Shown here: piece by piece, positions 1-64,000 of the stretch | How the letters are laid out: the number at the start of each line of letters is the position of its first letter | Position numbering within the stretch: position 1 is the stretch's first letter | DNA from: Acinetobacter sp. ANC 4648 | GTDB taxonomy: Bacteria > Pseudomonadota > Gammaproteobacteria > Pseudomonadales > Moraxellaceae | NCBI RefSeq assembly: GCF_002135345.1 | Contig: NZ_NEGI01000002.1 | Span: 124,001 to 188,000 of the forward strand | DNA length: 64,000 bases | Direction: 5' to 3' | Position numbers and translations under genes: made by a program | The notes under the pieces: generated by a model | Told to the model about the DNA's origin: nothing | Database searches by the model: none | The model's input: the letters and a program-made list of their open reading frames with translations, nothing else

Positions 1-482
1 ACACCAATTTTTAGACCGTGTTTGTAAACTGCAAGGTTTTCACCTTCAACAATTTTCGCACGACGAACTTGGATGTTTTCACCAATTTTTTGAACAAGAG
101 CAACACGCGCTTCTTCAACTGTTGAACCATCTTCTAATTTAAGTTCTGCAATTTTAGTAGCATCAACTTCATTTGCAGCAAGCGCAGCCGCAGCAACTTT
201 TGCAGAGAAACCAGCAAAGTTCTCATCTTTAGCAACAAAGTCAGTCTGACAGTTTACTTCTAAAAGAATAGCTTTGTTGCCTTCTTGAACAATTGTAATT
301 GCGCCATCAGCAGCAATATTGCCTGCTTTTTTAGCAGCTTTTGCTTGACCTGATTTACGAAGATTATCAATCGCTAATTCAACATCACCATTCGATTCTG
401 TTAATGCTTTTTTACATTCCATCATCGCAAGACCAGTACGGTCACGTAATTCTTTTACCATGCTCGCTGTAACTGCAGTCAT
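1..482 (-). CDS. tsf: Elongation factor Ts (partial, C-terminal end cut by window)
   Basis: Guanine-nucleotide exchange factor that recycles EF-Tu in the cytoplasm. The reverse strand reads [20 protein letters not shown] from an ATG at 482, followed by MMECKKAL and a NCQTDFVA segment, which are the N-terminal UBA-like domain and the start of the EF-Tu-contacting core typical of EF-Ts. An AGGAGA ribosome-binding site lies 6-7 bases upstream. About 160 of roughly 290 residues are inside the window; the frame is open to base 1. It follows rpsB, the usual bacterial order, with a hairpin terminator in the gap that probably lowers tsf transcription from the rpsB promoter. Identification is secure. 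Confidence 0.96.
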
Positions 483-520
483 GTTGTTCTCCTAAATACG
501 GTAGAAAATTGAATCTATTC

Positions 521-553
521 AACAAAAACGGCCCAAAGTGTTCTCTGGGCCGT
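521..553 (-). terminator. Hairpin terminator or attenuator between rpsB and tsf
   Basis: A perfect 8-bp stem (528-535 pairs with 546-553, ACGGCCCA/TGGGCCGT) with a 10-base loop is followed on the minus strand by TTTTTGTT. It has the form of an intrinsic terminator inside an operon, between the rpsB stop and the tsf start. Partial read-through would set the rpsB:tsf ratio; this use is inferred. Confidence 0.75.
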
Positions 554-621
554 CTGCTCTCTTGACGCTTAATTTGCCACCATTACATGTCGCAAAAATG
601 ACAATCTTACGTCAAAACGCA

Positions 622-1374
622 TTAAGCCTCAGGAGCTTCTTTAGCAGCTTCTTCAACTTTAACTTGAGCATTTGCTTGTGATTGCGCATATTCTTTACCA
701 GCAATAATTGCATTAGCCATTGCTGAAGCATAAAGAGTTACTGCACGGATCGCATCATCGTTACCCGGAATAACATAATCAACGTTATCTGGGTTAGAGT
801 TTGTATCAACGATACCGATTACTGGAATACCAAGATTCTTCGCTTCTTTGATCGCAATCGCTTCGTGATCAACGTCGATAATGAACAATGCGTCAGGTAA
901 ACCGCCCATGTTCTTAACGCCGCCTAAAGCACGTTCAAGTTTGTCCATCTCACGAGTACGTTCTAAAGCTTCACGTTTAGTAAGCTTAAGGAAAGTGCCG
1001 TCTTGAGCTTGAGTTTGAAGATCTTTTAAACGGTTGATTGATTGACGAAGAGTTTTCCAGTTCGTCAACATACCACCTAACCAACGGTGATCTACGTATG
1101 GTTGACCAGCGCGTTGAGCTTGTTCACGAATGATGTTAGAAGCAGCACGTTTTGTACCAACGAACAATACTTTGTTCTTTTTGCTTGCTAGTTTGTTAAC
1201 GAAATTCAATGCATCGTTTAACGCAGGAACAGTGTGCTCAAGGTTAATGATGTGAATTCGGTTACGCGCACCAAAAATGTATTGACGCATTTTTGGGTTC
1301 CAGAAGCGAGTTTGGTGACCAAAGTGCGCGCCAGCTTGAAGAAGGTCACGCATGCCTACGTTATAATCTGCCAT
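622..1374 (-). CDS. rpsB: 30S ribosomal protein S2
   Basis: Primary component of the small ribosomal subunit, needed for S1 assembly on the 30S. The 250-residue protein begins [20 protein letters not shown] and has the family signatures: NPKM near residue 28, the [10 protein letters not shown] segment and [14 protein letters not shown]. The length is normal for S2. A weak AAGG lies about ten bases upstream of the ATG. The gene is the promoter-proximal member of rpsB-tsf and is divergent from map, the same arrangement as in enterobacteria. Its leader carries a structured element (separate entry) of the kind that S2 uses for autoregulation. Confidence 0.98.
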
Positions 1375-1384
1375 TTTCTTTTAC

Positions 1385-1480
1385 CTTAAAGTTTTGGGTT
1401 AGGCCTCCATATGTCCGCATTCTCCACCCTTTCAGGCACCCAGAGTAATGTGACGACATATGTGCGGATTTTTAAATACC
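1385..1480 (-). ncRNA. Structured rpsB leader (S2 autoregulatory element, possible pseudoknot)
   Basis: Two perfect complementarities cross each other in the transcribed leader: 1408-1415 (CATATGTC) with 1455-1462 (GACATATG), and 1415-1419 (CCGCA) with 1463-1467 (TGCGG). The order A-B-A'-B' is that of a pseudoknot, and the enclosed minus-strand segment contains GGGTGCCTGAAAGGGTGGAG. Gammaproteobacterial rpsB leaders are known to bind S2 and repress rpsB-tsf translation. The pairing is seen directly; the regulatory role is taken from that family. Confidence 0.65.
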
Positions 1481-1530
1481 CACCATCAAAATTTCTTGTG
1501 AAATTATTCACGAAAAGCATTTGATAAATT

Positions 1531-1550
1531 GGGCGGCTATTTATACCATA
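1531..1550 (-). promoter_or_regulatory. Probable rpsB promoter: extended -10 with GC-rich discriminator
   Basis: On the minus strand TGGTATAAA (extended -10; TATAAA occupies 1545-1540) is followed by AGCCGCCC, a GC-rich discriminator of the kind seen at stringently controlled ribosomal promoters. Transcription from here would give a leader of about 155 bases containing the S2 element. No clear -35 is visible. On the opposite strand TTGATA (1521-1526) and TACCAT (1544-1549) with 17 bases between could serve map. Confidence 0.45.
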
Positions 1551-1584
1551 GTCACATATAAATTTCCAAAAGTTTTTAATGATC

Positions 1585-2412
1585 ATGAACAGTACTTATG
1601 AAGCACCACGTCGGTTAATTAAAACTCCAGATGAAATAGAAAAAATGCGTGTGGCGGGACGACTAGCGGCAGAGGTCTTGGATATGATCAAGCCGCATAT
1701 TGTTCCAGGTGTTACCACTTTAGAACTTGATACGATCTGTCATGACTATATTGTCAATGTTCAAGATGCCATTCCAGCATGTTTAGGTTATGGTGCTGCA
1801 CCTGGACGTCCAGCTTTTCAACATGTGATTTGTACATCAGTAAATCATGTGGTTTGTCATGGCATTCCGTCTGCCAGCAAAGTACTCAAAAAGGGCGACA
1901 TTCTAAATATTGATGTGACTGTGATTAAAGACGGCTATCACGGCGATACCAATATGATGTACATCGTCGGTGGTGAAACAACTATCCTTGCGGAACGTTT
2001 ATGTAAAGTGGCACAAGAAGCGATGTATCGTGGTATAGAAACTGTAAAACCAGGTTCAACTATTGGTGATATTGGGCATGCGATTCAACAATATGTTGAA
2101 TCTGAACGTTTTGGTGTAGTTCGTGAATATTGTGGTCATGGTATTGGCACGGTATTCCATGATGAGCCTCAAGTACTACATTATGGTCAACCCAATAGCG
2201 GAATGATTTTAGAAGAAGGTATGACTTTTACGATTGAGCCGATGGTCAATGGTGGTGATTGGAAAACTAAATTGCTGGGTGATAAATGGACAGTGGTAAC
2301 CAAAGATCATACCTTATCAGCTCAGTATGAACACACACTCTTGGTGACTAAAACAGGCGTTGAAATTCTCACTGCTCGACCTGAAGAAGATCTGTCTCGC
2401 TTTATGAAGTAG
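1585..2412 (+). CDS. map: Type I methionine aminopeptidase
   Basis: Removes the initiator methionine from nascent proteins; a dinuclear-metal cytoplasmic enzyme of the pita-bread fold. Beginning MNSTYEAPRRLIKTPDEIEK, it has LNIDVTVIKDGYHGDTNMMY (metal-binding aspartates), YCGHGIGTVFHDEP (metal histidine), FTIEPMV (glutamate) and QYEHTLLVT (glutamate). The 275 residues are slightly longer than the E. coli enzyme. The frame can start at ATG 1579 or ATG 1585; neither has a clear ribosome-binding site, and the second is chosen because the protein then begins as in relatives. It is divergent from rpsB and ends at a strong terminator. Confidence 0.95.
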   Translation: MNSTYEAPRRLIKTPDEIEKMRVAGRLAAEVLDMIKPHIVPGVTTLELDTICHDYIVNVQDAIPACLGYGAAPGRPAFQHVICTSVNHVVCHGIPSASKVLKKGDILNIDVTVIKDGYHGDTNMMYIVGGETTILAERLCKVAQEAMYRGIETVKPGSTIGDIGHAIQQYVESERFGVVREYCGHGIGTVFHDEPQVLHYGQPNSGMILEEGMTFTIEPMVNGGDWKTKLLGDKWTVVTKDHTLSAQYEHTLLVTKTGVEILTARPEEDLSRFMK

Positions 2413-2440
2413 AACTGTTATTGATTTAAAATACTACCCA

Positions 2441-2475
2441 AATTAAAAAGGTCACTCGCTGTGGCCTTTTTAATT
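2441..2475. terminator. Bidirectional terminator after map
   Basis: A 15-bp stem with one G-U pair (2441-2455 with 2461-2475, AATTAAAAAGGTCAC/GTGGCCTTTTTAATT) closes a TCGCT loop and has an A-run on one side and a T-run on the other. It lies 28 bases after the map stop codon. Confidence 0.85.
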
Positions 2476-2802
2476 TCATTTTCACTTACCGTTCAACCTC
2501 AATCATTCTTTAAATGAATCCGAGTTTTAGAACCTTTATAATATAAATTTAGCTTAAATTTTTAATCTGCCTTAAAAAATAAAAGCTTTAAGTAATGACA
2601 TTTTATTAAGAAGCTCATACCTACTTTAAGATTTTATATATGTTATCTATCCCTCTATACGAGAGCTTTCTTTTTAAATACTTCCACTCATTTAATCATC
2701 ACATTGGCATAACTTTATTTTATCAATCGATAAATTTATATTTTATCGCCACAATTACATGAATCATCTACAATTTAATCAATACGACTCAACGGATTGT
2801 TT
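2476..2802. other. AT-rich intergenic region upstream of the MFS gene
   Basis: No gene or RNA was found here. The stretch is very AT-rich and probably holds the promoter of the downstream transporter; no -35/-10 pair stands out. Confidence 0.5.
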
Positions 2803-4029
2803 ATGTCTACGCTTCAGCAAGATACTCGTTTTTCTAAATCTCTCATTTACATGCTCATCGGCAGCGCTTTCATTCTGGCGCTCTCTTTAGGTATTCGTCA
2901 TGGTTTTGGACTGTATTTAGTCCCAATCAGTCATGAGTTTGGATGGAGTCATCAAGTTTTTAGCTTAGCCATTGCCATACAAAATTTACTGTGGGGAGCG
3001 GTGCAACCTTTTACTGGTGCGCTCGCAGATAGATACGGCAGTAAAATTGTAGTGGCTGTTGGTGGAGTACTTTATACCATCGGTTTATTACTCATGTCAG
3101 TGAGTTCTACCGTCTGGTTACTCGATTTAAGTGTCGGATTAATTATTGGTTTTGCCCTCTCAGCAACATCTTTTTCTGTATTACTCTCTGCTGTAGGTCG
3201 TGCAGCACATCCAAGTAAACGTAGTATGGCAATGGGTATTGCCAGTGCTGCGGGTTCATTTGGTCAGTTCATTATGTTGCCAACGACCTTGTTAATGCTG
3301 AAAAGTGTGGGCTGGTCTTCTGCTCTGGTGATTAGCGCAATTCTGGTTGCTTTTATTGTGCCATTGGCATGGATGCTGAAAACGCCAAAATCTAATACTA
3401 CAAATACAATAACTTCCTCAGCTAAACCCTCTATTAGTTTTAAACAAATTCTAAAAATTGCCTTTAACCATAAACCATTTTTATGGCTCGCTTTAGGTTT
3501 TTTAGTCTGCGGTTTTCAAGTGGTTTTTTTAGGTATACATCTGCCAGGCTATCTCATCGATCATGGCTTTGATGCAACCACTGGCACTATTTTTCTGGCA
3601 CTGGTTGGTTTATTTAATATTATTGGAACATTTGCTGCTGGCTATTTAGGTGATAAATATTCCAAGCCACATCTACTCATGGGACTTTATGGCTTACGCG
3701 GCATTACAATTATTGCCTTTTTAGCCCTACCTCTAAGCACTTGGACGGTTTATGCTTTTGGTACAATCATGGGAATTCTGTGGTTATCTACAGTCCCTCT
3801 GACCAATGGCATAGTTGCAAATATGTTTGGCGTAAAATATTTAACAATGCTAAGCGGTATTGTATTTTTTACTCATCAAATTGGATCATTTTTTGGTGGT
3901 TGGTTGGGTGGTCTAAATCATGATATGACGGGTAACTACAACATTATTTGGGCATGCTCTATTGTATTAAGCTTCTTGGGTGTATTGGTACATTTCTTTG
4001 TAAATGAGGAGTCCATCGTAAATGACTAA
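2803..4029 (+). CDS. MFS transporter, monocarboxylate/OFA-like, substrate unknown
   Basis: Inner-membrane major facilitator with about 12 predicted helices in 408 residues. It shows a motif-A-like loop GALADRYGSKIVV after helix 2 and the equivalent GYLGDKYSKPHLL in the second half, with a hydrophilic linker (about residues 196-212) between the halves. The start IRHGFGLYLVPISHEFGW resembles transporters annotated as monocarboxylate or organic-anion carriers, but no substrate residue can be named. The ATG at 2803 is preferred to a TTG two codons earlier. The gene's end overlaps a small membrane-protein gene, which suggests the two are translated together. Confidence 0.85.
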   Translation: MSTLQQDTRFSKSLIYMLIGSAFILALSLGIRHGFGLYLVPISHEFGWSHQVFSLAIAIQNLLWGAVQPFTGALADRYGSKIVVAVGGVLYTIGLLLMSVSSTVWLLDLSVGLIIGFALSATSFSVLLSAVGRAAHPSKRSMAMGIASAAGSFGQFIMLPTTLLMLKSVGWSSALVISAILVAFIVPLAWMLKTPKSNTTNTITSSAKPSISFKQILKIAFNHKPFLWLALGFLVCGFQVVFLGIHLPGYLIDHGFDATTGTIFLALVGLFNIIGTFAAGYLGDKYSKPHLLMGLYGLRGITIIAFLALPLSTWTVYAFGTIMGILWLSTVPLTNGIVANMFGVKYLTMLSGIVFFTHQIGSFFGGWLGGLNHDMTGNYNIIWACSIVLSFLGVLVHFFVNEESIVND

Positions 4030-4156
4030 CTCTCTACTCTGGTTAAAAACCAGTATTTGTATTGGTATGATATTGTTCTTCGGACTAGCAATACTATTAT
4101 GGTCAAAAACCCCTGAATTATTTGAATATTTTAATCAGGCTTTTTGTGCACATTAA
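4022..4156 (+). CDS. Small single-helix membrane protein coupled to the MFS gene
   Basis: A 44-residue frame, too short for ordinary gene calling, starts at ATG 4022 and overlaps the end of the MFS gene by 8 bases. A strong GAGGAG ribosome-binding site lies about 12 bases upstream, inside the MFS coding sequence. The product begins MTNSLLWLKTSICIGMILFF and has one hydrophobic stretch (about residues 10-29) followed by a short polar tail ending FNQAFCAH. The overlap and the binding site support real, coupled translation. The function is unknown; it may be a small partner of the transporter. Confidence 0.65.
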   Translation: MTNSLLWLKTSICIGMILFFGLAILLWSKTPELFEYFNQAFCAH

Positions 4157-4251
4157 GGTAGATGAACTACATTCGTGTGCACAATATTTAAAAATATGAT
4201 GAGCTTTGAAAGATTATCAACGCATATAAAACTTAAGCCAGAATACAGTGA

Positions 4252-5238
4252 CTATGATATTTCAGCTGGAAATGTAATGACTTGTTCTAGCCGCATTTTA
4301 TGCATAACGACCATCAACAATCGATCAATTCCTAAAGCAATACCTGAGCATTCCTGCATATTGGGTAGAGCAGCAAGTAAGTATTCATCAATTGGCATTA
4401 CATGCAAATCGAGTTTTTTTCTTTCAGCATTATCGGCTTCAAATCGATCACGTAAAACATCAGCATCAATCAACTCATCATAAGCATTGGCAAGCTCTAA
4501 GCCTTCAATATACAGCTCAAAACGTGCTGCTACCTGTTCACCATCCGCATCAATTTGAATTTTGGCTAATGATGCCATCTCAGCAGGAAAATCTGTTAAA
4601 AACACAGGTGTATCAAAACCTAAGCTTGGTTCAACCATGTGTGAAAAGAGTAAGTCGATATAGGCTAAACGATCATCACCTAAATCAATATTTAAGCCCA
4701 CTCGCTGTGCTGCCGTTTTGAGATCAACTAAAGTTGCCGTTAATGGATTGATATCTAAGCGATCTTGAAATGCATGTTTATAACTCATAATTATGGGTCG
4801 AACTTGACCAAAACGTTCTGCCAAAACCACATTCAATAAATCAGTAACTTCATACATTAAATCTTTGAGACTAAAACTCGGTCTATACCACTCCAACATA
4901 GTAAATTCGCTATTATGTTTGCGGCCATGTTCATCATCACGAAAAACTTTACAGATTTGATAGATTGGCCCACTCCCACTCGCGAGCAAACGCTTCATTG
5001 CAAATTCAGGTGAGGTTTGCAAATAATGAATTTTCTTTTTACCACCAACATGCCGTAGTGCTTGAATTGAAGCCAAATGTACATCGGTTGTCCCTGCTTG
5101 AGAAAGTATTGGCGTTTCAACCTCTAATACCTCACGCTCTGCAAAAAACTGGCGTAATTGACTATACATTTTCGCACGGGCTTTTAAAGCACTTACATCA
5201 CAACTGGGTTGGTAATTTATGCTTTGTTCTGTACTCAT
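4252..5238 (-). CDS. epmA: EF-P (R)-beta-lysine ligase EpmA
   Basis: Attaches beta-lysine to the conserved lysine of elongation factor P, which helps ribosomes pass polyproline stretches. The 328-residue protein is a lysyl-tRNA synthetase class II core without the anticodon-binding domain: motif 2 reads FRDDEHGRKHNSEFTMLEW and motif 3 reads GIALGIDRLLMVVM. The ATG at 5238 has GGAGGG just upstream and overlaps the pdxB stop codon as ATGA, so the longer frame starting at 5265 is rejected. It is the second gene of a pdxB-epmA unit. Length and motifs match EpmA (also named PoxA/GenX) rather than full lysyl-tRNA synthetase. Confidence 0.92.
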   Translation of the reverse strand: MSTEQSINYQPSCDVSALKARAKMYSQLRQFFAEREVLEVETPILSQAGTTDVHLASIQALRHVGGKKKIHYLQTSPEFAMKRLLASGSGPIYQICKVFRDDEHGRKHNSEFTMLEWYRPSFSLKDLMYEVTDLLNVVLAERFGQVRPIIMSYKHAFQDRLDINPLTATLVDLKTAAQRVGLNIDLGDDRLAYIDLLFSHMVEPSLGFDTPVFLTDFPAEMASLAKIQIDADGEQVAARFELYIEGLELANAYDELIDADVLRDRFEADNAERKKLDLHVMPIDEYLLAALPNMQECSGIALGIDRLLMVVMHKMRLEQVITFPAEIS

Positions 5239-6302
5239 GCGTAAGGCCCTCCATGAGCAGCCCACTCTCGACGTAATGGATAATTTTTACGCAAGCGATC
5301 AAAAGCTACTTGATCGATTTTACCCCCCTTTAAACATGCACGTAGATTGGCATCATCACGTGAAATATCATAAATTTGTATGAGATGCTGTTGTAAATTT
5401 TGGATCAAATTTTCATCTTGAAAATATAATTCACACAACGGTAATTGGCTTTCAAATTTTTTATCGACCGTAAATCCAAAGGTTTGACAAAAAGCCTCAT
5501 AAATCATTTGCGTACCACGAGCCTTACCTTCTAAGCTGTAACCTGCGATATGGGGCGTAACCAGACTAATTAAATTTAGTAATTGTTCAGAAATTTCAGG
5601 TTCATGTTCAAAGACATCCAATACCACCTGACGCTGTGTATTTTGAATATCCGCAATAAGAGCGACTTCTTCGACTACAGCACCACGTGCCGAATTTATT
5701 AATATTGCCTCAGGTTTCATCATGGACAAAGCGGAAGCATTGATTAAATGAAAAGTAGGGTGCAAACCTACTTTCGTTAATGGGACATGAATAGAAATTG
5801 CATCTGCTGTTTGCAATAAATTATCCAGCTCAACTTGCTGAGTGCTATGCTGCTCTACAAAAGGATCATACCCAATCACGTTCCAACCCAATAATTGAGC
5901 CATATAAGCCAAACGAGAGCCGACATTACCTAGACCAATAATGCCCAACGTCATTTTTTTATTTTGATCGAATAGATCTGGATTTAAATGCAATAGTGCT
6001 GTAATTACATATTCAGCCACCGCCTGAGCATTACAGCCTGCAGCATTTGACCATTTAATCTGACGTTTTTCTAATGCTGGAATATCTAAATGATCCGTAC
6101 CAATGGTTGCACTACCAACAAATTTAAGTTGTGAATTTTGAATCAGTGCTTGATTAACATGGGTTACAGACCGAACCAATAACGCATCTGCATCTTGTAC
6201 ATCTGAAGGCGTTAAAGTACGTCCTGCTGCTTGCTGAATTTCTCCGAATTCTGAAAAAAAATACTCGGTAAATGCAAGATTTTCATCTGCAACGATTTTC
6301 AT
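5235..6302 (-). CDS. pdxB: Erythronate-4-phosphate dehydrogenase
   Basis: Second step of the DXP-dependent pyridoxal-5'-phosphate pathway: oxidation of 4-phosphoerythronate. It belongs to the D-2-hydroxyacid dehydrogenases; the nucleotide-binding loop reads GIIGLGNVGSRLAYMAQLLG, and the catalytic trio is in NSARGAVVEE (Arg), FEHEPEI (Glu) and TPHIAGYS (His), followed by SLEGKARGT, a segment typical of PdxB. The start MKIVADENLAFTEYFFSEFG at 6302 matches the family; an upstream ATG (6401) would add 33 unrelated residues. The 355-residue length is about the norm. Its stop overlaps the epmA start. Confidence 0.94.
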   Translation of the reverse strand: MKIVADENLAFTEYFFSEFGEIQQAAGRTLTPSDVQDADALLVRSVTHVNQALIQNSQLKFVGSATIGTDHLDIPALEKRQIKWSNAAGCNAQAVAEYVITALLHLNPDLFDQNKKMTLGIIGLGNVGSRLAYMAQLLGWNVIGYDPFVEQHSTQQVELDNLLQTADAISIHVPLTKVGLHPTFHLINASALSMMKPEAILINSARGAVVEEVALIADIQNTQRQVVLDVFEHEPEISEQLLNLISLVTPHIAGYSLEGKARGTQMIYEAFCQTFGFTVDKKFESQLPLCELYFQDENLIQNLQQHLIQIYDISRDDANLRACLKGGKIDQVAFDRLRKNYPLRREWAAHGGPYA

Positions 6303-6503
6303 AACGCATTCCAATAGTTTGATTTGAATATCATAACGCGTTGTAGCATTGAAGACTATGTGATTGGGAGATACATGGCTAAAAACTAGAAACCGAAGCA
6401 TAAGGTATCATTTATACATCTAAGCTAAGCAATTTTTATCGTAATAATGTCTCCATTTAAAATAATAAGGCTTTCATATCCCTGTAGTAAGTTAAGAACA
6501 AAT

Positions 6504-7097
6504 CTAAATATTATTGAATAACTCTAAGCGGATCATCATTTCAGTATGTTGCTTAAACATATTTTCAGTAAGACCTTTTAAACCAAGTTGAAAGATACCT
6601 TCCAAGCCACAAACAAAAGCAATCAAACGCCATGCCACATCCTGAATAGTGGTGGTACTTAAAATTTTGAACTCATTCTGCGCAATGCCTTGTTCAATCA
6701 AAGTCACAATTATTTGATGCCATCTTTCCATGGTCATATTGTAGGCTTTTTTAATTTCTTCATCCTGATGAATCAAAACCTCTGCTTCATTCCATAAACG
6801 TAAATACGGTTGCACTTGCGTAATATTTTCACACCCGAGCAATAGTGAAATTCGTTCATACCAAGTCGTAGTGACTACCTGATTCTCGATTGCATTTAAT
6901 TGATCCATCAATTCAATAAACACTTCTGCTTTTAAATGTGATGATGATGCAAAATGATGATGTACCTGTCCTGTTGAAACATTCGCTTCAGTTGCGATTC
7001 GTCGAACAGTCATCGCATTAAAACCTTCATTTAATGCAAGCTGTTTTGCCGCATTTAAAATCATCTCTCGACGCTGTTCCCGATTTAGATAGTGCAT
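6504..7097 (-). CDS. amvR: TetR-family repressor of the AmvA pump
   Basis: A 197-residue TetR/AcrR regulator. The N-terminal helix-turn-helix reads LNEGFNAMTVRRIATEANVS and STGQVHHHF (about residues 23-52); the rest is an all-helical ligand domain. It is divergent from the DHA2 pump gene and shares a 115-base promoter region with it that holds two operator copies. This arrangement is that of amvR/amvA in Acinetobacter and smvR/smvA in enterobacteria, where the repressor is released by cationic biocides or dyes. No clear ribosome-binding site precedes the ATG. The symbol rests on context and similarity. Confidence 0.82.
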   Translation of the reverse strand: MHYLNREQRREMILNAAKQLALNEGFNAMTVRRIATEANVSTGQVHHHFASSSHLKAEVFIELMDQLNAIENQVVTTTWYERISLLLGCENITQVQPYLRLWNEAEVLIHQDEEIKKAYNMTMERWHQIIVTLIEQGIAQNEFKILSTTTIQDVAWRLIAFVCGLEGIFQLGLKGLTENMFKQHTEMMIRLELFNNI

Positions 7098-7139
7098 AAA
7101 GAATGACGACCAAAATTTAATAGACGTAGTTTATGTAAA

Positions 7140-7194
7140 CTTGGACATTTGTTCAAGTTAAGTTATACTTTAAGTAGTTGAACAACCGTCCAAG
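7140..7194. promoter_or_regulatory. amvR-amvA divergent promoter with two TetR operators
   Basis: Two copies of an imperfect 18-bp palindrome lie in opposite orientation: 7140-7157 (CTTGGACATTTGTTCAAG) and 7177-7194 (GTTGAACAACCGTCCAAG), centres 37 bp apart. A near-consensus plus-strand promoter, TTGGAC (7141-7146), 17 bases, TATACT (7164-7169), is overlapped by the first copy at its -35 and followed directly by the second. Binding would block amvA and, from the mirrored TTGGAC in copy two, probably amvR. Sites are seen; the binding protein is inferred. Confidence 0.8.
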
Positions 7195-7212
7195 TTTAAA
7201 ATCAGGTGAAAT

Positions 7213-8697
7213 ATGTATCGTAAATGGATGATCCTCGCAATCATCGTCTTAATCTATTTGCCTGTCTCTATTGATGCAACGGTGTTACATGTTGCTATCC
7301 CTTCATTAAATGAAGCGCTGTCATTATCAGGCAATGAATTACTGTGGGTCATGGATATCTACTCCCTGATTATGGCCGGTTTAATTTTACCTATGGGTGC
7401 TTTGGGAGATCGGATTGGCTTTAAACGACTCATGCTCATAGGGGCTACAGTCTTTGGCTTAGCCTCTCTTGCTGCTGCATTTTCATCTACGGCTGAAATG
7501 CTGATTGCTGCTCGTGCATTTTTAGGTGTTGGTGCAGCCATGATTTTACCTGCTACATTGGCAGGTCTTAGAAATACCTTTCTGGATGAAAAAGAACGGA
7601 ATTATGCTTTAGGTCTATGGGGGACTATCGGTGGTGGTGGTGCAGCCTTTGGTCCACTGCTGGGGGGATTCATTCTTGAACATTTCCAATGGGGTGTAAT
7701 ATTCCTCATTAATGTGCCGATTATTATTTTAGTATTAATTTTGACAACATTTGTTGTTCCCAAACAAAAAGGTGAAAAAACACAACCTTTAAATTTGATG
7801 CAAGCACTGGTTTTAGTTTCTGCAATTTTAATGATTATTTATGCAATCAAAACCAGCATGCATGAATTCAATAGCATTTTATTGATTATATTGGCTATTG
7901 GTTTAAGTTTATTGGTATTTTTTGTTCGTCAGCAATTAGCTTCACGCACGCCGATGATCGACTTTTCGATATTAAAACATCCGGTTATTTCTACCAGTAT
8001 CGTGATGGCGATCGTTGCGATGATCGCATTGGTTGGTTTTGAGCTGCTCCTCTCACAAGAATTACAATTCGTATATGGTTATTCGCCACTAGAAGCTGGT
8101 TTGTTTATCCTGCCCTTTATGATTGCTATCTGTTTAGGTGGGCCATTTGCCAGTGTGCTGATGAACAAATATCCATTACGTCCTGTCGCAACAATGGGAA
8201 TGTTGATGTGTGCAGCCAGCTTTTGGGGGCTTGCCATGACCAATTTTGATACACAGCATATGCAAGCTTGGGCTTGGATGGTACTTATGGGAATTAGTGT
8301 TGAAATTGCACTGTTATCCTCAACTGCGGCCATCATGTCATCTGTTCCAGCCAATAAAGCCACAGCTGCTGGTGCAATTGAAGGTATGGCTTATGAACTC
8401 GGTGCTGGTCTGGGGATTACCATCTTTGGATTAATGCTGTCTTTCTTTTATACGCAAAATATAGTCCTTCCCAACACACTTCCTACGGAGATAAAAGCCG
8501 CTGCCAATGCTTCAATTGGTGAAGCCATGCAAGTTGCTCAGCAGTTGGATCCATCCCTGATGCTAAGTTTAAAACATGCTGCATCGGAGGCATTTACTCA
8601 TTCACATAGCCAAGTGCTTGGAATTGCTGGTGGACTGTTCTTTATTCTGTCTCTATTTGTCTATTGGGCATTATCGAAACACACCAATAAACAATAA
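7213..8697 (+). CDS. amvA: DHA2-family MFS efflux pump, AmvA type
   Basis: Inner-membrane proton-driven exporter. The 494-residue protein starts MYRKWMILAIIVLIYLPVSI and has the 14-helix DHA2 layout: motif A GALGDRIGFKRLMLIG after helix 2, motif C-like GTIGGGGAAFGPLLGGF in helix 5 and D-A-T in helix 1 (SIDATVLHVAIP). It closely resembles AmvA of A. baumannii and enterobacterial SmvA, which export disinfectants (quaternary ammonium, chlorhexidine), dyes and, for AmvA, polyamines and erythromycin. An AGGTGA ribosome-binding site precedes the start. It is controlled from the divergent amvR region and ends at a strong terminator. Confidence 0.88.
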   Translation: MYRKWMILAIIVLIYLPVSIDATVLHVAIPSLNEALSLSGNELLWVMDIYSLIMAGLILPMGALGDRIGFKRLMLIGATVFGLASLAAAFSSTAEMLIAARAFLGVGAAMILPATLAGLRNTFLDEKERNYALGLWGTIGGGGAAFGPLLGGFILEHFQWGVIFLINVPIIILVLILTTFVVPKQKGEKTQPLNLMQALVLVSAILMIIYAIKTSMHEFNSILLIILAIGLSLLVFFVRQQLASRTPMIDFSILKHPVISTSIVMAIVAMIALVGFELLLSQELQFVYGYSPLEAGLFILPFMIAICLGGPFASVLMNKYPLRPVATMGMLMCAASFWGLAMTNFDTQHMQAWAWMVLMGISVEIALLSSTAAIMSSVPANKATAAGAIEGMAYELGAGLGITIFGLMLSFFYTQNIVLPNTLPTEIKAAANASIGEAMQVAQQLDPSLMLSLKHAASEAFTHSHSQVLGIAGGLFFILSLFVYWALSKHTNKQ

Positions 8698-8716
8698 GCT
8701 CTACACAGTCTTAAGT

Positions 8717-8756
8717 AAAAAAAGCCCATTGCTGAGTTCAGTAATGGGCTTTTTTA
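8717..8756. terminator. Terminator after amvA
   Basis: Stem AAAAAAAGCCCATT (8717-8730) pairs with AATGGGCTTTTTT (8743-8755) around a loop of about 12 bases and ends in a T-run. The A-run on the other side makes it usable from either strand, so it may also end the amidohydrolase transcript that stops at 8788. Confidence 0.85.
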
Positions 8757-8787
8757 TGAATATGATATTAATTTTTAGTAAGAAAAA

Positions 8788-10539
8788 TTATTGCTGATAC
8801 ACTTTTTTACCATCAAATATCGTCCAAACCACCTTGGTTTCAGCCAACTGTTCTGGTGAAACTGTAAAAATATCTCTATCGACTAAAATCATATCTGCTT
8901 TTTTCCCAGATTCCAGCGTCCCTATTTGTTTATCTAAAGCAAGCGCTTTTGCAGCATTAATCGTATACGCTTTGAATGCTGAGTCACGATCTATTGCCTC
9001 ACCTTTATTTAAATAGTCTCCATCCATACCGATACGTGTAATTGCTGTAGCCATTGCGATAAAAGGATTCGCTGTTGAAACAGGAGCATCACTCGCCCCA
9101 GCAATAATCGCTTCATTTTTTAATAATGAATGTGCAGGATACATTCCTTGATAAGATGCTTCACTAATATAAGGTTTAACCAATTCCTTATTGAAACTAT
9201 CTTCATAAGCCCATGCCAATTGCATAGATGCGATAACATTATTCTGTTTAAAACGACCATAATCCGTAGGATCTACAAGCTGAAGATGCGTAATAGAGTG
9301 TGGCACATGACTTTGACGTTTAGATCTTGCATATTCAAATGCATTTAATGATTCACGTACAGCTCTATCACCAATCGCATGGATATGTACAAGCATGCCA
9401 CGTTGATCCGCTACATCGACGAGTTGTTTAAATTGTTGTGGATCAAATAATAAATCACCACTCTTTTTAGAATTGGAATAGTGACCTAATAATGCCGCGG
9501 ATTGTGCTGGATACTCCAAGACACCATCTGCAAATACTTTTACCCCAATTAAATTAAAATTATTTACATTCTTATATTTACTATTAATTTTATCAAGTGT
9601 ATCAAAAACTATTGGAGTGCTTTTTGAATTAATGACATGTAATCCTGAAACACGAGCGGTTAATTCGCCCTTTTCAGATAACTCTTTATACATTGGAATC
9701 ATACCCAATGTATTTTCAGTATTTTTAATATTAAAAATACCCTGAAGAGGCCGTGCATTTGCTGCGATGTCTAACCAAGCTGTCAGTCCTAGGCTATTAT
9801 AATAACTTACCGCATCCTTCGATCCTCTATACATTAAATCATGTGATAGCGGTGGGATTTTTTCACTAACGACATCCCAACCTGAATCAACTAAAAATCC
9901 TGTAGGTTCAAATTTTTGATTATGCTTAATATTTTGCTTATTTTCTACGGAAAGAGCTTTAACAAATTTTTTGTCGACTCCAGCTTTTTTTAATAAAGCT
10001 TGATTTGCCCAAGCTGTATGATGATCACTACCAATCAATGCAATAGGCAGATTTTTCCATTCATTGTGATTAAACACTTCAGATAACTGATCCAATAAAT
10101 CCCAGTATTCAGAAGATAAACCATTTAGAATTAGAACATCGCCAGCCATACCTGTACCATCTTGCTGAGCTTGTCTCAGTTTTTTTTCTACAGCTTTTAT
10201 GTCTATTTCACCTTCACCCATTGTCGCTAATGTCATTTCGACACCAGAAGCTAAAGCATGAATATGGCTGTCAATAAGTCCCGGCATTAATACTTTATTA
10301 CCCAAGTCATAAACTTTGGTATCTGAATCAGCCATTTTCTTTATTTCGGCATTACTACCTACACTTACGATTTTTCCATCATTAGAAATTGCAATCGCTT
10401 GTTTTAATGGTGCATTATCTACTGCCGTATAAACTTTACCATTGATATAGATACTTTCAACATTATTTGACCAAGCTGTACTCATAAATAATACACTTAA
10501 ACTAAATGTTAAAATTGTTTTTTTAAAAGTTTTCTTCAT
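8788..10539 (-). CDS. Exported metal-dependent amidohydrolase, YtcJ-like
   Basis: A 583-residue hydrolase with a Sec signal peptide (MKKTFKKTILTFSLSVLFMS, cut after about residue 24). The mature part starts like amidohydrolase-3 proteins (VESIYINGKVYTAVDN), has the metal-binding H-x-H at residues 92 and 94 (GLIDSHIHA), LVHIHAIGDRA in the middle, GASDAP as the distal metal/catalytic aspartate and IGTLESGKKADMILVDRDIF at the end. Relatives include N-substituted formamide deformylase. The substrate is unknown; a small amide or ester taken up through the companion outer-membrane protein is likely. It lies 43 bases downstream of that gene on the same strand. Confidence 0.85.
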   Translation of the reverse strand: MKKTFKKTILTFSLSVLFMSTAWSNNVESIYINGKVYTAVDNAPLKQAIAISNDGKIVSVGSNAEIKKMADSDTKVYDLGNKVLMPGLIDSHIHALASGVEMTLATMGEGEIDIKAVEKKLRQAQQDGTGMAGDVLILNGLSSEYWDLLDQLSEVFNHNEWKNLPIALIGSDHHTAWANQALLKKAGVDKKFVKALSVENKQNIKHNQKFEPTGFLVDSGWDVVSEKIPPLSHDLMYRGSKDAVSYYNSLGLTAWLDIAANARPLQGIFNIKNTENTLGMIPMYKELSEKGELTARVSGLHVINSKSTPIVFDTLDKINSKYKNVNNFNLIGVKVFADGVLEYPAQSAALLGHYSNSKKSGDLLFDPQQFKQLVDVADQRGMLVHIHAIGDRAVRESLNAFEYARSKRQSHVPHSITHLQLVDPTDYGRFKQNNVIASMQLAWAYEDSFNKELVKPYISEASYQGMYPAHSLLKNEAIIAGASDAPVSTANPFIAMATAITRIGMDGDYLNKGEAIDRDSAFKAYTINAAKALALDKQIGTLESGKKADMILVDRDIFTVSPEQLAETKVVWTIFDGKKVYQQ

Positions 10540-10582
10540 TACCGATGACCTTAATTATATAAAAAATTTAATTACTAATAGA

Positions 10583-11455
10583 TTAAAAATTGTAACTTAA
10601 ACCAGCAACAACCATATTCTTTTGATTTTCACTATATCGGTCTTTACCACCTACAATATATTGCATCCAACCAAAGACTTGTTCTTTTTCATCCAAAGAA
10701 TGAGCAACTTCTACTGTCGCATGTTTAAATATAAGATCTTCAGTTGTACCTTTTACATACTTACCATTTCCATTAAAATATGAGAATCCAGCATATAAAT
10801 TTAAATAATAACTTGGTGCTAAAACATTTTCGTAATTAAACTCAATATATGTATCGCCTTTATTCATAAAGTACACATCATTTAAGTATGTTTCAAAACT
10901 AACACCTATTTTATCTTTGTCTTCACGAAGTGGATATTTAAAAGTTGCCTCTGCTGCAATGCCGCCTGTATGATCACTTTCAGCATAATATAAATATTTT
11001 AAATTGATATCATAGTTTAATTTTTTATATGTATTTTCATAACCTAGAATGAAATCATTTTCATAAAAACTAAATGAAGATGCTCGTTTAGAGGTTAAAG
11101 ATAAATTATTATATTCTCTTTCAACTTCTTTCGCATATTCCTCTTCAGTTAAATCAACTCTACCGCTGACATTTTCTTCGGCTCGTTTATATCTATTTTC
11201 ATCACGTTGAATTTCACTAAATGAATAACCCAACTTAGAATTAAAATATACAAAATAAAAATTTTTATAATCGAACTTTAAAGTAGTCTGAAGTGTGGCA
11301 CTATCATTTTCAGGATCATTCGTTGCTCCATAATTAATATATGCAGAAACTGCGGAAATATTGCCTGAAAATTTAAAATCCTTGCTTTCAACTTCACTCG
11401 AAAAACTACTCATTGGCATCAATAATAGTGCAATGGTTAAATAATTATATTTCAT
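10583..11455 (-). CDS. Outer-membrane beta-barrel protein, TorF-like putative porin
   Basis: A 290-residue protein with a signal peptide (MKYNYLTIALLLMPMSSFSS) and alternating aromatic/polar strands, ending VVAGLSYNF with the terminal phenylalanine typical of outer-membrane barrels. The start FKFSGNISAVSAYINYG resembles the TorF/CHP02001 group of putative porins. About 12 to 14 strands would fit the length. A charged segment (about residues 85-115, rich in E, R and D) may be a large loop. It is first in a two-gene unit with the exported amidohydrolase. No substrate can be deduced. Confidence 0.7.
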   Translation of the reverse strand: MKYNYLTIALLLMPMSSFSSEVESKDFKFSGNISAVSAYINYGATNDPENDSATLQTTLKFDYKNFYFVYFNSKLGYSFSEIQRDENRYKRAEENVSGRVDLTEEEYAKEVEREYNNLSLTSKRASSFSFYENDFILGYENTYKKLNYDINLKYLYYAESDHTGGIAAEATFKYPLREDKDKIGVSFETYLNDVYFMNKGDTYIEFNYENVLAPSYYLNLYAGFSYFNGNGKYVKGTTEDLIFKHATVEVAHSLDEKEQVFGWMQYIVGGKDRYSENQKNMVVAGLSYNF

Positions 11456-11596
11456 ATGACTATATTCCTTGTCATGATTTTTACATTAGAATTTTATTAC
11501 TTCAAATTCAGTCAGCGTACATTTAATGCTTCTCAGTATTGGTAATAAAATTCATATCCAGAATTTAAATAAAGTTTTTTCACATTATTTTATTGA

Positions 11597-12805
<1,209 letters not shown>

Positions 12806-12878
12806 TTATTTTTCCTAAGCGATGCACTTAACTTAATTTTTTTATAATTTTTCAGCTATAGTTGTTGTTATATATCTA

Positions 12879-12909
12879 CCGATATACGGTATTTATGACC
12901 GTATATCGG
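12879..12909. promoter_or_regulatory. Inverted-repeat operator between pobA and pobR
   Basis: CCGATATACGGT (12879-12890) and ACCGTATATCGG (12898-12909) form a perfect 12-bp inverted repeat with a 7-base spacer, halfway between the divergent starts. PobR of A. baylyi binds a dyad in the same gap to activate pobA and repress itself; this is the obvious candidate here. Confidence 0.75.
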
Positions 12910-12951
12910 ACAAAACTTCATGGAATGATGTTTTTTTCAGCAAGGACTAAC

Positions 12952-13761
12952 ATGCGTTACGATTTAATTATAAATAAAGCTTCTGGTGAAACCATTTCAA
13001 ATGATGATTATATTTCGGGGCTAGCCAAAGGCTTAAACCTATTAGAGGCCTTTGGAGTAGATCGACAAAAACTTAATGCGACCCAAGTGGCTGAACGGAC
13101 GGCAATCAGTCGTACTGCGGCACGACGTTATTTACGCACCTTAAAATTTTTAGGTTATCTCGATGGTGATGATCACTATTTTTGGCTCACACATAAAGTT
13201 TTACGCTTTTCTAGTTCTTATTTAAGTTCTGCGCACTTACCCAAAGTCGTTCAGCCTATTTTAAATTTGCTCTGTGTGCAAACATCACTCACCTATTCTA
13301 TTGTCGTATTGGATGATGACGAAGTCGTTCCTATTGCACGGAGTTATTTACCACAGCAAGATAATTTAAAAGTCAGTCCTTATGGTATGCATCTTGGAAA
13401 TCGTTTACCTGCACATGCAACATCTACAGGTAAAGTATTATTGGCAACTTTAAATCGAGAAGAACAAAAAACGTGGTTAGATCAACATGGTTTAAAACGC
13501 TTAACACCATATACTATTCAAAATGAACCTGACTTTTATCAAGCCCTACAACAAGTTTCCACTCAGGATTATTGTTTATCTAAAGAAGAACATGAACTTG
13601 GGATTGTTGCAATTGCTGTCCCTATTTTAAATGCCAATGCTCAAGCCGTCGCGGCCTTAAATTGTATGTCACAAATGAATCGGGTCACAGATGAGCATCT
13701 GATCCAAAAAATCTTACCTTTACTACGAAATACAGCCTATGAATTACGGAATATGATCTAG
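12952..13761 (+). CDS. pobR: IclR-family activator of pobA
   Basis: Senses 4-hydroxybenzoate and activates pobA. The protein of 269 residues has an N-terminal winged helix (ISGLAKGLNLLEAF, then LNATQVAERTAISRTAARRY) and a C-terminal IclR effector domain, with THKVLRFSSSYL leading into it and HATSTGKVLLA at the ligand pocket edge. The start at ATG 12952 has an AAGGA site seven bases upstream; a longer frame from 12862 would run through the inverted-repeat operator and is rejected. The size is close to that of A. baylyi PobR. Confidence 0.9.
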   Translation: MRYDLIINKASGETISNDDYISGLAKGLNLLEAFGVDRQKLNATQVAERTAISRTAARRYLRTLKFLGYLDGDDHYFWLTHKVLRFSSSYLSSAHLPKVVQPILNLLCVQTSLTYSIVVLDDDEVVPIARSYLPQQDNLKVSPYGMHLGNRLPAHATSTGKVLLATLNREEQKTWLDQHGLKRLTPYTIQNEPDFYQALQQVSTQDYCLSKEEHELGIVAIAVPILNANAQAVAALNCMSQMNRVTDEHLIQKILPLLRNTAYELRNMI

Positions 13762-13927
13762 TCTGGCTTAATTTTTAAATTCAAAATGGAATCTAACAAT
13801 GTAGCCATTAGTTAATTTTACAGCATGGCACTATACTTAAACCCATATAATCCATTGACTATAAATTAATTATCATTAAATTAGAATCAGACAATCCTCA
13901 ATCAAAGAGAACGATGACAAAAACTGA

Positions 13928-15085
13928 TTACAACGGTTCTTGTCTTTTAGCTGAATTCATTTCATGTCTGACTCTACTAATCCGATCATAAATTACTTTG
14001 CGCAGTCGATTCACACTCCCAAGGGGTCTATGTTCTGGTAAAGCATGCCATGGTGTAAAAGAAAGATTTTCACAAAATTTATTCTGATCAGGTGTATCAA
14101 AAACCTGTTGCGGAATACGAATTGTAGCCACCTGATAAAATGGAGCTTGGCTTTCTTTCCATTCCGTCATAGAATCTTCGATGGCCAACTTGTTTGATGT
14201 TCTAGGTTGTACCAAGAACTCCATACAAGCATCCCCCTTTTGCAAGCTCTCTCGGAGCACATCTCGCAAAAAGTCATGACTAGGTTTTTTCGGTATTGGG
14301 GCTGTTTTTGCTGAGCAAGATCTCACAGAATACTTGACTGCCTGACGATCAGGGCCTATGCCTAACTGGTAAGGAACCATGGACCAATATCGAGTTTGTA
14401 AAGGGTTGGAAATTTGTGTATTAAGGTTTAAAGCAATAAAAGTTCCCTTAGCCCCCAATCCAAACGGAAGATGTAGCTTTCTGAAAAAACTCTCACTATT
14501 TATATCTTGCATCAATGACATATAACGTCGAGGATCATTGACGAAAAATACGGGATGATTAATCATAATAAAGTCTTGCGTAGTCGCATACTTTTCATCT
14601 TCTAAGAGTTTTTCCCCTGATACACCTAGAAGTTTGATTGCCATCCCGCGTGCATCTCTTTTAATATCTGCATTTTTTGCATCACGTGAACCATTAGAAA
14701 AACGAATCCATGCTTGATATGTTTGGCCAGGAATAAAAATGCCCTTTGCAAGTTGATTTGGTAGTGCTTCCATCACATGGAATTCGGCTCGTACACAACC
14801 ATGCGCTTTTGGATGAGCATCACGGCGGGCAGTGCCTGAAGCATATTGTTGACGAATCGATTGTTCAATAACATCCGCAATCCCTGTGGCGATCTCTTGT
14901 TCATTAGGATACAATTTTTCACTGAGCCCCGAATCAATGCTGGGGTACAGAATTGGGTTAGGATTGGTCAGCCTTGTGGGTGGGGTATTTTTAGATGGTA
15001 TCGTACTACAACCACTAATTGCCACGATAAATGGTGCTAAAGCAAATAACATACTGAAGGGAATCGGCTGTATAAAATTGGCCAT
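13928..15085 (-). CDS. Catalase-fold lipoprotein
   Basis: A 385-residue protein with a lipoprotein signal (LFALAPFIVAISGC, lipobox ISGC at about residue 26), so it should be anchored in the envelope. The rest is a reduced catalase fold: HPKAHGCVRAEF carries the distal histidine, FIMINHPVFFV the conserved asparagine, and NRLRKVIYDRIS near the end has the R-x-x-x-Y pattern of the heme's proximal tyrosine. Relatives (catalase family, SrpA-like) are shorter than true catalases and may act as peroxidases. AAGGAG precedes the start. Peroxide scavenging in the periplasm is plausible but unproven. Confidence 0.8.
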   Translation of the reverse strand: MANFIQPIPFSMLFALAPFIVAISGCSTIPSKNTPPTRLTNPNPILYPSIDSGLSEKLYPNEQEIATGIADVIEQSIRQQYASGTARRDAHPKAHGCVRAEFHVMEALPNQLAKGIFIPGQTYQAWIRFSNGSRDAKNADIKRDARGMAIKLLGVSGEKLLEDEKYATTQDFIMINHPVFFVNDPRRYMSLMQDINSESFFRKLHLPFGLGAKGTFIALNLNTQISNPLQTRYWSMVPYQLGIGPDRQAVKYSVRSCSAKTAPIPKKPSHDFLRDVLRESLQKGDACMEFLVQPRTSNKLAIEDSMTEWKESQAPFYQVATIRIPQQVFDTPDQNKFCENLSFTPWHALPEHRPLGSVNRLRKVIYDRISRVRHEMNSAKRQEPL

Positions 15086-15355
15086 TTTGATTTTCTCCTT
15101 ACTGTAAAGGTCATATCACATTAAATTTTATTGTAATGATAGTGATACACTGTCTGAATTATAAAACCAACTATCTCTTATGTCATACATTAACCGTGTA
15201 TAGAATCTTTAAAATCAATGCTTTAAATCTAAAAAATTCTACTTTATACAAACATCATCATTACTTTTCATGCACCATCAGTGGGTATTTTTATACTTAT
15301 ACACAATGGATAAGCATACTCTTAATACTCAACTTATGATCTAAAAGCTCATTTT
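15086..15355. other. Intergenic region between the catalase-like gene and pqiC
   Basis: AT-rich, with no supported gene. It should contain the promoter of the catalase-fold gene and the end of the pqi transcript; no convincing T-tailed hairpin was seen after pqiC. Confidence 0.4.
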
Positions 15356-16084
15356 TTAGAAACATACAACATCCGGTCTATTTACTTTTGTTTTAGACTC
15401 AACAGCAACCACAGATGCAGCTACAGCATTAATGACCTGATTCAGTGATTGACGAGAAGCATCGACAATCGCTTGAATTTTATTGCCATCTGTCGCAACA
15501 ATATCAGTAAAAGTCATTCGGCAACTTAATTGAAGATTTTGTGTATTCATTTGAGTTAACGCACGGCTTGGATTATCAGGTTTGATCGTCCACGCTACGG
15601 CCACCTCAATTTTACGATCTATAGGGCCCATTAAAAGATTCGTGCTGGGTTGATCCACAATATCGAAATGGGAAAAGTCTGTTGCAATTCGATAAGAAAC
15701 CCCACTGCCCCTTACACCACTATTGTAGCGGTCTACTGCACCTAATTTTTGCTGTAAACCCGCGGATAAACCATCACGTAGCTCAGAAGCTAAAATTGAG
15801 GTCCACCGTTCATTATCTAGAACATTAGACTTACCACTTATTTCCTGTAAAACCATTGGTATACGATTTAACCGATCTGGTAAGCCTACGGGTAAAACCT
15901 CGATCATCCGTATATTTGTAGCACTGATTAAAGGTGTAATTTTGGGTGTCAAAGTATAATAGTTGGGTGTAGGGGAACTCGAACACGCTGTCAATCCTAT
16001 CAGCATCGATAGAAGCGTAAGGCGTGAAATAGTGCGCCGTGGAAAAAGCGCGAAGCTAGGTGTTTTGTATTTTTTATTTAACAT
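15356..16084 (-). CDS. pqiC: PqiC-like lipoprotein of the Pqi lipid-transport system
   Basis: Outer-membrane-anchored lipoprotein that receives the PqiB tunnel. The 242-residue protein has a lipobox (LLSMLIGLTACSS, about residues 26-38) followed by PTPNYYTLTP, the start of the ABC-transport auxiliary lipoprotein domain (DUF330 type), and ILASELRDGLSAGLQQ in the middle. The ATG at 16084 has AGAGG eight bases upstream and overlaps the end of pqiB. It is the last gene of the pqiA-pqiA-pqiB-pqiC unit, and this order supports the assignment. Confidence 0.85.
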   Translation of the reverse strand: MLNKKYKTPSFALFPRRTISRLTLLSMLIGLTACSSSPTPNYYTLTPKITPLISATNIRMIEVLPVGLPDRLNRIPMVLQEISGKSNVLDNERWTSILASELRDGLSAGLQQKLGAVDRYNSGVRGSGVSYRIATDFSHFDIVDQPSTNLLMGPIDRKIEVAVAWTIKPDNPSRALTQMNTQNLQLSCRMTFTDIVATDGNKIQAIVDASRQSLNQVINAVAASVVAVESKTKVNRPDVVCF

Positions 16085-17744
16085 TTTCAACCTCTAACTT
16101 TTTCCCGCGAATCAATGACTCAGGATGTTGTTCAATATAATCTGACATTAATTGTAAAGATGCAGCTGCACGAGTCATCTGCTGTAAAGCACGGCGTACA
16201 TCTTGTTGCATAGGTGCGTCACTTGAAAAAATGGACTCAGTTGATTGCATTGTTTTACGTACTTCATCAAGTGTTGCCTGCATACTTGGCGCGACCTTAC
16301 TATCTAACTGTTTGACCAACTTGTCAGTAGACTCTATTGTGGTATTCATATTATTTAAAGTTTTACGTACATCCTGTCCGATTTCTACCAATGGGAATTT
16401 ATTTAATTTATCTGCAATTTGTGAAACTTGAGCCTGTAGTCCACTTAATTCTGTTGGTGTTGTTGGAATTTCAACTACTCCATTCGCTCGCATTTTAAGT
16501 ACGGCTGTTTTTGCGTTAGGGAATTTATCTAAAGCAATATAGTTCTGCCCAGTCAGTAAATTTCCTGTACGCATCTGAGCACGCCATCCATTTTGTATAA
16601 AGCGTTTAAAAATCACACCATCAGGATCTAGCTCCTTGCCTTGAGCTAAACGGGATGGATAAATAATACCTTCAACACGCATGCGTAATTGAGTATAAGT
16701 CGAATTAAACTCAACATTAATAGAGTTAACACTTCCTATATCAATCCCCATGAAATCAATAGGTGCACCTGCCGCCAGACCACGTAACGACTTATCAAAA
16801 TACATAATTACTTGACGAGGCTTCCCATCTGGAACTTTCAATGCTTCTGTGCGTGAACTCCATAAACTAAAGTGGCTATTGTTCATGGCTATAGTCGCAT
16901 TTGAATTTTCTGGATACCCAAAAGCAATACCACCAGCAATAATACTGGCAAGTGATTGTGTATTCAGATTAAAACCTGAAGCACTTAAACTAATATCCAC
17001 ACCACTGGCCTGCCAAAACCGTGCATCTGTTGTCACAAACTTATCATAGGGAGACTGAATAAAAGTCTGAAGTTCAACACTTTTACCATCATCAGCCAGT
17101 TTATAAGCAGTAATTTGCCCTACATTAATTCGACGATAATAAATTGGAGAGCCAATATCGAGAGAACCTAAATCTTTCGCTTTTAAAAAAAATGCTTTTC
17201 CTGGAACATCAGAGGATATGACAGGGGGAACTTCCAAACCAATAAACTTATCTTCTTCTTCTTTCGCATTTCCGCCATCTACTTCAATATAAGCACCAGA
17301 CAATAGCGTATCAATCCCTGATACGCCACTCGTGTCTATGCGTGGACGAACCACCCAAAAACGCGAGTCCTTTGCAGCAAAATTACGAGCATCCTTGCGT
17401 AGCTCAACTTTAACAATGACATGTGAACGATCATCCGAAAGCCCAATTTGACGTACCAAACCAATATCCACTTGTTTAAAACGAACTGTGGTTTTACCTG
17501 CAACAAGGCCATTGGCTGTCTTGAAAGAAACATGAATAGTGGGTCCAGTATTGAGCAGGGTCTTCACTGCCAATGATAGAGCAATCAAGAATGCAATGAA
17601 TGGAATGAGCCAAATTAATGAGGGTCTCCATCGTCCTTTCTTTTTTTGTGGCTCAGGTAATCGCTGTTGATTCTCTTGTCCAATATCTGTCTCGTGATGA
17701 TCTGAGTTCTCGTTGTTTACTTTATTTTCAGACATAGTCATCAT
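16074..17744 (-). CDS. pqiB: PqiB-like MCE protein
   Basis: Periplasm-spanning protein of the MCE superfamily, anchored by one helix (SLIWLIPFIAFLIALSLAVK). It carries three MCE repeats: ISFKTANGLVAGKT-like TGPTIHVSFKTANGLVAGKT, LKAKDLGSLDIGSPIYYR and MYFDKSLRGLAAGAPIDFMG; the C-terminal part is a coiled coil (about residues 440-540), as in PqiB, whose hexamer forms a needle towards the outer membrane. Start choice lies between ATG 17744 and 17735; an earlier ATG at 17774 would overlap the previous gene. About 556 residues, close to E. coli PqiB. Confidence 0.9.
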   Translation of the reverse strand: MMTMSENKVNNENSDHHETDIGQENQQRLPEPQKKKGRWRPSLIWLIPFIAFLIALSLAVKTLLNTGPTIHVSFKTANGLVAGKTTVRFKQVDIGLVRQIGLSDDRSHVIVKVELRKDARNFAAKDSRFWVVRPRIDTSGVSGIDTLLSGAYIEVDGGNAKEEEDKFIGLEVPPVISSDVPGKAFFLKAKDLGSLDIGSPIYYRRINVGQITAYKLADDGKSVELQTFIQSPYDKFVTTDARFWQASGVDISLSASGFNLNTQSLASIIAGGIAFGYPENSNATIAMNNSHFSLWSSRTEALKVPDGKPRQVIMYFDKSLRGLAAGAPIDFMGIDIGSVNSINVEFNSTYTQLRMRVEGIIYPSRLAQGKELDPDGVIFKRFIQNGWRAQMRTGNLLTGQNYIALDKFPNAKTAVLKMRANGVVEIPTTPTELSGLQAQVSQIADKLNKFPLVEIGQDVRKTLNNMNTTIESTDKLVKQLDSKVAPSMQATLDEVRKTMQSTESIFSSDAPMQQDVRRALQQMTRAAASLQLMSDYIEQHPESLIRGKKLEVENVK

Positions 17745-17748
17745 TCTT

Positions 17749-18555
17749 TTATTTGCTGAAATTAGAGAAATCATTATTCAAATGAGATGCTTCCACTTGA
17801 ATAATACTTGTACTTTCTAAGGATTGAGGCTCTTCATCATATCGCCCTCTAGCGCTATAGTAATTATCCCAGATAATACGTGGGTCAAAACTCAGTGAGG
17901 CAAACATAGTTAAAACCACGACAGCACCAAAAGCGACAGAACCTGGCCCTGCTAAAATAGTGGCTAAGGATTGTATCTGAATCAATGCAGTTAACAAGGC
18001 AACTACAAACACATCAATCATTGACCAACGTCCAACAAATTCAACAATCCGATACAATATGGAACAATGTTCGGGTGAAAAATGCCAGCGCTGTGATGAT
18101 TGCATCTGTACCGCTAGCAGTAATAAACACAAAAGTACCAATTTCAGCATTGGTATAACAATGCTGGCCATGAAAATAACAGTAGAAACTAAGTAATCAC
18201 CATTTTGCCAAAAATAGATGACACCACTCATGATGGTATCTTGCTGATAGCCCAACAGAGAACCTGTTATGGTCATCGGTAGAACATTTGCCGGAATATA
18301 TAAAATACTAGCAGCAATCATCAGCGCAGTGGTTCGCTCTAAACTTCTAGGCTTACGGTGGTGTAATGTACTATGGCATCTTGAGCACTTTAATCTTTTT
18401 TGATTTTCTTGTGTTTTGTGTATTAATGGGTTTAACAAACCACAACAATGACATAACGTCAGTGACAAATCCGTAGCTCTGGGATATTGCTGCCGCATAG
18501 GAATAGATTCATCACTTATTAAGCTAATCTGATCTGTTATCTCATCAGCTTTCAT
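17749..18555 (-). CDS. pqiA: PqiA-like membrane protein, second copy
   Basis: Inner-membrane partner of PqiB. The 268-residue protein starts with a zinc-ribbon-like pair (CHCCGLLNP, about residues 35-38, and CSRCHSTLHHRKP) followed by four hydrophobic helices, one PqiA repeat. E. coli PqiA contains two such repeats in one chain; here they are on two genes. The ATG at 18555 overlaps the stop of the preceding gene as ATGA, which implies coupled translation. Function as a lipid-transport or membrane-integrity factor follows from the family. Confidence 0.87.
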   Translation of the reverse strand: MKADEITDQISLISDESIPMRQQYPRATDLSLTLCHCCGLLNPLIHKTQENQKRLKCSRCHSTLHHRKPRSLERTTALMIAASILYIPANVLPMTITGSLLGYQQDTIMSGVIYFWQNGDYLVSTVIFMASIVIPMLKLVLLCLLLLAVQMQSSQRWHFSPEHCSILYRIVEFVGRWSMIDVFVVALLTALIQIQSLATILAGPGSVAFGAVVVLTMFASLSFDPRIIWDNYYSARGRYDEEPQSLESTSIIQVEASHLNNDFSNFSK

Positions 18556-19232
18556 AGTAAACACCGATCAATTTCATTCCAGATGTCTTTTACCTTAACC
18601 GATACAATATAAACCAATAACACACTCAATACTGCAAATGCCCAAAGTGCGACCTCAGGAATCACTACGACCATTCCTTTCAGTTTAACCAATGTTACTA
18701 AAACACCAATTAAAAAAACCTCAATCATCCCCCAAGTTCTAAATAAGAAAATAGTCCGTAGGGCAATAACTAAATATCTGGGTTTGGTTTTAAATATACT
18801 AATCGATGAAAGCACATAAATGAGTAATAGCATATCGATTAAAGGAACAATGAAAGTGGTGATGAGTATTAATATACCCACTAAAGCCCTATCAGCATGG
18901 AACATTGCCCATGCAGAACCGAGTAATGTGGTCTGTGAATCATTCCCTTGCAATTCAATCTTAACTATTGGAAAACTATTGGCAATGACAAATACAATCA
19001 GTGCAGTGATTACTAAGGCTAATAATACAGTGAATGATTTACTTTGCCGATAAAGCTCAGCGCCACAGCATACACAATATGCCCGCTCACCTAGCTCAAG
19101 TGGAACCTTACGATAAACTGTATCACACTCCTCACACCCTGCTAGCTCCCTCAATGATAAATCATGGAAACCGTTCAAATCCAATTGGCTTGGAGATGAT
19201 GAAGCTGAATGTGTTGAGGATGATTGGCTCAT
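18552..19232 (-). CDS. pqiA: PqiA-like membrane protein, first copy
   Basis: Promoter-proximal gene of the Pqi operon. It has a cysteine-rich ribbon (CEECDTVYRKVP, then YCVCCGAELYR) and four hydrophobic helices, equal to the N-terminal half of E. coli PqiA. Starts at ATG 19232 (226 residues, MSQSSSTHS) or ATG 19259 are both possible; neither has a good ribosome-binding site, and the first is favoured because the extra residues are atypical. Splitting PqiA in two and keeping both halves in tandem suggests they form a heterodimer. Confidence 0.85.
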   Translation of the reverse strand: MSQSSSTHSASSSPSQLDLNGFHDLSLRELAGCEECDTVYRKVPLELGERAYCVCCGAELYRQSKSFTVLLALVITALIVFVIANSFPIVKIELQGNDSQTTLLGSAWAMFHADRALVGILILITTFIVPLIDMLLLIYVLSSISIFKTKPRYLVIALRTIFLFRTWGMIEVFLIGVLVTLVKLKGMVVVIPEVALWAFAVLSVLLVYIVSVKVKDIWNEIDRCLL

Positions 19233-19259
19233 ACAGCTTAAATACCTTTTTTTATACAT

Positions 19260-19915
19260 TTTAAAATTGAAAATAAATGCTGTTTTTATTTACTATCATA
19301 AGAGTGAATTATCATGCTTTTTAAGCATATAGTGTTCCCTCTGTTTAAACAATAATCGGACAACATTTGAGTAATTTTAAAATATAGATTCAAATGTTGT
19401 ATGCCAAGTTTTTACTTGGCGGCAGAAAAGCAAATGGTTAAACCTCACAATTCAGCAATCTTAGCTTTAGAAATTTTCCTGCAACTGAAATTTTGCATAA
19501 TAAAAAAAGAATAGCCTATTATTCATATTAGATATGGGTAATAGATATTAGTATTTATAAAATTTATATCAAACTATTTGGCTTCTTATTACTATTTATC
19601 ATTGTGAGACCTAAACAAACATTAGCATTCGTCGTAATAAGCTTTGCTGAATTCAAATTTTTATATGGGACAAAATTAATCCTATAAAACCATAGCATTA
19701 AAATTACGGATTTACAAAAATATGGATTATTTTCAAGAGAAACAAAATGCTGTATTTTTACGATTAATGAATACTTCGTAATATCGGCTTATACATTCGG
19801 GTCAATCGATAGTGCAATTCATTTAAGGCGTAGGCTTATTCATTTTAAAATTGTATGATTAAATAAGCCTTCTATGCAAAGTTAGCACAACAAAGCAGTT
19901 CTATCCCCAAAAATT
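19260..19915. other. Intergenic region between the TonB receptor gene and pqiA, with hairpins
   Basis: About 650 bases without a gene. It contains a 10-bp inverted repeat (19361-19370 CAACATTTGA with 19390-19399), a 6-bp hairpin with a 6-base loop (19403-19420, GCCAAG/CTTGGC) and a 9-bp repeat (19832-19840 AGGCTTATT with 19862-19870). None has a clear T-run. The pqiA promoter should lie near 19260-19330. Confidence 0.45.
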
Positions 19916-19947
19916 AAAAGTATCCATAGAATTTATGAATACTTTTA
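19916..19947 (-). terminator. Terminator of the TonB receptor gene
   Basis: Stem AAAAGTATCCATA (19916-19928) pairs with TATGAATACTTTT (19934-19946) around GAATT, with one mismatch. It lies ten bases after the receptor's stop codon on the minus strand. Confidence 0.7.
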
Positions 19948-19956
19948 TCGAAATAA

Positions 19957-22149
19957 TTAATAATTAATTGTATAGCTCAACGCAAATGTTCGTCCTTCCG
20001 CAGGAATAGCTAATAATGGATTGGCATTGGTTACTGCTGCCTGTTGGGCAAATACTGTCTTATATTGATGTCCCCAAAGATTGTAAACACCAAAATCTAC
20101 ACGGCCTTTAGCAACAGGAAAATGAGCTAATACATCCATTGTGGTATAGCCTTTAATATCTGCCGCACTATTACTATCGGTTATACCCATTGCTTTTAAT
20201 TTTTGGTCATCTTTATAAGCTTTATCAGTCCCTTTAATGGCTTGAATTTGTGCGCGTACGCCATAACCCTCATCATTATTCCACTCAGCAAATAGCGTTC
20301 CTTTCATTGGTGAAATAACAAAAGCATTTAATTCATGCCAATCATGTGCTGCATCTTTATATTGGCCACGTGTATATCCTAACGTCCCACCTACTTTATA
20401 ATTTTGCATAAACGGATAACTTACTATCGCTTCAGCACCATAAACCCTCTGATCTGTGTCTACAATATTCACTGAGCGATCGGAGTTAAACTGTACCACT
20501 TTATCAGAGGTATTATAGAAACCTGTTAAACCTAAATTTAAACCTGCATCTTGATTTAAGCGCCAGCCTAATTCATAACTATTTACCGTAATTGGTGCAA
20601 TACCAGAGGTTGTTAATGTATAGGCCGCAACATCACGTAATACACGCTGTACATCAGGATAACTATAGCCTTGTGAGAAGTTTGCATAAATTTGCTGATC
20701 ATCCGTCAACTTATACACAGCACCTAAGTTAAATAAGAATTTATCAGAATCTGTCGAATCAGCAGGCATTAAAGTATAGGGTTTACGTGCCGTTAGATAG
20801 CTCTCTGTATCTGCTTGAACATACTGATAACGAACGCCTGTTTGAATATTTAAACGATCCGTTAAAGCATAATCTCCTTGTACAAATGCACCAATATTTT
20901 GAATTTCTGTATCTGGCCCTGAACCTTGTGTTTCACCCGTTGGGGTATAGACTAAACCATTATGACTTGGCTTATAGAGTTCAGCCCATTGATGATCTTT
21001 TTCCCAATCATAATCTAGACCATAAGTCAGTTTTAAGTCCCGCTCTGCAACTTTAAGGTCCGATTGAACCGTAGAGCGAATACCTGCATAGTCAACATTG
21101 GACTGGCTTTGTTTCACAGCAACACCATCCGCTGAATAACCATAAGGCACAAAGCGTGACTTTTCATTGCGGTAATACGCTTCTACATTCAAAATTTGTC
21201 CAAGAACATCTTGATTTTGATACTGAGTATTAAATGCATAACGCTCTGTAAATGGCTGATTATCTAAGCTCCAACCTTTAATCGCTTTATAAGAGGGTTG
21301 CGTTTTAGTTTTTAAATAAGAGTAATCTGGTCCATATTCTGTATCTTGTTTGTCTTTAAAATATTGAGCCCCAAAACTTAAGCTTTGATCATCCGTTAAA
21401 TTAAAGTTTAAACGACTATTTACATCGATGGTATCTGTATCCATGGTGCTGCCTTGCCAAGGACTTAATGAAATACGATCACCATTACCATCAAATTGAG
21501 AACCGCGACTGGTATAATCTAGACCTAAGAAGCCATCCACTTTGTCATTACTAAATGAAGCGGTCTGCCCAACTTGATACGCCAAACTATCCCTGCGGAA
21601 ATTATCCGCCGATGTCACACCTAACTTAGTTTGAAAGGCTACAGGTTTTGATTTATCAGCACGTTTCGTAATAATATTGATAATACCGCCAGTTGCCCCT
21701 GAACCATAAATACTGGTTGCGCCAGAAACTACTTCAATATGATCAATCATATTTGGACTAATACTATTCAACTGACGTGCCACATCACGAGAACCTGTTT
21801 GCGATACCCCATCAATCATGACCAGCACATTACGCCCACGCATAGTCTGACCATAATTGCTGGTTGTTCCGCTACTTGGTGCTAAAGACGGTACAAGTTG
21901 CGCCAAAATATCGGCAATTTTGCGACCCGCTCCTGCCTGTTGAGCAATTTCATCGCCACGAATGGTCTGAACAGTTCCAGCAACTTCTGCAATACTTGTC
22001 GGTGTACGTGTTGCCGTTACCACAATTGTTGCTAACTGTGTGTCTGCTTTTTTTGTTTCTAATGATGGTGCAGTATTCACGTCATTTGCATACAGATGAG
22101 TGCAAATAGCTGTGGTTAAAAAGCAAAGACTAAAGTGTGAGAGCCGCAT
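19957..22149 (-). CDS. TonB-dependent siderophore receptor, IutA-like
   Basis: Outer-membrane receptor that takes up a ferric siderophore with energy from TonB-ExbBD. The 730 residues have a signal peptide, a plug (TIVVTATRTP; NYGQTMRGRNVLVMIDGVSQ; GATSIYGSGATGGIINIITK) and a 22-strand barrel ending FALSYTINY. The plug closely follows IutA, the aerobactin receptor, including RQLNSISPNMIDHIEVVSGA, so a hydroxamate-citrate siderophore is the likely ligand. AGGGA precedes the start, and a Fur box lies about 35-55 bases upstream, so iron should repress it. The nearest gene is a siderophore-type acetyltransferase. Confidence 0.88.
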   Translation of the reverse strand: MRLSHFSLCFLTTAICTHLYANDVNTAPSLETKKADTQLATIVVTATRTPTSIAEVAGTVQTIRGDEIAQQAGAGRKIADILAQLVPSLAPSSGTTSNYGQTMRGRNVLVMIDGVSQTGSRDVARQLNSISPNMIDHIEVVSGATSIYGSGATGGIINIITKRADKSKPVAFQTKLGVTSADNFRRDSLAYQVGQTASFSNDKVDGFLGLDYTSRGSQFDGNGDRISLSPWQGSTMDTDTIDVNSRLNFNLTDDQSLSFGAQYFKDKQDTEYGPDYSYLKTKTQPSYKAIKGWSLDNQPFTERYAFNTQYQNQDVLGQILNVEAYYRNEKSRFVPYGYSADGVAVKQSQSNVDYAGIRSTVQSDLKVAERDLKLTYGLDYDWEKDHQWAELYKPSHNGLVYTPTGETQGSGPDTEIQNIGAFVQGDYALTDRLNIQTGVRYQYVQADTESYLTARKPYTLMPADSTDSDKFLFNLGAVYKLTDDQQIYANFSQGYSYPDVQRVLRDVAAYTLTTSGIAPITVNSYELGWRLNQDAGLNLGLTGFYNTSDKVVQFNSDRSVNIVDTDQRVYGAEAIVSYPFMQNYKVGGTLGYTRGQYKDAAHDWHELNAFVISPMKGTLFAEWNNDEGYGVRAQIQAIKGTDKAYKDDQKLKAMGITDSNSAADIKGYTTMDVLAHFPVAKGRVDFGVYNLWGHQYKTVFAQQAAVTNANPLLAIPAEGRTFALSYTINY

Positions 22150-22183
22150 TCTTATTCCCTAAATCATAATTATTAATGTTGTC

Positions 22184-22205
22184 GCGAATAGTAATCATTA
22201 TCATT
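22184..22205 (-). promoter_or_regulatory. Fur box upstream of the siderophore receptor
   Basis: On the minus strand the run GATAATGATTACTATTC matches the Fur consensus at its first nine bases and at about 13 of 19 overall, and further TAAT repeats extend it. It lies 35-56 bases upstream of the receptor ATG. Confidence 0.7.
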
Positions 22206-22366
22206 AACATTGTAAAACTTTTGTTTCTTTTTTTGAATGTTTTTTAACAGTGTTGAATAAAATGGATGATACAAATATGCTCGAGCGATAGAACTCGAAT
22301 TTTAAAAATATCTAAAAATGCTCTAATACAAAAAATATTCAAAAATATCAGTGGAGATCATCTAAT

Positions 22367-22930
22367 TCAAGGTGGTATAAATTCCCCACATTTTTCATAA
22401 AACTTCTCTCTAAAACAATGATACAAAATGGCTGTTTTTTCTAACATTTGAATTTTTTGTTGTGCTTCAAAAGCAATTTCTTGTGCGACATACTCATAAG
22501 ATTTCACATTTTCATCGGGTTCTCCAACAATTTTCTCTGCCCGTGAATATTCAAAAACGAAATAGCACATCATACGCATCACGGCTTTAAAATGTCCCTT
22601 CCCCACCACATTTTTTTCACCCAATAGTACATGCCAACCTAAATCATGCTCTAAAGCGGAATAATACAAAGATAGTCTATCTCGCTTGGCTTCATATATT
22701 TCTAAATAGCCAACATCTTGTCCTTCAATTTGAATAATATAAAGCCGTTGATGATCGTCAATCAGCATTTTTTCAAAATATACTGCCAGTTCCAGTTTGG
22801 GTTTATTCAGTTGCCATTGTGGAATCACATAGGGTTCATGCATCCATTTGTAGAGCAATGGAAAATCTTGTGGCAACGTGAGTGCACGTAGGAACACAAA
22901 CAAAAAACAAATTGAAACTTTTTTGATCAT
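22367..22930 (-). CDS. Siderophore-type GNAT acetyltransferase, possibly truncated
   Basis: A 187-residue protein with the acyltransferase domain of IucB and related siderophore enzymes: FLRALTLPQDFPLLYKWMHE at the start, GYLEIYEAKRDRLSLYY in the middle, GHFKAVMRMMCYFVFE and IVGEPDENVKSYEYV (acetyl-CoA-binding region). Such enzymes acetylate N-hydroxylated lysine or diamines. No ribosome-binding site precedes the ATG, a stop lies 11 codons upstream, and the N-terminal domain of IucB is absent, so this may be the surviving end of a larger gene. No other siderophore synthesis genes are in the window. Confidence 0.7.
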   Translation of the reverse strand: MIKKVSICFLFVFLRALTLPQDFPLLYKWMHEPYVIPQWQLNKPKLELAVYFEKMLIDDHQRLYIIQIEGQDVGYLEIYEAKRDRLSLYYSALEHDLGWHVLLGEKNVVGKGHFKAVMRMMCYFVFEYSRAEKIVGEPDENVKSYEYVAQEIAFEAQQKIQMLEKTAILYHCFREKFYEKCGEFIPP

Positions 22931-23185
22931 AATTTTTAATTTATAAAAAATCTTTACATTTCACACAATTTAAATTTACATTTAACACAAACCACTCACT
23001 AAATTATTATAAAAAAAGAACATTAATTCCAGAAATTAAAAAAAATAAAATTTAAATTCAATGCCTTAAGTTAACCAAATTGAATTTATTTTTCAACCAC
23101 TGAAATGTGATTGATTTAACATAAACACAAAATAATTTGTTTTTTTACAATTTAATTTTTAATGAAATATAAAGTAATTCATTAA

Positions 23186-23234
23186 GGCTCTGTTGCATAA
23201 AACTTTAAAAGTTAAAGCGTTATGCAACAGAGCC
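23186..23234. repeat. Facing pair of insertion-sequence-like ends, 49 bp
   Basis: GGCTCTGTTGCATAA (23186-23200) and TTATGCAACAGAGCC (23220-23234) are perfect 15-bp inverted repeats separated by 19 bases. The sequence resembles terminal repeats of IS6- and IS5-family elements of Acinetobacter (GGCTCTGTTGCAAA, GGCTTTGTTGCATAA). With no transposase between them they look like a collapsed element. No target duplication is visible. Confidence 0.7.
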
Positions 23235-23372
23235 ATTTAAACAAAAAGAGAAATCCATTCTTTTCAATGCTGGAAAAAATTCTCTTTGGTTATTCTCTAA
23301 AAAGTTTATGATTGGAAAAATATTATTCAAAATTTACCCATAGGAATACCCTATCAATTTGAAAAGACAATT

Positions 23373-23501
23373 GATTTCAGTCTGTTAGAAAACATTCAGA
23401 CTGATATATAAATCGTAGCATTAGAAGGCGTTAATGATGTGTTACAACTTTTAAAAGTAGGAGATGTTAAGTTTAGATTTGTCATCAAAATGAATACTTA
23501 A
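23373..23501 (+). pseudogene. C-terminal remnant of a zinc alcohol dehydrogenase gene
   Basis: One frame reads LLENIQTDI, a stop codon (23409-23411), then VALEGVNDVLQLLKVGDVKF and RFVIKMNT before a normal stop at 23499. The last part is the conserved end of cinnamyl-alcohol-dehydrogenase-like enzymes (typically V-N-E-A-x-E-R-L-x-x-G-D-V-x-Y-R-F-V-I). Nothing upstream restores the gene; about 40 codons of a protein near 350 residues remain. Confidence 0.7.
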
Positions 23502-23541
23502 ATCATTAATTTTTTAATTTAAAAATATAGGAATTTCTTTT

Positions 23542-24894
23542 ATGTCTAAACATTATGATTATATTGCGATTGGTGGTGGAAGTGGTGGTATTGCATCTGT
23601 CAATCGCGCTGCTCTATATGGTAAAAAATGCGCATTAATTGAGATGGGAGACATTGGAGGAACTTGTGTAAATGTGGGTTGTGTTCCCAAAAAAGTGATG
23701 TGGTATGCAGCTCAAATTGCAGATGCAATTAATAAGTATGGTACAGATTATGGATTTCAAACAGAATTAAAATCATTTAACTGGCAAAAGTTAATCGAAA
23801 ATAGACAAGCATATATCAGTCGAATTCATACATCATACAATACTGGTTTAAAGAAAAATAATGTTGATGTAATTCATGGTTTTGCAAAATTTATAGATGC
23901 ACAGACCATCGAAGTGAATGGTGAAAAATTCACAGCCGATCATATTTTGATTGCTACGGGAACACATGCATTCAAGCCTGAAATTGAAGGGGCTGAATAC
24001 GGTATTGATTCTAACGGTTTCTTTGAGTTAGAGGAGCTACCAAAACGTACTGCTATTGTTGGATCTGGCTATATTGCTGTGGAATTGGCTGGGGTACTTA
24101 AGGCTTTAGGTTCCGATGTACACATCTTTATTCGTAAGCAGCAACCATTACGTGGACTCGATCAATTTCTGGGTGAGACTCTATTAGAGCATATGCAAAA
24201 TGAAAACATTAAAGTACATATTCATAGCCAAGTAAATAAAGTAACCAAACTAGAAGACAACTCACTTGTTTTACACTTAAAAGATGGTACTCAACATACA
24301 GTGGATTGCCTTATTTGGGCGATTGGTAGAAAGCCATCACTTGAAGCTATAAATCTTAGTCTGACTCAGGTTCAACTCAATCAAAACGGTTTTATCCAAG
24401 TGGATGATTATCAAAATACAACACAGTCAGGGATCTATGCTGTCGGTGATATTACAGGCAAGGTTGAGTTAACTCCTGTGGCTGTGGCGGCAGGTCGAAG
24501 ACTTTCTGAACGTCTATTTAACAATAAGCCGAATGAACATTTAGATTATCAAAATATTCCGACCGTCGTGTTTAGCCACCCACCAATAGGAACAGTTGGA
24601 ATTACAGAAGAGCAAGCACTACAAGAGTTTGGCAAAGACAGTGTGAAGGTGTATCAATCATCTTTTACATCCATGTATACGGCAGTAACTGAGCATAGAC
24701 AACTCACTAAAATGAAATTGATTTGCGTCGGTTCTGAGGAAAAAGTAGTGGGAATTCATGGTATTGGTTACGGTATGGATGAAATACTTCAAGGTTTTGC
24801 AGTTGCTCTAAAAATGGGGGCAACTAAAAAAGATTTTGATAATACTGTTGCCATACATCCTACATCGGCCGAAGAATTTGTCACAATGCACTGA
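23542..24894 (+). CDS. gor: Glutathione-disulfide reductase
   Basis: Reduces oxidised glutathione with NADPH and FAD in the cytoplasm. The 450 residues have the FAD loop GGGSGGIAS (residues 11-19), redox-active Cys42 and Cys47 in [13 protein letters not shown], an NADPH site ([13 protein letters not shown]) followed by [11 protein letters not shown], whose arginines are typical of NADPH rather than NADH binding, and the C-terminal [10 protein letters not shown] with the catalytic histidine-glutamate pair. Length equals E. coli Gor. The ribosome-binding site is a modest AGGAA ten bases upstream. It sits alone between two zones of gene debris. Confidence 0.95.
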
Positions 24895-24902
24895 TCATAA
24901 GT

Positions 24903-24935
24903 AAAGAGCATTTATTTTTATATTTGCTCTTATTT
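24903..24935 (+). terminator. Possible terminator after gor
   Basis: AAGAGCA and TGCTCTT pair around a 14-base loop, followed by ATTTCTTTG, directly after the gor stop codon. The T-run is poor, so the call is weak. Confidence 0.45.
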
Positions 24936-25410
24936 CTTTGAACTTAATGGTTAAATTATGAATTTTTAACACTCAAGAAGTATTTAAAAAATACTACCCG
25001 ATAGAACTTTAACTTATCCAAAACTGCTGAAATCATGAAAATCTCATAATCGATCTAAGTAAAGATAAAATAATTTTAGGTTTAACAAAACTAGCAAAGA
25101 ACGCCTGCAGATTCCTAAGTGGATGTTAAATAGCATCAAAATATTGAAAATCAAACAGGGAGTATTTTTGCATCAAACTTTTTAGATAATAGTAGTGATC
25201 TCATTTATAAATAACTAAGCTTCCATCTAAAAATGACCGTACTCTTGTACTAAATTAATTACTGACAATAGTTAAACTTTTAGACAAACAAAACACTTTG
25301 CCACAGTGGTCGGATTATTATTGTTGGCGTTGGATCGAAATTAGATTTTTCGTATTAAATTATTAAGCAATAAATAGGTTACAAGGTCCCTGAAAAGTCA
25401 AATTAATCAA
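24936..25410. other. AT-rich debris zone downstream of gor
   Basis: No intact gene. A short frame (about 25275-25355) encodes TLPQWSDYYCWRWIEIRFFV, which looks protein-like because of its tryptophans, but I cannot assign it and it has no start or end context. The zone continues into IS and TonB-receptor remnants. Confidence 0.4.
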
Positions 25411-25540
25411 ATTGATGCCCATATAGACTTATTCAATAAATTTACCGAATTAAGTAGATTTTATATCTATCTGGGTTGTAACGTAAATTTGAACTACTGA
25501 GAGAAAATTTTGCTTTTAATTTTTTGTGCAACAAAGAGCG
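25411..25540 (+). mobile_element. Probable right end of a decayed IS5-family element
   Basis: The frame at 25411 reads IDAHIDLFNKFTELSRF, resembling the N-K-F-T-x-L-G ending of IS903-group transposases, and about 60 bases later TTTGTGCAACAAAGAGC (about 25524-25540) resembles the inverted GGCTTTGTTGCACAAA end seen at 29216. The matching left end is missing. Both clues are short, so the call is tentative. Confidence 0.4.
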
Positions 25541-25679
25541 ATTGAAAAAATAAAAAAGAAATAAATATAATTAAAATTTAATTTTAAACTCGTATTGTTA
25601 CGATCTCATGATTTCTATTACTAGTTTTTCATACAAAATGATTTACTGGTTTGATTAGATGTATTCAATAATTGCAACA

Positions 25680-25709
25680 TGCAGCACCATATAAAAATAT
25701 AGTGCTGCA
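25680..25709. repeat. Hairpin before a TonB-receptor remnant
   Basis: TGCAGCAC (25680-25687) and GTGCTGCA (25702-25709) are perfect 8-bp inverted repeats around an AT-only loop of 14 bases. It lies just after the stop codon of the receptor remnant on the minus strand, so it may be that gene's old terminator, although no T-run follows. Confidence 0.5.
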
Positions 25710-25720
25710 AATAAGTTTAA

Positions 25721-25825
25721 TTAAAAGTCTATAGCAGCTGAAAGTATATAAGTTCGAGGTGAACCCTAACGTGCCCATGCTGTAAAATTGAGCACACCCG
25801 TAAAGTCAGTATCAGTAATGGTACT
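25721..25825 (-). pseudogene. C-terminal remnant of a TonB-dependent receptor gene
   Basis: The minus strand reads TITDTDFTGVLNFTAWAR, an in-frame stop (25766-25768), then GSPRTYILSAAIDF and a normal stop at 25721. The G-x-P-R-T-Y-x-x-S-x-x-x-x-F ending is the last strand of TonB-dependent receptors. About 34 codons remain; upstream sequence is a terminator and unrelated DNA. Confidence 0.65.
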
Positions 25826-25852
25826 TATTCTTATCAGATTGGGTAGTTTTAA

Positions 25853-25889
25853 TAAAAAAAAGAAGGCTAACTTGCCTTCTTTTTTTTTA
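25853..25889. terminator. Strong bidirectional terminator
   Basis: AGAAGGC (25861-25867) and GCCTTCT (25874-25880) close a TAACTT loop and are flanked by eight A and nine T bases that extend the stem. On the minus strand it ends transcription from the M28-like gene 140 bases upstream. Confidence 0.85.
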
Positions 25890-26026
25890 TTATTAGTAAT
25901 AGATTTTATCTTCAATTTATACGTACATAAGTTAAAGATTGTTCTATTAAGATAAATAAACATTTAAGTAATATTTATATATTAACTTAACAAATAGCAC
26001 TCATTACTTTCTAACAAGATCATCTA

Positions 26027-27718
26027 TTATTCGACCGGTGCATCTTCCACACCCCTATTTGTAGAATGAGAGCAGACTTTCCCTCCCTGATCACGAGCAA
26101 CTCTCCAAGCGGTATAAGGCCCTTCAATTTCGGCTTGAGAATGTTGTTGTAATGCCAATACTGAATCACCTATTGCCAAGAGCTGGTTACGCATTAAATT
26201 AAAATCGATAGCATCCTTACCAAATGAAGGTGCCCACAGTGACCAAGGGCCAGAGATAGTTGCCATTGTTGGAATCAAATTAGCATGCGATGCATTTCCT
26301 ATACCACCAAAGTTACATTGTTTCGGAGACCGATCTGGCACTGGTACATCTTGACCCGTACCAATAAAAACGCTTGGTAATTGATGTCTTTTTGCAGCGT
26401 CTATTGCAATATTTTGCATTAAGGCATGACCTTCAGCTACAAACCAACCTTGTGGTTCAGCTCGTCCAGAAAATTCTAAAGTGCGCCCTACCCCGTCATC
26501 TTGACGAGGTTTTGCTAATATTTCGCGCGTTCCTAAATGCTCCACCGCAAAAACAAAGCTGACTTTTTTCTCATTATATTCTTTATCTAGATTTTCCATA
26601 TATCGGAAAGTGCCTTCTTTAGACATATGAAGATGCCCAGTATTGAATGCAAATTCATAAGTTTTAAGTCGACATTTTTTTGGCAATTTTGCAAAATATT
26701 GTGCTAAAGCCACCATGCCAGCAACCCCATTTTCCTGCACCCAAGTGTTGCCGTCGGTGTTGGCAACAAAAACCACTTTTTCCTTGCTCATTCCTGGTAA
26801 TGTTGCAATCAAGTTGCGAGTAATAGCTTTATCTCGCTCAGCATGAACAACTATACGTGCATCCGTTGTACCTGTTGCTAATGCTTTAATATCAGCAAAC
26901 TCATCCGAGCCTAAGAAAACAGCGGGAAGTCGATAATGCAACCCATTATGAGGGTCAAAGTAGTCTTTCACTTGATCGCGTGGTACATCAAAACCAAGAA
27001 TAAGGCCAGCAGCGCCAACTTTTCCAGCAGCGATTAAATCCTTATTCATTAATTCGCCTGCTAAAAATGGCTTATCATATCGTTGAGTTTTAAGATCATT
27101 TAGTCCTGAACTTAAATATTTCGCAAACTGAAATAAAAATGCATAAGGTGGTGCTACCATATTTGCATAAATAGGATCCTGTGCTGTAGGTATTTCACGA
27201 ACAATGATTTTTCCCTTGTGCTCAGCAGTAATTGGCTGATTACTGGCTAAATAAACCAATTGCCCAGTATTTCCAGCATCTGAAGTTCCCAATGAATAAG
27301 GGACAGCTCCTGCAATAGGAATATCTTTACCATTCACAACCAACTGCCCTGAACGTGACAAGCTACGTCCCTTACCATTTTCTGCGGATATAGAGGGTTG
27401 CCAACGTTCAATTTCATAACTGTCTGACTGTACGCGCATACCATTTATTTTTTTTGCTTCTACTTCAATCCAGTCAATGAGTTGATTATGCGCTTGGCTT
27501 CCTGTAGAGCGTAACTGAGCTATTTCCGGCCCAACTTGTACCATTCTTTCTAAAGTAGCTATATCTGCAAATAATTTTTCGTCTATAACTGCTGGACAGC
27601 TCTCTTCCACTACTGGAGGTGTACTAGAGACACTATCGTTATCACTGCCACAACCTGTAACCGCAAAACTAAGTAAAATAAGACCCAGAGAATGTTTATA
27701 CACTTGATGAATTTTCAT
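26027..27718 (-). CDS. Lipoprotein of the M28 peptidase fold with degraded active site
   Basis: A 563-residue envelope protein; the signal ends in lipobox VTGC (GLILLSFAVTGC), so it is lipidated. Its N-terminal part (LRSTGSQAHNQLIDWIEVEA) is that of M28 aminopeptidases, then comes a protease-associated domain (about residues 140-290) and the M28 core. The zinc ligands of the core are not conserved: the usual H-x-D is NTDG, the G-A-x-D-N segment reads TWVQENGVAG, and the usual E-E pair reads NTGH. It is either a non-catalytic relative or uses other ligands. ATG 27718 with AAGGAAAAG upstream is preferred to 27772. Confidence 0.7.
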   Translation of the reverse strand: MKIHQVYKHSLGLILLSFAVTGCGSDNDSVSSTPPVVEESCPAVIDEKLFADIATLERMVQVGPEIAQLRSTGSQAHNQLIDWIEVEAKKINGMRVQSDSYEIERWQPSISAENGKGRSLSRSGQLVVNGKDIPIAGAVPYSLGTSDAGNTGQLVYLASNQPITAEHKGKIIVREIPTAQDPIYANMVAPPYAFLFQFAKYLSSGLNDLKTQRYDKPFLAGELMNKDLIAAGKVGAAGLILGFDVPRDQVKDYFDPHNGLHYRLPAVFLGSDEFADIKALATGTTDARIVVHAERDKAITRNLIATLPGMSKEKVVFVANTDGNTWVQENGVAGMVALAQYFAKLPKKCRLKTYEFAFNTGHLHMSKEGTFRYMENLDKEYNEKKVSFVFAVEHLGTREILAKPRQDDGVGRTLEFSGRAEPQGWFVAEGHALMQNIAIDAAKRHQLPSVFIGTGQDVPVPDRSPKQCNFGGIGNASHANLIPTMATISGPWSLWAPSFGKDAIDFNLMRNQLLAIGDSVLALQQHSQAEIEGPYTAWRVARDQGGKVCSHSTNRGVEDAPVE

Positions 27719-28039
27719 ATCTTTTCCTTGATTTTTACTCATAGCAAGCTCTTGTATTTGATACAAGTCCACTTTCGCTTTTAGCCAGATGAGTAACTTT
27801 TATCTATATTCCCTTTCCTGCTGACTTAAGACTTAGGCCACAGGCTCTACCAAAAACCAAATCAAAATAAATCATCTAAATTTTTACAAATAATAGAATT
27901 TTTAGAAAATCTGCTTGATCATTCTCTTGATAATATTCTGAACGAAGAATAAAAAAATTACGCTTCTGAGTCATAGAGTTTCGAATTTAGGACAAATCAT
28001 TTTAGGAAAAACCAATATGTTCAAAAAAAACTATATATT

Positions 28040-29092
28040 TTAATTATTTAGTTTTCTACGATACTGAGTTGGTGTTACGTTAGTTTGTAATCTAAACCAT
28101 GTAATAAATGAGTGACTGGTATAAAAACCAAGTGCCTTCGAAATAAATACAACCGAATGCTGATAATTGACTAAATAATTTTGAGCTAGCTCAAATCTAA
28201 CTTGATCTAAAATTTTACTGTAGGCACTTTCTTCTTGTTGTAATTTTCTACTCAACGTTCTGACATTAACCGCCAATTGTTCTGCAACATTTTCACGAGA
28301 TAATCGTTGTTGATGCAACAATAAATAAATTTGCGCTCTGACCTGCTCAGTAAAGGTTTGTTCAACTTTTTGTTGTTCAAGCAATTTTTGAGCAAATATT
28401 TTAACACTGTCGTACAGCCCTGAATTCGCTGTTTTTAGCGTCATATTAAGTGACTGAGGTAGCAATAACAGAGCAGCTTCTTTTTGGTCAAAATAAACGG
28501 GGCATCCAAAAAACTCATCATACATTTTTTGTAATTCAGGGGCAGCCAAAGTATGCGTAAAATGAACAGCTTTCAGGACAGAATGCCCCTCATCACGAAC
28601 CAATTTGACTAAGCTAATCCACCATGCAAAATTGTATTCTGTCCCACAACGAATAAAAATAGGATCTTTAGACCTACATTTCCATTTCCAATAAATGATC
28701 TCTGATTCTATTTGAATAGAAATATCACCAATACACCCAATTAAGGCTTGGTATTCTTTTAAGGTATAAATGGCTGTACTTAAAGTTGAAGACAAAGGAA
28801 CTAGATGGCCTAAAACCCCATAAGCGGTTGAATCCATTTTTTTAGAAAAACTTAAAGAAACCAATGAATTATTACAAACGTTATAAGTATATGAAATCAT
28901 CTTTTCAAAATAGCTGAGTGAAATACACTGATTCGAATCCCCTAATTGCTCTTCAGTCAAACCGCCTTGTAACAGAAGCTCCTTTCTATTGATTCCAAAA
29001 AAAGTTGCGTGCTCAAGAAAATGTTTAACAAGTCCAATAAGCACCTGAATTTCAAGAGTATCATCAATGTTTTTTGGTAAAGCGGTGATCAT
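28040..29092 (-). CDS. AraC-family transcriptional regulator
   Basis: A 350-residue regulator with an N-terminal arabinose-binding-like domain of the OruR/ArgR type (about residues 20-200) and a C-terminal pair of helix-turn-helix units: LSRENVAEQLAVNVRTLSRK and VFISKALGFYTSHSFITWF, followed by TPTQYRRKL. This is the layout of regulators of small-molecule catabolism. AGGAC lies eight bases before the ATG. It is on the same strand as the M28-like lipoprotein gene 320 bases downstream and may control it, but no operator could be identified. Confidence 0.87.
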   Translation of the reverse strand: MITALPKNIDDTLEIQVLIGLVKHFLEHATFFGINRKELLLQGGLTEEQLGDSNQCISLSYFEKMISYTYNVCNNSLVSLSFSKKMDSTAYGVLGHLVPLSSTLSTAIYTLKEYQALIGCIGDISIQIESEIIYWKWKCRSKDPIFIRCGTEYNFAWWISLVKLVRDEGHSVLKAVHFTHTLAAPELQKMYDEFFGCPVYFDQKEAALLLLPQSLNMTLKTANSGLYDSVKIFAQKLLEQQKVEQTFTEQVRAQIYLLLHQQRLSRENVAEQLAVNVRTLSRKLQQEESAYSKILDQVRFELAQNYLVNYQHSVVFISKALGFYTSHSFITWFRLQTNVTPTQYRRKLNN

Positions 29093-29215
29093 CCTTATCG
29101 TCCTAGATAATTAATTCCTCATCATTAATTATTGTAATTTAGAATAAGATTAAAGTAATTCAAAATTTTATACACTTGTAAATACTTCATATAAAATAAA
29201 TGATTAGTTCATAAT

Positions 29216-29716
29216 GGCTTTGTTGCACAAACCTATCTTTAAGGGCTGAGTTTAACAATATAATTTTTGATATGAAAACCTGCCTGTAAAATTTATCGCA
29301 CAATCAATTAATCCAGCTACAATCAAACACTGATCAATAGAGAAAATATCGCCATTTGATTTGCTTCTAAAACCTAATGATATGTAGAATCGAATGGCAA
29401 GCAAGGTCAGCATCAAACATATTTTGATACTGCCATTCCATATTTTCTGATGATTAAATCTATTTCAAATTGTCATTGCGTATGGTAACAGGCTTTGTAC
29501 AAATCCTGATTACGTTATCGGGTCTTGCCTAGACAGCGCCAGACTATTCGACCCTGAGCAGAAAGCAAAATCATATGATATAGCGATTAACTATCAAAAA
29601 AGTAGCAATGGATTGCATCTGCTTACAGAATTAGGCAGGCCTCACACCTAAGTTGTCTCTTAAAATTTAAATGAATGAGAGGAAGTTTAACCTTTAAGTC
29701 TTTATACAACACAGCC
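29216..29716 (+). mobile_element. Decayed IS5-family insertion sequence, 501 bp
   Basis: Imperfect terminal repeats face each other: GGCTTTGTTGCACAAA at 29216-29231 and TTATACAACACAGCC at 29702-29716 (its complement reads GGCTGTGTTGTATAA). The inside encodes pieces of an IS903-group transposase (see pseudogene). Intact relatives are about 1 kb, so roughly half has been deleted, including the catalytic DDE region. No target-site duplication is visible, which fits an old insertion. Confidence 0.75.
29375..29640 (+). pseudogene. IS5-family transposase fragments
   Basis: Frame one reads GKQGQHQTYFDTAIPYFLMI from 29396; a one-base shift gives KLSLRMVTGFVQILITLSGL, a stop (29530-29532), then TAPDYSTLS; after another shift DIAINYQKSSNGLHLL. 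These follow the N-terminal half of Acinetobacter IS5-family transposases in order. Frameshifts and stops make it inactive. Confidence 0.8.
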
Positions 29717-30102
29717 TTTCCAACCTAATTAAGTCCTAACATCAAAATGGTCTCATTGGTATCTAGCATAGTATTTACAGATATCTCTATAGAAAAAATA
29801 CAATATTTTCAGCTAACACCTATCTATCCAAAGAGCGTATAAGGTGACTAACATTTTTGTATAGTTCAATTTTCAGAAAAAGATATAAAAAGAAAAAAAC
29901 CATAAAGCATCTAACTGCCCAATCATTAGGCAAAATAAAATCTATATTTTTAAACAAAAGGACAAAGACTATTTATAGTTTAATTTACATGTATTTCACA
30001 GGCCCCAAAAATGTCCAGTGTCTACGGCTATCCGAATTGATCTGAGTTTCTCTATTTGAATCCAATTTTTTATGTGAGTTACTGTGTGGAACAAAATCAC
30101 AG
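29717..30102. other. Intergenic region before tRNA-Ser
   Basis: No gene supported. A 62-codon open frame at 29857 is lysine-rich low-complexity sequence without a ribosome-binding site. Nothing else was recognised. Confidence 0.4.
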
Positions 30103-30136
30103 ACAATAAAAAGCCCTTGTATGTACAAGGGCTTAA
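30103..30136 (-). terminator. Terminator of tRNA-Ser
   Basis: A perfect 11-bp stem (30111-30121 with 30124-30134, AAGCCCTTGTA/TACAAGGGCTT) and on the minus strand a following TTTTTATT. It lies 12 bases after the tRNA 3' end. Confidence 0.85.
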
Positions 30137-30145
30137 TTCAAAATT

Positions 30146-30235
30146 TGGCGGAAGCGGTGAGATTCGAACTCACGGAGGGGGTAAACCCTCGTCGGTTTTC
30201 AAGACCGGTGCATTAAACCGCTCTGCCACGCTTCC
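30146..30235 (-). tRNA. tRNA-Ser(UGA)
   Basis: The minus strand folds as a class II tRNA of 90 bases: acceptor GGAAGCG with CGCTTCC, D arm GGCAGAGCGGTTTAATGCA, anticodon stem CCGGT/ACCGG with loop CTTGAAA (UGA at 30201-30199), a long variable arm GAGGGTTTACCCCCTC and T arm GAGTTCGAATCTC, ending GCCA with encoded CCA. A terminator follows. Confidence 0.97.
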
Positions 30236-30322
30236 ATGTGCGCAAGAATACTAAGCTTTTCTATAGATGACAAGAAAAAAATAACCTTAAAGCATTCAAA
30301 CGCATATTGTTTCATCAAATCT

Positions 30323-32356
30323 TTATAATTTAGCTGCTAATTCAGCGCCTTCACGTATTGCACGTTTCGCATCAAGCTCAGCGGCGAGTTTAGCACCACC
30401 AATAATATGATAATTAGCTAAAGTATTTTCACCTTCTTTTGGCATTAAATCCTTTATTGATTCCTGCCCTGCACAGACCACAATTGTATCTACACGTAAT
30501 AATTGATCATAACCATTGGTTTCAATCCATAAACCTTCATTGGTCACAGCCTTATATTGAACCCCACGCATCATTTTTACAGCATGCTTTTTCAATTGTG
30601 CACGGTGTACCCAACCTGATGTTTTACCTAAACCCATTCCTAGTGGTGTGGTTTTACGTTGCATTAAATAAATTTCACGAATTGGTGCTTCAACTTTTGC
30701 CGGAACAAAACCACCTTCAGTCATATAATTTGGGTTTTGATCTACGCCCCATTCACGCTTCCAATGCTCTAATGGTTGAGGCTGCGGCTGATGTTCTGGT
30801 TTTAATAAAAATTCTGATACATCAAAACCAATCCCACCAGCACCAATCACAGCAACCTTATTCCCAACGGGTGCTCCACGAAGTACTTCTGCATAAGAAA
30901 GAACTTGAGGAGCATCACTACCTTCAATTTTTAAGCTACGAGGAATAACACCCGTTGCAATAATCACTTCATCATAGCCTTCGCGTTCTAATTGTTCACG
31001 ATTAACCTTAGTATTTAAACGCAGTTCTACACCTGTTTTTTCAATTTGGACTTTAAAATAACGAATCGTTTCATGAAATTCTTCTTTACCTGGCACAACT
31101 TTAGCTAAGTTAAACTGACCACCAACTTCTTTCGCAGCCTCAAATAAAGTAACCTGATGCCCGCAACTTGCAGCTACTGTTGCCGCAGACAATCCCGCAA
31201 CACCACCGCCCACTACCGCAACTTTCTTTGGCTTTTTAGTTTTGACATAAACCAATTCAGTTTCATAAGCAGCACGTGGATTGACTAAACACGTCGCACG
31301 CTTATTTTTAAAGGTATGATCCAAACACGCCTGATTACAGGCAATACAAGTATTAATTTCATCAACACGATTCGTTGCTGTTTTATTAACCCAGAAAGCA
31401 TCCGCCAAAAGTGGACGTGCCATCTGTACCATATCTGCTTTACCTGTTGCTAAAATTTCTTCCGCAGTTTCTGGCATATTAATACGATTTGATGCAATCA
31501 CTGGAACTGAAACATGCTTTTTCACTTCAGCGGTATAATCTACGAATGCAGCCCGTGGAACTGAAGTTACAATAGTTGGAACACGTGCCTCATGCCAGCC
31601 AATGCCTGTATTTAATAATGTAATTCCTGCTTTTTCCAAAGCTTGAGCAACGACAATAACCTCATCCATTGTATTACCGTCATGGACAAGATCTAGTAAT
31701 GATAGACGAAAGCAAATAATAAATTTTTCACCAACTGTAGTGCGAATTGCTTTCACAATTTCTACTGCAAAACGCATACGATTTTGAATATTACCGCCCC
31801 AACGGTCATTACGTTGATTTACATGGCGACTTAAAAACTGATTCAGTAAATACCCTTCTGAACCCATAACTTCAACGCCATCATAGCCTGCTTTTTTGGC
31901 AATACTGGCCGTTTTCGCAAAATCAGCAATAGTATCTAAAATTTGTTTTTCACTCATTTGACGCGGTTTAAAGGGTGAAATAGGTGATTTAATCGGACTC
32001 GCAGATACGACAAAAGGTTGATAACCATAACGCCCTGCATGCAAAATTTGCATCAAAATTTTTGCACCATGCTTATGTACCGCATGTGTGACTAAACGGT
32101 GCGGAGCAACATCTCCTAAAGTATTCATCGTACCGCCTACTGGTAATAACCAACCTTGACGGTTCGGAGAAATTCCCCCAGTAATAATTAGGCCAACACC
32201 ACCTTTAGCACGCTCCCCAAAATATGCCGCAAGTTTTGGATAATTATAAAAACGATCTTCCAACCCTGTGTGCATAGAACCCATCACGACACGATTTTTA
32301 ATAGTCGTAAAGCCTAAATGTAATGGTTTTAAAATATTGGCATAGCGAGTTGTCAT
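30323..32356 (-). CDS. fadH: 2,4-dienoyl-CoA reductase (NADPH)
   Basis: Removes double bonds from unsaturated fatty acyl-CoA during beta-oxidation. The 677-residue protein has an old-yellow-enzyme TIM barrel with FMN (LKPLHLGFTTIKNRVVMGSM; residues 1-340), an iron-sulfur cluster motif C-x2-C-x3-C-x11-C (CIACNQACLDHTFKNKRATC), and a flavoprotein half with FAD (VAVVGGGVAGLSAA) and NADPH (VAVIGAGGIGFDV) sites. This is the E. coli FadH layout. ATG 32356 with AAGGATCC upstream is preferred to 32395. It is separated from the lactate operon by a terminator. Confidence 0.95.
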   Translation of the reverse strand: MTTRYANILKPLHLGFTTIKNRVVMGSMHTGLEDRFYNYPKLAAYFGERAKGGVGLIITGGISPNRQGWLLPVGGTMNTLGDVAPHRLVTHAVHKHGAKILMQILHAGRYGYQPFVVSASPIKSPISPFKPRQMSEKQILDTIADFAKTASIAKKAGYDGVEVMGSEGYLLNQFLSRHVNQRNDRWGGNIQNRMRFAVEIVKAIRTTVGEKFIICFRLSLLDLVHDGNTMDEVIVVAQALEKAGITLLNTGIGWHEARVPTIVTSVPRAAFVDYTAEVKKHVSVPVIASNRINMPETAEEILATGKADMVQMARPLLADAFWVNKTATNRVDEINTCIACNQACLDHTFKNKRATCLVNPRAAYETELVYVKTKKPKKVAVVGGGVAGLSAATVAASCGHQVTLFEAAKEVGGQFNLAKVVPGKEEFHETIRYFKVQIEKTGVELRLNTKVNREQLEREGYDEVIIATGVIPRSLKIEGSDAPQVLSYAEVLRGAPVGNKVAVIGAGGIGFDVSEFLLKPEHQPQPQPLEHWKREWGVDQNPNYMTEGGFVPAKVEAPIREIYLMQRKTTPLGMGLGKTSGWVHRAQLKKHAVKMMRGVQYKAVTNEGLWIETNGYDQLLRVDTIVVCAGQESIKDLMPKEGENTLANYHIIGGAKLAAELDAKRAIREGAELAAKL

Positions 32357-32471
32357 AATGGATCCTTTTATATTTGGCTTTGCAACTTGTTGCATACTAC
32401 TTTACCGACTTTTGATCTTTTGTTTATGACTTTTTAAAAAATTTGTCTGCAAGTAACTGTCAATTTGACAT

Positions 32472-32503
32472 AAAAAAAGTGTAGCTATTTGAGACTACAC
32501 TTA
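32472..32503 (-). terminator. Terminator of the lactate operon
   Basis: AAGTGTAG (32477-32484) pairs with CTACACTT (32495-32502) and is followed on the minus strand by a seven-base T-run. It lies 34 bases after the dld stop codon. Confidence 0.87.
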
Positions 32504-32535
32504 AAGTATTACATCTGATTATTATTCAGTTAAAT

Positions 32536-34239
32536 TTAGGATGGTTTCCAGTTCTTTAATTTTGATGTGTGCCCAATACCTACATTAAAACTATTGGTTG
32601 GGTCTAATTTTTGATAGTGGTTTTTCAATGCTGGTTTAGCTACATATAAATGTCCAACATTATGTTCTGCGGGATATTCTGCACCACGATCATCAAGTAA
32701 ATGCCACATTTGATGTTCTATCGCTAAAGGATCAACCCCTTTCTTGACAATATAATCTTGATGAAAGACATGACATAAAAAATGGCCATAGTAGAGTTTA
32801 TGGATGATCAAATCATCCAGTGCTTTAGGTAAGGTTTCTAACCATTGACGATCATTACGGCGTAAAGCAATATCTAGAGCGACAATATCTTCAACCTCAC
32901 CACGATGGGTATCGCGATAGCGAATTGCAGCACCAGCTATTGCAAAACGATGTAAAAAGGCTTTACGCCCTTCTTCTTCTGTACACAGAAAATAATGCTT
33001 AGAAGATTGAGTTTCAAAATATTTTTTTAAAAATTGTTCTACCTGCTCAACATCCTGATTTTCTATCCGAATCACTAAATGATGTTCATATAAATCTCGA
33101 AATTCATTCATCCGCTTCGGTAAATGATTCGGCATAAACTTCGTGATCAATTGTAAAATTTTATCTGAAAATCCTTTCATTCTAAACTTTTCAAGATAAC
33201 CATCAACTTTATCTTTCATTGCAAAAGCAGCAGGAACTCTTGCTGTACCAAACTTTTCGATAAACATGAAAGTATCTTTACCATACTCTGCACCAATATC
33301 ATAAGCGACACGGTGAATATATTCGCCAGCTATTGGCAAGCGTGGTAAACCTTTCAATAAAAAACGACGAATTTCGGTTAAATCATCCTGTGAATTGGTC
33401 CCCACATAGAAGACTTGACTTGGAATTTTTTCAAAGGTATCTAAGCGTACTGCAAACACACACACTTTTCCAGCTGAACCCGATGCTTCAAATAATCGTG
33501 ATGGATCTGCATTAAAACGTGCTGGGGTATTTTCATCGATTTGTTTAACATCGTGTGCATAACGCTGATCTGATGCACAACAGCTTGAATCATGTTGAAT
33601 ATCATTAATTTGATATTGTTGTTTTTCGAGTTTAGCTAAAATTTCTTCAGGTGTCGTACCTAAATCTACACCCAAATGATTCACGAGTTCTAACTGACCA
33701 GATTCATTGACGCGTGCATATAGTGCGAGTTCCGTATAAGCAGGACCACGACGAACCAATGCCCCACCAGAGTTGTTACAAACGCCACCCAAAACAGATG
33801 CACCAATACATGATGAACCGATGACTGAGTGTGGCTCACGGTTAAATGGTGATAATTCTTTTTCAAGGCGATCTAATGTTGCACCGGGTAAACAAATCAC
33901 TTGTTGACCGTCATTAATCACTTGGATTCCTGCTAAACGACGGGTACTAAGTAAAACGACAGGACGATCATAATCATTCCCGAATGGTGTTGAACCCCCC
34001 GTAAGCCCCGTATTTGCCGCTTGCATAATCACAATACAATCTGCATCTACAGCCGCTTTTAAAACATGCCATTGTTCAACTAAAGTTCCTGGAACAACCA
34101 CCGCCAAAACTTGTCCTGCACCATAACGTCGCCCTTGACGATATAAACGAGTTTCGCTTTCACTGGTCATGACATGTGATTTACCCACAATATCAATAAA
34201 CTTTTGGATGGTTTTTCCTGAATCTAATTGAGTTTGCAT
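32536..34239 (-). CDS. dld: Quinone-dependent D-lactate dehydrogenase
   Basis: Membrane-associated FAD enzyme that oxidises D-lactate to pyruvate and passes electrons to quinones. The 567 residues start with a PCMH-type FAD domain (VVVPGTLVEQWHVLKAAVDA; QAANTGLTGGSTPFGNDYDR; SVIGSSCIGASVLGGVCNNS) and continue with the membrane-binding lactate dehydrogenase domain of E. coli Dld. Last gene of lldP-lldR-lldD-dld, 182 bases after lldD; that gap may hold its own promoter. The terminator follows. Confidence 0.95.
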   Translation of the reverse strand: MQTQLDSGKTIQKFIDIVGKSHVMTSESETRLYRQGRRYGAGQVLAVVVPGTLVEQWHVLKAAVDADCIVIMQAANTGLTGGSTPFGNDYDRPVVLLSTRRLAGIQVINDGQQVICLPGATLDRLEKELSPFNREPHSVIGSSCIGASVLGGVCNNSGGALVRRGPAYTELALYARVNESGQLELVNHLGVDLGTTPEEILAKLEKQQYQINDIQHDSSCCASDQRYAHDVKQIDENTPARFNADPSRLFEASGSAGKVCVFAVRLDTFEKIPSQVFYVGTNSQDDLTEIRRFLLKGLPRLPIAGEYIHRVAYDIGAEYGKDTFMFIEKFGTARVPAAFAMKDKVDGYLEKFRMKGFSDKILQLITKFMPNHLPKRMNEFRDLYEHHLVIRIENQDVEQVEQFLKKYFETQSSKHYFLCTEEEGRKAFLHRFAIAGAAIRYRDTHRGEVEDIVALDIALRRNDRQWLETLPKALDDLIIHKLYYGHFLCHVFHQDYIVKKGVDPLAIEHQMWHLLDDRGAEYPAEHNVGHLYVAKPALKNHYQKLDPTNSFNVGIGHTSKLKNWKPS

Positions 34240-34421
34240 ATTTTATGCGTTCCATTCCTTAATATTTTTACTATATTATTTTATTCAAGAAACTCTCTCT
34301 TGAAATCCTATATGCAAAAATGTCATTCACTGCTGTATTGAGACCGACTATCGGTAACATCCATATCACCGATATAACTAAGGAGAATATAAATATTATT
34401 CAATACTTATATTCTCCATTT

Positions 34422-35576
34422 TTATTGCGCTAATTCTTTATCTAGTTTGACTAGACAATCAGAGGTAATCTCTGCAATCGTTTTAGCACCAGTCAAAGTC
34501 ATTGCAACACGCATTTCTTTATCAATTAAATCCAATAAATTAGAAACACCCGCCTCACCTGCAGCACCCAATGCATAAATAAATGCACGACCTAACATAC
34601 ACGTATCAGCTCCCATTGCGAGCATACGAACCACATCTAAACCATTGCGAATACCTGAATCAACAAGAATTTTAATATCGCCTTTAACTGCATCAGCAAT
34701 CGGAGGTAAAGCACGCGTTGTTGATAAAACACCATCAAGCTGACGACCACCGTGATTAGAGACCACAATACCATCGGCACCAAAACGCACTGCATCCTTG
34801 GCATCTTCAGGGTCTAAAATCCCTTTAATGACCATTGGGCCATCCCAAAATTCACGAATCCACTCTAAGTCTTTCCATGATATAGACGGGTCAAAGTTAT
34901 TGCCTAACCAACCAATATAATCCTCAAGACCCGTTGGTTTACCCAAGTACTTTGAAATATTACCTAAGTCATGTGGGCGCCCAAGTAATCCAACATTCCA
35001 AGCCCAATGTGGGTGGAAACAGGATTGCATGTAACGACGCATTGCTGCATTTGGACCACTCATACCCGAATGTGCATCACGATAACGTGCCCCTGGAACA
35101 GGCATATCAACCGTAAAAACCAACGTTGAACAACCTGCTGCTTTAGCGCGTTCCAATGCATTACGCATAAATCCACGATCACGTAATACGTAAAGTTGAA
35201 ACCACATTGGACGTTTAATTGCTGGTGCGACTTCTTCAATTGGACATACAGAAACCGTAGATAAGGTAAAAGGAATTCCTTTTTTATCAGCAGCAACAGC
35301 CGCTTGAACCTCACCGCGACGTGCATACATCCCCGTTAAACCCACAGGTGATAATGCAACAGGCATAGATAAAGTTTCATCAAAAAGCTTCGTTTCCAAG
35401 CTCAACTGTGACATATCATTGAGCACACGCTGCCTAAGCGCAATTTTTGATAAATCTTCTACATTACGTTGCAGTGTATATTCCGCATTCGCACCACCAT
35501 CAATGTAATGAAATAAGAAAGGTGGTAAACGACGTCTCGCGGCTTCACGATAATCATTAGCAGAAGAAATAATCAT
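34422..35576 (-). CDS. lldD: L-lactate dehydrogenase (FMN, quinone-linked)
   Basis: Peripheral inner-membrane flavoenzyme oxidising L-lactate to pyruvate. The 384-residue TIM barrel begins [20 protein letters not shown] and carries [34 protein letters not shown], the active-site segment [13 protein letters not shown] with the catalytic histidine and substrate-binding arginine, and [15 protein letters not shown]. Length is near that of E. coli LldD. It starts two bases after the lldR stop, with AGGATA upstream. Regulated through lldR and lactate. Confidence 0.96.
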
Positions 35577-35578
35577 GG

Positions 35579-36322
35579 TTATATCCTGTTTAATCGGCTT
35601 GCACGTTGACGTCGAGCATCTTCCTCGTCAATCAAACGTACTTGTTGAACTACAAACTCAATATGTCCACAGACTGCAATACGCGCAGCTTCTGGATCTT
35701 GACGTTCAATTGCATCCATCACTTGATAATGTTGATCATGCAATTGATCAAAACGCTGTGATTCCGAATAGACTTTACGTCGCCCCAAAACCACATTAAA
35801 TTTTAATAAATCAAATAAACCCCGCATCATTTGGATCAGAACCAAATTGTGCGATGCTTCAGCAATCGCCAAATGAAATTTAGCATCTGCCATAGATGCT
35901 TGATCATCATCACCAAGCGATTGAAAATAGGTTATTTTTTCATAACACTGACGAATGTTAATTAAATCATCTTGGGTTGCACGCTGTGCTGCATACCAAG
36001 CTGCCCCACCCTCTAAAATGATGCGAGCTTCCTGTACATCAAAACGATAGGAAGGATCATCATCAATTAACATACTCAAAGGCTGAACAATTTGATATTG
36101 TGACCAATTAGTCGGTAATTGCTGCAAAAAAGTTCCCGCACCAACCTTACTGACCAACATACCCGTACTGGTGAGTTGCTGAATCGCTTCACGTAAAGAG
36201 GAACGAGAGACACCGAGTTGTTCACACAATTTACGTTCAGCAGGCAAACGATCTCCGATCTGCATATTGGTCTGTTCAATCAACATACGTAAGTTTTGAA
36301 CCACTTTATCGGAGACTTTCAT
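35579..36322 (-). CDS. lldR: Lactate-responsive GntR-family regulator
   Basis: A 247-residue FadR-subfamily regulator: N-terminal winged helix ([29 protein letters not shown]) and C-terminal FCD effector domain ([20 protein letters not shown]). It is second in the lactate operon and most probably binds the TTGGTnnnACCAA-type sites upstream of lldP, as LldR does in E. coli, where L-lactate changes it from repressor to activator. AGTTG-type upstream sequence gives only a weak ribosome-binding site. Confidence 0.93.
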
Positions 36323-36343
36323 TCGGCTGCTCTCAGTTGTGTG

Positions 36344-38008
36344 TTATGGAATCATCCATGGGAACACATAGGCTTGTAAGGTCACAATAATACCAATCAT
36401 CACTGTAAACGTTATACTGTGTTTAACAGTAAAACGGAACAAATCAGACTCTTTACCTACTAAACCAACTGCCGCACAAGCGATAGCGATCGACTGAGGT
36501 GAAATCATTTTTCCTGTGACACCACCACTGGTATTGGCAGCAACCAGTAAGACTTCTGGTACACCAATTTGTTGAGCAGTTGTAGCTTGTAATGCAGAGA
36601 ATAATGCATTAGCTGATGTGTCTGAACCAGTTAGGAATACCCCAATCCAACCCAAGAATGGCGAGAAGAAGGTAAAGGCTTTACCCGTATGTGCCAGTGC
36701 TAAAGCTAATGTTGCCGACATACCCGAATAATTCGCAATAAATGCAAATGCCAAGACCATCCCAATCGAATAAATTGGAATTTTTAATTCATTCACAGTT
36801 TCAAAAAATGTTGCCACTGCATCTTTCGGTTTCATTTTTAAATAAATGATGGTGATGATGGCAGCAATAAAAATTGCGGTTCCAGTTGCAGAAAGCCAGT
36901 CAAATTTATAGATCGCATCATAATCTTTAATTTCAGGAACAACAGGCGGTAGTTTTTGTACCAGTTGATGCAAATACGGAACTTTGATTGAGATCACTAA
37001 ATCATGTAATGCACCGTCTTTAGCGAATAGATCCTTAAATGGCTTAATGCTCCAGATCGTGACCATCGCCGTCAGAACCATAAATGGAGACCATGCTTTG
37101 GCAATTTGAGCGATGCTGTATTTCTTTTGTTGTTCAACCACTAAATTCTGATCAACTTGACCATCTTCATTTTCAAAACGAAAGATATGTTTCGGCTGCC
37201 AAAATTTAAGTAAAATGGTTAATGTCACGAGTGAGGCAATCGCTGCGGTAATATCTGGAAGCTCAGGACCAACAAAATTTGAGGTTAGATATTGTGCCAG
37301 AGCAAATGAACCACCGGCGACAATCACGGCTGGCCAAGTTTCTTTAATACCACGCCAACCATCCATAATCCCCATAATCCAAAACAGAACAATCGGTACC
37401 ATAAACGGTAACTGACGACCCACCATTTGGCTGATTTCATGCGTATCCACACCTGAAACTTGTCCAGCGACAATAATAGGAATACCCATCGCACCAAATG
37501 CAACCGGTGCTGTATTTACAATTAGACAAAGTCCTGCTGCATACAGAGGTTTAAATCCTAATCCCACCAATAAAGCGGCGGTAATTGCCACAGGTGCACC
37601 AAAGCCTGCCGCACCTTCAAGGAAGGTACCAAATGCAAAGCCAACCAATAACATTTGTAAACGTTGATCTTCAGTAATAGACAGGATCGATGCACGAATA
37701 ATATCGAACTGGCCTGTTTTTACAGAAATTTTGTACAGGAATACTGCACCGATAATAATCCATGCAATCGGCCATAAACCATATAGAAAGCCATAGACCA
37801 TAGATGCGAATGCCATCGCAACTGGCATTTGATATGCAAAAAGAGAGACAAGCAATGCCAAAACAACAGTAATTGTACCCGCAACACTGCCCTTCATACG
37901 GAATACAGCAAGTGCTAGGAAGAAAAAAATAATTGGAATAAGCGCAATACTACTGGAAATCCAGATATTGCCCATAGGATCGTAATTCTGTTGCCAATGT
38001 TGCAGCAT
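36344..38008 (-). CDS. lldP: L-lactate permease
   Basis: Inner-membrane lactate-proton symporter, first gene of the operon. The 554 residues form 12-14 hydrophobic helices with family segments [40 protein letters not shown] and [14 protein letters not shown]. An AAGGAG site is six bases before ATG 38008; the ATG two codons earlier is too close to it. Operators for LldR lie 67-185 bases upstream. It also probably carries D-lactate and glycolate, as in E. coli. Confidence 0.95.
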
Positions 38009-38043
38009 TGTCATCTCCTTGAAATGCTTGCGAAGGTATTGAG

Positions 38044-38193
38044 AGTGGTCTGACTACCCATCTACAAACTTAATATTGGTACTACCAATTTAATTAAAAT
38101 TAAAAAATAAAGCGCTTAATGCTTTGTTATATTAGTTTCTGCTGCTTTAAAGATCAATATTGGTCTGAGTTTATTTTTATTGGTCTGACCAAT
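38044..38193 (-). promoter_or_regulatory. LldR operators upstream of lldP
   Basis: Two clear palindromes of the T-G-G-T-n3-A-C-C-A type: ATTGGTACTACCAAT at 38075-38089 and ATTGGTCTGACCAAT at 38179-38193, centres 104 bp apart. Partial copies lie at 38046-38056 (TGGTCTGACTA) and 38157-38168 (TATTGGTCTGAG). In E. coli two LldR sites flank the lldP promoter and are joined by looping; the spacing here fits that model. The sites are seen, the mechanism is from the family. Confidence 0.85.
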
Positions 38194-38330
38194 ATAGAGG
38201 GGATTAATCTATAAAATTCATCTAAGGTTTTGTGTTAATCAATTTAACAAACTGAATTTACTTTCATTTTCATAATTTTGATTAAAAAAATCTTACCACG
38301 CCCCACTTATACGACTTTAGTCGTATGTGC
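38194..38330. other. Intergenic region between lldP and the small kinase gene
   Basis: AT-rich and without a gene. An 8-bp palindrome (38309-38316 with 38319-38326, ATACGACT/AGTCGTAT) lies just after the kinase stop codon but has no T-run. Confidence 0.4.
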
Positions 38331-38861
38331 CTACTTACACCTGCTTTGATTTTTCATTTCAATATTTTGAAGGATTAATTCCACTGACTTCTGGACTGAA
38401 TACAAAGCAGTATCAATAACTAAATCAATAGAATCCCATGTTTCATAATCACGATTAAGCACATCATTCCAATTGGGTAATGAATGATTTTTAATATCTG
38501 CAAGGCGTGCTTCCACTCTTTTACGGTGCACTCCTTTATCTGAACAGATTATTTCTATTTCAATGGTCTTTACATGTGCTTGTGCTGCAACGTTCTTCCA
38601 TGCTTGGCGTGTAATTTCAAGTGAATTAACTGAATCAGCAATCACCGTTTGTCCCAGCTGAAGATTATCTGCAGCAACGGCATATGCGACAAAATACCCC
38701 TCAGCTCCAATTTCTGTCACACTATTTCCATCTGCAGCAAAAATAGCTTGCTCAATAGAGTCGACTCTTAAATATGTCGCCTTAAGTCTTGTAGCTAGTG
38801 CTTTAGCAATCGTGGTTTTTCCAGTTGCGGGTAAGCCACCCAATATAATCAACATTGTCAT
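38331..38861 (-). CDS. P-loop small-molecule kinase-like protein (AAA_33 type)
   Basis: A 176-residue protein beginning MTMLIILGGLPATGKTTIAK, a Walker A motif at about residues 8-17. LRVDSIEQAI is a zeta-toxin/gluconate-kinase-like Walker B region, and IADSVNSLEITRQAW and RLADIKNHSLPNWNDVLNRD follow the lid region. Such proteins phosphorylate small substrates (antibiotics, sugars, nucleotides); some are toxins, but no antitoxin gene adjoins it. The ATG at 38861 is chosen because the extra 15 residues of the longer frame are not conserved-looking. The substrate is unknown. Confidence 0.7.
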   Translation of the reverse strand: MTMLIILGGLPATGKTTIAKALATRLKATYLRVDSIEQAIFAADGNSVTEIGAEGYFVAYAVAADNLQLGQTVIADSVNSLEITRQAWKNVAAQAHVKTIEIEIICSDKGVHRKRVEARLADIKNHSLPNWNDVLNRDYETWDSIDLVIDTALYSVQKSVELILQNIEMKNQSRCK

Positions 38862-40613
<1,752 letters not shown>

Positions 40614-40627
40614 TTTTTGATCTTAAT

Positions 40628-40657
40628 AAAAAAACCGCCTAATGAGGCGGTTTTTTT
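40628..40657 (+). terminator. Terminator after argG
   Basis: AAAAAAACCGCCT (40628-40640) pairs with AGGCGGTTTTTTT (40645-40657) around AATG. It is symmetric enough to work for the convergent transpeptidase gene as well. Confidence 0.9.
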
Positions 40658-40713
40658 ATACATCATCATTTAAAAACTTTATGCTTTTTACTGATTACAG
40701 AGCATGAGCACTT

Positions 40714-41745
40714 TCATTCAAGAAACTTCACCACCACACCCGATTGTACTTTACGACCTAAATCATTGGCATCCCAATTCGTCAGGCGAATACAGCCATG
40801 TGATGCCGTTTTAGAAATCAAAGAGGGATTTGGGGTTCCATGAATACCAAAAGAAGCTTTACTGAGTGCAATCCAAATATTTCCTACAGGCCCATTCGGC
40901 CCAGAGGGTAAGACCAGTGGTTTTTTATTCGCACCCTGAACAAAGTTCTTAGGTGAATAACCATAATAAGGATTCGCTGCAACCTTCACAACCTTATGTG
41001 TTCCTTTGGGGGATGGTGTCTCTGATCCACCAATTGTCGCTGGAAAAGATGCGATTAAACGATTTTGTCCATTAAACAAATACAGCTGCCGAGCTCCTTT
41101 ATGCGCAATAATCAAGCTCACATCATGTGGCAATTCATTTCGCACATTCGGTACTAAAATTTTTTCCCCAACGTTATTAAACGCTGCTTTAGGATTAAGC
41201 TGGCGTAAAAACTCTTCATCAATATGAAATTTCTCACCCAACATTTCAGTCATTCGTGTGTAATACAGGCCTGGCATTTTCGCTTGTAATGCATAGTTTC
41301 GCGGTATACTTTTCGCAAATGGCCCTTTCAAGTCTTGCTCAGTAATCACATAAACTCCAAAAGCAGAATTAGATTGTTTTGCAATTAAACTATCCCAAGT
41401 CTGTTTGGTGAGTTCGCCTGTAAGTGGAAAACCTTGTATCTGCTGATAGGTTGCAAGCGCTTTCAAAAAGTTTTTACCACTTTTCCCATCAATTGCACCA
41501 GGTGAAGCATGTAAATTATTTAACATCACTTGCGCCCGAGCATAGGCTGGGAATTGTCCTCGGCCTAAGTCTGCAGCCCAATTCGCTTTATTTAAACTCT
41601 CTAATGTCCAAACCTGCTGTACTTCAATTGGTGCACTATTATTCTTTACAGTTGCAGCCACTGTTTGTATTGCAAACGATTGAGAGGGTAAATTCAACAT
41701 CACAATACAAGCGACATATAAAAATTTTGGCAGTAACTTGCCCAT
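40714..41745 (-). CDS. L,D-transpeptidase with peptidoglycan-binding domain
   Basis: Periplasmic cell-wall enzyme that makes 3-3 crosslinks or exchanges D-amino acids. The 343-residue protein has a signal peptide (FLYVACIVMLNLPSQSFA), a peptidoglycan-binding domain (ARAQVMLNNLHASPGAIDGK and KALATYQQIQGFPLTGELTK, about residues 69-115) and a YkuD catalytic domain with FGIHGTPNP and the catalytic cysteine in SHGCIRLTNWD close to the C-terminus. Acinetobacter has a few such enzymes (for example LdtJ); which this is cannot be decided. AGAGAG upstream of the ATG. Confidence 0.9.
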   Translation of the reverse strand: MGKLLPKFLYVACIVMLNLPSQSFAIQTVAATVKNNSAPIEVQQVWTLESLNKANWAADLGRGQFPAYARAQVMLNNLHASPGAIDGKSGKNFLKALATYQQIQGFPLTGELTKQTWDSLIAKQSNSAFGVYVITEQDLKGPFAKSIPRNYALQAKMPGLYYTRMTEMLGEKFHIDEEFLRQLNPKAAFNNVGEKILVPNVRNELPHDVSLIIAHKGARQLYLFNGQNRLIASFPATIGGSETPSPKGTHKVVKVAANPYYGYSPKNFVQGANKKPLVLPSGPNGPVGNIWIALSKASFGIHGTPNPSLISKTASHGCIRLTNWDANDLGRKVQSGVVVKFLE

Positions 41746-42249
41746 ATTACACTCTCTAAATTTATCTCAAGATTTAAGCGTTCATCACACTCTTCAATAA
41801 ACGGTAACTAAATTTTAGTTTTGATAGTTATCCCGCTTCCAACTCCAATTTTGCTCAAATAAAGGGAATCCTTAAACATCCCTATTGGATTTCCACCATA
41901 TCAACAAAATTTTAAGTCCAATTTATTCAAAGCTAATAAAGTTACTATTATAACAATGTGGATTATTTAACATTTTTTTATACAAATAACAAACAAATCA
42001 AATATTAAAATAAAAGATAACTTGATTGAATATTGATGATGAACAAACAGTAAAAATGAAAGCTGTATAAAATGATAACTTAAATCAAATATATTTTTAA
42101 GAAAATAAACATCTGTACACACCTACTCAAATAGCTCACTTTTAAAGCAGATGTGTGTTCACTATCATTTATTTGACATACTAAATTTTAAATAGCAGTT
42201 ACCATTTTAAGGTTTAATCGATTATTATCTATTTTATTTGATTGTAAGA
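41746..42249. other. AT-rich intergenic region between the transpeptidase gene and pyrC
   Basis: About 500 bases containing the two divergent promoters. No gene, no RNA and no strong hairpin were recognised. Confidence 0.45.
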
Positions 42250-43290
42250 ATGACCTTGAATACGATTACTTTGCTTCAACCTGATGATTGGCATGCACAT
42301 CTCCGTGATGGTCTCGCACTACAACGTACAGTACCTGATTTAGCTAAGCAATTTGCCCGCGCTATTTGTATGCCTAATTTGGTTCCACCAGTAAAAACCG
42401 TCGAAGAAGCAAATGCCTATCGTGAACGTATTTTAGCGCATGTGCCTGAGGGTATAAATTTTGACCCACGCATGGTGCTTTACTTCACAGATCATACCGC
42501 GCCAAGTGAAATTAAAAAAATTAAAGAATCTGAGCATGTCAATGCCATTAAGCTTTACCCTGCTGGAGCAACCACCAACTCAGATAATGGTGTTAGTGAC
42601 ATGCGTAAAGTCTATGCTGTCATTGAGCAACTAGAAGAACACCAAGTTCCATTATTATTACATGGTGAAGTGACTCACAATCATGTCGATATTTTTGATC
42701 GTGAAAAACGCTTTATTGATGATGTTTTATCTCCATTATTAAGACAATTCCCTAAATTAAAGTTAGTACTCGAACATATTACGACTAGTGAAGCTGCGCA
42801 CTTTGTACTGGAACATGACCGTCATGTTGCTGCAACCATTACACCACAACATTTATTGTTTAACCGTAATGATATGCTGGTGGGTGGAATTAAACCGCAT
42901 TTCTATTGTTTACCTATCCTAAAACGCCAGACACATCAACAGACCTTATTAGAAGTTGCAACCAGTGGCAGTCCTAAGTTTTTCTTAGGCACAGACAGTG
43001 CACCGCATTCTAAAGATGCAAAGGAAAATGCATGTGGCTGTGCAGGATGTTATAGTGCACCTACAGCGATTGAGTTATATGCTCAAGCTTTCGATCAAGT
43101 GGGTAAAATTGAACGCTTAGAAGGTTTTGCAAGCCATTTTGGTGCAGACTTCTATGGTTTACCTCGTAATACCAATACCATTACCTTGGTAAAAGAAGAT
43201 CAAGTCATTCCTGAAAGTTTTGATTACTTGGATGGTGAGAAAATTATTCCACTATATGCTGGGAAAACCATTCAATGGAGAAAAGTGTGA
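42250..43290 (+). CDS. pyrC: Dihydroorotase
   Basis: Third step of de novo pyrimidine synthesis: ring closure of carbamoyl aspartate. The 346-residue protein is a class II (E. coli-type) dihydroorotase: zinc ligands in DWHAHLRDG (about residue 13), the carboxylated lysine in [16 protein letters not shown], histidines in LLLHGEVT and LEHITTS, and the catalytic aspartate in [18 protein letters not shown] 42250 is used; a TTG four codons earlier is rejected. It overlaps the start of rnt. Confidence 0.96.
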
Positions 43291-43934
43291 CAACTGAAAC
43301 ACAACCTGCAATTGGTCAACGATTCCGTGGTTTTTTACCCGTTGTCGTTGACGTAGAGACCGCAGGTTTTAATGCCGAAACTGATGCACTTTTAGAAATT
43401 GCATGCATTCCTATTATTTATGATGCTGAAGGAAAATTTGTTCCGGGTGAAGCACATCATGCACATATTAATCCGTTTGAAGGTGCAAACTTAGATCGAC
43501 GATCTTTAGATTTTATTGGTGTCGATCCATTTAATCCAATGCGTATGGCAATGGCTGAAGATGAAAAATCTGCGTTAAAACGTATGTTTAAATCAGTCAA
43601 TGAAGTCCGTAAGCAGCAACAGTGTACCCATGCTGTACTGGTGGGACATAATGCTCATTTTGATCTAGGCTTTGTCAAAGCAGCAATTGCACGAACAGGC
43701 ACCAAAAATCAGAATCCATTTCATAGTTTTTCTGTATTTGATACGGTGACTTTAAGTGCTGTGATGTTTGGACAAACTGTACTGGCAAAATCATGTATTC
43801 AAGCTGGAATTGAGTTTGATGGTAAGGAAGCACACTCTGCTTTATACGATACTCAAAAGACTGCGGAACTGTTTTGCTATATTTTGAACAAACTCGCACC
43901 TCACCTACTTGACACAATGGCGGCGGATCAATAA
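43287..43934 (+). CDS. rnt: Ribonuclease T
   Basis: 3'-5' exonuclease that trims tRNA and other stable RNA ends. It is a DEDDh enzyme: [10 protein letters not shown] (DE), [10 protein letters not shown] (D) and [13 protein letters not shown] (H, D). GTG 43287 overlaps the pyrC stop as GTGA and has GGAG six bases upstream; it gives 215 residues, the length of E. coli RNase T. An in-frame ATG at 43275 (219 residues) is possible but lacks a binding site. The following tRNA-Glu gene suggests its transcript could be a substrate; this is inference only. Confidence 0.93.
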
Positions 43935-43953
43935 GATACCGCCATCTTCTAAC

Positions 43954-44029
43954 GACCCTATCGTCTAGAGGCCTAGGACATCGCCCTTTCACGGCGGTAA
44001 CCGGGGTTCGAATCCCCGTAGGGTCGCCA
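43954..44029 (+). tRNA. tRNA-Glu(UUC)
   Basis: A 76-base cloverleaf with acceptor GACCCTA/TAGGGTC, D arm TCGTCTAGAGGCCTAGGA, anticodon stem TCGCC/GGCGG with loop CTTTCAC (UUC at 43988-43990) and T arm CGGGGTTCGAATCCCCG, ending GCCA with encoded CCA. It follows rnt by 19 bases. Confidence 0.97.
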
Positions 44030-44057
44030 TATATTCTTCGATTCAATAATTGAAAAG

Positions 44058-44073
44058 AGCTTTCTAAAAAGCT
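44058..44073 (+). terminator. Weak hairpin after tRNA-Glu
   Basis: AGCTTT and AAAGCT form a 6-bp stem 29 bases after the tRNA 3' end. The downstream ATATCTT is a poor T-run, so termination here is uncertain. Confidence 0.35.
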
Positions 44074-44270
44074 ATATCTTGATCACAGCTCCACAATCAC
44101 ACACCTATTTAAGTTCATTTTTAAAGCTCAATGTTTTTTCAATCAAGAATCACTGTATTAGCTCGTGTATAAATTGTCTTTTTAAATCGTAAATTTACAT
44201 CTCGGGACTTGAAATATAATAATCACCCTCGATTTAATAGATTAAATGAATTCTATTTATAACTGTGAAT

Positions 44271-45203
44271 ATGAACAATCAAAACAAACCTGAAATTATA
44301 ATCATTAATGATCAAAATTTTGGTAGCCATGTAGAGCATTGGAACTTATTAACAGACAATCCTACTAGCGAAGTACCAAAATGGTTAGGTTTGGCTTTAA
44401 ATGACCCGATTATGCCTATGGGTTTATGCAAACAAGAATCTGAGATGGATGCATCGTCATGGCTAATTCAAGGACCAAGCACATCGACAGTACAATTGGC
44501 ACAAGTCATTGCTGTGGAAGATGGCAAACCTAAAGCCCTCAAGACAGCGTTTCCGACCTTTGAAAGCCCTTATGTCGTCCATGCTAGTATCAATCGTATT
44601 ATTACCTGTGAGTCCCATACTCAAGCAGTTCTGTGCCTAGAATTGAGCCCAAATAGTACGGTATATGCTTTTGATAGCCTCTATGCTGTCAATCATGAGC
44701 AATATCAAAAAAATCAAAAATACAAAGTGCAATTTAATGCTTGGGCTTATGAACTCGAAAAAGTATCTGACCACGAACAAATTGTTGTCGATGATCCTGC
44801 CTCAATTAAACATCATCGTGCATTGAATGATATTTTGTTTGACCACAATGGAATTACTCCTCCCAATTTGCAAGAATTGATTGATGCATGGGAGCCTAAA
44901 TCTGAAGATGACAAAGAACCCGTCACTGTCGATTTTTCAAAAATGGTGGCTTACTTGTATGGTGAAACCATTGGCCAAGAAGATGAGGCTTGGTTTCAAG
45001 GTAAAGTCGTTGGTAAAACCCAAATGCAATTTATGCAACAGGACTATACCCTGTACGATGTCACCTTAATTTTAGAAGAAAATCAACCTGCTATACTTGT
45101 TCGAATTGCAACCAAAGATATAGCCTATAAAAACTTTGAAATTGGTCAATATATTCGTGGCAATATTTGGATTCAAGCCCATATTTTTGCTAAAGCTGAC
45201 TAG
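44271..45203 (+). CDS. Conserved-looking protein of unknown function
   Basis: A 310-residue soluble, acidic protein without a signal peptide or membrane segment. It begins MNNQNKPEIIIINDQNFGSH; the C-terminal half (about residues 215-310: VDFSKMVAYLYGETIGQEDE, TLYDVTLILEENQPAILVRI, GQYIRGNIWIQAHIF) has the strand pattern of a small beta-barrel domain, but I recognise no named family. ATG 44271 is preferred to GTG 44265; neither has a clear ribosome-binding site. It stands alone after tRNA-Glu. The codon use looks like that of its neighbours. Confidence 0.7.
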   Translation: MNNQNKPEIIIINDQNFGSHVEHWNLLTDNPTSEVPKWLGLALNDPIMPMGLCKQESEMDASSWLIQGPSTSTVQLAQVIAVEDGKPKALKTAFPTFESPYVVHASINRIITCESHTQAVLCLELSPNSTVYAFDSLYAVNHEQYQKNQKYKVQFNAWAYELEKVSDHEQIVVDDPASIKHHRALNDILFDHNGITPPNLQELIDAWEPKSEDDKEPVTVDFSKMVAYLYGETIGQEDEAWFQGKVVGKTQMQFMQQDYTLYDVTLILEENQPAILVRIATKDIAYKNFEIGQYIRGNIWIQAHIFAKAD

Positions 45204-45225
45204 GTTCTTGGAAAAATAAATTTAA

Positions 45226-45303
45226 GCTGCTTTAAGTTCTAAATCATATTGGAATCTCATTTTTCAATCTATCGGCTTAAAGCAGCCAATTCAATTGGCT
45301 TTA
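45226..45303. repeat. Nested inverted repeats after the unknown gene
   Basis: GCTGCTTTAAG (45226-45236) is complementary to CTTAAAGCAGC (45276-45286), and next to it GCCAATT-C-AATTGGC (45285-45299) is a perfect palindrome followed by TTTAAAAA. The two structures share bases 45285-45286, so they could exclude each other. They may act as the terminator of the preceding gene. Confidence 0.55.
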
Positions 45304-45718
45304 AAAATGCTGAGCATTTTCTAACATCAAACTACAGCACTCACTCATGCCGTTTAATTAAATTTATTAATGCAATTTCCCACTCAAAAAATAACTATGT
45401 TTATAGCACCCCCAGTATTTATTTTTAAATATCTAACCTGAAAAGCTTTAAAAACTCATACCTGCATATTTAATTACCATTATTCACAGCACAAAATATC
45501 ACTTAATTCTTATTTTATAATCTCTAGTAAAATATAAAAAGTAATTTTAAAACAAGTATTTAAGTTAAAAGATACAATCCACACTCAATATTATATGAAA
45601 TTACTCTATTTAAATAATGTTATCCCCTTGTAAACCAGTACTTTATTTAATCAAATATTTGTGCTAAAAATAAATTATCAAAAGGATCTAACAATAATTT
45701 AAAGCTCTAGGCTCAGTA
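45304..45718. other. AT-rich intergenic region
   Basis: No gene or structured RNA was recognised in these 415 bases. Confidence 0.4.
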
Positions 45719-45871
45719 ATGAAAATTATACCTGAACAATCGACTAGTCTAATTCATCAAGATCGTAGTTTCCGCTTTAGCTTGGATAAGGGTGCTTTGT
45801 GTTTTTTTATTTTAGGAATATTTCTTGCCGCAATGATTTTTCACTATTTGGGTTTATTTCCAACAGCATAA
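45719..45871 (+). CDS. Possible small membrane protein
   Basis: A 50-residue frame beginning MKIIPEQSTSLIHQDRSFRF with a positively charged first half and one clear hydrophobic helix (ALCFFILGIFLAAMIFHYLG, about residues 26-45). Only a weak TAGG lies upstream. The polar start plus one helix, in an otherwise empty gap, suggests a real small protein, but there is no family evidence. Confidence 0.45.
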   Translation: MKIIPEQSTSLIHQDRSFRFSLDKGALCFFILGIFLAAMIFHYLGLFPTA

Positions 45872-45911
45872 TCTAAACCATCTTAACATCCCCTTTTTCA
45901 AAAAATATCTC

Positions 45912-45938
45912 AAAAAAAAAACCCTCTAACGAGGGTTT
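45912..45938 (-). terminator. Terminator of serC
   Basis: AAACCCTC and GAGGGTTT pair around TAAC and are followed on the minus strand by a run of ten T bases. It starts 23 bases after the serC stop codon. Confidence 0.88.
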
Positions 45939-45960
45939 CTACTTTATTTCAACAATTGAC

Positions 45961-47043
45961 TTAAGCTTGATGACGTTTTGCGAAATCATCCATAAAGTTC
46001 ACAAGGGCTTGCACACCCGCTAATGGAACAGCATTATAAATACTTGCACGCATCCCACCCACAGAACGGTGACCTGCTAAATTAAGCAAATGATTATCTT
46101 CTGCTTCTTTTAAGAATAATTTATCCAGATCCGCATTTGCTAAAGTAAATGGTACATTCATGATTGAACGATTCGCTTCAAAAATGGGATTGGCATAGAA
46201 ATCACTTGAATCGATATAACCATACAAAAGTTTGGCTTTCTCAAGATTCACTTTATGTATGGCATCTACACCGCCCTGCTCAAGCAACCATTCAAAAACC
46301 AATCCTGACAAATACCATGCATAAGTCGATGGCGTATTCACCATTGAATCATTTTTCGCTTGTGCTGAATATTGTAAAATGCTTGGAATTTCAGTTTTAG
46401 CCTGATCAAGCAAATCATCACGTACAATAACCAATGTTAAGCCTGCAGGACCGATATTCTTTTGCGCACCGGCATAAATCAAACCAAATTTTGACACATC
46501 AATCGGTGCTGACAAAATACTTGAAGACAAGTCAGTAACCAACGGTGCATTCACCTCAGGGATCCCTGCAAACTGTAAACCACCTATGGTTTCGTTATCT
46601 GCATAATGCACATAAGCTGCATCTGCTGACAAATTCCAAGTGCTTTGATCGGTAATAGCCAATTTACCATTGATGCTCGTGCCAGCTTCTACAATATTAA
46701 TATCGCCATAACGCTGTGCTTCTTTTAATGCTTTCTCAGACCAAATCCCTGTATGGATATAATCCGCTTTGCTATTTTTACCCAAAAGGTTTAAAGGAAT
46801 GGCAGAAAATTGTAACGATGCGCCACCCTGTAAGAACAAAACTTTATAGTTCTCTGGAATGTTCATCAATTGACGTAAATCAGCTTCTGCTTTTTCTGCA
46901 ACAGCAACATAGTCCTTACTACGATGGCTCATCTCCATGATCGAAAGCCCCTTACCATGCCAATCCAGCATCTCTTGTTGAGCTTTTTCTAAAACGGCAG
47001 TGGGTAATGCAGCAGGACCAGCACAGAAATTGTACGCGCGCAT
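45961..47043 (-). CDS. serC: Phosphoserine aminotransferase
   Basis: PLP enzyme of serine synthesis; it also makes 4-phosphohydroxythreonine for the pyridoxal-phosphate pathway that uses PdxB. The 360-residue protein starts MRAYNFCAGPAALPTAVLEK, contains QGGASLQFSAIPLNL and has the PLP lysine in YAGAQKNIGPAGL; the C-terminal HRSVGGMRASIYNA binds the substrate carboxylate. AAAGGAAAAA precedes ATG 47043; the longer frame from 47094 is rejected. Single gene with its own terminator. Confidence 0.96.
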   Translation of the reverse strand: MRAYNFCAGPAALPTAVLEKAQQEMLDWHGKGLSIMEMSHRSKDYVAVAEKAEADLRQLMNIPENYKVLFLQGGASLQFSAIPLNLLGKNSKADYIHTGIWSEKALKEAQRYGDINIVEAGTSINGKLAITDQSTWNLSADAAYVHYADNETIGGLQFAGIPEVNAPLVTDLSSSILSAPIDVSKFGLIYAGAQKNIGPAGLTLVIVRDDLLDQAKTEIPSILQYSAQAKNDSMVNTPSTYAWYLSGLVFEWLLEQGGVDAIHKVNLEKAKLLYGYIDSSDFYANPIFEANRSIMNVPFTLANADLDKLFLKEAEDNHLLNLAGHRSVGGMRASIYNAVPLAGVQALVNFMDDFAKRHQA

Positions 47044-47375
47044 GATTTTTCCTTTCAAAGTGAAACACAATAAAATGATGGCATTTAACCACATATAACC
47101 TGTGCTTGCAGTAAATTATCCTGAAAATATTTCAATGCAATTCGATGATTGAAGTCAAAATTTCAATCATTATTAATGCAATATTATATATTTAAAAATC
47201 CAGCCATTATTTTCTGAGTAATCAAATAAAATACTCCGACTCACATTAAAAGCCTGATAAAATATAATGATTAAAAATTAAGATACCTACATAAGAAACA
47301 ATATAACCACTGAATTAAAGACACAGCATTTTTTTGCGATGTATAATTTACCCAACGCTGCTGAGTGACCAATTG
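47044..47375. other. Divergent promoter region serC / exporter operon
   Basis: No gene. A 9-bp inverted repeat, ATGATTGAA (47145-47153) and TTCAATCAT (47162-47170), lies in the middle and could be an operator for either direction. No regulator gene is adjacent. Confidence 0.45.
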
Positions 47376-48866
47376 ATGTTGATAAAATTAGAAAAAATAC
47401 AAAAAAAATGTGCTTCATCCATTACAACAATTTTAAAAGTTGCATTACTTACTGCAAGTATTACCCACGCAAGCACAACTTTCGCAGGGAGTCTGAGTTA
47501 TATACAAGCAGAACAATCCATTTTGCAAGATTCTTACAGTAGCCAAGCAAGTCAGGCATTCCAGCAAGCCTCTCAACTTGAAGCAGATGCTGTTAAAGGC
47601 TTAGGACTACCACGCATCGACTTCAATGTTCGTGCTTATGCCTTTCATAATGAAGTCGATATCCCTTTAAACTCTTTTAAAAACAATCTAGAACAAACCC
47701 TTTCCCAAGGCATTAACGATCGAATTGACCAAACCAACTTACCACCAAATATTTCCTATCCTTTAAAAGATGGCTTAAATCAAACCATTCACAATGGCGT
47801 AGGCTTATTTCCAGATTCAGCAAATGTCGTGCTAGAAGATCAAGTGGTTCGCCCAACGGTTTCAGTACTTATGCCGTTATATACTGGCGGACTGACCTCG
47901 AGTGCCAAAGAAGTGGCCAATATTAAAGCTCAGCGCAGTCAACTCACGACGAAACAGCAGCAGGATCTACAACGCCTTGAAATCATTCAGGCATATTTTA
48001 ATACGCAACTACAAAAACAATTATTAAATTCCAGTTATTCCAATTTTAATGCCATGCAAACCCATTACAGCAATGCATTAAAGTTAGAACAACAAGGTTT
48101 TATCAGTAAAGGCCAACGCATGCAGTTTGAAGTTGCAAAGAATAATGCTGAACGTCTTGAACAAAATGCTGAAGCCAATTTCAGATCTAGCTTATTCCAA
48201 CTGAATAATCTTTTACAAAGTAGCCAAATTACCGACTTAACCACACCTTTATTTGTCAATTCTGTACAGAGCCAATCTTTAAATACATTGTTAAAAACCT
48301 ATCAAGATCAATCTACACTGATTCGTAAAATGCAAATGGACACACAACTGGCCAATGCCAATGTCAAAGTACAATCCGCAGCAAAAAAACCCAATCTTTT
48401 TGCATTTGGTGAATATAGTTTAGATGAAAAGCAAAACTGGATTGTCGGTGTAGTTGCCCGCTACAATTTATTTTCAGGCATAGATAAGAACAAAAGTATT
48501 CAAGCAGCGGAGCTACAACGCTATGCTTCTGAGTTATTAACTGAACGAACTAAACAAGAAATTGAAAATATTATTTATAAATCTTATAGCGAAATGGCCA
48601 GTGCACAACGTAGTCAGCAACTTATTCAGCAAAATATGCTAGCAGCTCAAGAAAATTTACGCATTCAAACTTTATCTTTTAAAGAGGATATGGGCACAGC
48701 AACTCAAGTCATTGATGCACAAAATGCTCTGAATGGCCTGAAAAGTGAAATGGCACTGAATGCTTATAAATATGTCATATCCTTGGCCACATTATTGCAA
48801 AGTCACGGCTCAATTGACCAATTTCAAAATTATGTTAATCAATCTCAAACCAACTATATTCGTTAA
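47376..48866 (+). CDS. TolC-family outer-membrane channel protein
   Basis: Outer-membrane efflux duct, first gene of a four-gene export unit. The 496-residue protein has a signal peptide (ILKVALLTASITHASTTFAG) and the doubled TolC plan of long helices and strands (LQQDLQRLEIIQAYFNTQLQ-like helix, VVRPTVSVLMPLYTGG strand, QNWIVGVVARYNLFSG strand, then IENIIYKSYSEMASAQRSQQ). ATG 47376 is chosen over a TTG at 47334 because the signal peptide then lies near the N-terminus; the ribosome-binding site is weak. It is followed by HlyD and two ABC-2 genes. Confidence 0.87.
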   Translation: MLIKLEKIQKKCASSITTILKVALLTASITHASTTFAGSLSYIQAEQSILQDSYSSQASQAFQQASQLEADAVKGLGLPRIDFNVRAYAFHNEVDIPLNSFKNNLEQTLSQGINDRIDQTNLPPNISYPLKDGLNQTIHNGVGLFPDSANVVLEDQVVRPTVSVLMPLYTGGLTSSAKEVANIKAQRSQLTTKQQQDLQRLEIIQAYFNTQLQKQLLNSSYSNFNAMQTHYSNALKLEQQGFISKGQRMQFEVAKNNAERLEQNAEANFRSSLFQLNNLLQSSQITDLTTPLFVNSVQSQSLNTLLKTYQDQSTLIRKMQMDTQLANANVKVQSAAKKPNLFAFGEYSLDEKQNWIVGVVARYNLFSGIDKNKSIQAAELQRYASELLTERTKQEIENIIYKSYSEMASAQRSQQLIQQNMLAAQENLRIQTLSFKEDMGTATQVIDAQNALNGLKSEMALNAYKYVISLATLLQSHGSIDQFQNYVNQSQTNYIR

Positions 48867-48886
48867 TTCTTGATGGGGAAAATTAG

Positions 48887-50080
48887 ATGACTCAAGATCA
48901 AAAAAATCATGATCAAGATACAGAAAAAGCCTTATCTGAAGGAACGTCTACAGATGAATCTCAAATACCAACCACACAAAATCCAACTGCTGCTTCTCAA
49001 GAAGAATCCACGCATGCTGAAGCTGATATAACATCAAATAACTCATCTACACATCAACAAGCAGATAAAAACAAACAGCGTATTGATCAGAAAAAACCTA
49101 AACTCCTCAAAATTGTAGGCATCATTGCGCTAATTTTAATCTTGGGTTTGATTGCTTTTGGTTTATGGAAAAGTTATCAGCCCAAGGAAATTGAATTACA
49201 AGGCCGAGTTGAAGCGGATACCGTTTATGTGAGTACCAAAGTCCCCAGCCGGATTGAAGAAATTTACGTGCATGAAGGTCAAAGAATCATCAAAGGTCAA
49301 GAGTTGGTGCGTTTATATAGCCCTGAAGTTGATGCAAAAAAACAGCAGGCTTTAGGCCTTTTACAATCAGCTCTCGCACTACAATCAACTGCTGAGCGAG
49401 GTTCTCAAGAAGAAAATGTTGCGACACTTTATGCCAACTGGCAAAGTTTAAAAGCACAAGAACAATTAGCCAAAACCACCTATCAACGGGGTGAGAATCT
49501 ATTTAAAGAAGGTGTCATTTCTCGGCAACGACGGGATGAAATGCACGCAGCCGCAATCTCTGCAACAGAACTGACTGAAGCTGCCCATCAACAATACCTT
49601 CGTGCGCAACGAGGCAGCACCCCACAACAAAAATCTTCTGCGGATGCTCAAGTTCAAATTGCTCAAGCTGCTGTTGCGGAAGCCAATGCTTTAGAGGCAG
49701 AAACTAAATTACTCGCCCCCATTAATGGCACCGTATCAAAAACCTATGGCAAAGTCTCTGAATTGGTCGTCATCGGTGTACCCGTGGTAAGTATTATTCA
49801 AGATGATCATTTAAAGGTGAGCTTTAATGTGCGGGAAGACCAATATGCACAAGTCTATCAAGCAAAAACTATACAGGGTTTTATTCCTGCACTTAACAAA
49901 ATAGCGATCTTTAAAATTAAAAATATTGATGTTGAAGGTGAGTTTGCTACGCTTAAAACCACTCGCCAGACAGGTGGTTATGACATTCGCAGTTTCAAAG
50001 TCCATGTGGTTCCTGTACAGGCCCTACCAGATTTAAAAGTAGGGATGAGCGTTCTATTTAAAGTAAAAGAGACAAACTAA
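48887..50080 (+). CDS. HlyD-family periplasmic adaptor
   Basis: Membrane-fusion protein linking inner-membrane and outer-membrane parts of the exporter. The 397 residues have an unusually long, polar, Ser/Thr/Gln-rich cytoplasmic tail (about 1-70), one transmembrane helix (LKIVGIIALILILGLIAFGL), a lipoyl half-motif (ELQGRVEADTVYVSTKVPSR), a long coiled coil (about 150-265) and a closing barrel (LLAPINGTVSKTYGKVSELV). GGGGA precedes the ATG. Its stop overlaps the next gene's start by one base (TAATG). Confidence 0.88.
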   Translation: MTQDQKNHDQDTEKALSEGTSTDESQIPTTQNPTAASQEESTHAEADITSNNSSTHQQADKNKQRIDQKKPKLLKIVGIIALILILGLIAFGLWKSYQPKEIELQGRVEADTVYVSTKVPSRIEEIYVHEGQRIIKGQELVRLYSPEVDAKKQQALGLLQSALALQSTAERGSQEENVATLYANWQSLKAQEQLAKTTYQRGENLFKEGVISRQRRDEMHAAAISATELTEAAHQQYLRAQRGSTPQQKSSADAQVQIAQAAVAEANALEAETKLLAPINGTVSKTYGKVSELVVIGVPVVSIIQDDHLKVSFNVREDQYAQVYQAKTIQGFIPALNKIAIFKIKNIDVEGEFATLKTTRQTGGYDIRSFKVHVVPVQALPDLKVGMSVLFKVKETN

Positions 50081-51210
50081 TGTGGTCTGGCTTGCTGCGT
50101 GAACTACGCTATTTACTAACACATAAATGGGACTTGTGTTTGGTCACACTCGCACCATTATTTATCATTGTGTTATTCACTAGCATGTTTTATCAAGGTA
50201 AGCCTGAGCATTTACCTATCGCTATTATTGACCAAGACCAAAGCACATTAAGCCAAAATATTGAAAAATATTTGAGTCATAATCCCACTTTAAAAATTAT
50301 CACTATTTCACAAAGCCCCGATGAAGTTGAAAAGTTACTCAATCAAACCCAGATTTGGGGCTATGTTCATATTCCCGAAGGTGCTGAACAACGATTGGTT
50401 CGAGCACAAGATGCCGAAATTAGCATCGCTTTTAACCAAAGTTACTTTAGTGTAGGTAACGCAATTTCTTCTGCAATGTTGGTCAGTACTTTAGAAGCTA
50501 TGGTTAATTTCACAGGACAAAACTATTTAGAAAATACCATCCCTTATTTAGATATTCCAACACCGCATGTCAAAATATCCCCCTTATATAATCCAAGTCT
50601 AAGTTACGAATTTTATTTAGAACCATTTGTGATTCCCGCTATTTTGCATTTATTGTTGTGTTGTTGTGTGGCTTTTGCAGTTGGACAAGAATTTAAATTT
50701 AATACAACAACGCAATGGCTCAATCAAAAGGGCCTCTTTCGTGCATTATTATCTAAAAATTTAACCTATGTATTTATTTTTAGCGCATGGACTTGGGCAT
50801 GGATGTTCTGGCTTATTGAAATTCGAGGTTGGTTTGTCGCAGGTCATCTGTGGGTAATTTTACTCGCACAGTTTTTCTTTTACAGTGCGTATGCTTTTAT
50901 TAGTAGTACGGTGGTTCTTGCAACTCATAATTTAAACAAAACTTTTGGTTTTATTGCGGTATATGGGGGTTCATCCTTAAGTTTTGCTGGAGTTACTTTA
51001 CCATTGAATAATGCCCCTCTCTTTACTCAATTCTGGGCCAACATTATTCCTTACACTCCTTATGCAAAATTACAAACTGAGCAATGGGTCATTGGAAGCC
51101 CTATTTCTACTTCTCTTTTCCCATTGGCTATATTAATACTCTATACATTCTTTTATTTTGGCACCGCCTACGTCTTCCTTAAAAAGTATATAAAAGGAAT
51201 ACACGGATGA
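50080..51210 (+). CDS. ABC-2-type membrane protein, first
   Basis: Inner-membrane protein of the ABC2_membrane_3 kind (YhhJ-like). The 376 residues have one N-terminal helix (LCLVTLAPLFIIVLFTSMFY), a periplasmic domain of about 150 residues starting LPIAIIDQDQSTLSQNIEKY and five or six C-terminal helices beginning EFYLEPFVIPAILHLLLCCC. There is no nucleotide-binding domain, and no ATPase gene is next to it. Start and stop overlap the neighbouring genes (TAATG and ATGA), so the operon is tightly coupled. Confidence 0.87.
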   Translation: MWSGLLRELRYLLTHKWDLCLVTLAPLFIIVLFTSMFYQGKPEHLPIAIIDQDQSTLSQNIEKYLSHNPTLKIITISQSPDEVEKLLNQTQIWGYVHIPEGAEQRLVRAQDAEISIAFNQSYFSVGNAISSAMLVSTLEAMVNFTGQNYLENTIPYLDIPTPHVKISPLYNPSLSYEFYLEPFVIPAILHLLLCCCVAFAVGQEFKFNTTTQWLNQKGLFRALLSKNLTYVFIFSAWTWAWMFWLIEIRGWFVAGHLWVILLAQFFFYSAYAFISSTVVLATHNLNKTFGFIAVYGGSSLSFAGVTLPLNNAPLFTQFWANIIPYTPYAKLQTEQWVIGSPISTSLFPLAILILYTFFYFGTAYVFLKKYIKGIHG

Positions 51211-52316
51211 AAAAGAACTGGAAAAACTTTCTACATTATTACCTTAAAACATTTAAGGATATTGCGAGTAATAGCTCAATCCTAACGACATTAATTTTAT
51301 CGGTGTTTTTCTATAGTTTTTTCTATCCAACCGCCTACAAGGCACAACATGCTGAGTCACTACCCATTGTGATTGTTGATGAAGAACAAAGTCTCGTCAC
51401 TGCAACCATTATTGATGAAGTATCAAAAAGCCCGAATGTCAAAATTAAAGCCGTCACTGGAAATTTTGCTGAAGCAGAAATGATGATTAAAACTCAGCAA
51501 GCAGATGGTATTTTATTGTTACCTGATAATTTATCCAATAGTATTTACCGTGGTGAAGTCGGTGGTGTAGGCTTATATCTAAGTGGTGCCTATTTTTTAA
51601 GAACTAAAGAAATTGGCTTAGGTTTAGCCCAATCAATTGAACAAGCGATTGCTGAGCATACTGAGAAATTTAGCCATATTTCACACTTCTCCCCAGCGCT
51701 ATCTATTCATCAAATTCCTTTATTTAATACCTTATCGGGTTATGGTAGTTATGTTTTCCCTGCAATTGCACCTTTAATTATTCATCAAACCATTGTTTTA
51801 GGTTTAAGTATGCTAATTGCTGGCTATAGACAAAATAACTGGCGACCTAAAAAAATTGAACTTTTTGGTTTATTTTGTGCCATTTTAACTATTGGTTGCT
51901 TAGGCTGTTTTTATCTATTTGGCTTTACTTTTTGGTTCTATGATTATCCGCATGGGGGGAATTTTTGGGGCATGCTACTGGCCGTTCCTATCTTCATTAG
52001 TTGTGTGATTGGACTCAGCTTGGTCATTGCTTCATTTTTAGATATGCCTGAACGTGCAGGACACCTCATTGTTTTTACCTCTATTCCACTCTTTTTACTC
52101 TCTGGCACTGCCTGGCCACATTCGGCAATGCCTGAATGGATGCAATACTTAGGTGATGTGCTACCGTCCACCCAAGGGATTCAAATGTTTATTCAACTAA
52201 ATCAGATGGGGGTACCTACTAATCTGATTATTCCTAAAATGATTTATTTAACGATGATTGGCAGTATATTATTAATTTGGAGCTATTTCCGACTCGCTCA
52301 ACCTTATAAAAAATAG
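51207..52316 (+). CDS. ABC-2-type membrane protein, second
   Basis: Partner of the preceding gene with the same plan: one helix (SSILTTLILSVFFYSFFYPT), a periplasmic domain starting LPIVIVDEEQSLVTATIIDE and about five C-terminal helices (TIVLGLSMLIAGYR; IPLFLLSGTAWPHSAMPEWM). The shared P-I-x-I-x-D-x-D/E-x-S start in both proteins points to an old duplication, giving a heterodimer. No nucleotide-binding motif is present. The ATG overlaps the previous stop as ATGA. It is the last gene of the unit; no clear terminator follows. Confidence 0.87.
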   Translation: MKKNWKNFLHYYLKTFKDIASNSSILTTLILSVFFYSFFYPTAYKAQHAESLPIVIVDEEQSLVTATIIDEVSKSPNVKIKAVTGNFAEAEMMIKTQQADGILLLPDNLSNSIYRGEVGGVGLYLSGAYFLRTKEIGLGLAQSIEQAIAEHTEKFSHISHFSPALSIHQIPLFNTLSGYGSYVFPAIAPLIIHQTIVLGLSMLIAGYRQNNWRPKKIELFGLFCAILTIGCLGCFYLFGFTFWFYDYPHGGNFWGMLLAVPIFISCVIGLSLVIASFLDMPERAGHLIVFTSIPLFLLSGTAWPHSAMPEWMQYLGDVLPSTQGIQMFIQLNQMGVPTNLIIPKMIYLTMIGSILLIWSYFRLAQPYKK

Positions 52317-52587
52317 GCCACTCACCAGACATAAAATAAGATTAATAAATAAAACTTAACAAATAGATCGAATTTTCGACCAAAAGTGTAGAAAAATTAA
52401 CCAATCAAACACGTATTACATAAAAAAAGTTAGATTGTATGCATTTATCAATGCAAAATAGCGTTTTTCCGTACCTCCTGAATATTTTTTTTATTATTCA
52501 CTCCCATGCTCTCAGCAACAGGTCGTTATGATGCCGATCATGTTCTTATAGCTTTTTTCACCAACTATCTGATTTTAAGGGATTAAT

Positions 52588-53883
52588 ATGAATAAAATTA
52601 AGATTAGCCTTGCATGGCAAATCGTAATTGCACTCATTTTAGGTGTGCTTGTAGGCTCTTTTTTACACTACTCCCCCGAATATCGTGAAGTTTTAGTTAA
52701 TAATTTTCTAAGCCCACTGGGTAAGATCTTTATTAATTTGATTAAGATGATCGTTATTCCACTTGTCGTTTCAATGCTAATTTTAGGTATTGCCAATGCA
52801 AGTCACGGTCAAAATTTAGGTAAGCTCGGCTTCAAAACAATTCTCTATTTTGAAATTATTACAACTGTTGCCATTATCGTTGGTTTAGTTTCAGCGAATG
52901 TATTCCAGCCAGGCGCTGGTATTGATATGTCAAGTTTAACTAAAACTGATATCTCTCAATATCAACAGACCACACAAGAAGTGAGTAGTCATGCTCACGG
53001 TCTGGTTAATACTATTTTATCTTTAATTCCCTCTAATATTTTTGGATCACTCACTGATGGGCACATGTTGCCAATCATCTTCTTTTCGGTGATCTTTGGT
53101 GTTGGCTTAGGCTCATTATCGAAAGAAACCAAAAAACCTTTAATTGATGTTTTACACGCAATTTCTGAAACCATGTTTAAAGTTACGCATATGATCATGT
53201 TATTTGCACCTTTTGGTGTATTTGGTCTGATTGCAGTAACGGTTGCAAACTTTGGTTTTAGCTCTCTGCTGCCATTAGTTAAATTGGCACTGTTGGTTTA
53301 TGCCGCCATTTTCTTCTTCATCTTTGTCATTTTAGGACTTGTAGCTAAATTTTGCGGTTTTAATATTTGGACACTGATTAAGATGTTGAAAGATGAGCTA
53401 ATTTTAGCTTATTCAACTGCAAGTTCAGAAACAGTTTTACCGCGTATCATGGAAAAAATGGAAGCCTATGGTGCACCTAAATCTATTACCAGTTTCGTAA
53501 TTCCAATTGGTTATTCATTTAACTTAGATGGCTCAACACTTTATCAAAGTATTGCAGCTATCTTTATTGCACAACTTTATGGAATTGACTTAAGTGTTAC
53601 CCAACAGGTTATTTTAGTCCTTACGTTAATGATTACTTCGAAAGGTATTGCTGGCGTTCCTGGCGTGTCTTTCGTGGTGCTATTGGCAACATTGGGCAGT
53701 GTTGGTATTCCACTTGAAGGTTTAGCATTTATTGCTGGTATTGACCGTATTTTAGATATGGCACGTACAGTATTAAATGTAATTGGTAATGCCTTAGCTG
53801 TTCTAGTAATCAGCAAATGGGAAGGTCAATTTGATTCTGAAAAGAAAGAATCTTATGAAGTTGAAATGAAACAAGCTGCTTAA
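52588..53883 (+). CDS. gltP: Glutamate/dicarboxylate:cation symporter, GltP/DctA family
   Basis: Inner-membrane DAACS-family carrier for glutamate, aspartate or C4-dicarboxylates. The 431-residue protein has the substrate-site segments LAYSTASSETVLPRIMEKME (serine-rich re-entrant loop), IPIGYSFNLDGSTLYQSIAA and SKGIAGVPGVSFVVLLATLG, plus IDRILDMARTVLNVIGNALA. The middle TASSET and last motif agree with GltP as well as DctA, so the substrate is uncertain. AAGGGA precedes the ATG, and a UUCG-capped terminator follows. Confidence 0.88.
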   Translation: MNKIKISLAWQIVIALILGVLVGSFLHYSPEYREVLVNNFLSPLGKIFINLIKMIVIPLVVSMLILGIANASHGQNLGKLGFKTILYFEIITTVAIIVGLVSANVFQPGAGIDMSSLTKTDISQYQQTTQEVSSHAHGLVNTILSLIPSNIFGSLTDGHMLPIIFFSVIFGVGLGSLSKETKKPLIDVLHAISETMFKVTHMIMLFAPFGVFGLIAVTVANFGFSSLLPLVKLALLVYAAIFFFIFVILGLVAKFCGFNIWTLIKMLKDELILAYSTASSETVLPRIMEKMEAYGAPKSITSFVIPIGYSFNLDGSTLYQSIAAIFIAQLYGIDLSVTQQVILVLTLMITSKGIAGVPGVSFVVLLATLGSVGIPLEGLAFIAGIDRILDMARTVLNVIGNALAVLVISKWEGQFDSEKKESYEVEMKQAA

Positions 53884-53897
53884 TTCATAAAAGCATC

Positions 53898-53925
53898 AAA
53901 AAGGAAGCTTCGGCTTCCTTTTTTT
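53898..53925 (+). terminator. Terminator after gltP with UUCG tetraloop
   Basis: AAAAAGGAAGC (53898-53908) pairs with GCTTCCTTTTT (53913-53923) around TTCG closed by a C-G pair, the extra-stable cUUCGg loop. A T-run follows. Confidence 0.92.
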
Positions 53926-53955
53926 ATGGATTTTCATCTAAAAAATGATTCATTT

Positions 53956-54693
53956 TTAACTATTAAACTGCTTTAAAATTTTCTGAGGAAATAATCCATT
54001 TTTGAGCTTTACATGTGGTTGATAGAAAATTTGGACAAGCTTCTGATCTTTTCTTGGATCAATTTCTACAGTTGTAACTTTGTTTTTGCTATTTTTTATT
54101 TTACCTAAATTTTTAGGATTAAATATCTCAATTAAAAATCCCTCTATCAGCAAGTAATAAAAAGATTTGCAATCAGATGGAAAAAATCCAACACATTGCT
54201 TCATATCATGTATCTTATCTCTAACAGGATAAATGTTTACATCTATATTCTGTAGGCGATTAATATCCTTACTTAGAATACTTAATCTTATTGTTTCAGC
54301 ATACTCCTTAGATAAATGCACAAAATCAAATTCTTGATATACCCTCTTTGCATAGAACATACGCCAAAATATTGAGCAAATCACAATTTTAATTATATCC
54401 AAACAATCACTTTCAATAACTAGATACTTCCCTAATTTATTTTTATTTTTCTGAGATCGTATAAATTCTAAAAATACTTTTTCTAATTTTCCTAAATGTT
54501 GTTCACATTCAGCACAAAGCAACTCACAATCAAATGTATTTTGAGTTTGCTTGACCAAACTATCTCCTTGGGCATCTAAGCGTATTAAAACTGAGCTAAT
54601 AATAGATTGTTTTTTTAACTGTCTAAATACGCTATTCGGAATTGAATGCGATTTTCTTAACTTTTTATCTTCCAAACATAAATAACAAATCAT
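53956..54693 (-). CDS. CxxC...CxxC zinc-site protein of unknown function, HNH-like start
   Basis: A 245-residue protein with Cys3, Cys6 and His16 (ICYLC, KSHSIP) and Cys60, Cys63 and His66 (LLCAECEQHLGKLEK), the spacing of a zinc finger or of the metal-binding frame of HNH-type nucleases. The rest is alternating helix and strand, with IIKIVICSIFWRMFYAKRVY as a hydrophobic helix and DVNIYPVRD. I know similar short hypothetical proteins that begin C-x2-C and S-H-x-I-P, but no function for them. AAGGATCAGGA precedes the ATG. It stands alone between gltP and gyrA and is AT-richer than both, which suggests acquisition. Confidence 0.7.
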   Translation of the reverse strand: MICYLCLEDKKLRKSHSIPNSVFRQLKKQSIISSVLIRLDAQGDSLVKQTQNTFDCELLCAECEQHLGKLEKVFLEFIRSQKNKNKLGKYLVIESDCLDIIKIVICSIFWRMFYAKRVYQEFDFVHLSKEYAETIRLSILSKDINRLQNIDVNIYPVRDKIHDMKQCVGFFPSDCKSFYYLLIEGFLIEIFNPKNLGKIKNSKNKVTTVEIDPRKDQKLVQIFYQPHVKLKNGLFPQKILKQFNS

Positions 54694-54726
54694 TCCTGAT
54701 CCTTATTAATTTTTTATATTTATAAT

Positions 54727-54756
54727 AAAAAAAGGATGCTTACGCATCCTTTTTTT
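54727..54756. terminator. Terminator after gyrA
   Basis: AAAAAAAGGATGC (54727-54739) pairs with GCATCCTTTTTTT (54744-54756) around TTAC. It lies 12 bases after the gyrA stop codon. Confidence 0.9.
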
Positions 54757-54768
54757 CACTCTTAAAAC

Positions 54769-57700
54769 TTACTCTTCTTCAGACTCATTTAAATCTGATT
54801 CGTTGCCAGCTTCATCAGCAATCATTTCATCAGCAATCAAAATTTCAGAATCAATCAATGCTTCAGAAGCAACGACTTCTTCGCCTTCAATCACTTCTAC
54901 AAATTCTTCTTCTTCAACTGCTTCAACAGCAACAACACCCACAAGTACTTCATCTTGCCCTAAACGGATCAAACGAACACCTTGCGCATTACGACCAGTT
55001 TGTGCGACTTCAGAAGCACGAGTACGCACTAAAGTACCGCCATCAGAAATCAACATCAACTCTTTAGATGCATCAATCGCAACCGCACCGACAAGCTCAC
55101 CATTACGTTCTGAAGTCTTAAGTGCAATAACACCCTTACCACCACGTTTTTTGGTTGGGAAGTCGCCGACTGGAGTACGTTTACCGTAACCATGTGCAGA
55201 AGCACACAGTACTTCACCTGTTTCAGGTACTACAACCAACGATACAATACGGCTGACTAAAACTGAATCCGAACCATCTTCATCATCAGACTCTACATCA
55301 GTATCTTCGGTATCTTCAACTTGTGCTGCACCAATCGTGACGCGCATACCGCGCACACCTTTGGCAGAACGACCCATTGAACGTACATCAGTTTCAGCAA
55401 AACGAATCGCCTTACCTTCATTTGAGAACAACATAATCTGCTGCTCACCATCGGTAATCGCGACACCAATTAAGGTATCTTCTTCATTTAACTCAATCGC
55501 ACGTAAACCATTTGAACGAACATTACTAAATTGTTCAAGCTCAACGCGTTTAATCGTACCGAACTCAGTCGCCATAAATACATAGAAGTTTTTACGCACT
55601 GCTTCAGCTTGCTGTGCAAAATCAACAATAATTTCATCATCTAAATCAGTGGTAGAAAGCTCTACCCCTAATTGTTTTAATTGAATACGTAAAGCATCAG
55701 ATAAATCATCTGCACCATCTTCAAGCTCAGCTAAAGCCGCTTCAAGTTCAGCAAAATGACCATTAATAATTTCATTTTCTTGAAGCTTAGCCGCATTGGC
55801 TTTTACAAATGCTTTGAAATCAACTAAACGATCTTTAAATTTCTTTGGTGCATCAATTACAGGCAAAATTGCAGTAATAGTTTCATTAGCATCCAGTGGC
55901 AATAAGTTCACCATTGGGCGACCTTTTGCTCCGCGCGATGCTTGTGGTACATCATAAACTTTCAAGCGATAAACTTTACCAACGTTGGTAAAACATAAAA
56001 CAGTCGCATGATTCGATGTCACAATCAGATGTTGAATATAATCATCTTCTTTCATCGAAGTTGCAGATTTACCACGACCACCACGACGCTGTGCAGCATA
56101 GTCAGACAAGGGTTGAGTTTTCGCATAACCTGTTTTAGAAACAGTCAGTACCATTTGCTCTTCAGGAATTAAATCTTCACGAGAGAAATCGATACGCGAC
56201 TCAACGATCGCAGTTTTACGAGCATCACCATATTGCTGCAAAATTAATGCGAGTTCTTCACGAATCACATTCATCAACAAATTAAAGTCATTTAAAATAG
56301 CAGTGAGTTCAGCAATTTGGCTGAGAATCTCAGAGTATTCTGCATGTAACTTATCTTGTTCTAAACCCGTTAAACGATGTAAACGTAATTCTAAAATTGC
56401 GCCAACTTGAGTTGGTGAAAGACGGTAAATACCACCATCGAAACCATACGGTTTAGATAAATCTTCCCCATCAATAATCTCTGGGCGAACAGAAACAGAA
56501 CCTGCTTTTTCCAACAATGCAACTACACCACCTGCCGACCACTCACCTGCATGTAAACGCTCACGCGCTTCAGCTGGATTAGCAGAGGTCTTAATGGTTT
56601 CAATAATTGCATCGATATTGGCTAAAGCAACGGTTAAGCCTTCCAAGATATGACCACGTTCACGCGCTTTGCGTAATTCGTACATGGTACGACGAGTCAC
56701 TACTTCTTGACGATGGCGAATAAATGCAGCGATGATATCTTTTAAATTCATCAACTTTGGCTGACCGTTATCTAGACAAACCATGTTGATGCTGAAGGAA
56801 TTTTCAAGCTGGGTATTTTGGAATAGATTATTAACAATCACTTCAGCGTTTTCACCACGCTTTAAGTCAATCGCAATACGCATGCCGTCTTTATCAGACT
56901 CATCACGTAATTCTGAAATACCTTCTAGCTTTTTCTCTTTAACCAATTCAGCAATACGCTCAATGGTTCTAGCTTTATTCACTTGATACGGAATTTCAGT
57001 AAATACAATGGTGATACGACCATTCTTCGGATCTTCTTCGAAGTGATACTTACCACGAATATGCAGACGACCTTTACCTGTGCGATAAGCATCAACAATA
57101 CCTGATTTACCGTAAATGATACCGCCTGTAGGGAAGTCTGGACCTGATATGTGCTCCATCAAGCCTTCGATGCTGATGTTCGGGTTATTTGCATAAGCCA
57201 GACATGCATTCACAACTTCAGTCATGTTGTGTGGCGCCATATTGGTCGCCATACCAACTGCAATACCCGTCACACCATTGATCAATAAATTTGGAACACG
57301 CGTTGGCATAACCTGAGGAATACGTTCAGAGCCATCGTAGTTATCTTCCCATTCGACCGTATCTTTCTCTAAGTCGGCCAAAAGTTCATGGGTCAATTTA
57401 CGCATCCGGACTTCGGTATAACGCATTGCTGCGGCACTATCACCATCAACAGAACCAAAGTTACCCTGACCATCGACCAACTGATAACGTAGACTAAAAT
57501 CTTGCGCCATACGAACAATGGTTTCATATACAGCAGAATCACCATGCGGGTGATATTTACCGATGACATCACCAACTACACGTGCAGATTTTTTATAGGC
57601 TTTGTTATAGTCATTACCTAATTCGTGCATAGCGAAAAGTACACGACGATGAACAGGTTTTAAACCATCTCTCACGTCTGGTAATGCACGAGATACAATA

Positions 57701-57777
57701 ACACTCATGGCATAATCGAGATATGAGCTTTTTAGTTCATCCTCAATGGCAATCGGTCTGATTTCCGATACGCTCAT
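54769..57777 (-). CDS. gyrA: DNA gyrase subunit A
   Basis: Breaks and rejoins DNA in the gyrase heterotetramer. The 1002-residue protein has the winged-helix CAP region, catalytic Tyr120 (AAMRYTE) and the quinolone region [14 protein letters not shown] with Ser81 and Glu85, so the common Ser81 resistance change is absent. The C-terminal pinwheel has the GyrA box QRRGGRGK and later blades ([23 protein letters not shown]). An insertion of about 88 residues (642-729, bases about 55590-55855), helical and acidic, interrupts the pinwheel, and the tail is very acidic. AAGGAG precedes the ATG. Much longer than the 875 residues of E. coli GyrA. Confidence 0.97.
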
Positions 57778-58160
57778 GCATACTCCTTATTACAAACAGC
57801 AATTTACTGTCCGATTTATATCATCAATCTTGCAAAAATTTAGTTCAAACAAACCGAACTGAAATTAAAAAAATACAGTCGAACACTATAGCATAAATCA
57901 CTCTAAATTTGTGCCTTTCCAGCTTAACTATAACCATGATTTTTTGTACTTATTTCAAACAAAATGAATGCCATCCACCATACAAAAATATCGCACCCAA
58001 ACGGTTTTAAAATATGTAATTTTAATTACATATTTTGAATTAAATTTGACTAAATATACCTATTCAGCATCTTGACTGAAGATAGTATTTTTACAAAAGT
58101 CATGCATTTTAGTTTTATTCTAATATTTATTTTTTATTCTATAAATTAAATATTTAAGAC
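57778..58160. other. Intergenic region between etfA and gyrA
   Basis: About 380 AT-rich bases containing the gyrA promoter. No gene was found. Confidence 0.45.
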
Positions 58161-58195
58161 CATAAAAAAACGCCCCTCTCGGAGCGTTTTTAAAA
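58161..58195 (-). terminator. Terminator of etfBA
   Basis: On the minus strand AAAAACGCTCC-GAGA-GGGGCGTTTTTTT forms a stem with one U-G pair and a T-run, 14 bases after the etfA stop. Confidence 0.85.
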
Positions 58196-58208
58196 CTATA
58201 TTTCAGAA

Positions 58209-59141
58209 TTACAGTTTAGCAACCAATTCTGGAACAACAGTATTCAAATCACCAACTAACCAATAGTCAGCAACTGCATTGATTGGCGCTTCTTCATCTT
58301 TGTTGATCGCAACGATCACTTTAGAATCTTTCATACCCGCCAAATGCTGAATCGCACCAGAAATACCGACAGCGATATATAAGTCAGGTGCAACAATTTT
58401 ACCTGTTTGACCAACTTGCATATCATTTGGAACGAAACCAGCATCCACTGCAGCACGTGAAGCACCTTGAGCAGCGCCAAGTTTGTCTGCCAATGGATCA
58501 AGTACAGCGTGGTAGTTTTCACCAGAACCCACACCACGACCACCAGAAACAACAATACGTGCAGCTGTTAATTCAGGACGTTCAGATTTAACAATCTCTT
58601 CAGCAATAAACTTAGAAATGCCAGCATCTTGTACATCAGCAACAGTTTCAATTGCAGCAGAACCGCCTTCAGCCGCTACAGGATCAAATGCCGTACCACG
58701 AACAGTCGCAACAACGATAGATTCAGAAGACTCTACAGTTGCAATTGCATTACCTGCATAGATTGGACGTTTGAAAGTTTTAGGGCTTTCAACAGCAATG
58801 ATGTCAGAGATCATGCTTACATCTAAAAGTGCAGCCGCACGTGGAAGTACGTTTTTACCTGTCGTTGTAGAAGTTGCAAGGATATGAGAATAACCTTTGC
58901 CCACTTGTGCAACTAAAGCCGCAACATTTTCAGCCAATTGGTGTGCATAAGCAGCGTTGTCAGCAAGTAATACTTTGCTTACACCCGCAACTTTAGCCGC
59001 TTGATCAGCAACTGCTTGAGCGCCAGAACCAGCAACCAATACAGTGATATCACCACCGATTTTTTGAGCTGCAGCAACAACGTTTAAAGTTGCACCGTTA
59101 AGTGTCTTATTGTCGTGCTCAGCGATAACTAAAATACTCAT
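58209..59141 (-). CDS. etfA: Electron-transfer flavoprotein, alpha subunit
   Basis: Carries electrons from acyl-CoA and other dehydrogenases to ETF:quinone oxidoreductase. The 310-residue protein starts MSILVIAEHDNKTLNGATLN and has the FAD site ARIVVSGGRGVGSGENYH, QVGQTGKIVAPDLYIAVGIS and the C-terminal GISGAIQHLAGMKDS plus INKDEEAPI. AAGGG precedes the ATG. It follows etfB by 17 bases in one transcript. Together they support beta-oxidation, as does fadH in this window. Confidence 0.97.
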   Translation of the reverse strand: MSILVIAEHDNKTLNGATLNVVAAAQKIGGDITVLVAGSGAQAVADQAAKVAGVSKVLLADNAAYAHQLAENVAALVAQVGKGYSHILATSTTTGKNVLPRAAALLDVSMISDIIAVESPKTFKRPIYAGNAIATVESSESIVVATVRGTAFDPVAAEGGSAAIETVADVQDAGISKFIAEEIVKSERPELTAARIVVSGGRGVGSGENYHAVLDPLADKLGAAQGASRAAVDAGFVPNDMQVGQTGKIVAPDLYIAVGISGAIQHLAGMKDSKVIVAINKDEEAPINAVADYWLVGDLNTVVPELVAKL

Positions 59142-59158
59142 GATTTTACCCTTCTGTA

Positions 59159-59908
59159 TTAGATCACTTTCGCTTCGTTTTTAAGTTTTTCAACAAGCTC
59201 GTCAACAGATTTCACTTGTACACCAGCTTTACGCTCTGCAGGTGGTTCAACTTTAACTGTTTTAAGTTTAGTTGTTGCTGAAACGCCATAATCTGCAGGA
59301 GACTTAACATCAAGCGGCTTTTTACGTGCTTTCATGATATTTGGAAGAGCAGCATAACGTGGCTCATTCAAACGTAAGTCTGTGGTAATAATTGCGGGAA
59401 GGTTCAGTTCAACAGTTTGTAAACCACCGTCAACTTCACGCGTCACTTGAACTTTATCGCCAGTAACATTAACTACAGAAGCAAATGTACCTTGACCAGC
59501 ACCCAATAGAGCACCAAGCATCTGACCGACTTGATTCGAGTCATCATCAATTGCTTGTTTACCAAGAAGGATAAGTTCTGGTTTTTCTTGTTCTACAATA
59601 CCTTTTAAGATTTTAGCAACTTCAAGTGCTCCAATCTCATCAGTAGTTTCTACTAAGATACCGCGGTCAGCACCAAGTGCCATAGAAGAACGGATTTGTT
59701 CCTGAGCTTCTTTAGGACCGATAGAAACTACAACGATTTCCGAAACTGTTCCTTTTTCTTTTAAGCGAACTGCTTCTTCCACTGCGATTTCACAGAATGG
59801 GTTGATTGACATTTTAACGTTAGTAAGGTCTACCCCACTATTGTCCGGTTTAACGCGAACTTTAACGTTGGCATCAACCACACGTTTTACAGCAACAAGA
59901 GCCTTCAT
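59159..59908 (-). CDS. etfB: Electron-transfer flavoprotein, beta subunit
   Basis: Partner of EtfA that binds AMP and docks dehydrogenases. The 249-residue protein begins [20 protein letters not shown] and has the family signature [47 protein letters not shown] and the end segment [14 protein letters not shown], the recognition loop region. GAGGATT precedes the ATG. It is first in etfB-etfA and the promoter should lie in the long gap upstream. Confidence 0.97.
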
Positions 59909-60667
59909 GTAATCCTCGGCTGTTTTAGCAAAAGTAATAGTTAAGAAAAGTTATAATAACTCTTCTTTTAAAATTTTTAGGTGCCCTATCTTGCAATGTG
60001 TTTGGCATTTCGGTCAAGTCACAATTATCGAAAGCGCTATAAAAAAGCACAAAAATCATTGAACGGACAGTTCATAAAAAAAGTTTAAGCTATAATTTAT
60101 TCAATTTTAGTAACTATTTTAAATTACTTAAGTATTGATTTTTAAAGACACTTCACATATCAATAGCTTTAATTTAAGACTTCAAAAAAATAAACTGTTT
60201 ATTCGTATTTTTGACACCAAAGTGTACTATCTTGATCCAATTAAATGTCATTTAAGATAGAGAATTGAAAATTTGCTAATAAAGTGACTTAAACCGAATA
60301 AAAATTAAACCAATTTAGAATTCTTTTTAGAGATTAATGCGCAAAAACAAACGAAACTGACTATTTATTTTAATGATTTAAACCCTTGATGATAATCCTT
60401 GCATTATTTATTGATGCCTAGTGATCAATTTAAAATTTCTCGATGTTTAAATCAACTCAATATTCAATACGAGACTAATGTGCTATTCCCAACCTACTTA
60501 CCGTAAAATCTACAAAAACCTGCCTCGTTTACAGCAAAACAAAATCAACTTTTAGAAAAAACAATGCCACGTTAACAATGAAATTTTCACACATTTTTGA
60601 TCATCCAGCCTTGAGTCAAAAAAGCCCATGATGACTATATCTACTGTATAAAAATTCATGATAAAGC
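59909..60667. other. Long AT-rich intergenic region upstream of etfB
   Basis: About 760 bases without a supportable gene or RNA. The etfB promoter and the end of the small downstream gene's transcript must lie here, but no T-tailed hairpin was recognised. Confidence 0.45.
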
Positions 60668-61027
60668 TTACACGCCCAAAAAATCACGATGAATATGACT
60701 TAACTCAATTAAATCTTGTTTCTCTAAATCAAATGTTTTCCAGATTTGAATAAAGTCTTGCTTTAAATCAATATGACTTGACTGAATCTGACTCTCTTTC
60801 CATTGCTGGTCTGATATCCATAAATATATTTGCTGAGTAAGCTGATTTACAGCTTGTACCTGCCCGTTTAAATTCAGTCCCAACACAATGGCATGTTCAG
60901 GTAGGCAAGACTCTATTTTGGGTAAACTCAGCTCTACAAAGTGTTTAATTTGTCTTAGACCATAACCACGGAAAATTTCTTTTTGCGCTGCCGTTAATTG
61001 TTCATATTTTTGCTGGATATTATTCAT
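60668..61027 (-). CDS. Small helical protein of unknown function
   Basis: A 119-residue soluble protein, MNNIQQKYEQLTAAQKEIFR at the start, with alternating helices and a possible beta segment (IVLGLNLNGQVQAVNQLTQQ). No family was recognised and no neighbours suggest a role. The ATG at 61027 is used; a GTG three codons earlier, with AGGTGGAAA in front of it, is an equal alternative. Codon use resembles the neighbours, so it is probably native. Confidence 0.6.
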   Translation of the reverse strand: MNNIQQKYEQLTAAQKEIFRGYGLRQIKHFVELSLPKIESCLPEHAIVLGLNLNGQVQAVNQLTQQIYLWISDQQWKESQIQSSHIDLKQDFIQIWKTFDLEKQDLIELSHIHRDFLGV

Positions 61028-61437
61028 TACACTCACTTTCCACCTGTATATTGATCATTTTTGTTACGATCTATTCTATTTTTATCTCGCAATAATAAAA
61101 TACGACTATATTATAATGCAATGTGCTTTTTCTAATTCTTTAGCATAAGCTTTGCTGATACTCAAGAATAAGCATAAATTGTTCCAATTCCATGAATACT
61201 GCTTAAATATAAAAATATTTTAAATGCAAGACTGCTATGCTCACTTGATGACATAGAGTACCTTTTAGAAAAGTAAAGCGATAAAAGATGGCATATACTG
61301 CATAAATAAAGACTACAATTTTTTTCAAAAACAATATAACAAAAAAGCTATTCTAAAAAAGAGGTGGATTTCAGCCCTATTTTATACAATAAAATGTTCA
61401 ACTAATTTAATAAATTCATCACTATCAGGAAAATAAT
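61028..61437. other. AT-rich intergenic region upstream of the FAD monooxygenase gene
   Basis: About 400 bases, divergent promoter region; no gene or structured RNA recognised. Confidence 0.4.
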
Positions 61438-62964
61438 ATGAAAAATAATGTTCTGATTGTTGGTGCTGGGCCTACTGGACTAGTCCTTGCTTTATGGTTA
61501 ACAAAACAAGGTATTCCAGTCCGTATTATTGATAAAACTGCAAAACCTACAATCAATTCAAGAGCCTTAGGTATACAGGCACGCACCTTAGAACTTTATC
61601 AACAAATGGATCTTACTGACGAAATTACTCATGCTGGTCATGCAAACTTACAGCTCAATTTATGGGTCAATGGTAAAAAACGTGGCATTTTAAAACTGGT
61701 CGAACAAGGTCAAAAACTGACACCCTATCCCTTTCTCTTAATTTACCCTCAAGACCAACATGAGCGGATTTTAATTCAATATCTAGAGAAACTTGGGGTC
61801 ATGGTTGAACGTTCTACGGAGTTAATCAGTTTTTCCGACTATCCTGATCATGTCAGCGCACAAATTATTGGGCCTCAAGGAAAAGAAAATTATCATGCTC
61901 ATTTTCTCGCAGCTTGTGATGGCGGTAAATCACCGATTCGCCACAAACTAGGATTAAATTTTTCAGGTGGAACTTATTCACAAGTTTTTTATGTGGCAGA
62001 TGTAGACATCAAAGGCTTCACCATTCATGGTGGCGCACATATCTCTTTTGATCAACATGATTTTGTTTTACTGCTATCTTATGGAAAATTAGGCCAAGCA
62101 CGCCTGATCGGGATTATTCGTGAAGATCGAGTAAAATCATTACAAAACCTAAACTTTGAGGATATTAATCAGACTGCCATTCAAGATTTAGGAATAAGTA
62201 TTGAAAAAGTAAATTGGTTTTCTACCTATCATGTACATCACCGTATTGTGTCTGACTATCATGTCGGTCGCGTCTTTTTAGTCGGAGATGCAGCACATTT
62301 ACATAGCCCAGTTGGGGCACAAGGTATGAATACAGGAATAGGCGACGCGATTAATTTGGCGTGGAAATTGGCAGCTGTACTTAAAAATCAAGCCTCTGAA
62401 CAATTATTAGAAAGTTATCAAATTGAACGGCGGGCTTTTGCTGAAAAACTCATCAAGAGTACCGACCGTTTCTTTAGTATCGTTACTGCAGAGGGTTATA
62501 TTCCCAGTCTAATTCGGATAAAAATCATTCCATATCTGCTGCCTAAAATATATAATAACCACCACCTCAGCCACTTCATTTTTCGTCTTATTTCACAGCT
62601 GGATATTCATTATCGGCACAGTCCACTCAGCCAAAAGAATCTAGGAAAATTGCAAGGTGGTGATCGCTTGCCTTGGATTGAATATGAACAAGGCAATAAT
62701 TTCGAGTCATTAAAAAAAATGCTTTGGCAGGTACATGTTTATGGTACGGCCCAACCTCAATTACAAGTTTGGTGTAAAATGAACAATATCCCTCTATATT
62801 CATTTACTTGGGATATCTCGTGTGAACAAGCGGGTTTATTAGAAAATGCCGTGTACTTACTCCGCCCAGATACTTATATAGCACTAATTGACCCACAAGC
62901 AGAAACACATACTTTAGATCGATATTTTCAACAGCAGCAAATCAATTGTTTCTCTCAAATTTGA
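61438..62964 (+). CDS. FAD-dependent aromatic monooxygenase-like protein
   Basis: Class A flavin hydroxylase of the PheA/TfdB/MhpA type. The 508-residue protein has GAGPTGLVLALWLTKQG (FAD, about residues 9-25), ACDGGKSPIRHKLG (DG motif) and FLVGDAAHLHSPVGAQGMNT with GIGDAINLAWKLAAVL (second FAD motif), followed by the C-terminal thioredoxin-like domain of this group. Its aromatic substrate is unknown: no catabolic genes adjoin it, and enzymes of this type also modify antibiotics (for example tetracycline or rifampicin). AGGAAAA precedes the ATG. Confidence 0.85.
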   Translation: MKNNVLIVGAGPTGLVLALWLTKQGIPVRIIDKTAKPTINSRALGIQARTLELYQQMDLTDEITHAGHANLQLNLWVNGKKRGILKLVEQGQKLTPYPFLLIYPQDQHERILIQYLEKLGVMVERSTELISFSDYPDHVSAQIIGPQGKENYHAHFLAACDGGKSPIRHKLGLNFSGGTYSQVFYVADVDIKGFTIHGGAHISFDQHDFVLLLSYGKLGQARLIGIIREDRVKSLQNLNFEDINQTAIQDLGISIEKVNWFSTYHVHHRIVSDYHVGRVFLVGDAAHLHSPVGAQGMNTGIGDAINLAWKLAAVLKNQASEQLLESYQIERRAFAEKLIKSTDRFFSIVTAEGYIPSLIRIKIIPYLLPKIYNNHHLSHFIFRLISQLDIHYRHSPLSQKNLGKLQGGDRLPWIEYEQGNNFESLKKMLWQVHVYGTAQPQLQVWCKMNNIPLYSFTWDISCEQAGLLENAVYLLRPDTYIALIDPQAETHTLDRYFQQQQINCFSQI

Positions 62965-62990
62965 ACAGATGCTCTTTATAATTAGATTGC

Positions 62991-63914
62991 TTATTTTAAT
63001 ATTTTTTGAGCTCGAGGATGAGCTTGATCATACACTTGTGCAAGACGATCAAAATCGATATGGGTATAAATCTGCGTGGTGGTTAAATTACTATGTCCGA
63101 GCATTTCTTGTACAGCACGTAAATCACCACTATTCGATAGCATATGACTGGCAAAGCAATGACGCAATAAGTGCGGATGTAAATCAACATTAACCTGAGC
63201 TCGTTGCGCTTGAAGTTTCACTCGGTTTTCAATTTGTCGTGGGGTAATTACATTACCCCGTTGCGTAATAAATACCGAGGACTCTGGAGTAAATTCACCC
63301 CGCCAAATTCTATAAATTTTCAACCATTCAATCAAACTTTGTTTGGCCTTAGAACCAAAAGGAACAATCCGAGTTTTATTACCCTTGCCTGTAATTCTTA
63401 AAAGTAAACGATTAAAATCAATATCTCGAATGGTCAGACCATGAATTTCAGCCAAACGTAAACCACTCGAATATAACAACTCAAGTATTGCCCTATCTCT
63501 CAACCAAAGTTGTTGCTCTATCGGCTTTTCAGGTGCAGCTTGGTCAATAATTTGATTGACCGTTTCAATATCAATCATACCCGGTAAAGGTCTGGGCTGT
63601 CTTTTGATATGAAAATCATCAGCTGGATTGATTGTTAAATACTGGCCTTGTTTCGCCCATTTCATAAATTGACGAATAGACGTTAGATGACGTTGCAGAC
63701 TACTGGAACTCAGCTGATCTTGCTCTACTTTAAAAGCTAAATATTCGCGTAAATCTGAAGCTTCAACCTGTTTCAGTTCTATTTTTTTTTGATAACAGAA
63801 ATCGATAAACCCTGATACGTCTCGAAAATAAGCGTCCAACGTATGTTCAGATTGATTTTGAATTTTTCGGTCTTTGAGCCACATAGAGAGCAACTGCATT
63901 GCACCATATTGCAT
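62991..63914 (-). CDS. xerC: Site-specific tyrosine recombinase XerC
   Basis: Resolves chromosome dimers at dif together with XerD. The 307-residue protein has a SAM-like core-binding domain and the catalytic set Arg (SGLRLAEIHGL), Lys (TGKGNKTRIVPFG), His-x-x-Arg (HLLRHCFASHML), His (LGHSNLTTT) and the nucleophile Tyr in QIYTHIDFDRLAQVY. The signature is that of XerC rather than XerD, and its usual dapF-xerC neighbourhood fits the terminator just upstream. AAGGAG six bases before the ATG supports the start at 63914. Confidence 0.93.
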   Translation of the reverse strand: MQYGAMQLLSMWLKDRKIQNQSEHTLDAYFRDVSGFIDFCYQKKIELKQVEASDLREYLAFKVEQDQLSSSSLQRHLTSIRQFMKWAKQGQYLTINPADDFHIKRQPRPLPGMIDIETVNQIIDQAAPEKPIEQQLWLRDRAILELLYSSGLRLAEIHGLTIRDIDFNRLLLRITGKGNKTRIVPFGSKAKQSLIEWLKIYRIWRGEFTPESSVFITQRGNVITPRQIENRVKLQAQRAQVNVDLHPHLLRHCFASHMLSNSGDLRAVQEMLGHSNLTTTQIYTHIDFDRLAQVYDQAHPRAQKILK

Positions 63915-63965
63915 TTTACTCTCCTTGATTTAATTCAGTTAAATTCAATCAAACAGTGTAACTGA

Positions 63966-63993
63966 AAAAGCTCTGACCAATCAGAGCTTTTCA
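63966..63993. terminator. Terminator just upstream of xerC
   Basis: AAAAGCTCTGA (63966-63976) pairs perfectly with TCAGAGCTTTT (63981-63991) around CCAA. It would end a minus-strand transcript from a gene beyond the right edge. Confidence 0.85.
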
Positions 63994-64000
63994 ATTTATC

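What the first reader, a model, noticed from the sequence alone, without database searches (positions are those of the whole stretch)
47376..52316. ABC-2 exporter operon without an ATPase
TolC-like, HlyD-like and two ABC-2 membrane proteins are tightly coupled, yet neither a nucleotide-binding domain nor an ATPase gene is present; comparable YhiI-RbbA-YhhJ systems include one. The two membrane proteins share the same periplasmic start and so form a heterodimer. It may borrow an ATPase, use proton force, or work passively. The long polar cytoplasmic tail of the HlyD protein is a further unusual part.
Basis: partly seen in the sequence, partly recalled or inferred. Interest (0 to 1): 0.7.

Follow-up and report, generated by a model that had tools for sequence, protein, structure and literature searches.

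The report
Efflux-pump operon that lacks an ATPase
A four-gene export system in Acinetobacter, whose membrane channel looks like the membrane half of an ATP-driven (ABC) pump, belongs to a widespread lineage that has no ATP-burning part and has lost the place where one would dock, so it probably runs on another energy source.

Summary
Window 47376-52316 encodes TolC-type, YbhG/HlyD-type and two different ABC-2 permeases (P1, P2), translationally coupled, with no nucleotide-binding domain (NBD). It is not a local gene loss. P1 has an ortholog in 103 of 119 genomes of the genus (Acinetobacter), and the same cassette occurs in beta-, alpha- and other gammaproteobacteria, Desulfobacterota, Acidobacteriota, Krumholzibacteriota, Verrucomicrobiota and Bacteroidota. 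Of 132 P1+P2 loci, three have any NBD within 1.5 kb, and each belongs to another system by its neighbours. Of 36 control loci with YbhS/YbhR-type permeases, 34 do.

P1 and P2 are two clades set apart from ATPase-partnered permeases. They have lost the conserved TM2-TM3 coupling motif (E.E.GT: 0/67 and 1/70, against 51/59) and its fixed length. Three natural P1-P2 fusions support a heterodimer. The host's YbhF ATPase does not track the operon; every transporter NBD in the genome has its own partner.

Most likely it is a tripartite exporter that works without an ABC ATPase, probably ion-gradient driven; family-specific mid-membrane His/Gln and P2 Glu282 are candidate sites. The energy source is inferred, not shown. 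The HlyD tail is a variable Acinetobacter extension, not core. I call it a new variant of a known kind.

The parts
47376..48866 (+). OEP: TolC-family outer-membrane factor, 496 aa, signal peptide
   Evidence: PF02321 1.4e-26; first gene of the cassette in most relatives, absent from the Alphaproteobacteria and Pseudomonas-like loci looked at except Novosphingobium
48887..50080 (+). HlyD/YbhG-type periplasmic adaptor, 397 aa
   Evidence: PF16576 1.7e-10; nearest NCBIfam models YbhG (PRK03598, 97 bits) and EmrA, both below their cut-offs
48887..49102 (+). Polar, acidic N-terminal cytoplasmic tail of HlyD (residues 1-72), Acinetobacter-specific and variable
   Evidence: 31-92 residues in 13 Acinetobacter sequences, 0-24 in 5 sequences of other families
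50080..51210 (+). P1: ABC-2 permease (ABC2_membrane_3), 376 aa
   Evidence: PF12698 6.1e-36; AlphaFold2 mean pLDDT 90, type V (ABCH/ABCG-like) fold
50647..50649 (+). P1 His190, mid-TM2; His or Gln in most P1
   Evidence: Position is Thr/Leu/Met in ATPase-partnered permeases
50689..50757 (+). P1 residues 204-226: degenerate NBD-coupling segment between TM2 and TM3
   Evidence: E204 and K226 mostly kept, E.E.GT motif 0/67, length variable 19-35 against a constant 23 in controls
51207..52316 (+). P2: ABC-2 permease (ABC2_membrane_3), 369 aa
   Evidence: PF12698 9.1e-31; AlphaFold2 mean pLDDT 86, type V fold
51783..51788 (+). P2 His193-Gln194, mid-TM2
   Evidence: 193 is His or Gln in 96%, Gln194 in 100% of P2; neither is seen in ATPase-partnered permeases
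51834..51851 (+). P2 residues 210-215: short TM2-TM3 turn where the coupling element is missing
   Evidence: AlphaFold2 helices 179-209 and 216-244; 72-98% gaps in P2 at five control coupling columns
52050..52052 (+). P2 Glu282, cytoplasmic start of TM5
   Evidence: Acidic in 97% of P2, not acidic in control permeases

Best explanation
It is a tripartite envelope exporter: a TolC-type channel, a YbhG/HlyD-type adaptor, and an inner-membrane pump made of a P1-P2 heterodimer with the ABC-2 (type V) transmembrane fold. This clade works without any ABC ATPase. P1 and P2 have lost the conserved element that couples such permeases to an NBD. I infer that the pump moves hydrophobic or amphipathic molecules from the inner membrane or periplasm into the TolC conduit as a secondary transporter driven by the proton (or sodium) gradient, and that the polar mid-membrane residues (P1 His190, P2 His193-Gln194) and the P2 cytoplasmic-face Glu282 take part in ion or substrate handling. 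Shown here: no NBD in the cassette, a conserved cassette, separate clades, loss of the coupling motif, the predicted fold, and natural P1-P2 fusions. Inferred: export direction, heterodimer in this species, energy source, substrate.
For: No NBD domain in the four proteins. Cassette order OEP-HlyD-P1-P2 conserved across phyla. 132 P1+P2 loci: 3 with an NBD within 1.5 kb (L086, L214, L218), each read as part of another system from its neighbours; 34 of 36 control loci do have one (for L086). P1 and P2 each form one group (support 98, 100), separate from ATPase-partnered permeases. E.E.GT motif in 51/59 controls, 0/67 P1, 1/70 P2; coupling-segment length 23 in 59/59 controls, variable in P1 and P2. 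All transporter NBDs in the host have adjacent partners. YbhF in about 18/117 and the YadG-like NBD in 117/117 genus genomes, against the operon in about 103/119. Family-specific His/Gln in TM2 and P2 Glu282. Three P1-P2 fusions. Precedents for ion coupling: NBD-less LmrA is a proton-coupled secondary transporter (PMC2704374), and YbhFSR, the nearest ATPase-bearing system, has been reported as a Na+/H+ antiporter (PMC8277102).
Against: No conserved acidic residue lies deep in a membrane helix; the TM2 site is Gln in both subunits in about 24 loci, so an obligatory His proton relay is excluded for the whole family. P1 keeps a partial remnant of the coupling motif (E204 73%, K226 79%), and its N-terminal R7-E8 resembles the KE of ATPase-bound permeases. 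LmrA has a different (type IV) fold. There is no transport, expression or interaction data.
Confidence: 0.55

Rival explanations
1. Borrowed ATPase: an ABC ATPase encoded elsewhere (for example the DrrA/YadG-like NBD, LptB or another core NBD) docks on P1, perhaps asymmetrically through P1's remnant motif, and powers the pump.
For: P1 keeps E204 and K226 and the N-terminal R-E in most relatives. The YadG-like NBD is in all 117 genus genomes, so it is always available.
Against: No NBD tested follows the operon's distribution. Every transporter NBD of the host lies beside its own membrane partner. P2 lacks the coupling segment, and P1 has lost the GT and fixed length. Plasmid-borne copies in other phyla travel without an NBD.
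Confidence: 0.18
2. Passive or scaffold role: P1-P2 is a gated port or membrane anchor for the HlyD-TolC conduit, and transport (if any) is driven by the substrate's own gradient.
For: No clear ion-coupling carboxylates within the membrane. ABC-2-like proteins without ATPases that serve as receptors or secretion-system parts are known (YhgE/Pip, EsaA; general knowledge), and a related ABC2_membrane_3/DUF3533 protein stands upstream of the cassette in nine Variovorax loci.
Against: Conserved family-specific polar residues in TM2 and TM5, and wide conservation with tripartite partners, suggest an active pump.
Confidence: 0.22
3. Degenerate or missed ordinary ABC exporter: the ATPase was lost recently or lies unrecognised nearby.
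For: YbhFSR and RbbA systems, the closest relatives with similar partners, have ATPases.
Against: The ATPase is absent in 132 loci over many phyla, the genes are under purifying selection, and P1 and P2 are old, separate clades.
Confidence: 0.03

Closest known systems
YbhGFSR (E. coli-type ABC efflux system)
   Same: HlyD/YbhG-type adaptor plus two PF12698 permeases; the same genome carries a complete copy at G000:C13:73539-78630.
   Different: YbhGFSR has a tandem-NBD ATPase (YbhF) and permeases with the E.E.GT coupling motif; P1 and P2 are separate clades without it.
YhiI-RbbA-YhhJ
   Same: Adaptor plus ABC-2 permeases. P1 and P2 hit the C-terminal permease part of the RbbA model.
   Different: RbbA carries fused NBDs; P1 and P2 score 46 and 37 bits against a cut-off of 1050.
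MacAB-TolC
   Same: Tripartite ABC efflux with adaptor and TolC.
   Different: MacB is a type VII transporter with its own NBD; the host has a separate MacB-like gene (L153).
YhgE/Pip, EsaA (ABC-2-like proteins without ATPase)
   Same: ABC-2-like membrane domain, no NBD.
   Different: P1 and P2 match PF12698 over nearly their whole length, have no hit to DUF3533 (PF12051), and come with an adaptor and TolC. The comparison with EsaA is from memory.
NBD-truncated LmrA (LmrA-MD)
   Same: An ABC membrane domain that transports without ATP, proton-coupled (PMC2704374).
   Different: Engineered truncation, homodimer, type IV fold, no adaptor or TolC.

Membership tests
ABC transporter (complete) | NBD with Walker A, signature and Walker B motifs, in the protein or operon | tested here: not met
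   No ABC_tran hit in the four proteins; no cognate NBD in 132 loci
ABC transporter (complete) | NBD supplied from elsewhere in the genome | tested here: inconclusive
   No orphan transporter NBD and no co-varying NBD found, but sharing a core NBD cannot be excluded by sequence
ABC-2 permease (PF12698, type V fold) | Domain match and 6-TM fold with a periplasmic domain after TM1 | tested here: met
   PF12698 full length; AlphaFold2 and Foldseek: ABCH-9C, ABCG, KpsM, NosY
ABC-2 permease partnered with an ATPase (YbhS/YbhR type) | E.E.GT coupling motif and 23-residue coupling segment | tested here: not met
   0/67 P1 and 1/70 P2 against 51/59 controls; lengths vary
YbhGFSR / RbbA system | Tandem-NBD ATPase in the operon; membership in the permease clades | tested here: not met
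Tripartite efflux system | Adaptor and TolC-family channel in the operon | tested here: met
   PF02321 and PF16576; conserved order
Tripartite efflux system | Demonstrated export | not testable with these tools
   No experiment available
YhgE/Pip (DUF3533-type) proteins | DUF3533 (PF12051) match | tested here: not met
   No such hit for P1 or P2; it is seen weakly, just under its cut-off, in the Variovorax neighbour

The most novel reading that the evidence does not exclude
A natural conversion of an ABC-type exporter into an ion-gradient-driven secondary transporter: an old, widely spread and partly plasmid-borne family of tripartite pumps whose ABC-2 heterodimer has shed its ATPase and coupling helix and gained mid-membrane His/Gln (both subunits) and a cytoplasmic-face Glu (P2) for ion coupling.
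Probability: 0.35. Interest if true: 0.8.

Novelty: new variant of a known kind. Interest (0 to 1): 0.6.

Why it matters
Public annotation calls these proteins 'ABC transporter permease' and so implies ATP-driven transport. If they work without ATP, a near-core efflux system of Acinetobacter, found also on plasmids of several phyla, is mis-assigned in energy source and class. The family also gives a natural test of whether an ABC membrane domain can run as a secondary transporter, a question so far studied mainly with engineered proteins. I found no paper on an ATPase-free ABC-2 tripartite system in the open-licence library, which does not cover most subscription journals.

Tried and rejected
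YbhF as partner: rejected as a dedicated one, present in about 18/117 genus genomes. DrrA/YadG-like NBD as a dedicated partner: present in all genomes, also those without the operon, and beside its own permease. NBDs near three relatives (L086, L214, L218): by their neighbours a YadGH-type pair, a type I secretion ATPase and an importer ATPase. One His per heterodimer as a coevolving proton site: rejected, the combinations HQ, QH, QQ and HH all occur. HlyD tail as mechanism: rejected, lineage-specific. Substrate from neighbours: no recurrent neighbour across genera; hints only (TetR regulators, oleate hydratase, phospholipase A1, siderophore receptor). Promoter and terminator scans were at chance level. 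NBD tally of two further genomes was not followed into neighbourhoods. Zymomonas paper: its operon has RbbA, so not this family. The Bacteroides thetaiotaomicron BT3902-04 operon (PMC10434189) resembles the set by annotation only; not tested.

Full report
CHECK. Pfam finds OEP, HlyD_D23 and two full-length ABC2_membrane_3 proteins, and no ABC ATPase domain. NCBIfam places the adaptor nearest YbhG and P1/P2 nearest the permease end of RbbA, all far below the family cut-offs. The genus is Acinetobacter (plasmid and genome hits).

WITHIN THE GENUS. A P1 ortholog (E at most 1e-90) is in 103 of 119 genus genomes; most genomes without one are small (counted). Thirteen further genus loci, spread over the diversity, show OEP-HlyD-P1-P2 without an NBD; one of them, L048, is frame-broken, and a fourteenth, L055, is cut by a contig end after P2. 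Five loci from other families of the order show the same four genes in other neighbourhoods. Comparison with the nearest relative shows constraint on all four genes: third-position divergence about 0.31, second-position 0.035-0.068.

BEYOND THE GENUS. A scan of genome contigs with a P2 alignment gave 537 stretches that encode a relative; the best 80 include Vibrio, Shewanella, Marinobacter, Halomonas, Variovorax, Pseudacidovorax, Desulfocapsa, Acidobacteria, Krumholzibacteriia and Verrucomicrobia. In these the order is OEP-HlyD-P1-P2 wherever the contig holds it, with few exceptions. Plasmid copies occur in Acinetobacter, Novosphingobium, Rhizobium, Agrobacterium, Parabacteroides, Bacteroides, Prevotella and Citrobacter. 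In a phylum-wide draw 38 of 399 genomes carry P2 at E at most 1e-40. The Alphaproteobacteria and Pseudomonas-like loci looked at lack the OEP gene, except Novosphingobium.

NO ATPASE. Over all fetched loci, 132 contain P1 and P2; three have an NBD within 1.5 kb. By their neighbours these belong to a YadGH-type pair (L086; its permease confirmed by Pfam), a type I secretion ATPase (L214) and an importer ATPase (L218). Of 36 control loci with YbhS/YbhR-like permeases, 34 have an NBD within 1.5 kb, so the test is sensitive. In the host genome the PF00005 hits were placed: 20 regions plus the YbhF locus were read. Each transporter NBD lies beside, or is fused to, a membrane protein; the rest are ABC-F-type or repair proteins. 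This reading is from neighbouring genes and hydrophobicity, not from curated models. LptB is the exception in kind: it lies in the lpt gene cluster, but its known membrane partners LptF and LptG are usually encoded elsewhere (general knowledge).

NO CO-VARYING ATPASE. YbhF orthologs occur in 17 genus genomes plus one split frame, of 117; with RbbA-type hits 27 genomes pass 1e-60. So the operon is found in at least 76 genus genomes without a close relative of YbhF or RbbA. The YadG-like NBD is in 117 of 117, including genomes without the operon.

COUPLING ELEMENT. Permeases of this fold meet the NBD through a cytoplasmic element between TM2 and TM3 (established knowledge of type V ABC transporters). 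In the control permeases it reads E.E.GT and its anchor-to-anchor length is 23 in 59 of 59. In P1 the motif is gone (0/67) though one Glu (73%) and the Lys (79%) remain; in P2 it is gone (1/70) and the segment is largely deleted. The P2 model has a six-residue turn there. A maximum-likelihood tree puts P1 and P2 each in one group (98, 100) and both apart from ATPase-partnered permeases. A caution: the sequences were assigned to groups by profile score, so separation of groups is partly expected; the motif and length differences were not used for the assignment directly, but the profiles do include those columns. The presence or absence of a neighbouring NBD was not used in the assignment at all.

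STRUCTURE. AlphaFold2 models (pLDDT 90 and 86) match type V ABC proteins: insect ABCH-9C first, then ABCG, ABCA, KpsM and NosY. Natural fusions of P1 and P2 in one frame occur in a Citrobacter plasmid and two alphaproteobacterial-type genomes (L139, L218, L220), which supports a heterodimer.

MECHANISM. Family-specific polar residues are His/Gln at mid-TM2 in both subunits (P1 190, P2 193), invariant Gln194 in P2, and an acidic residue at P2 282, at the cytoplasmic start of TM5; at these columns the controls have Thr/Leu/Met and no acid. This fits a new polar or ion-handling site but does not show proton coupling: about 24 loci have Gln in both subunits. Precedents are NBD-less LmrA (PMC2704374) and the Na+/H+ antiport claim for YbhFSR as reported in a review (PMC8277102), which itself calls for further work. 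I judge ATPase-independent function likely and ion-gradient drive the best guess among several.

NOVELTY. The parts belong to known families, but an ATPase-free ABC-2 tripartite clade was not found described in the papers searched. I therefore rate it a new variant of a known kind.

Noticed in passing
L090:1579-3495 (and eight other Variovorax loci): An ABC2_membrane_3/DUF3533 (YhgE/Pip-like) protein, another ABC-2 relative without an ATPase, lies just upstream of the cassette.
   Followed up: partly
L139:7046-9232, L218:2307-4664, L220:3432-5975: P1 and P2 are fused into one polypeptide.
   Followed up: yes
L136, L137 (Acinetobacter plasmids): Plasmid copies of the cassette lie beside IS982 elements and a biotin gene cluster, and are followed by a TonB siderophore receptor and PepSY genes.
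   Followed up: no
L142:5863-10244 (Agrobacterium plasmid): HlyD-P1-P2 is followed by oleate hydratase, with TetR regulators on both sides; a possible fatty-acid link.
   Followed up: no
L140, L227 (Rhizobium plasmids): HlyD-P1-P2 is followed by a cyclic-nucleotide-binding mechanosensitive channel and, close by, a PAP2 phosphatase.
   Followed up: no
L048 (G070): P1 is split by a frame break and the HlyD gene is not recognisable: a decaying copy in one Acinetobacter species.
   Followed up: no
G000:C13:73539-78630 (L036): The host also carries a complete YbhGFSR system, found in only about 15% of genus genomes.
   Followed up: partly
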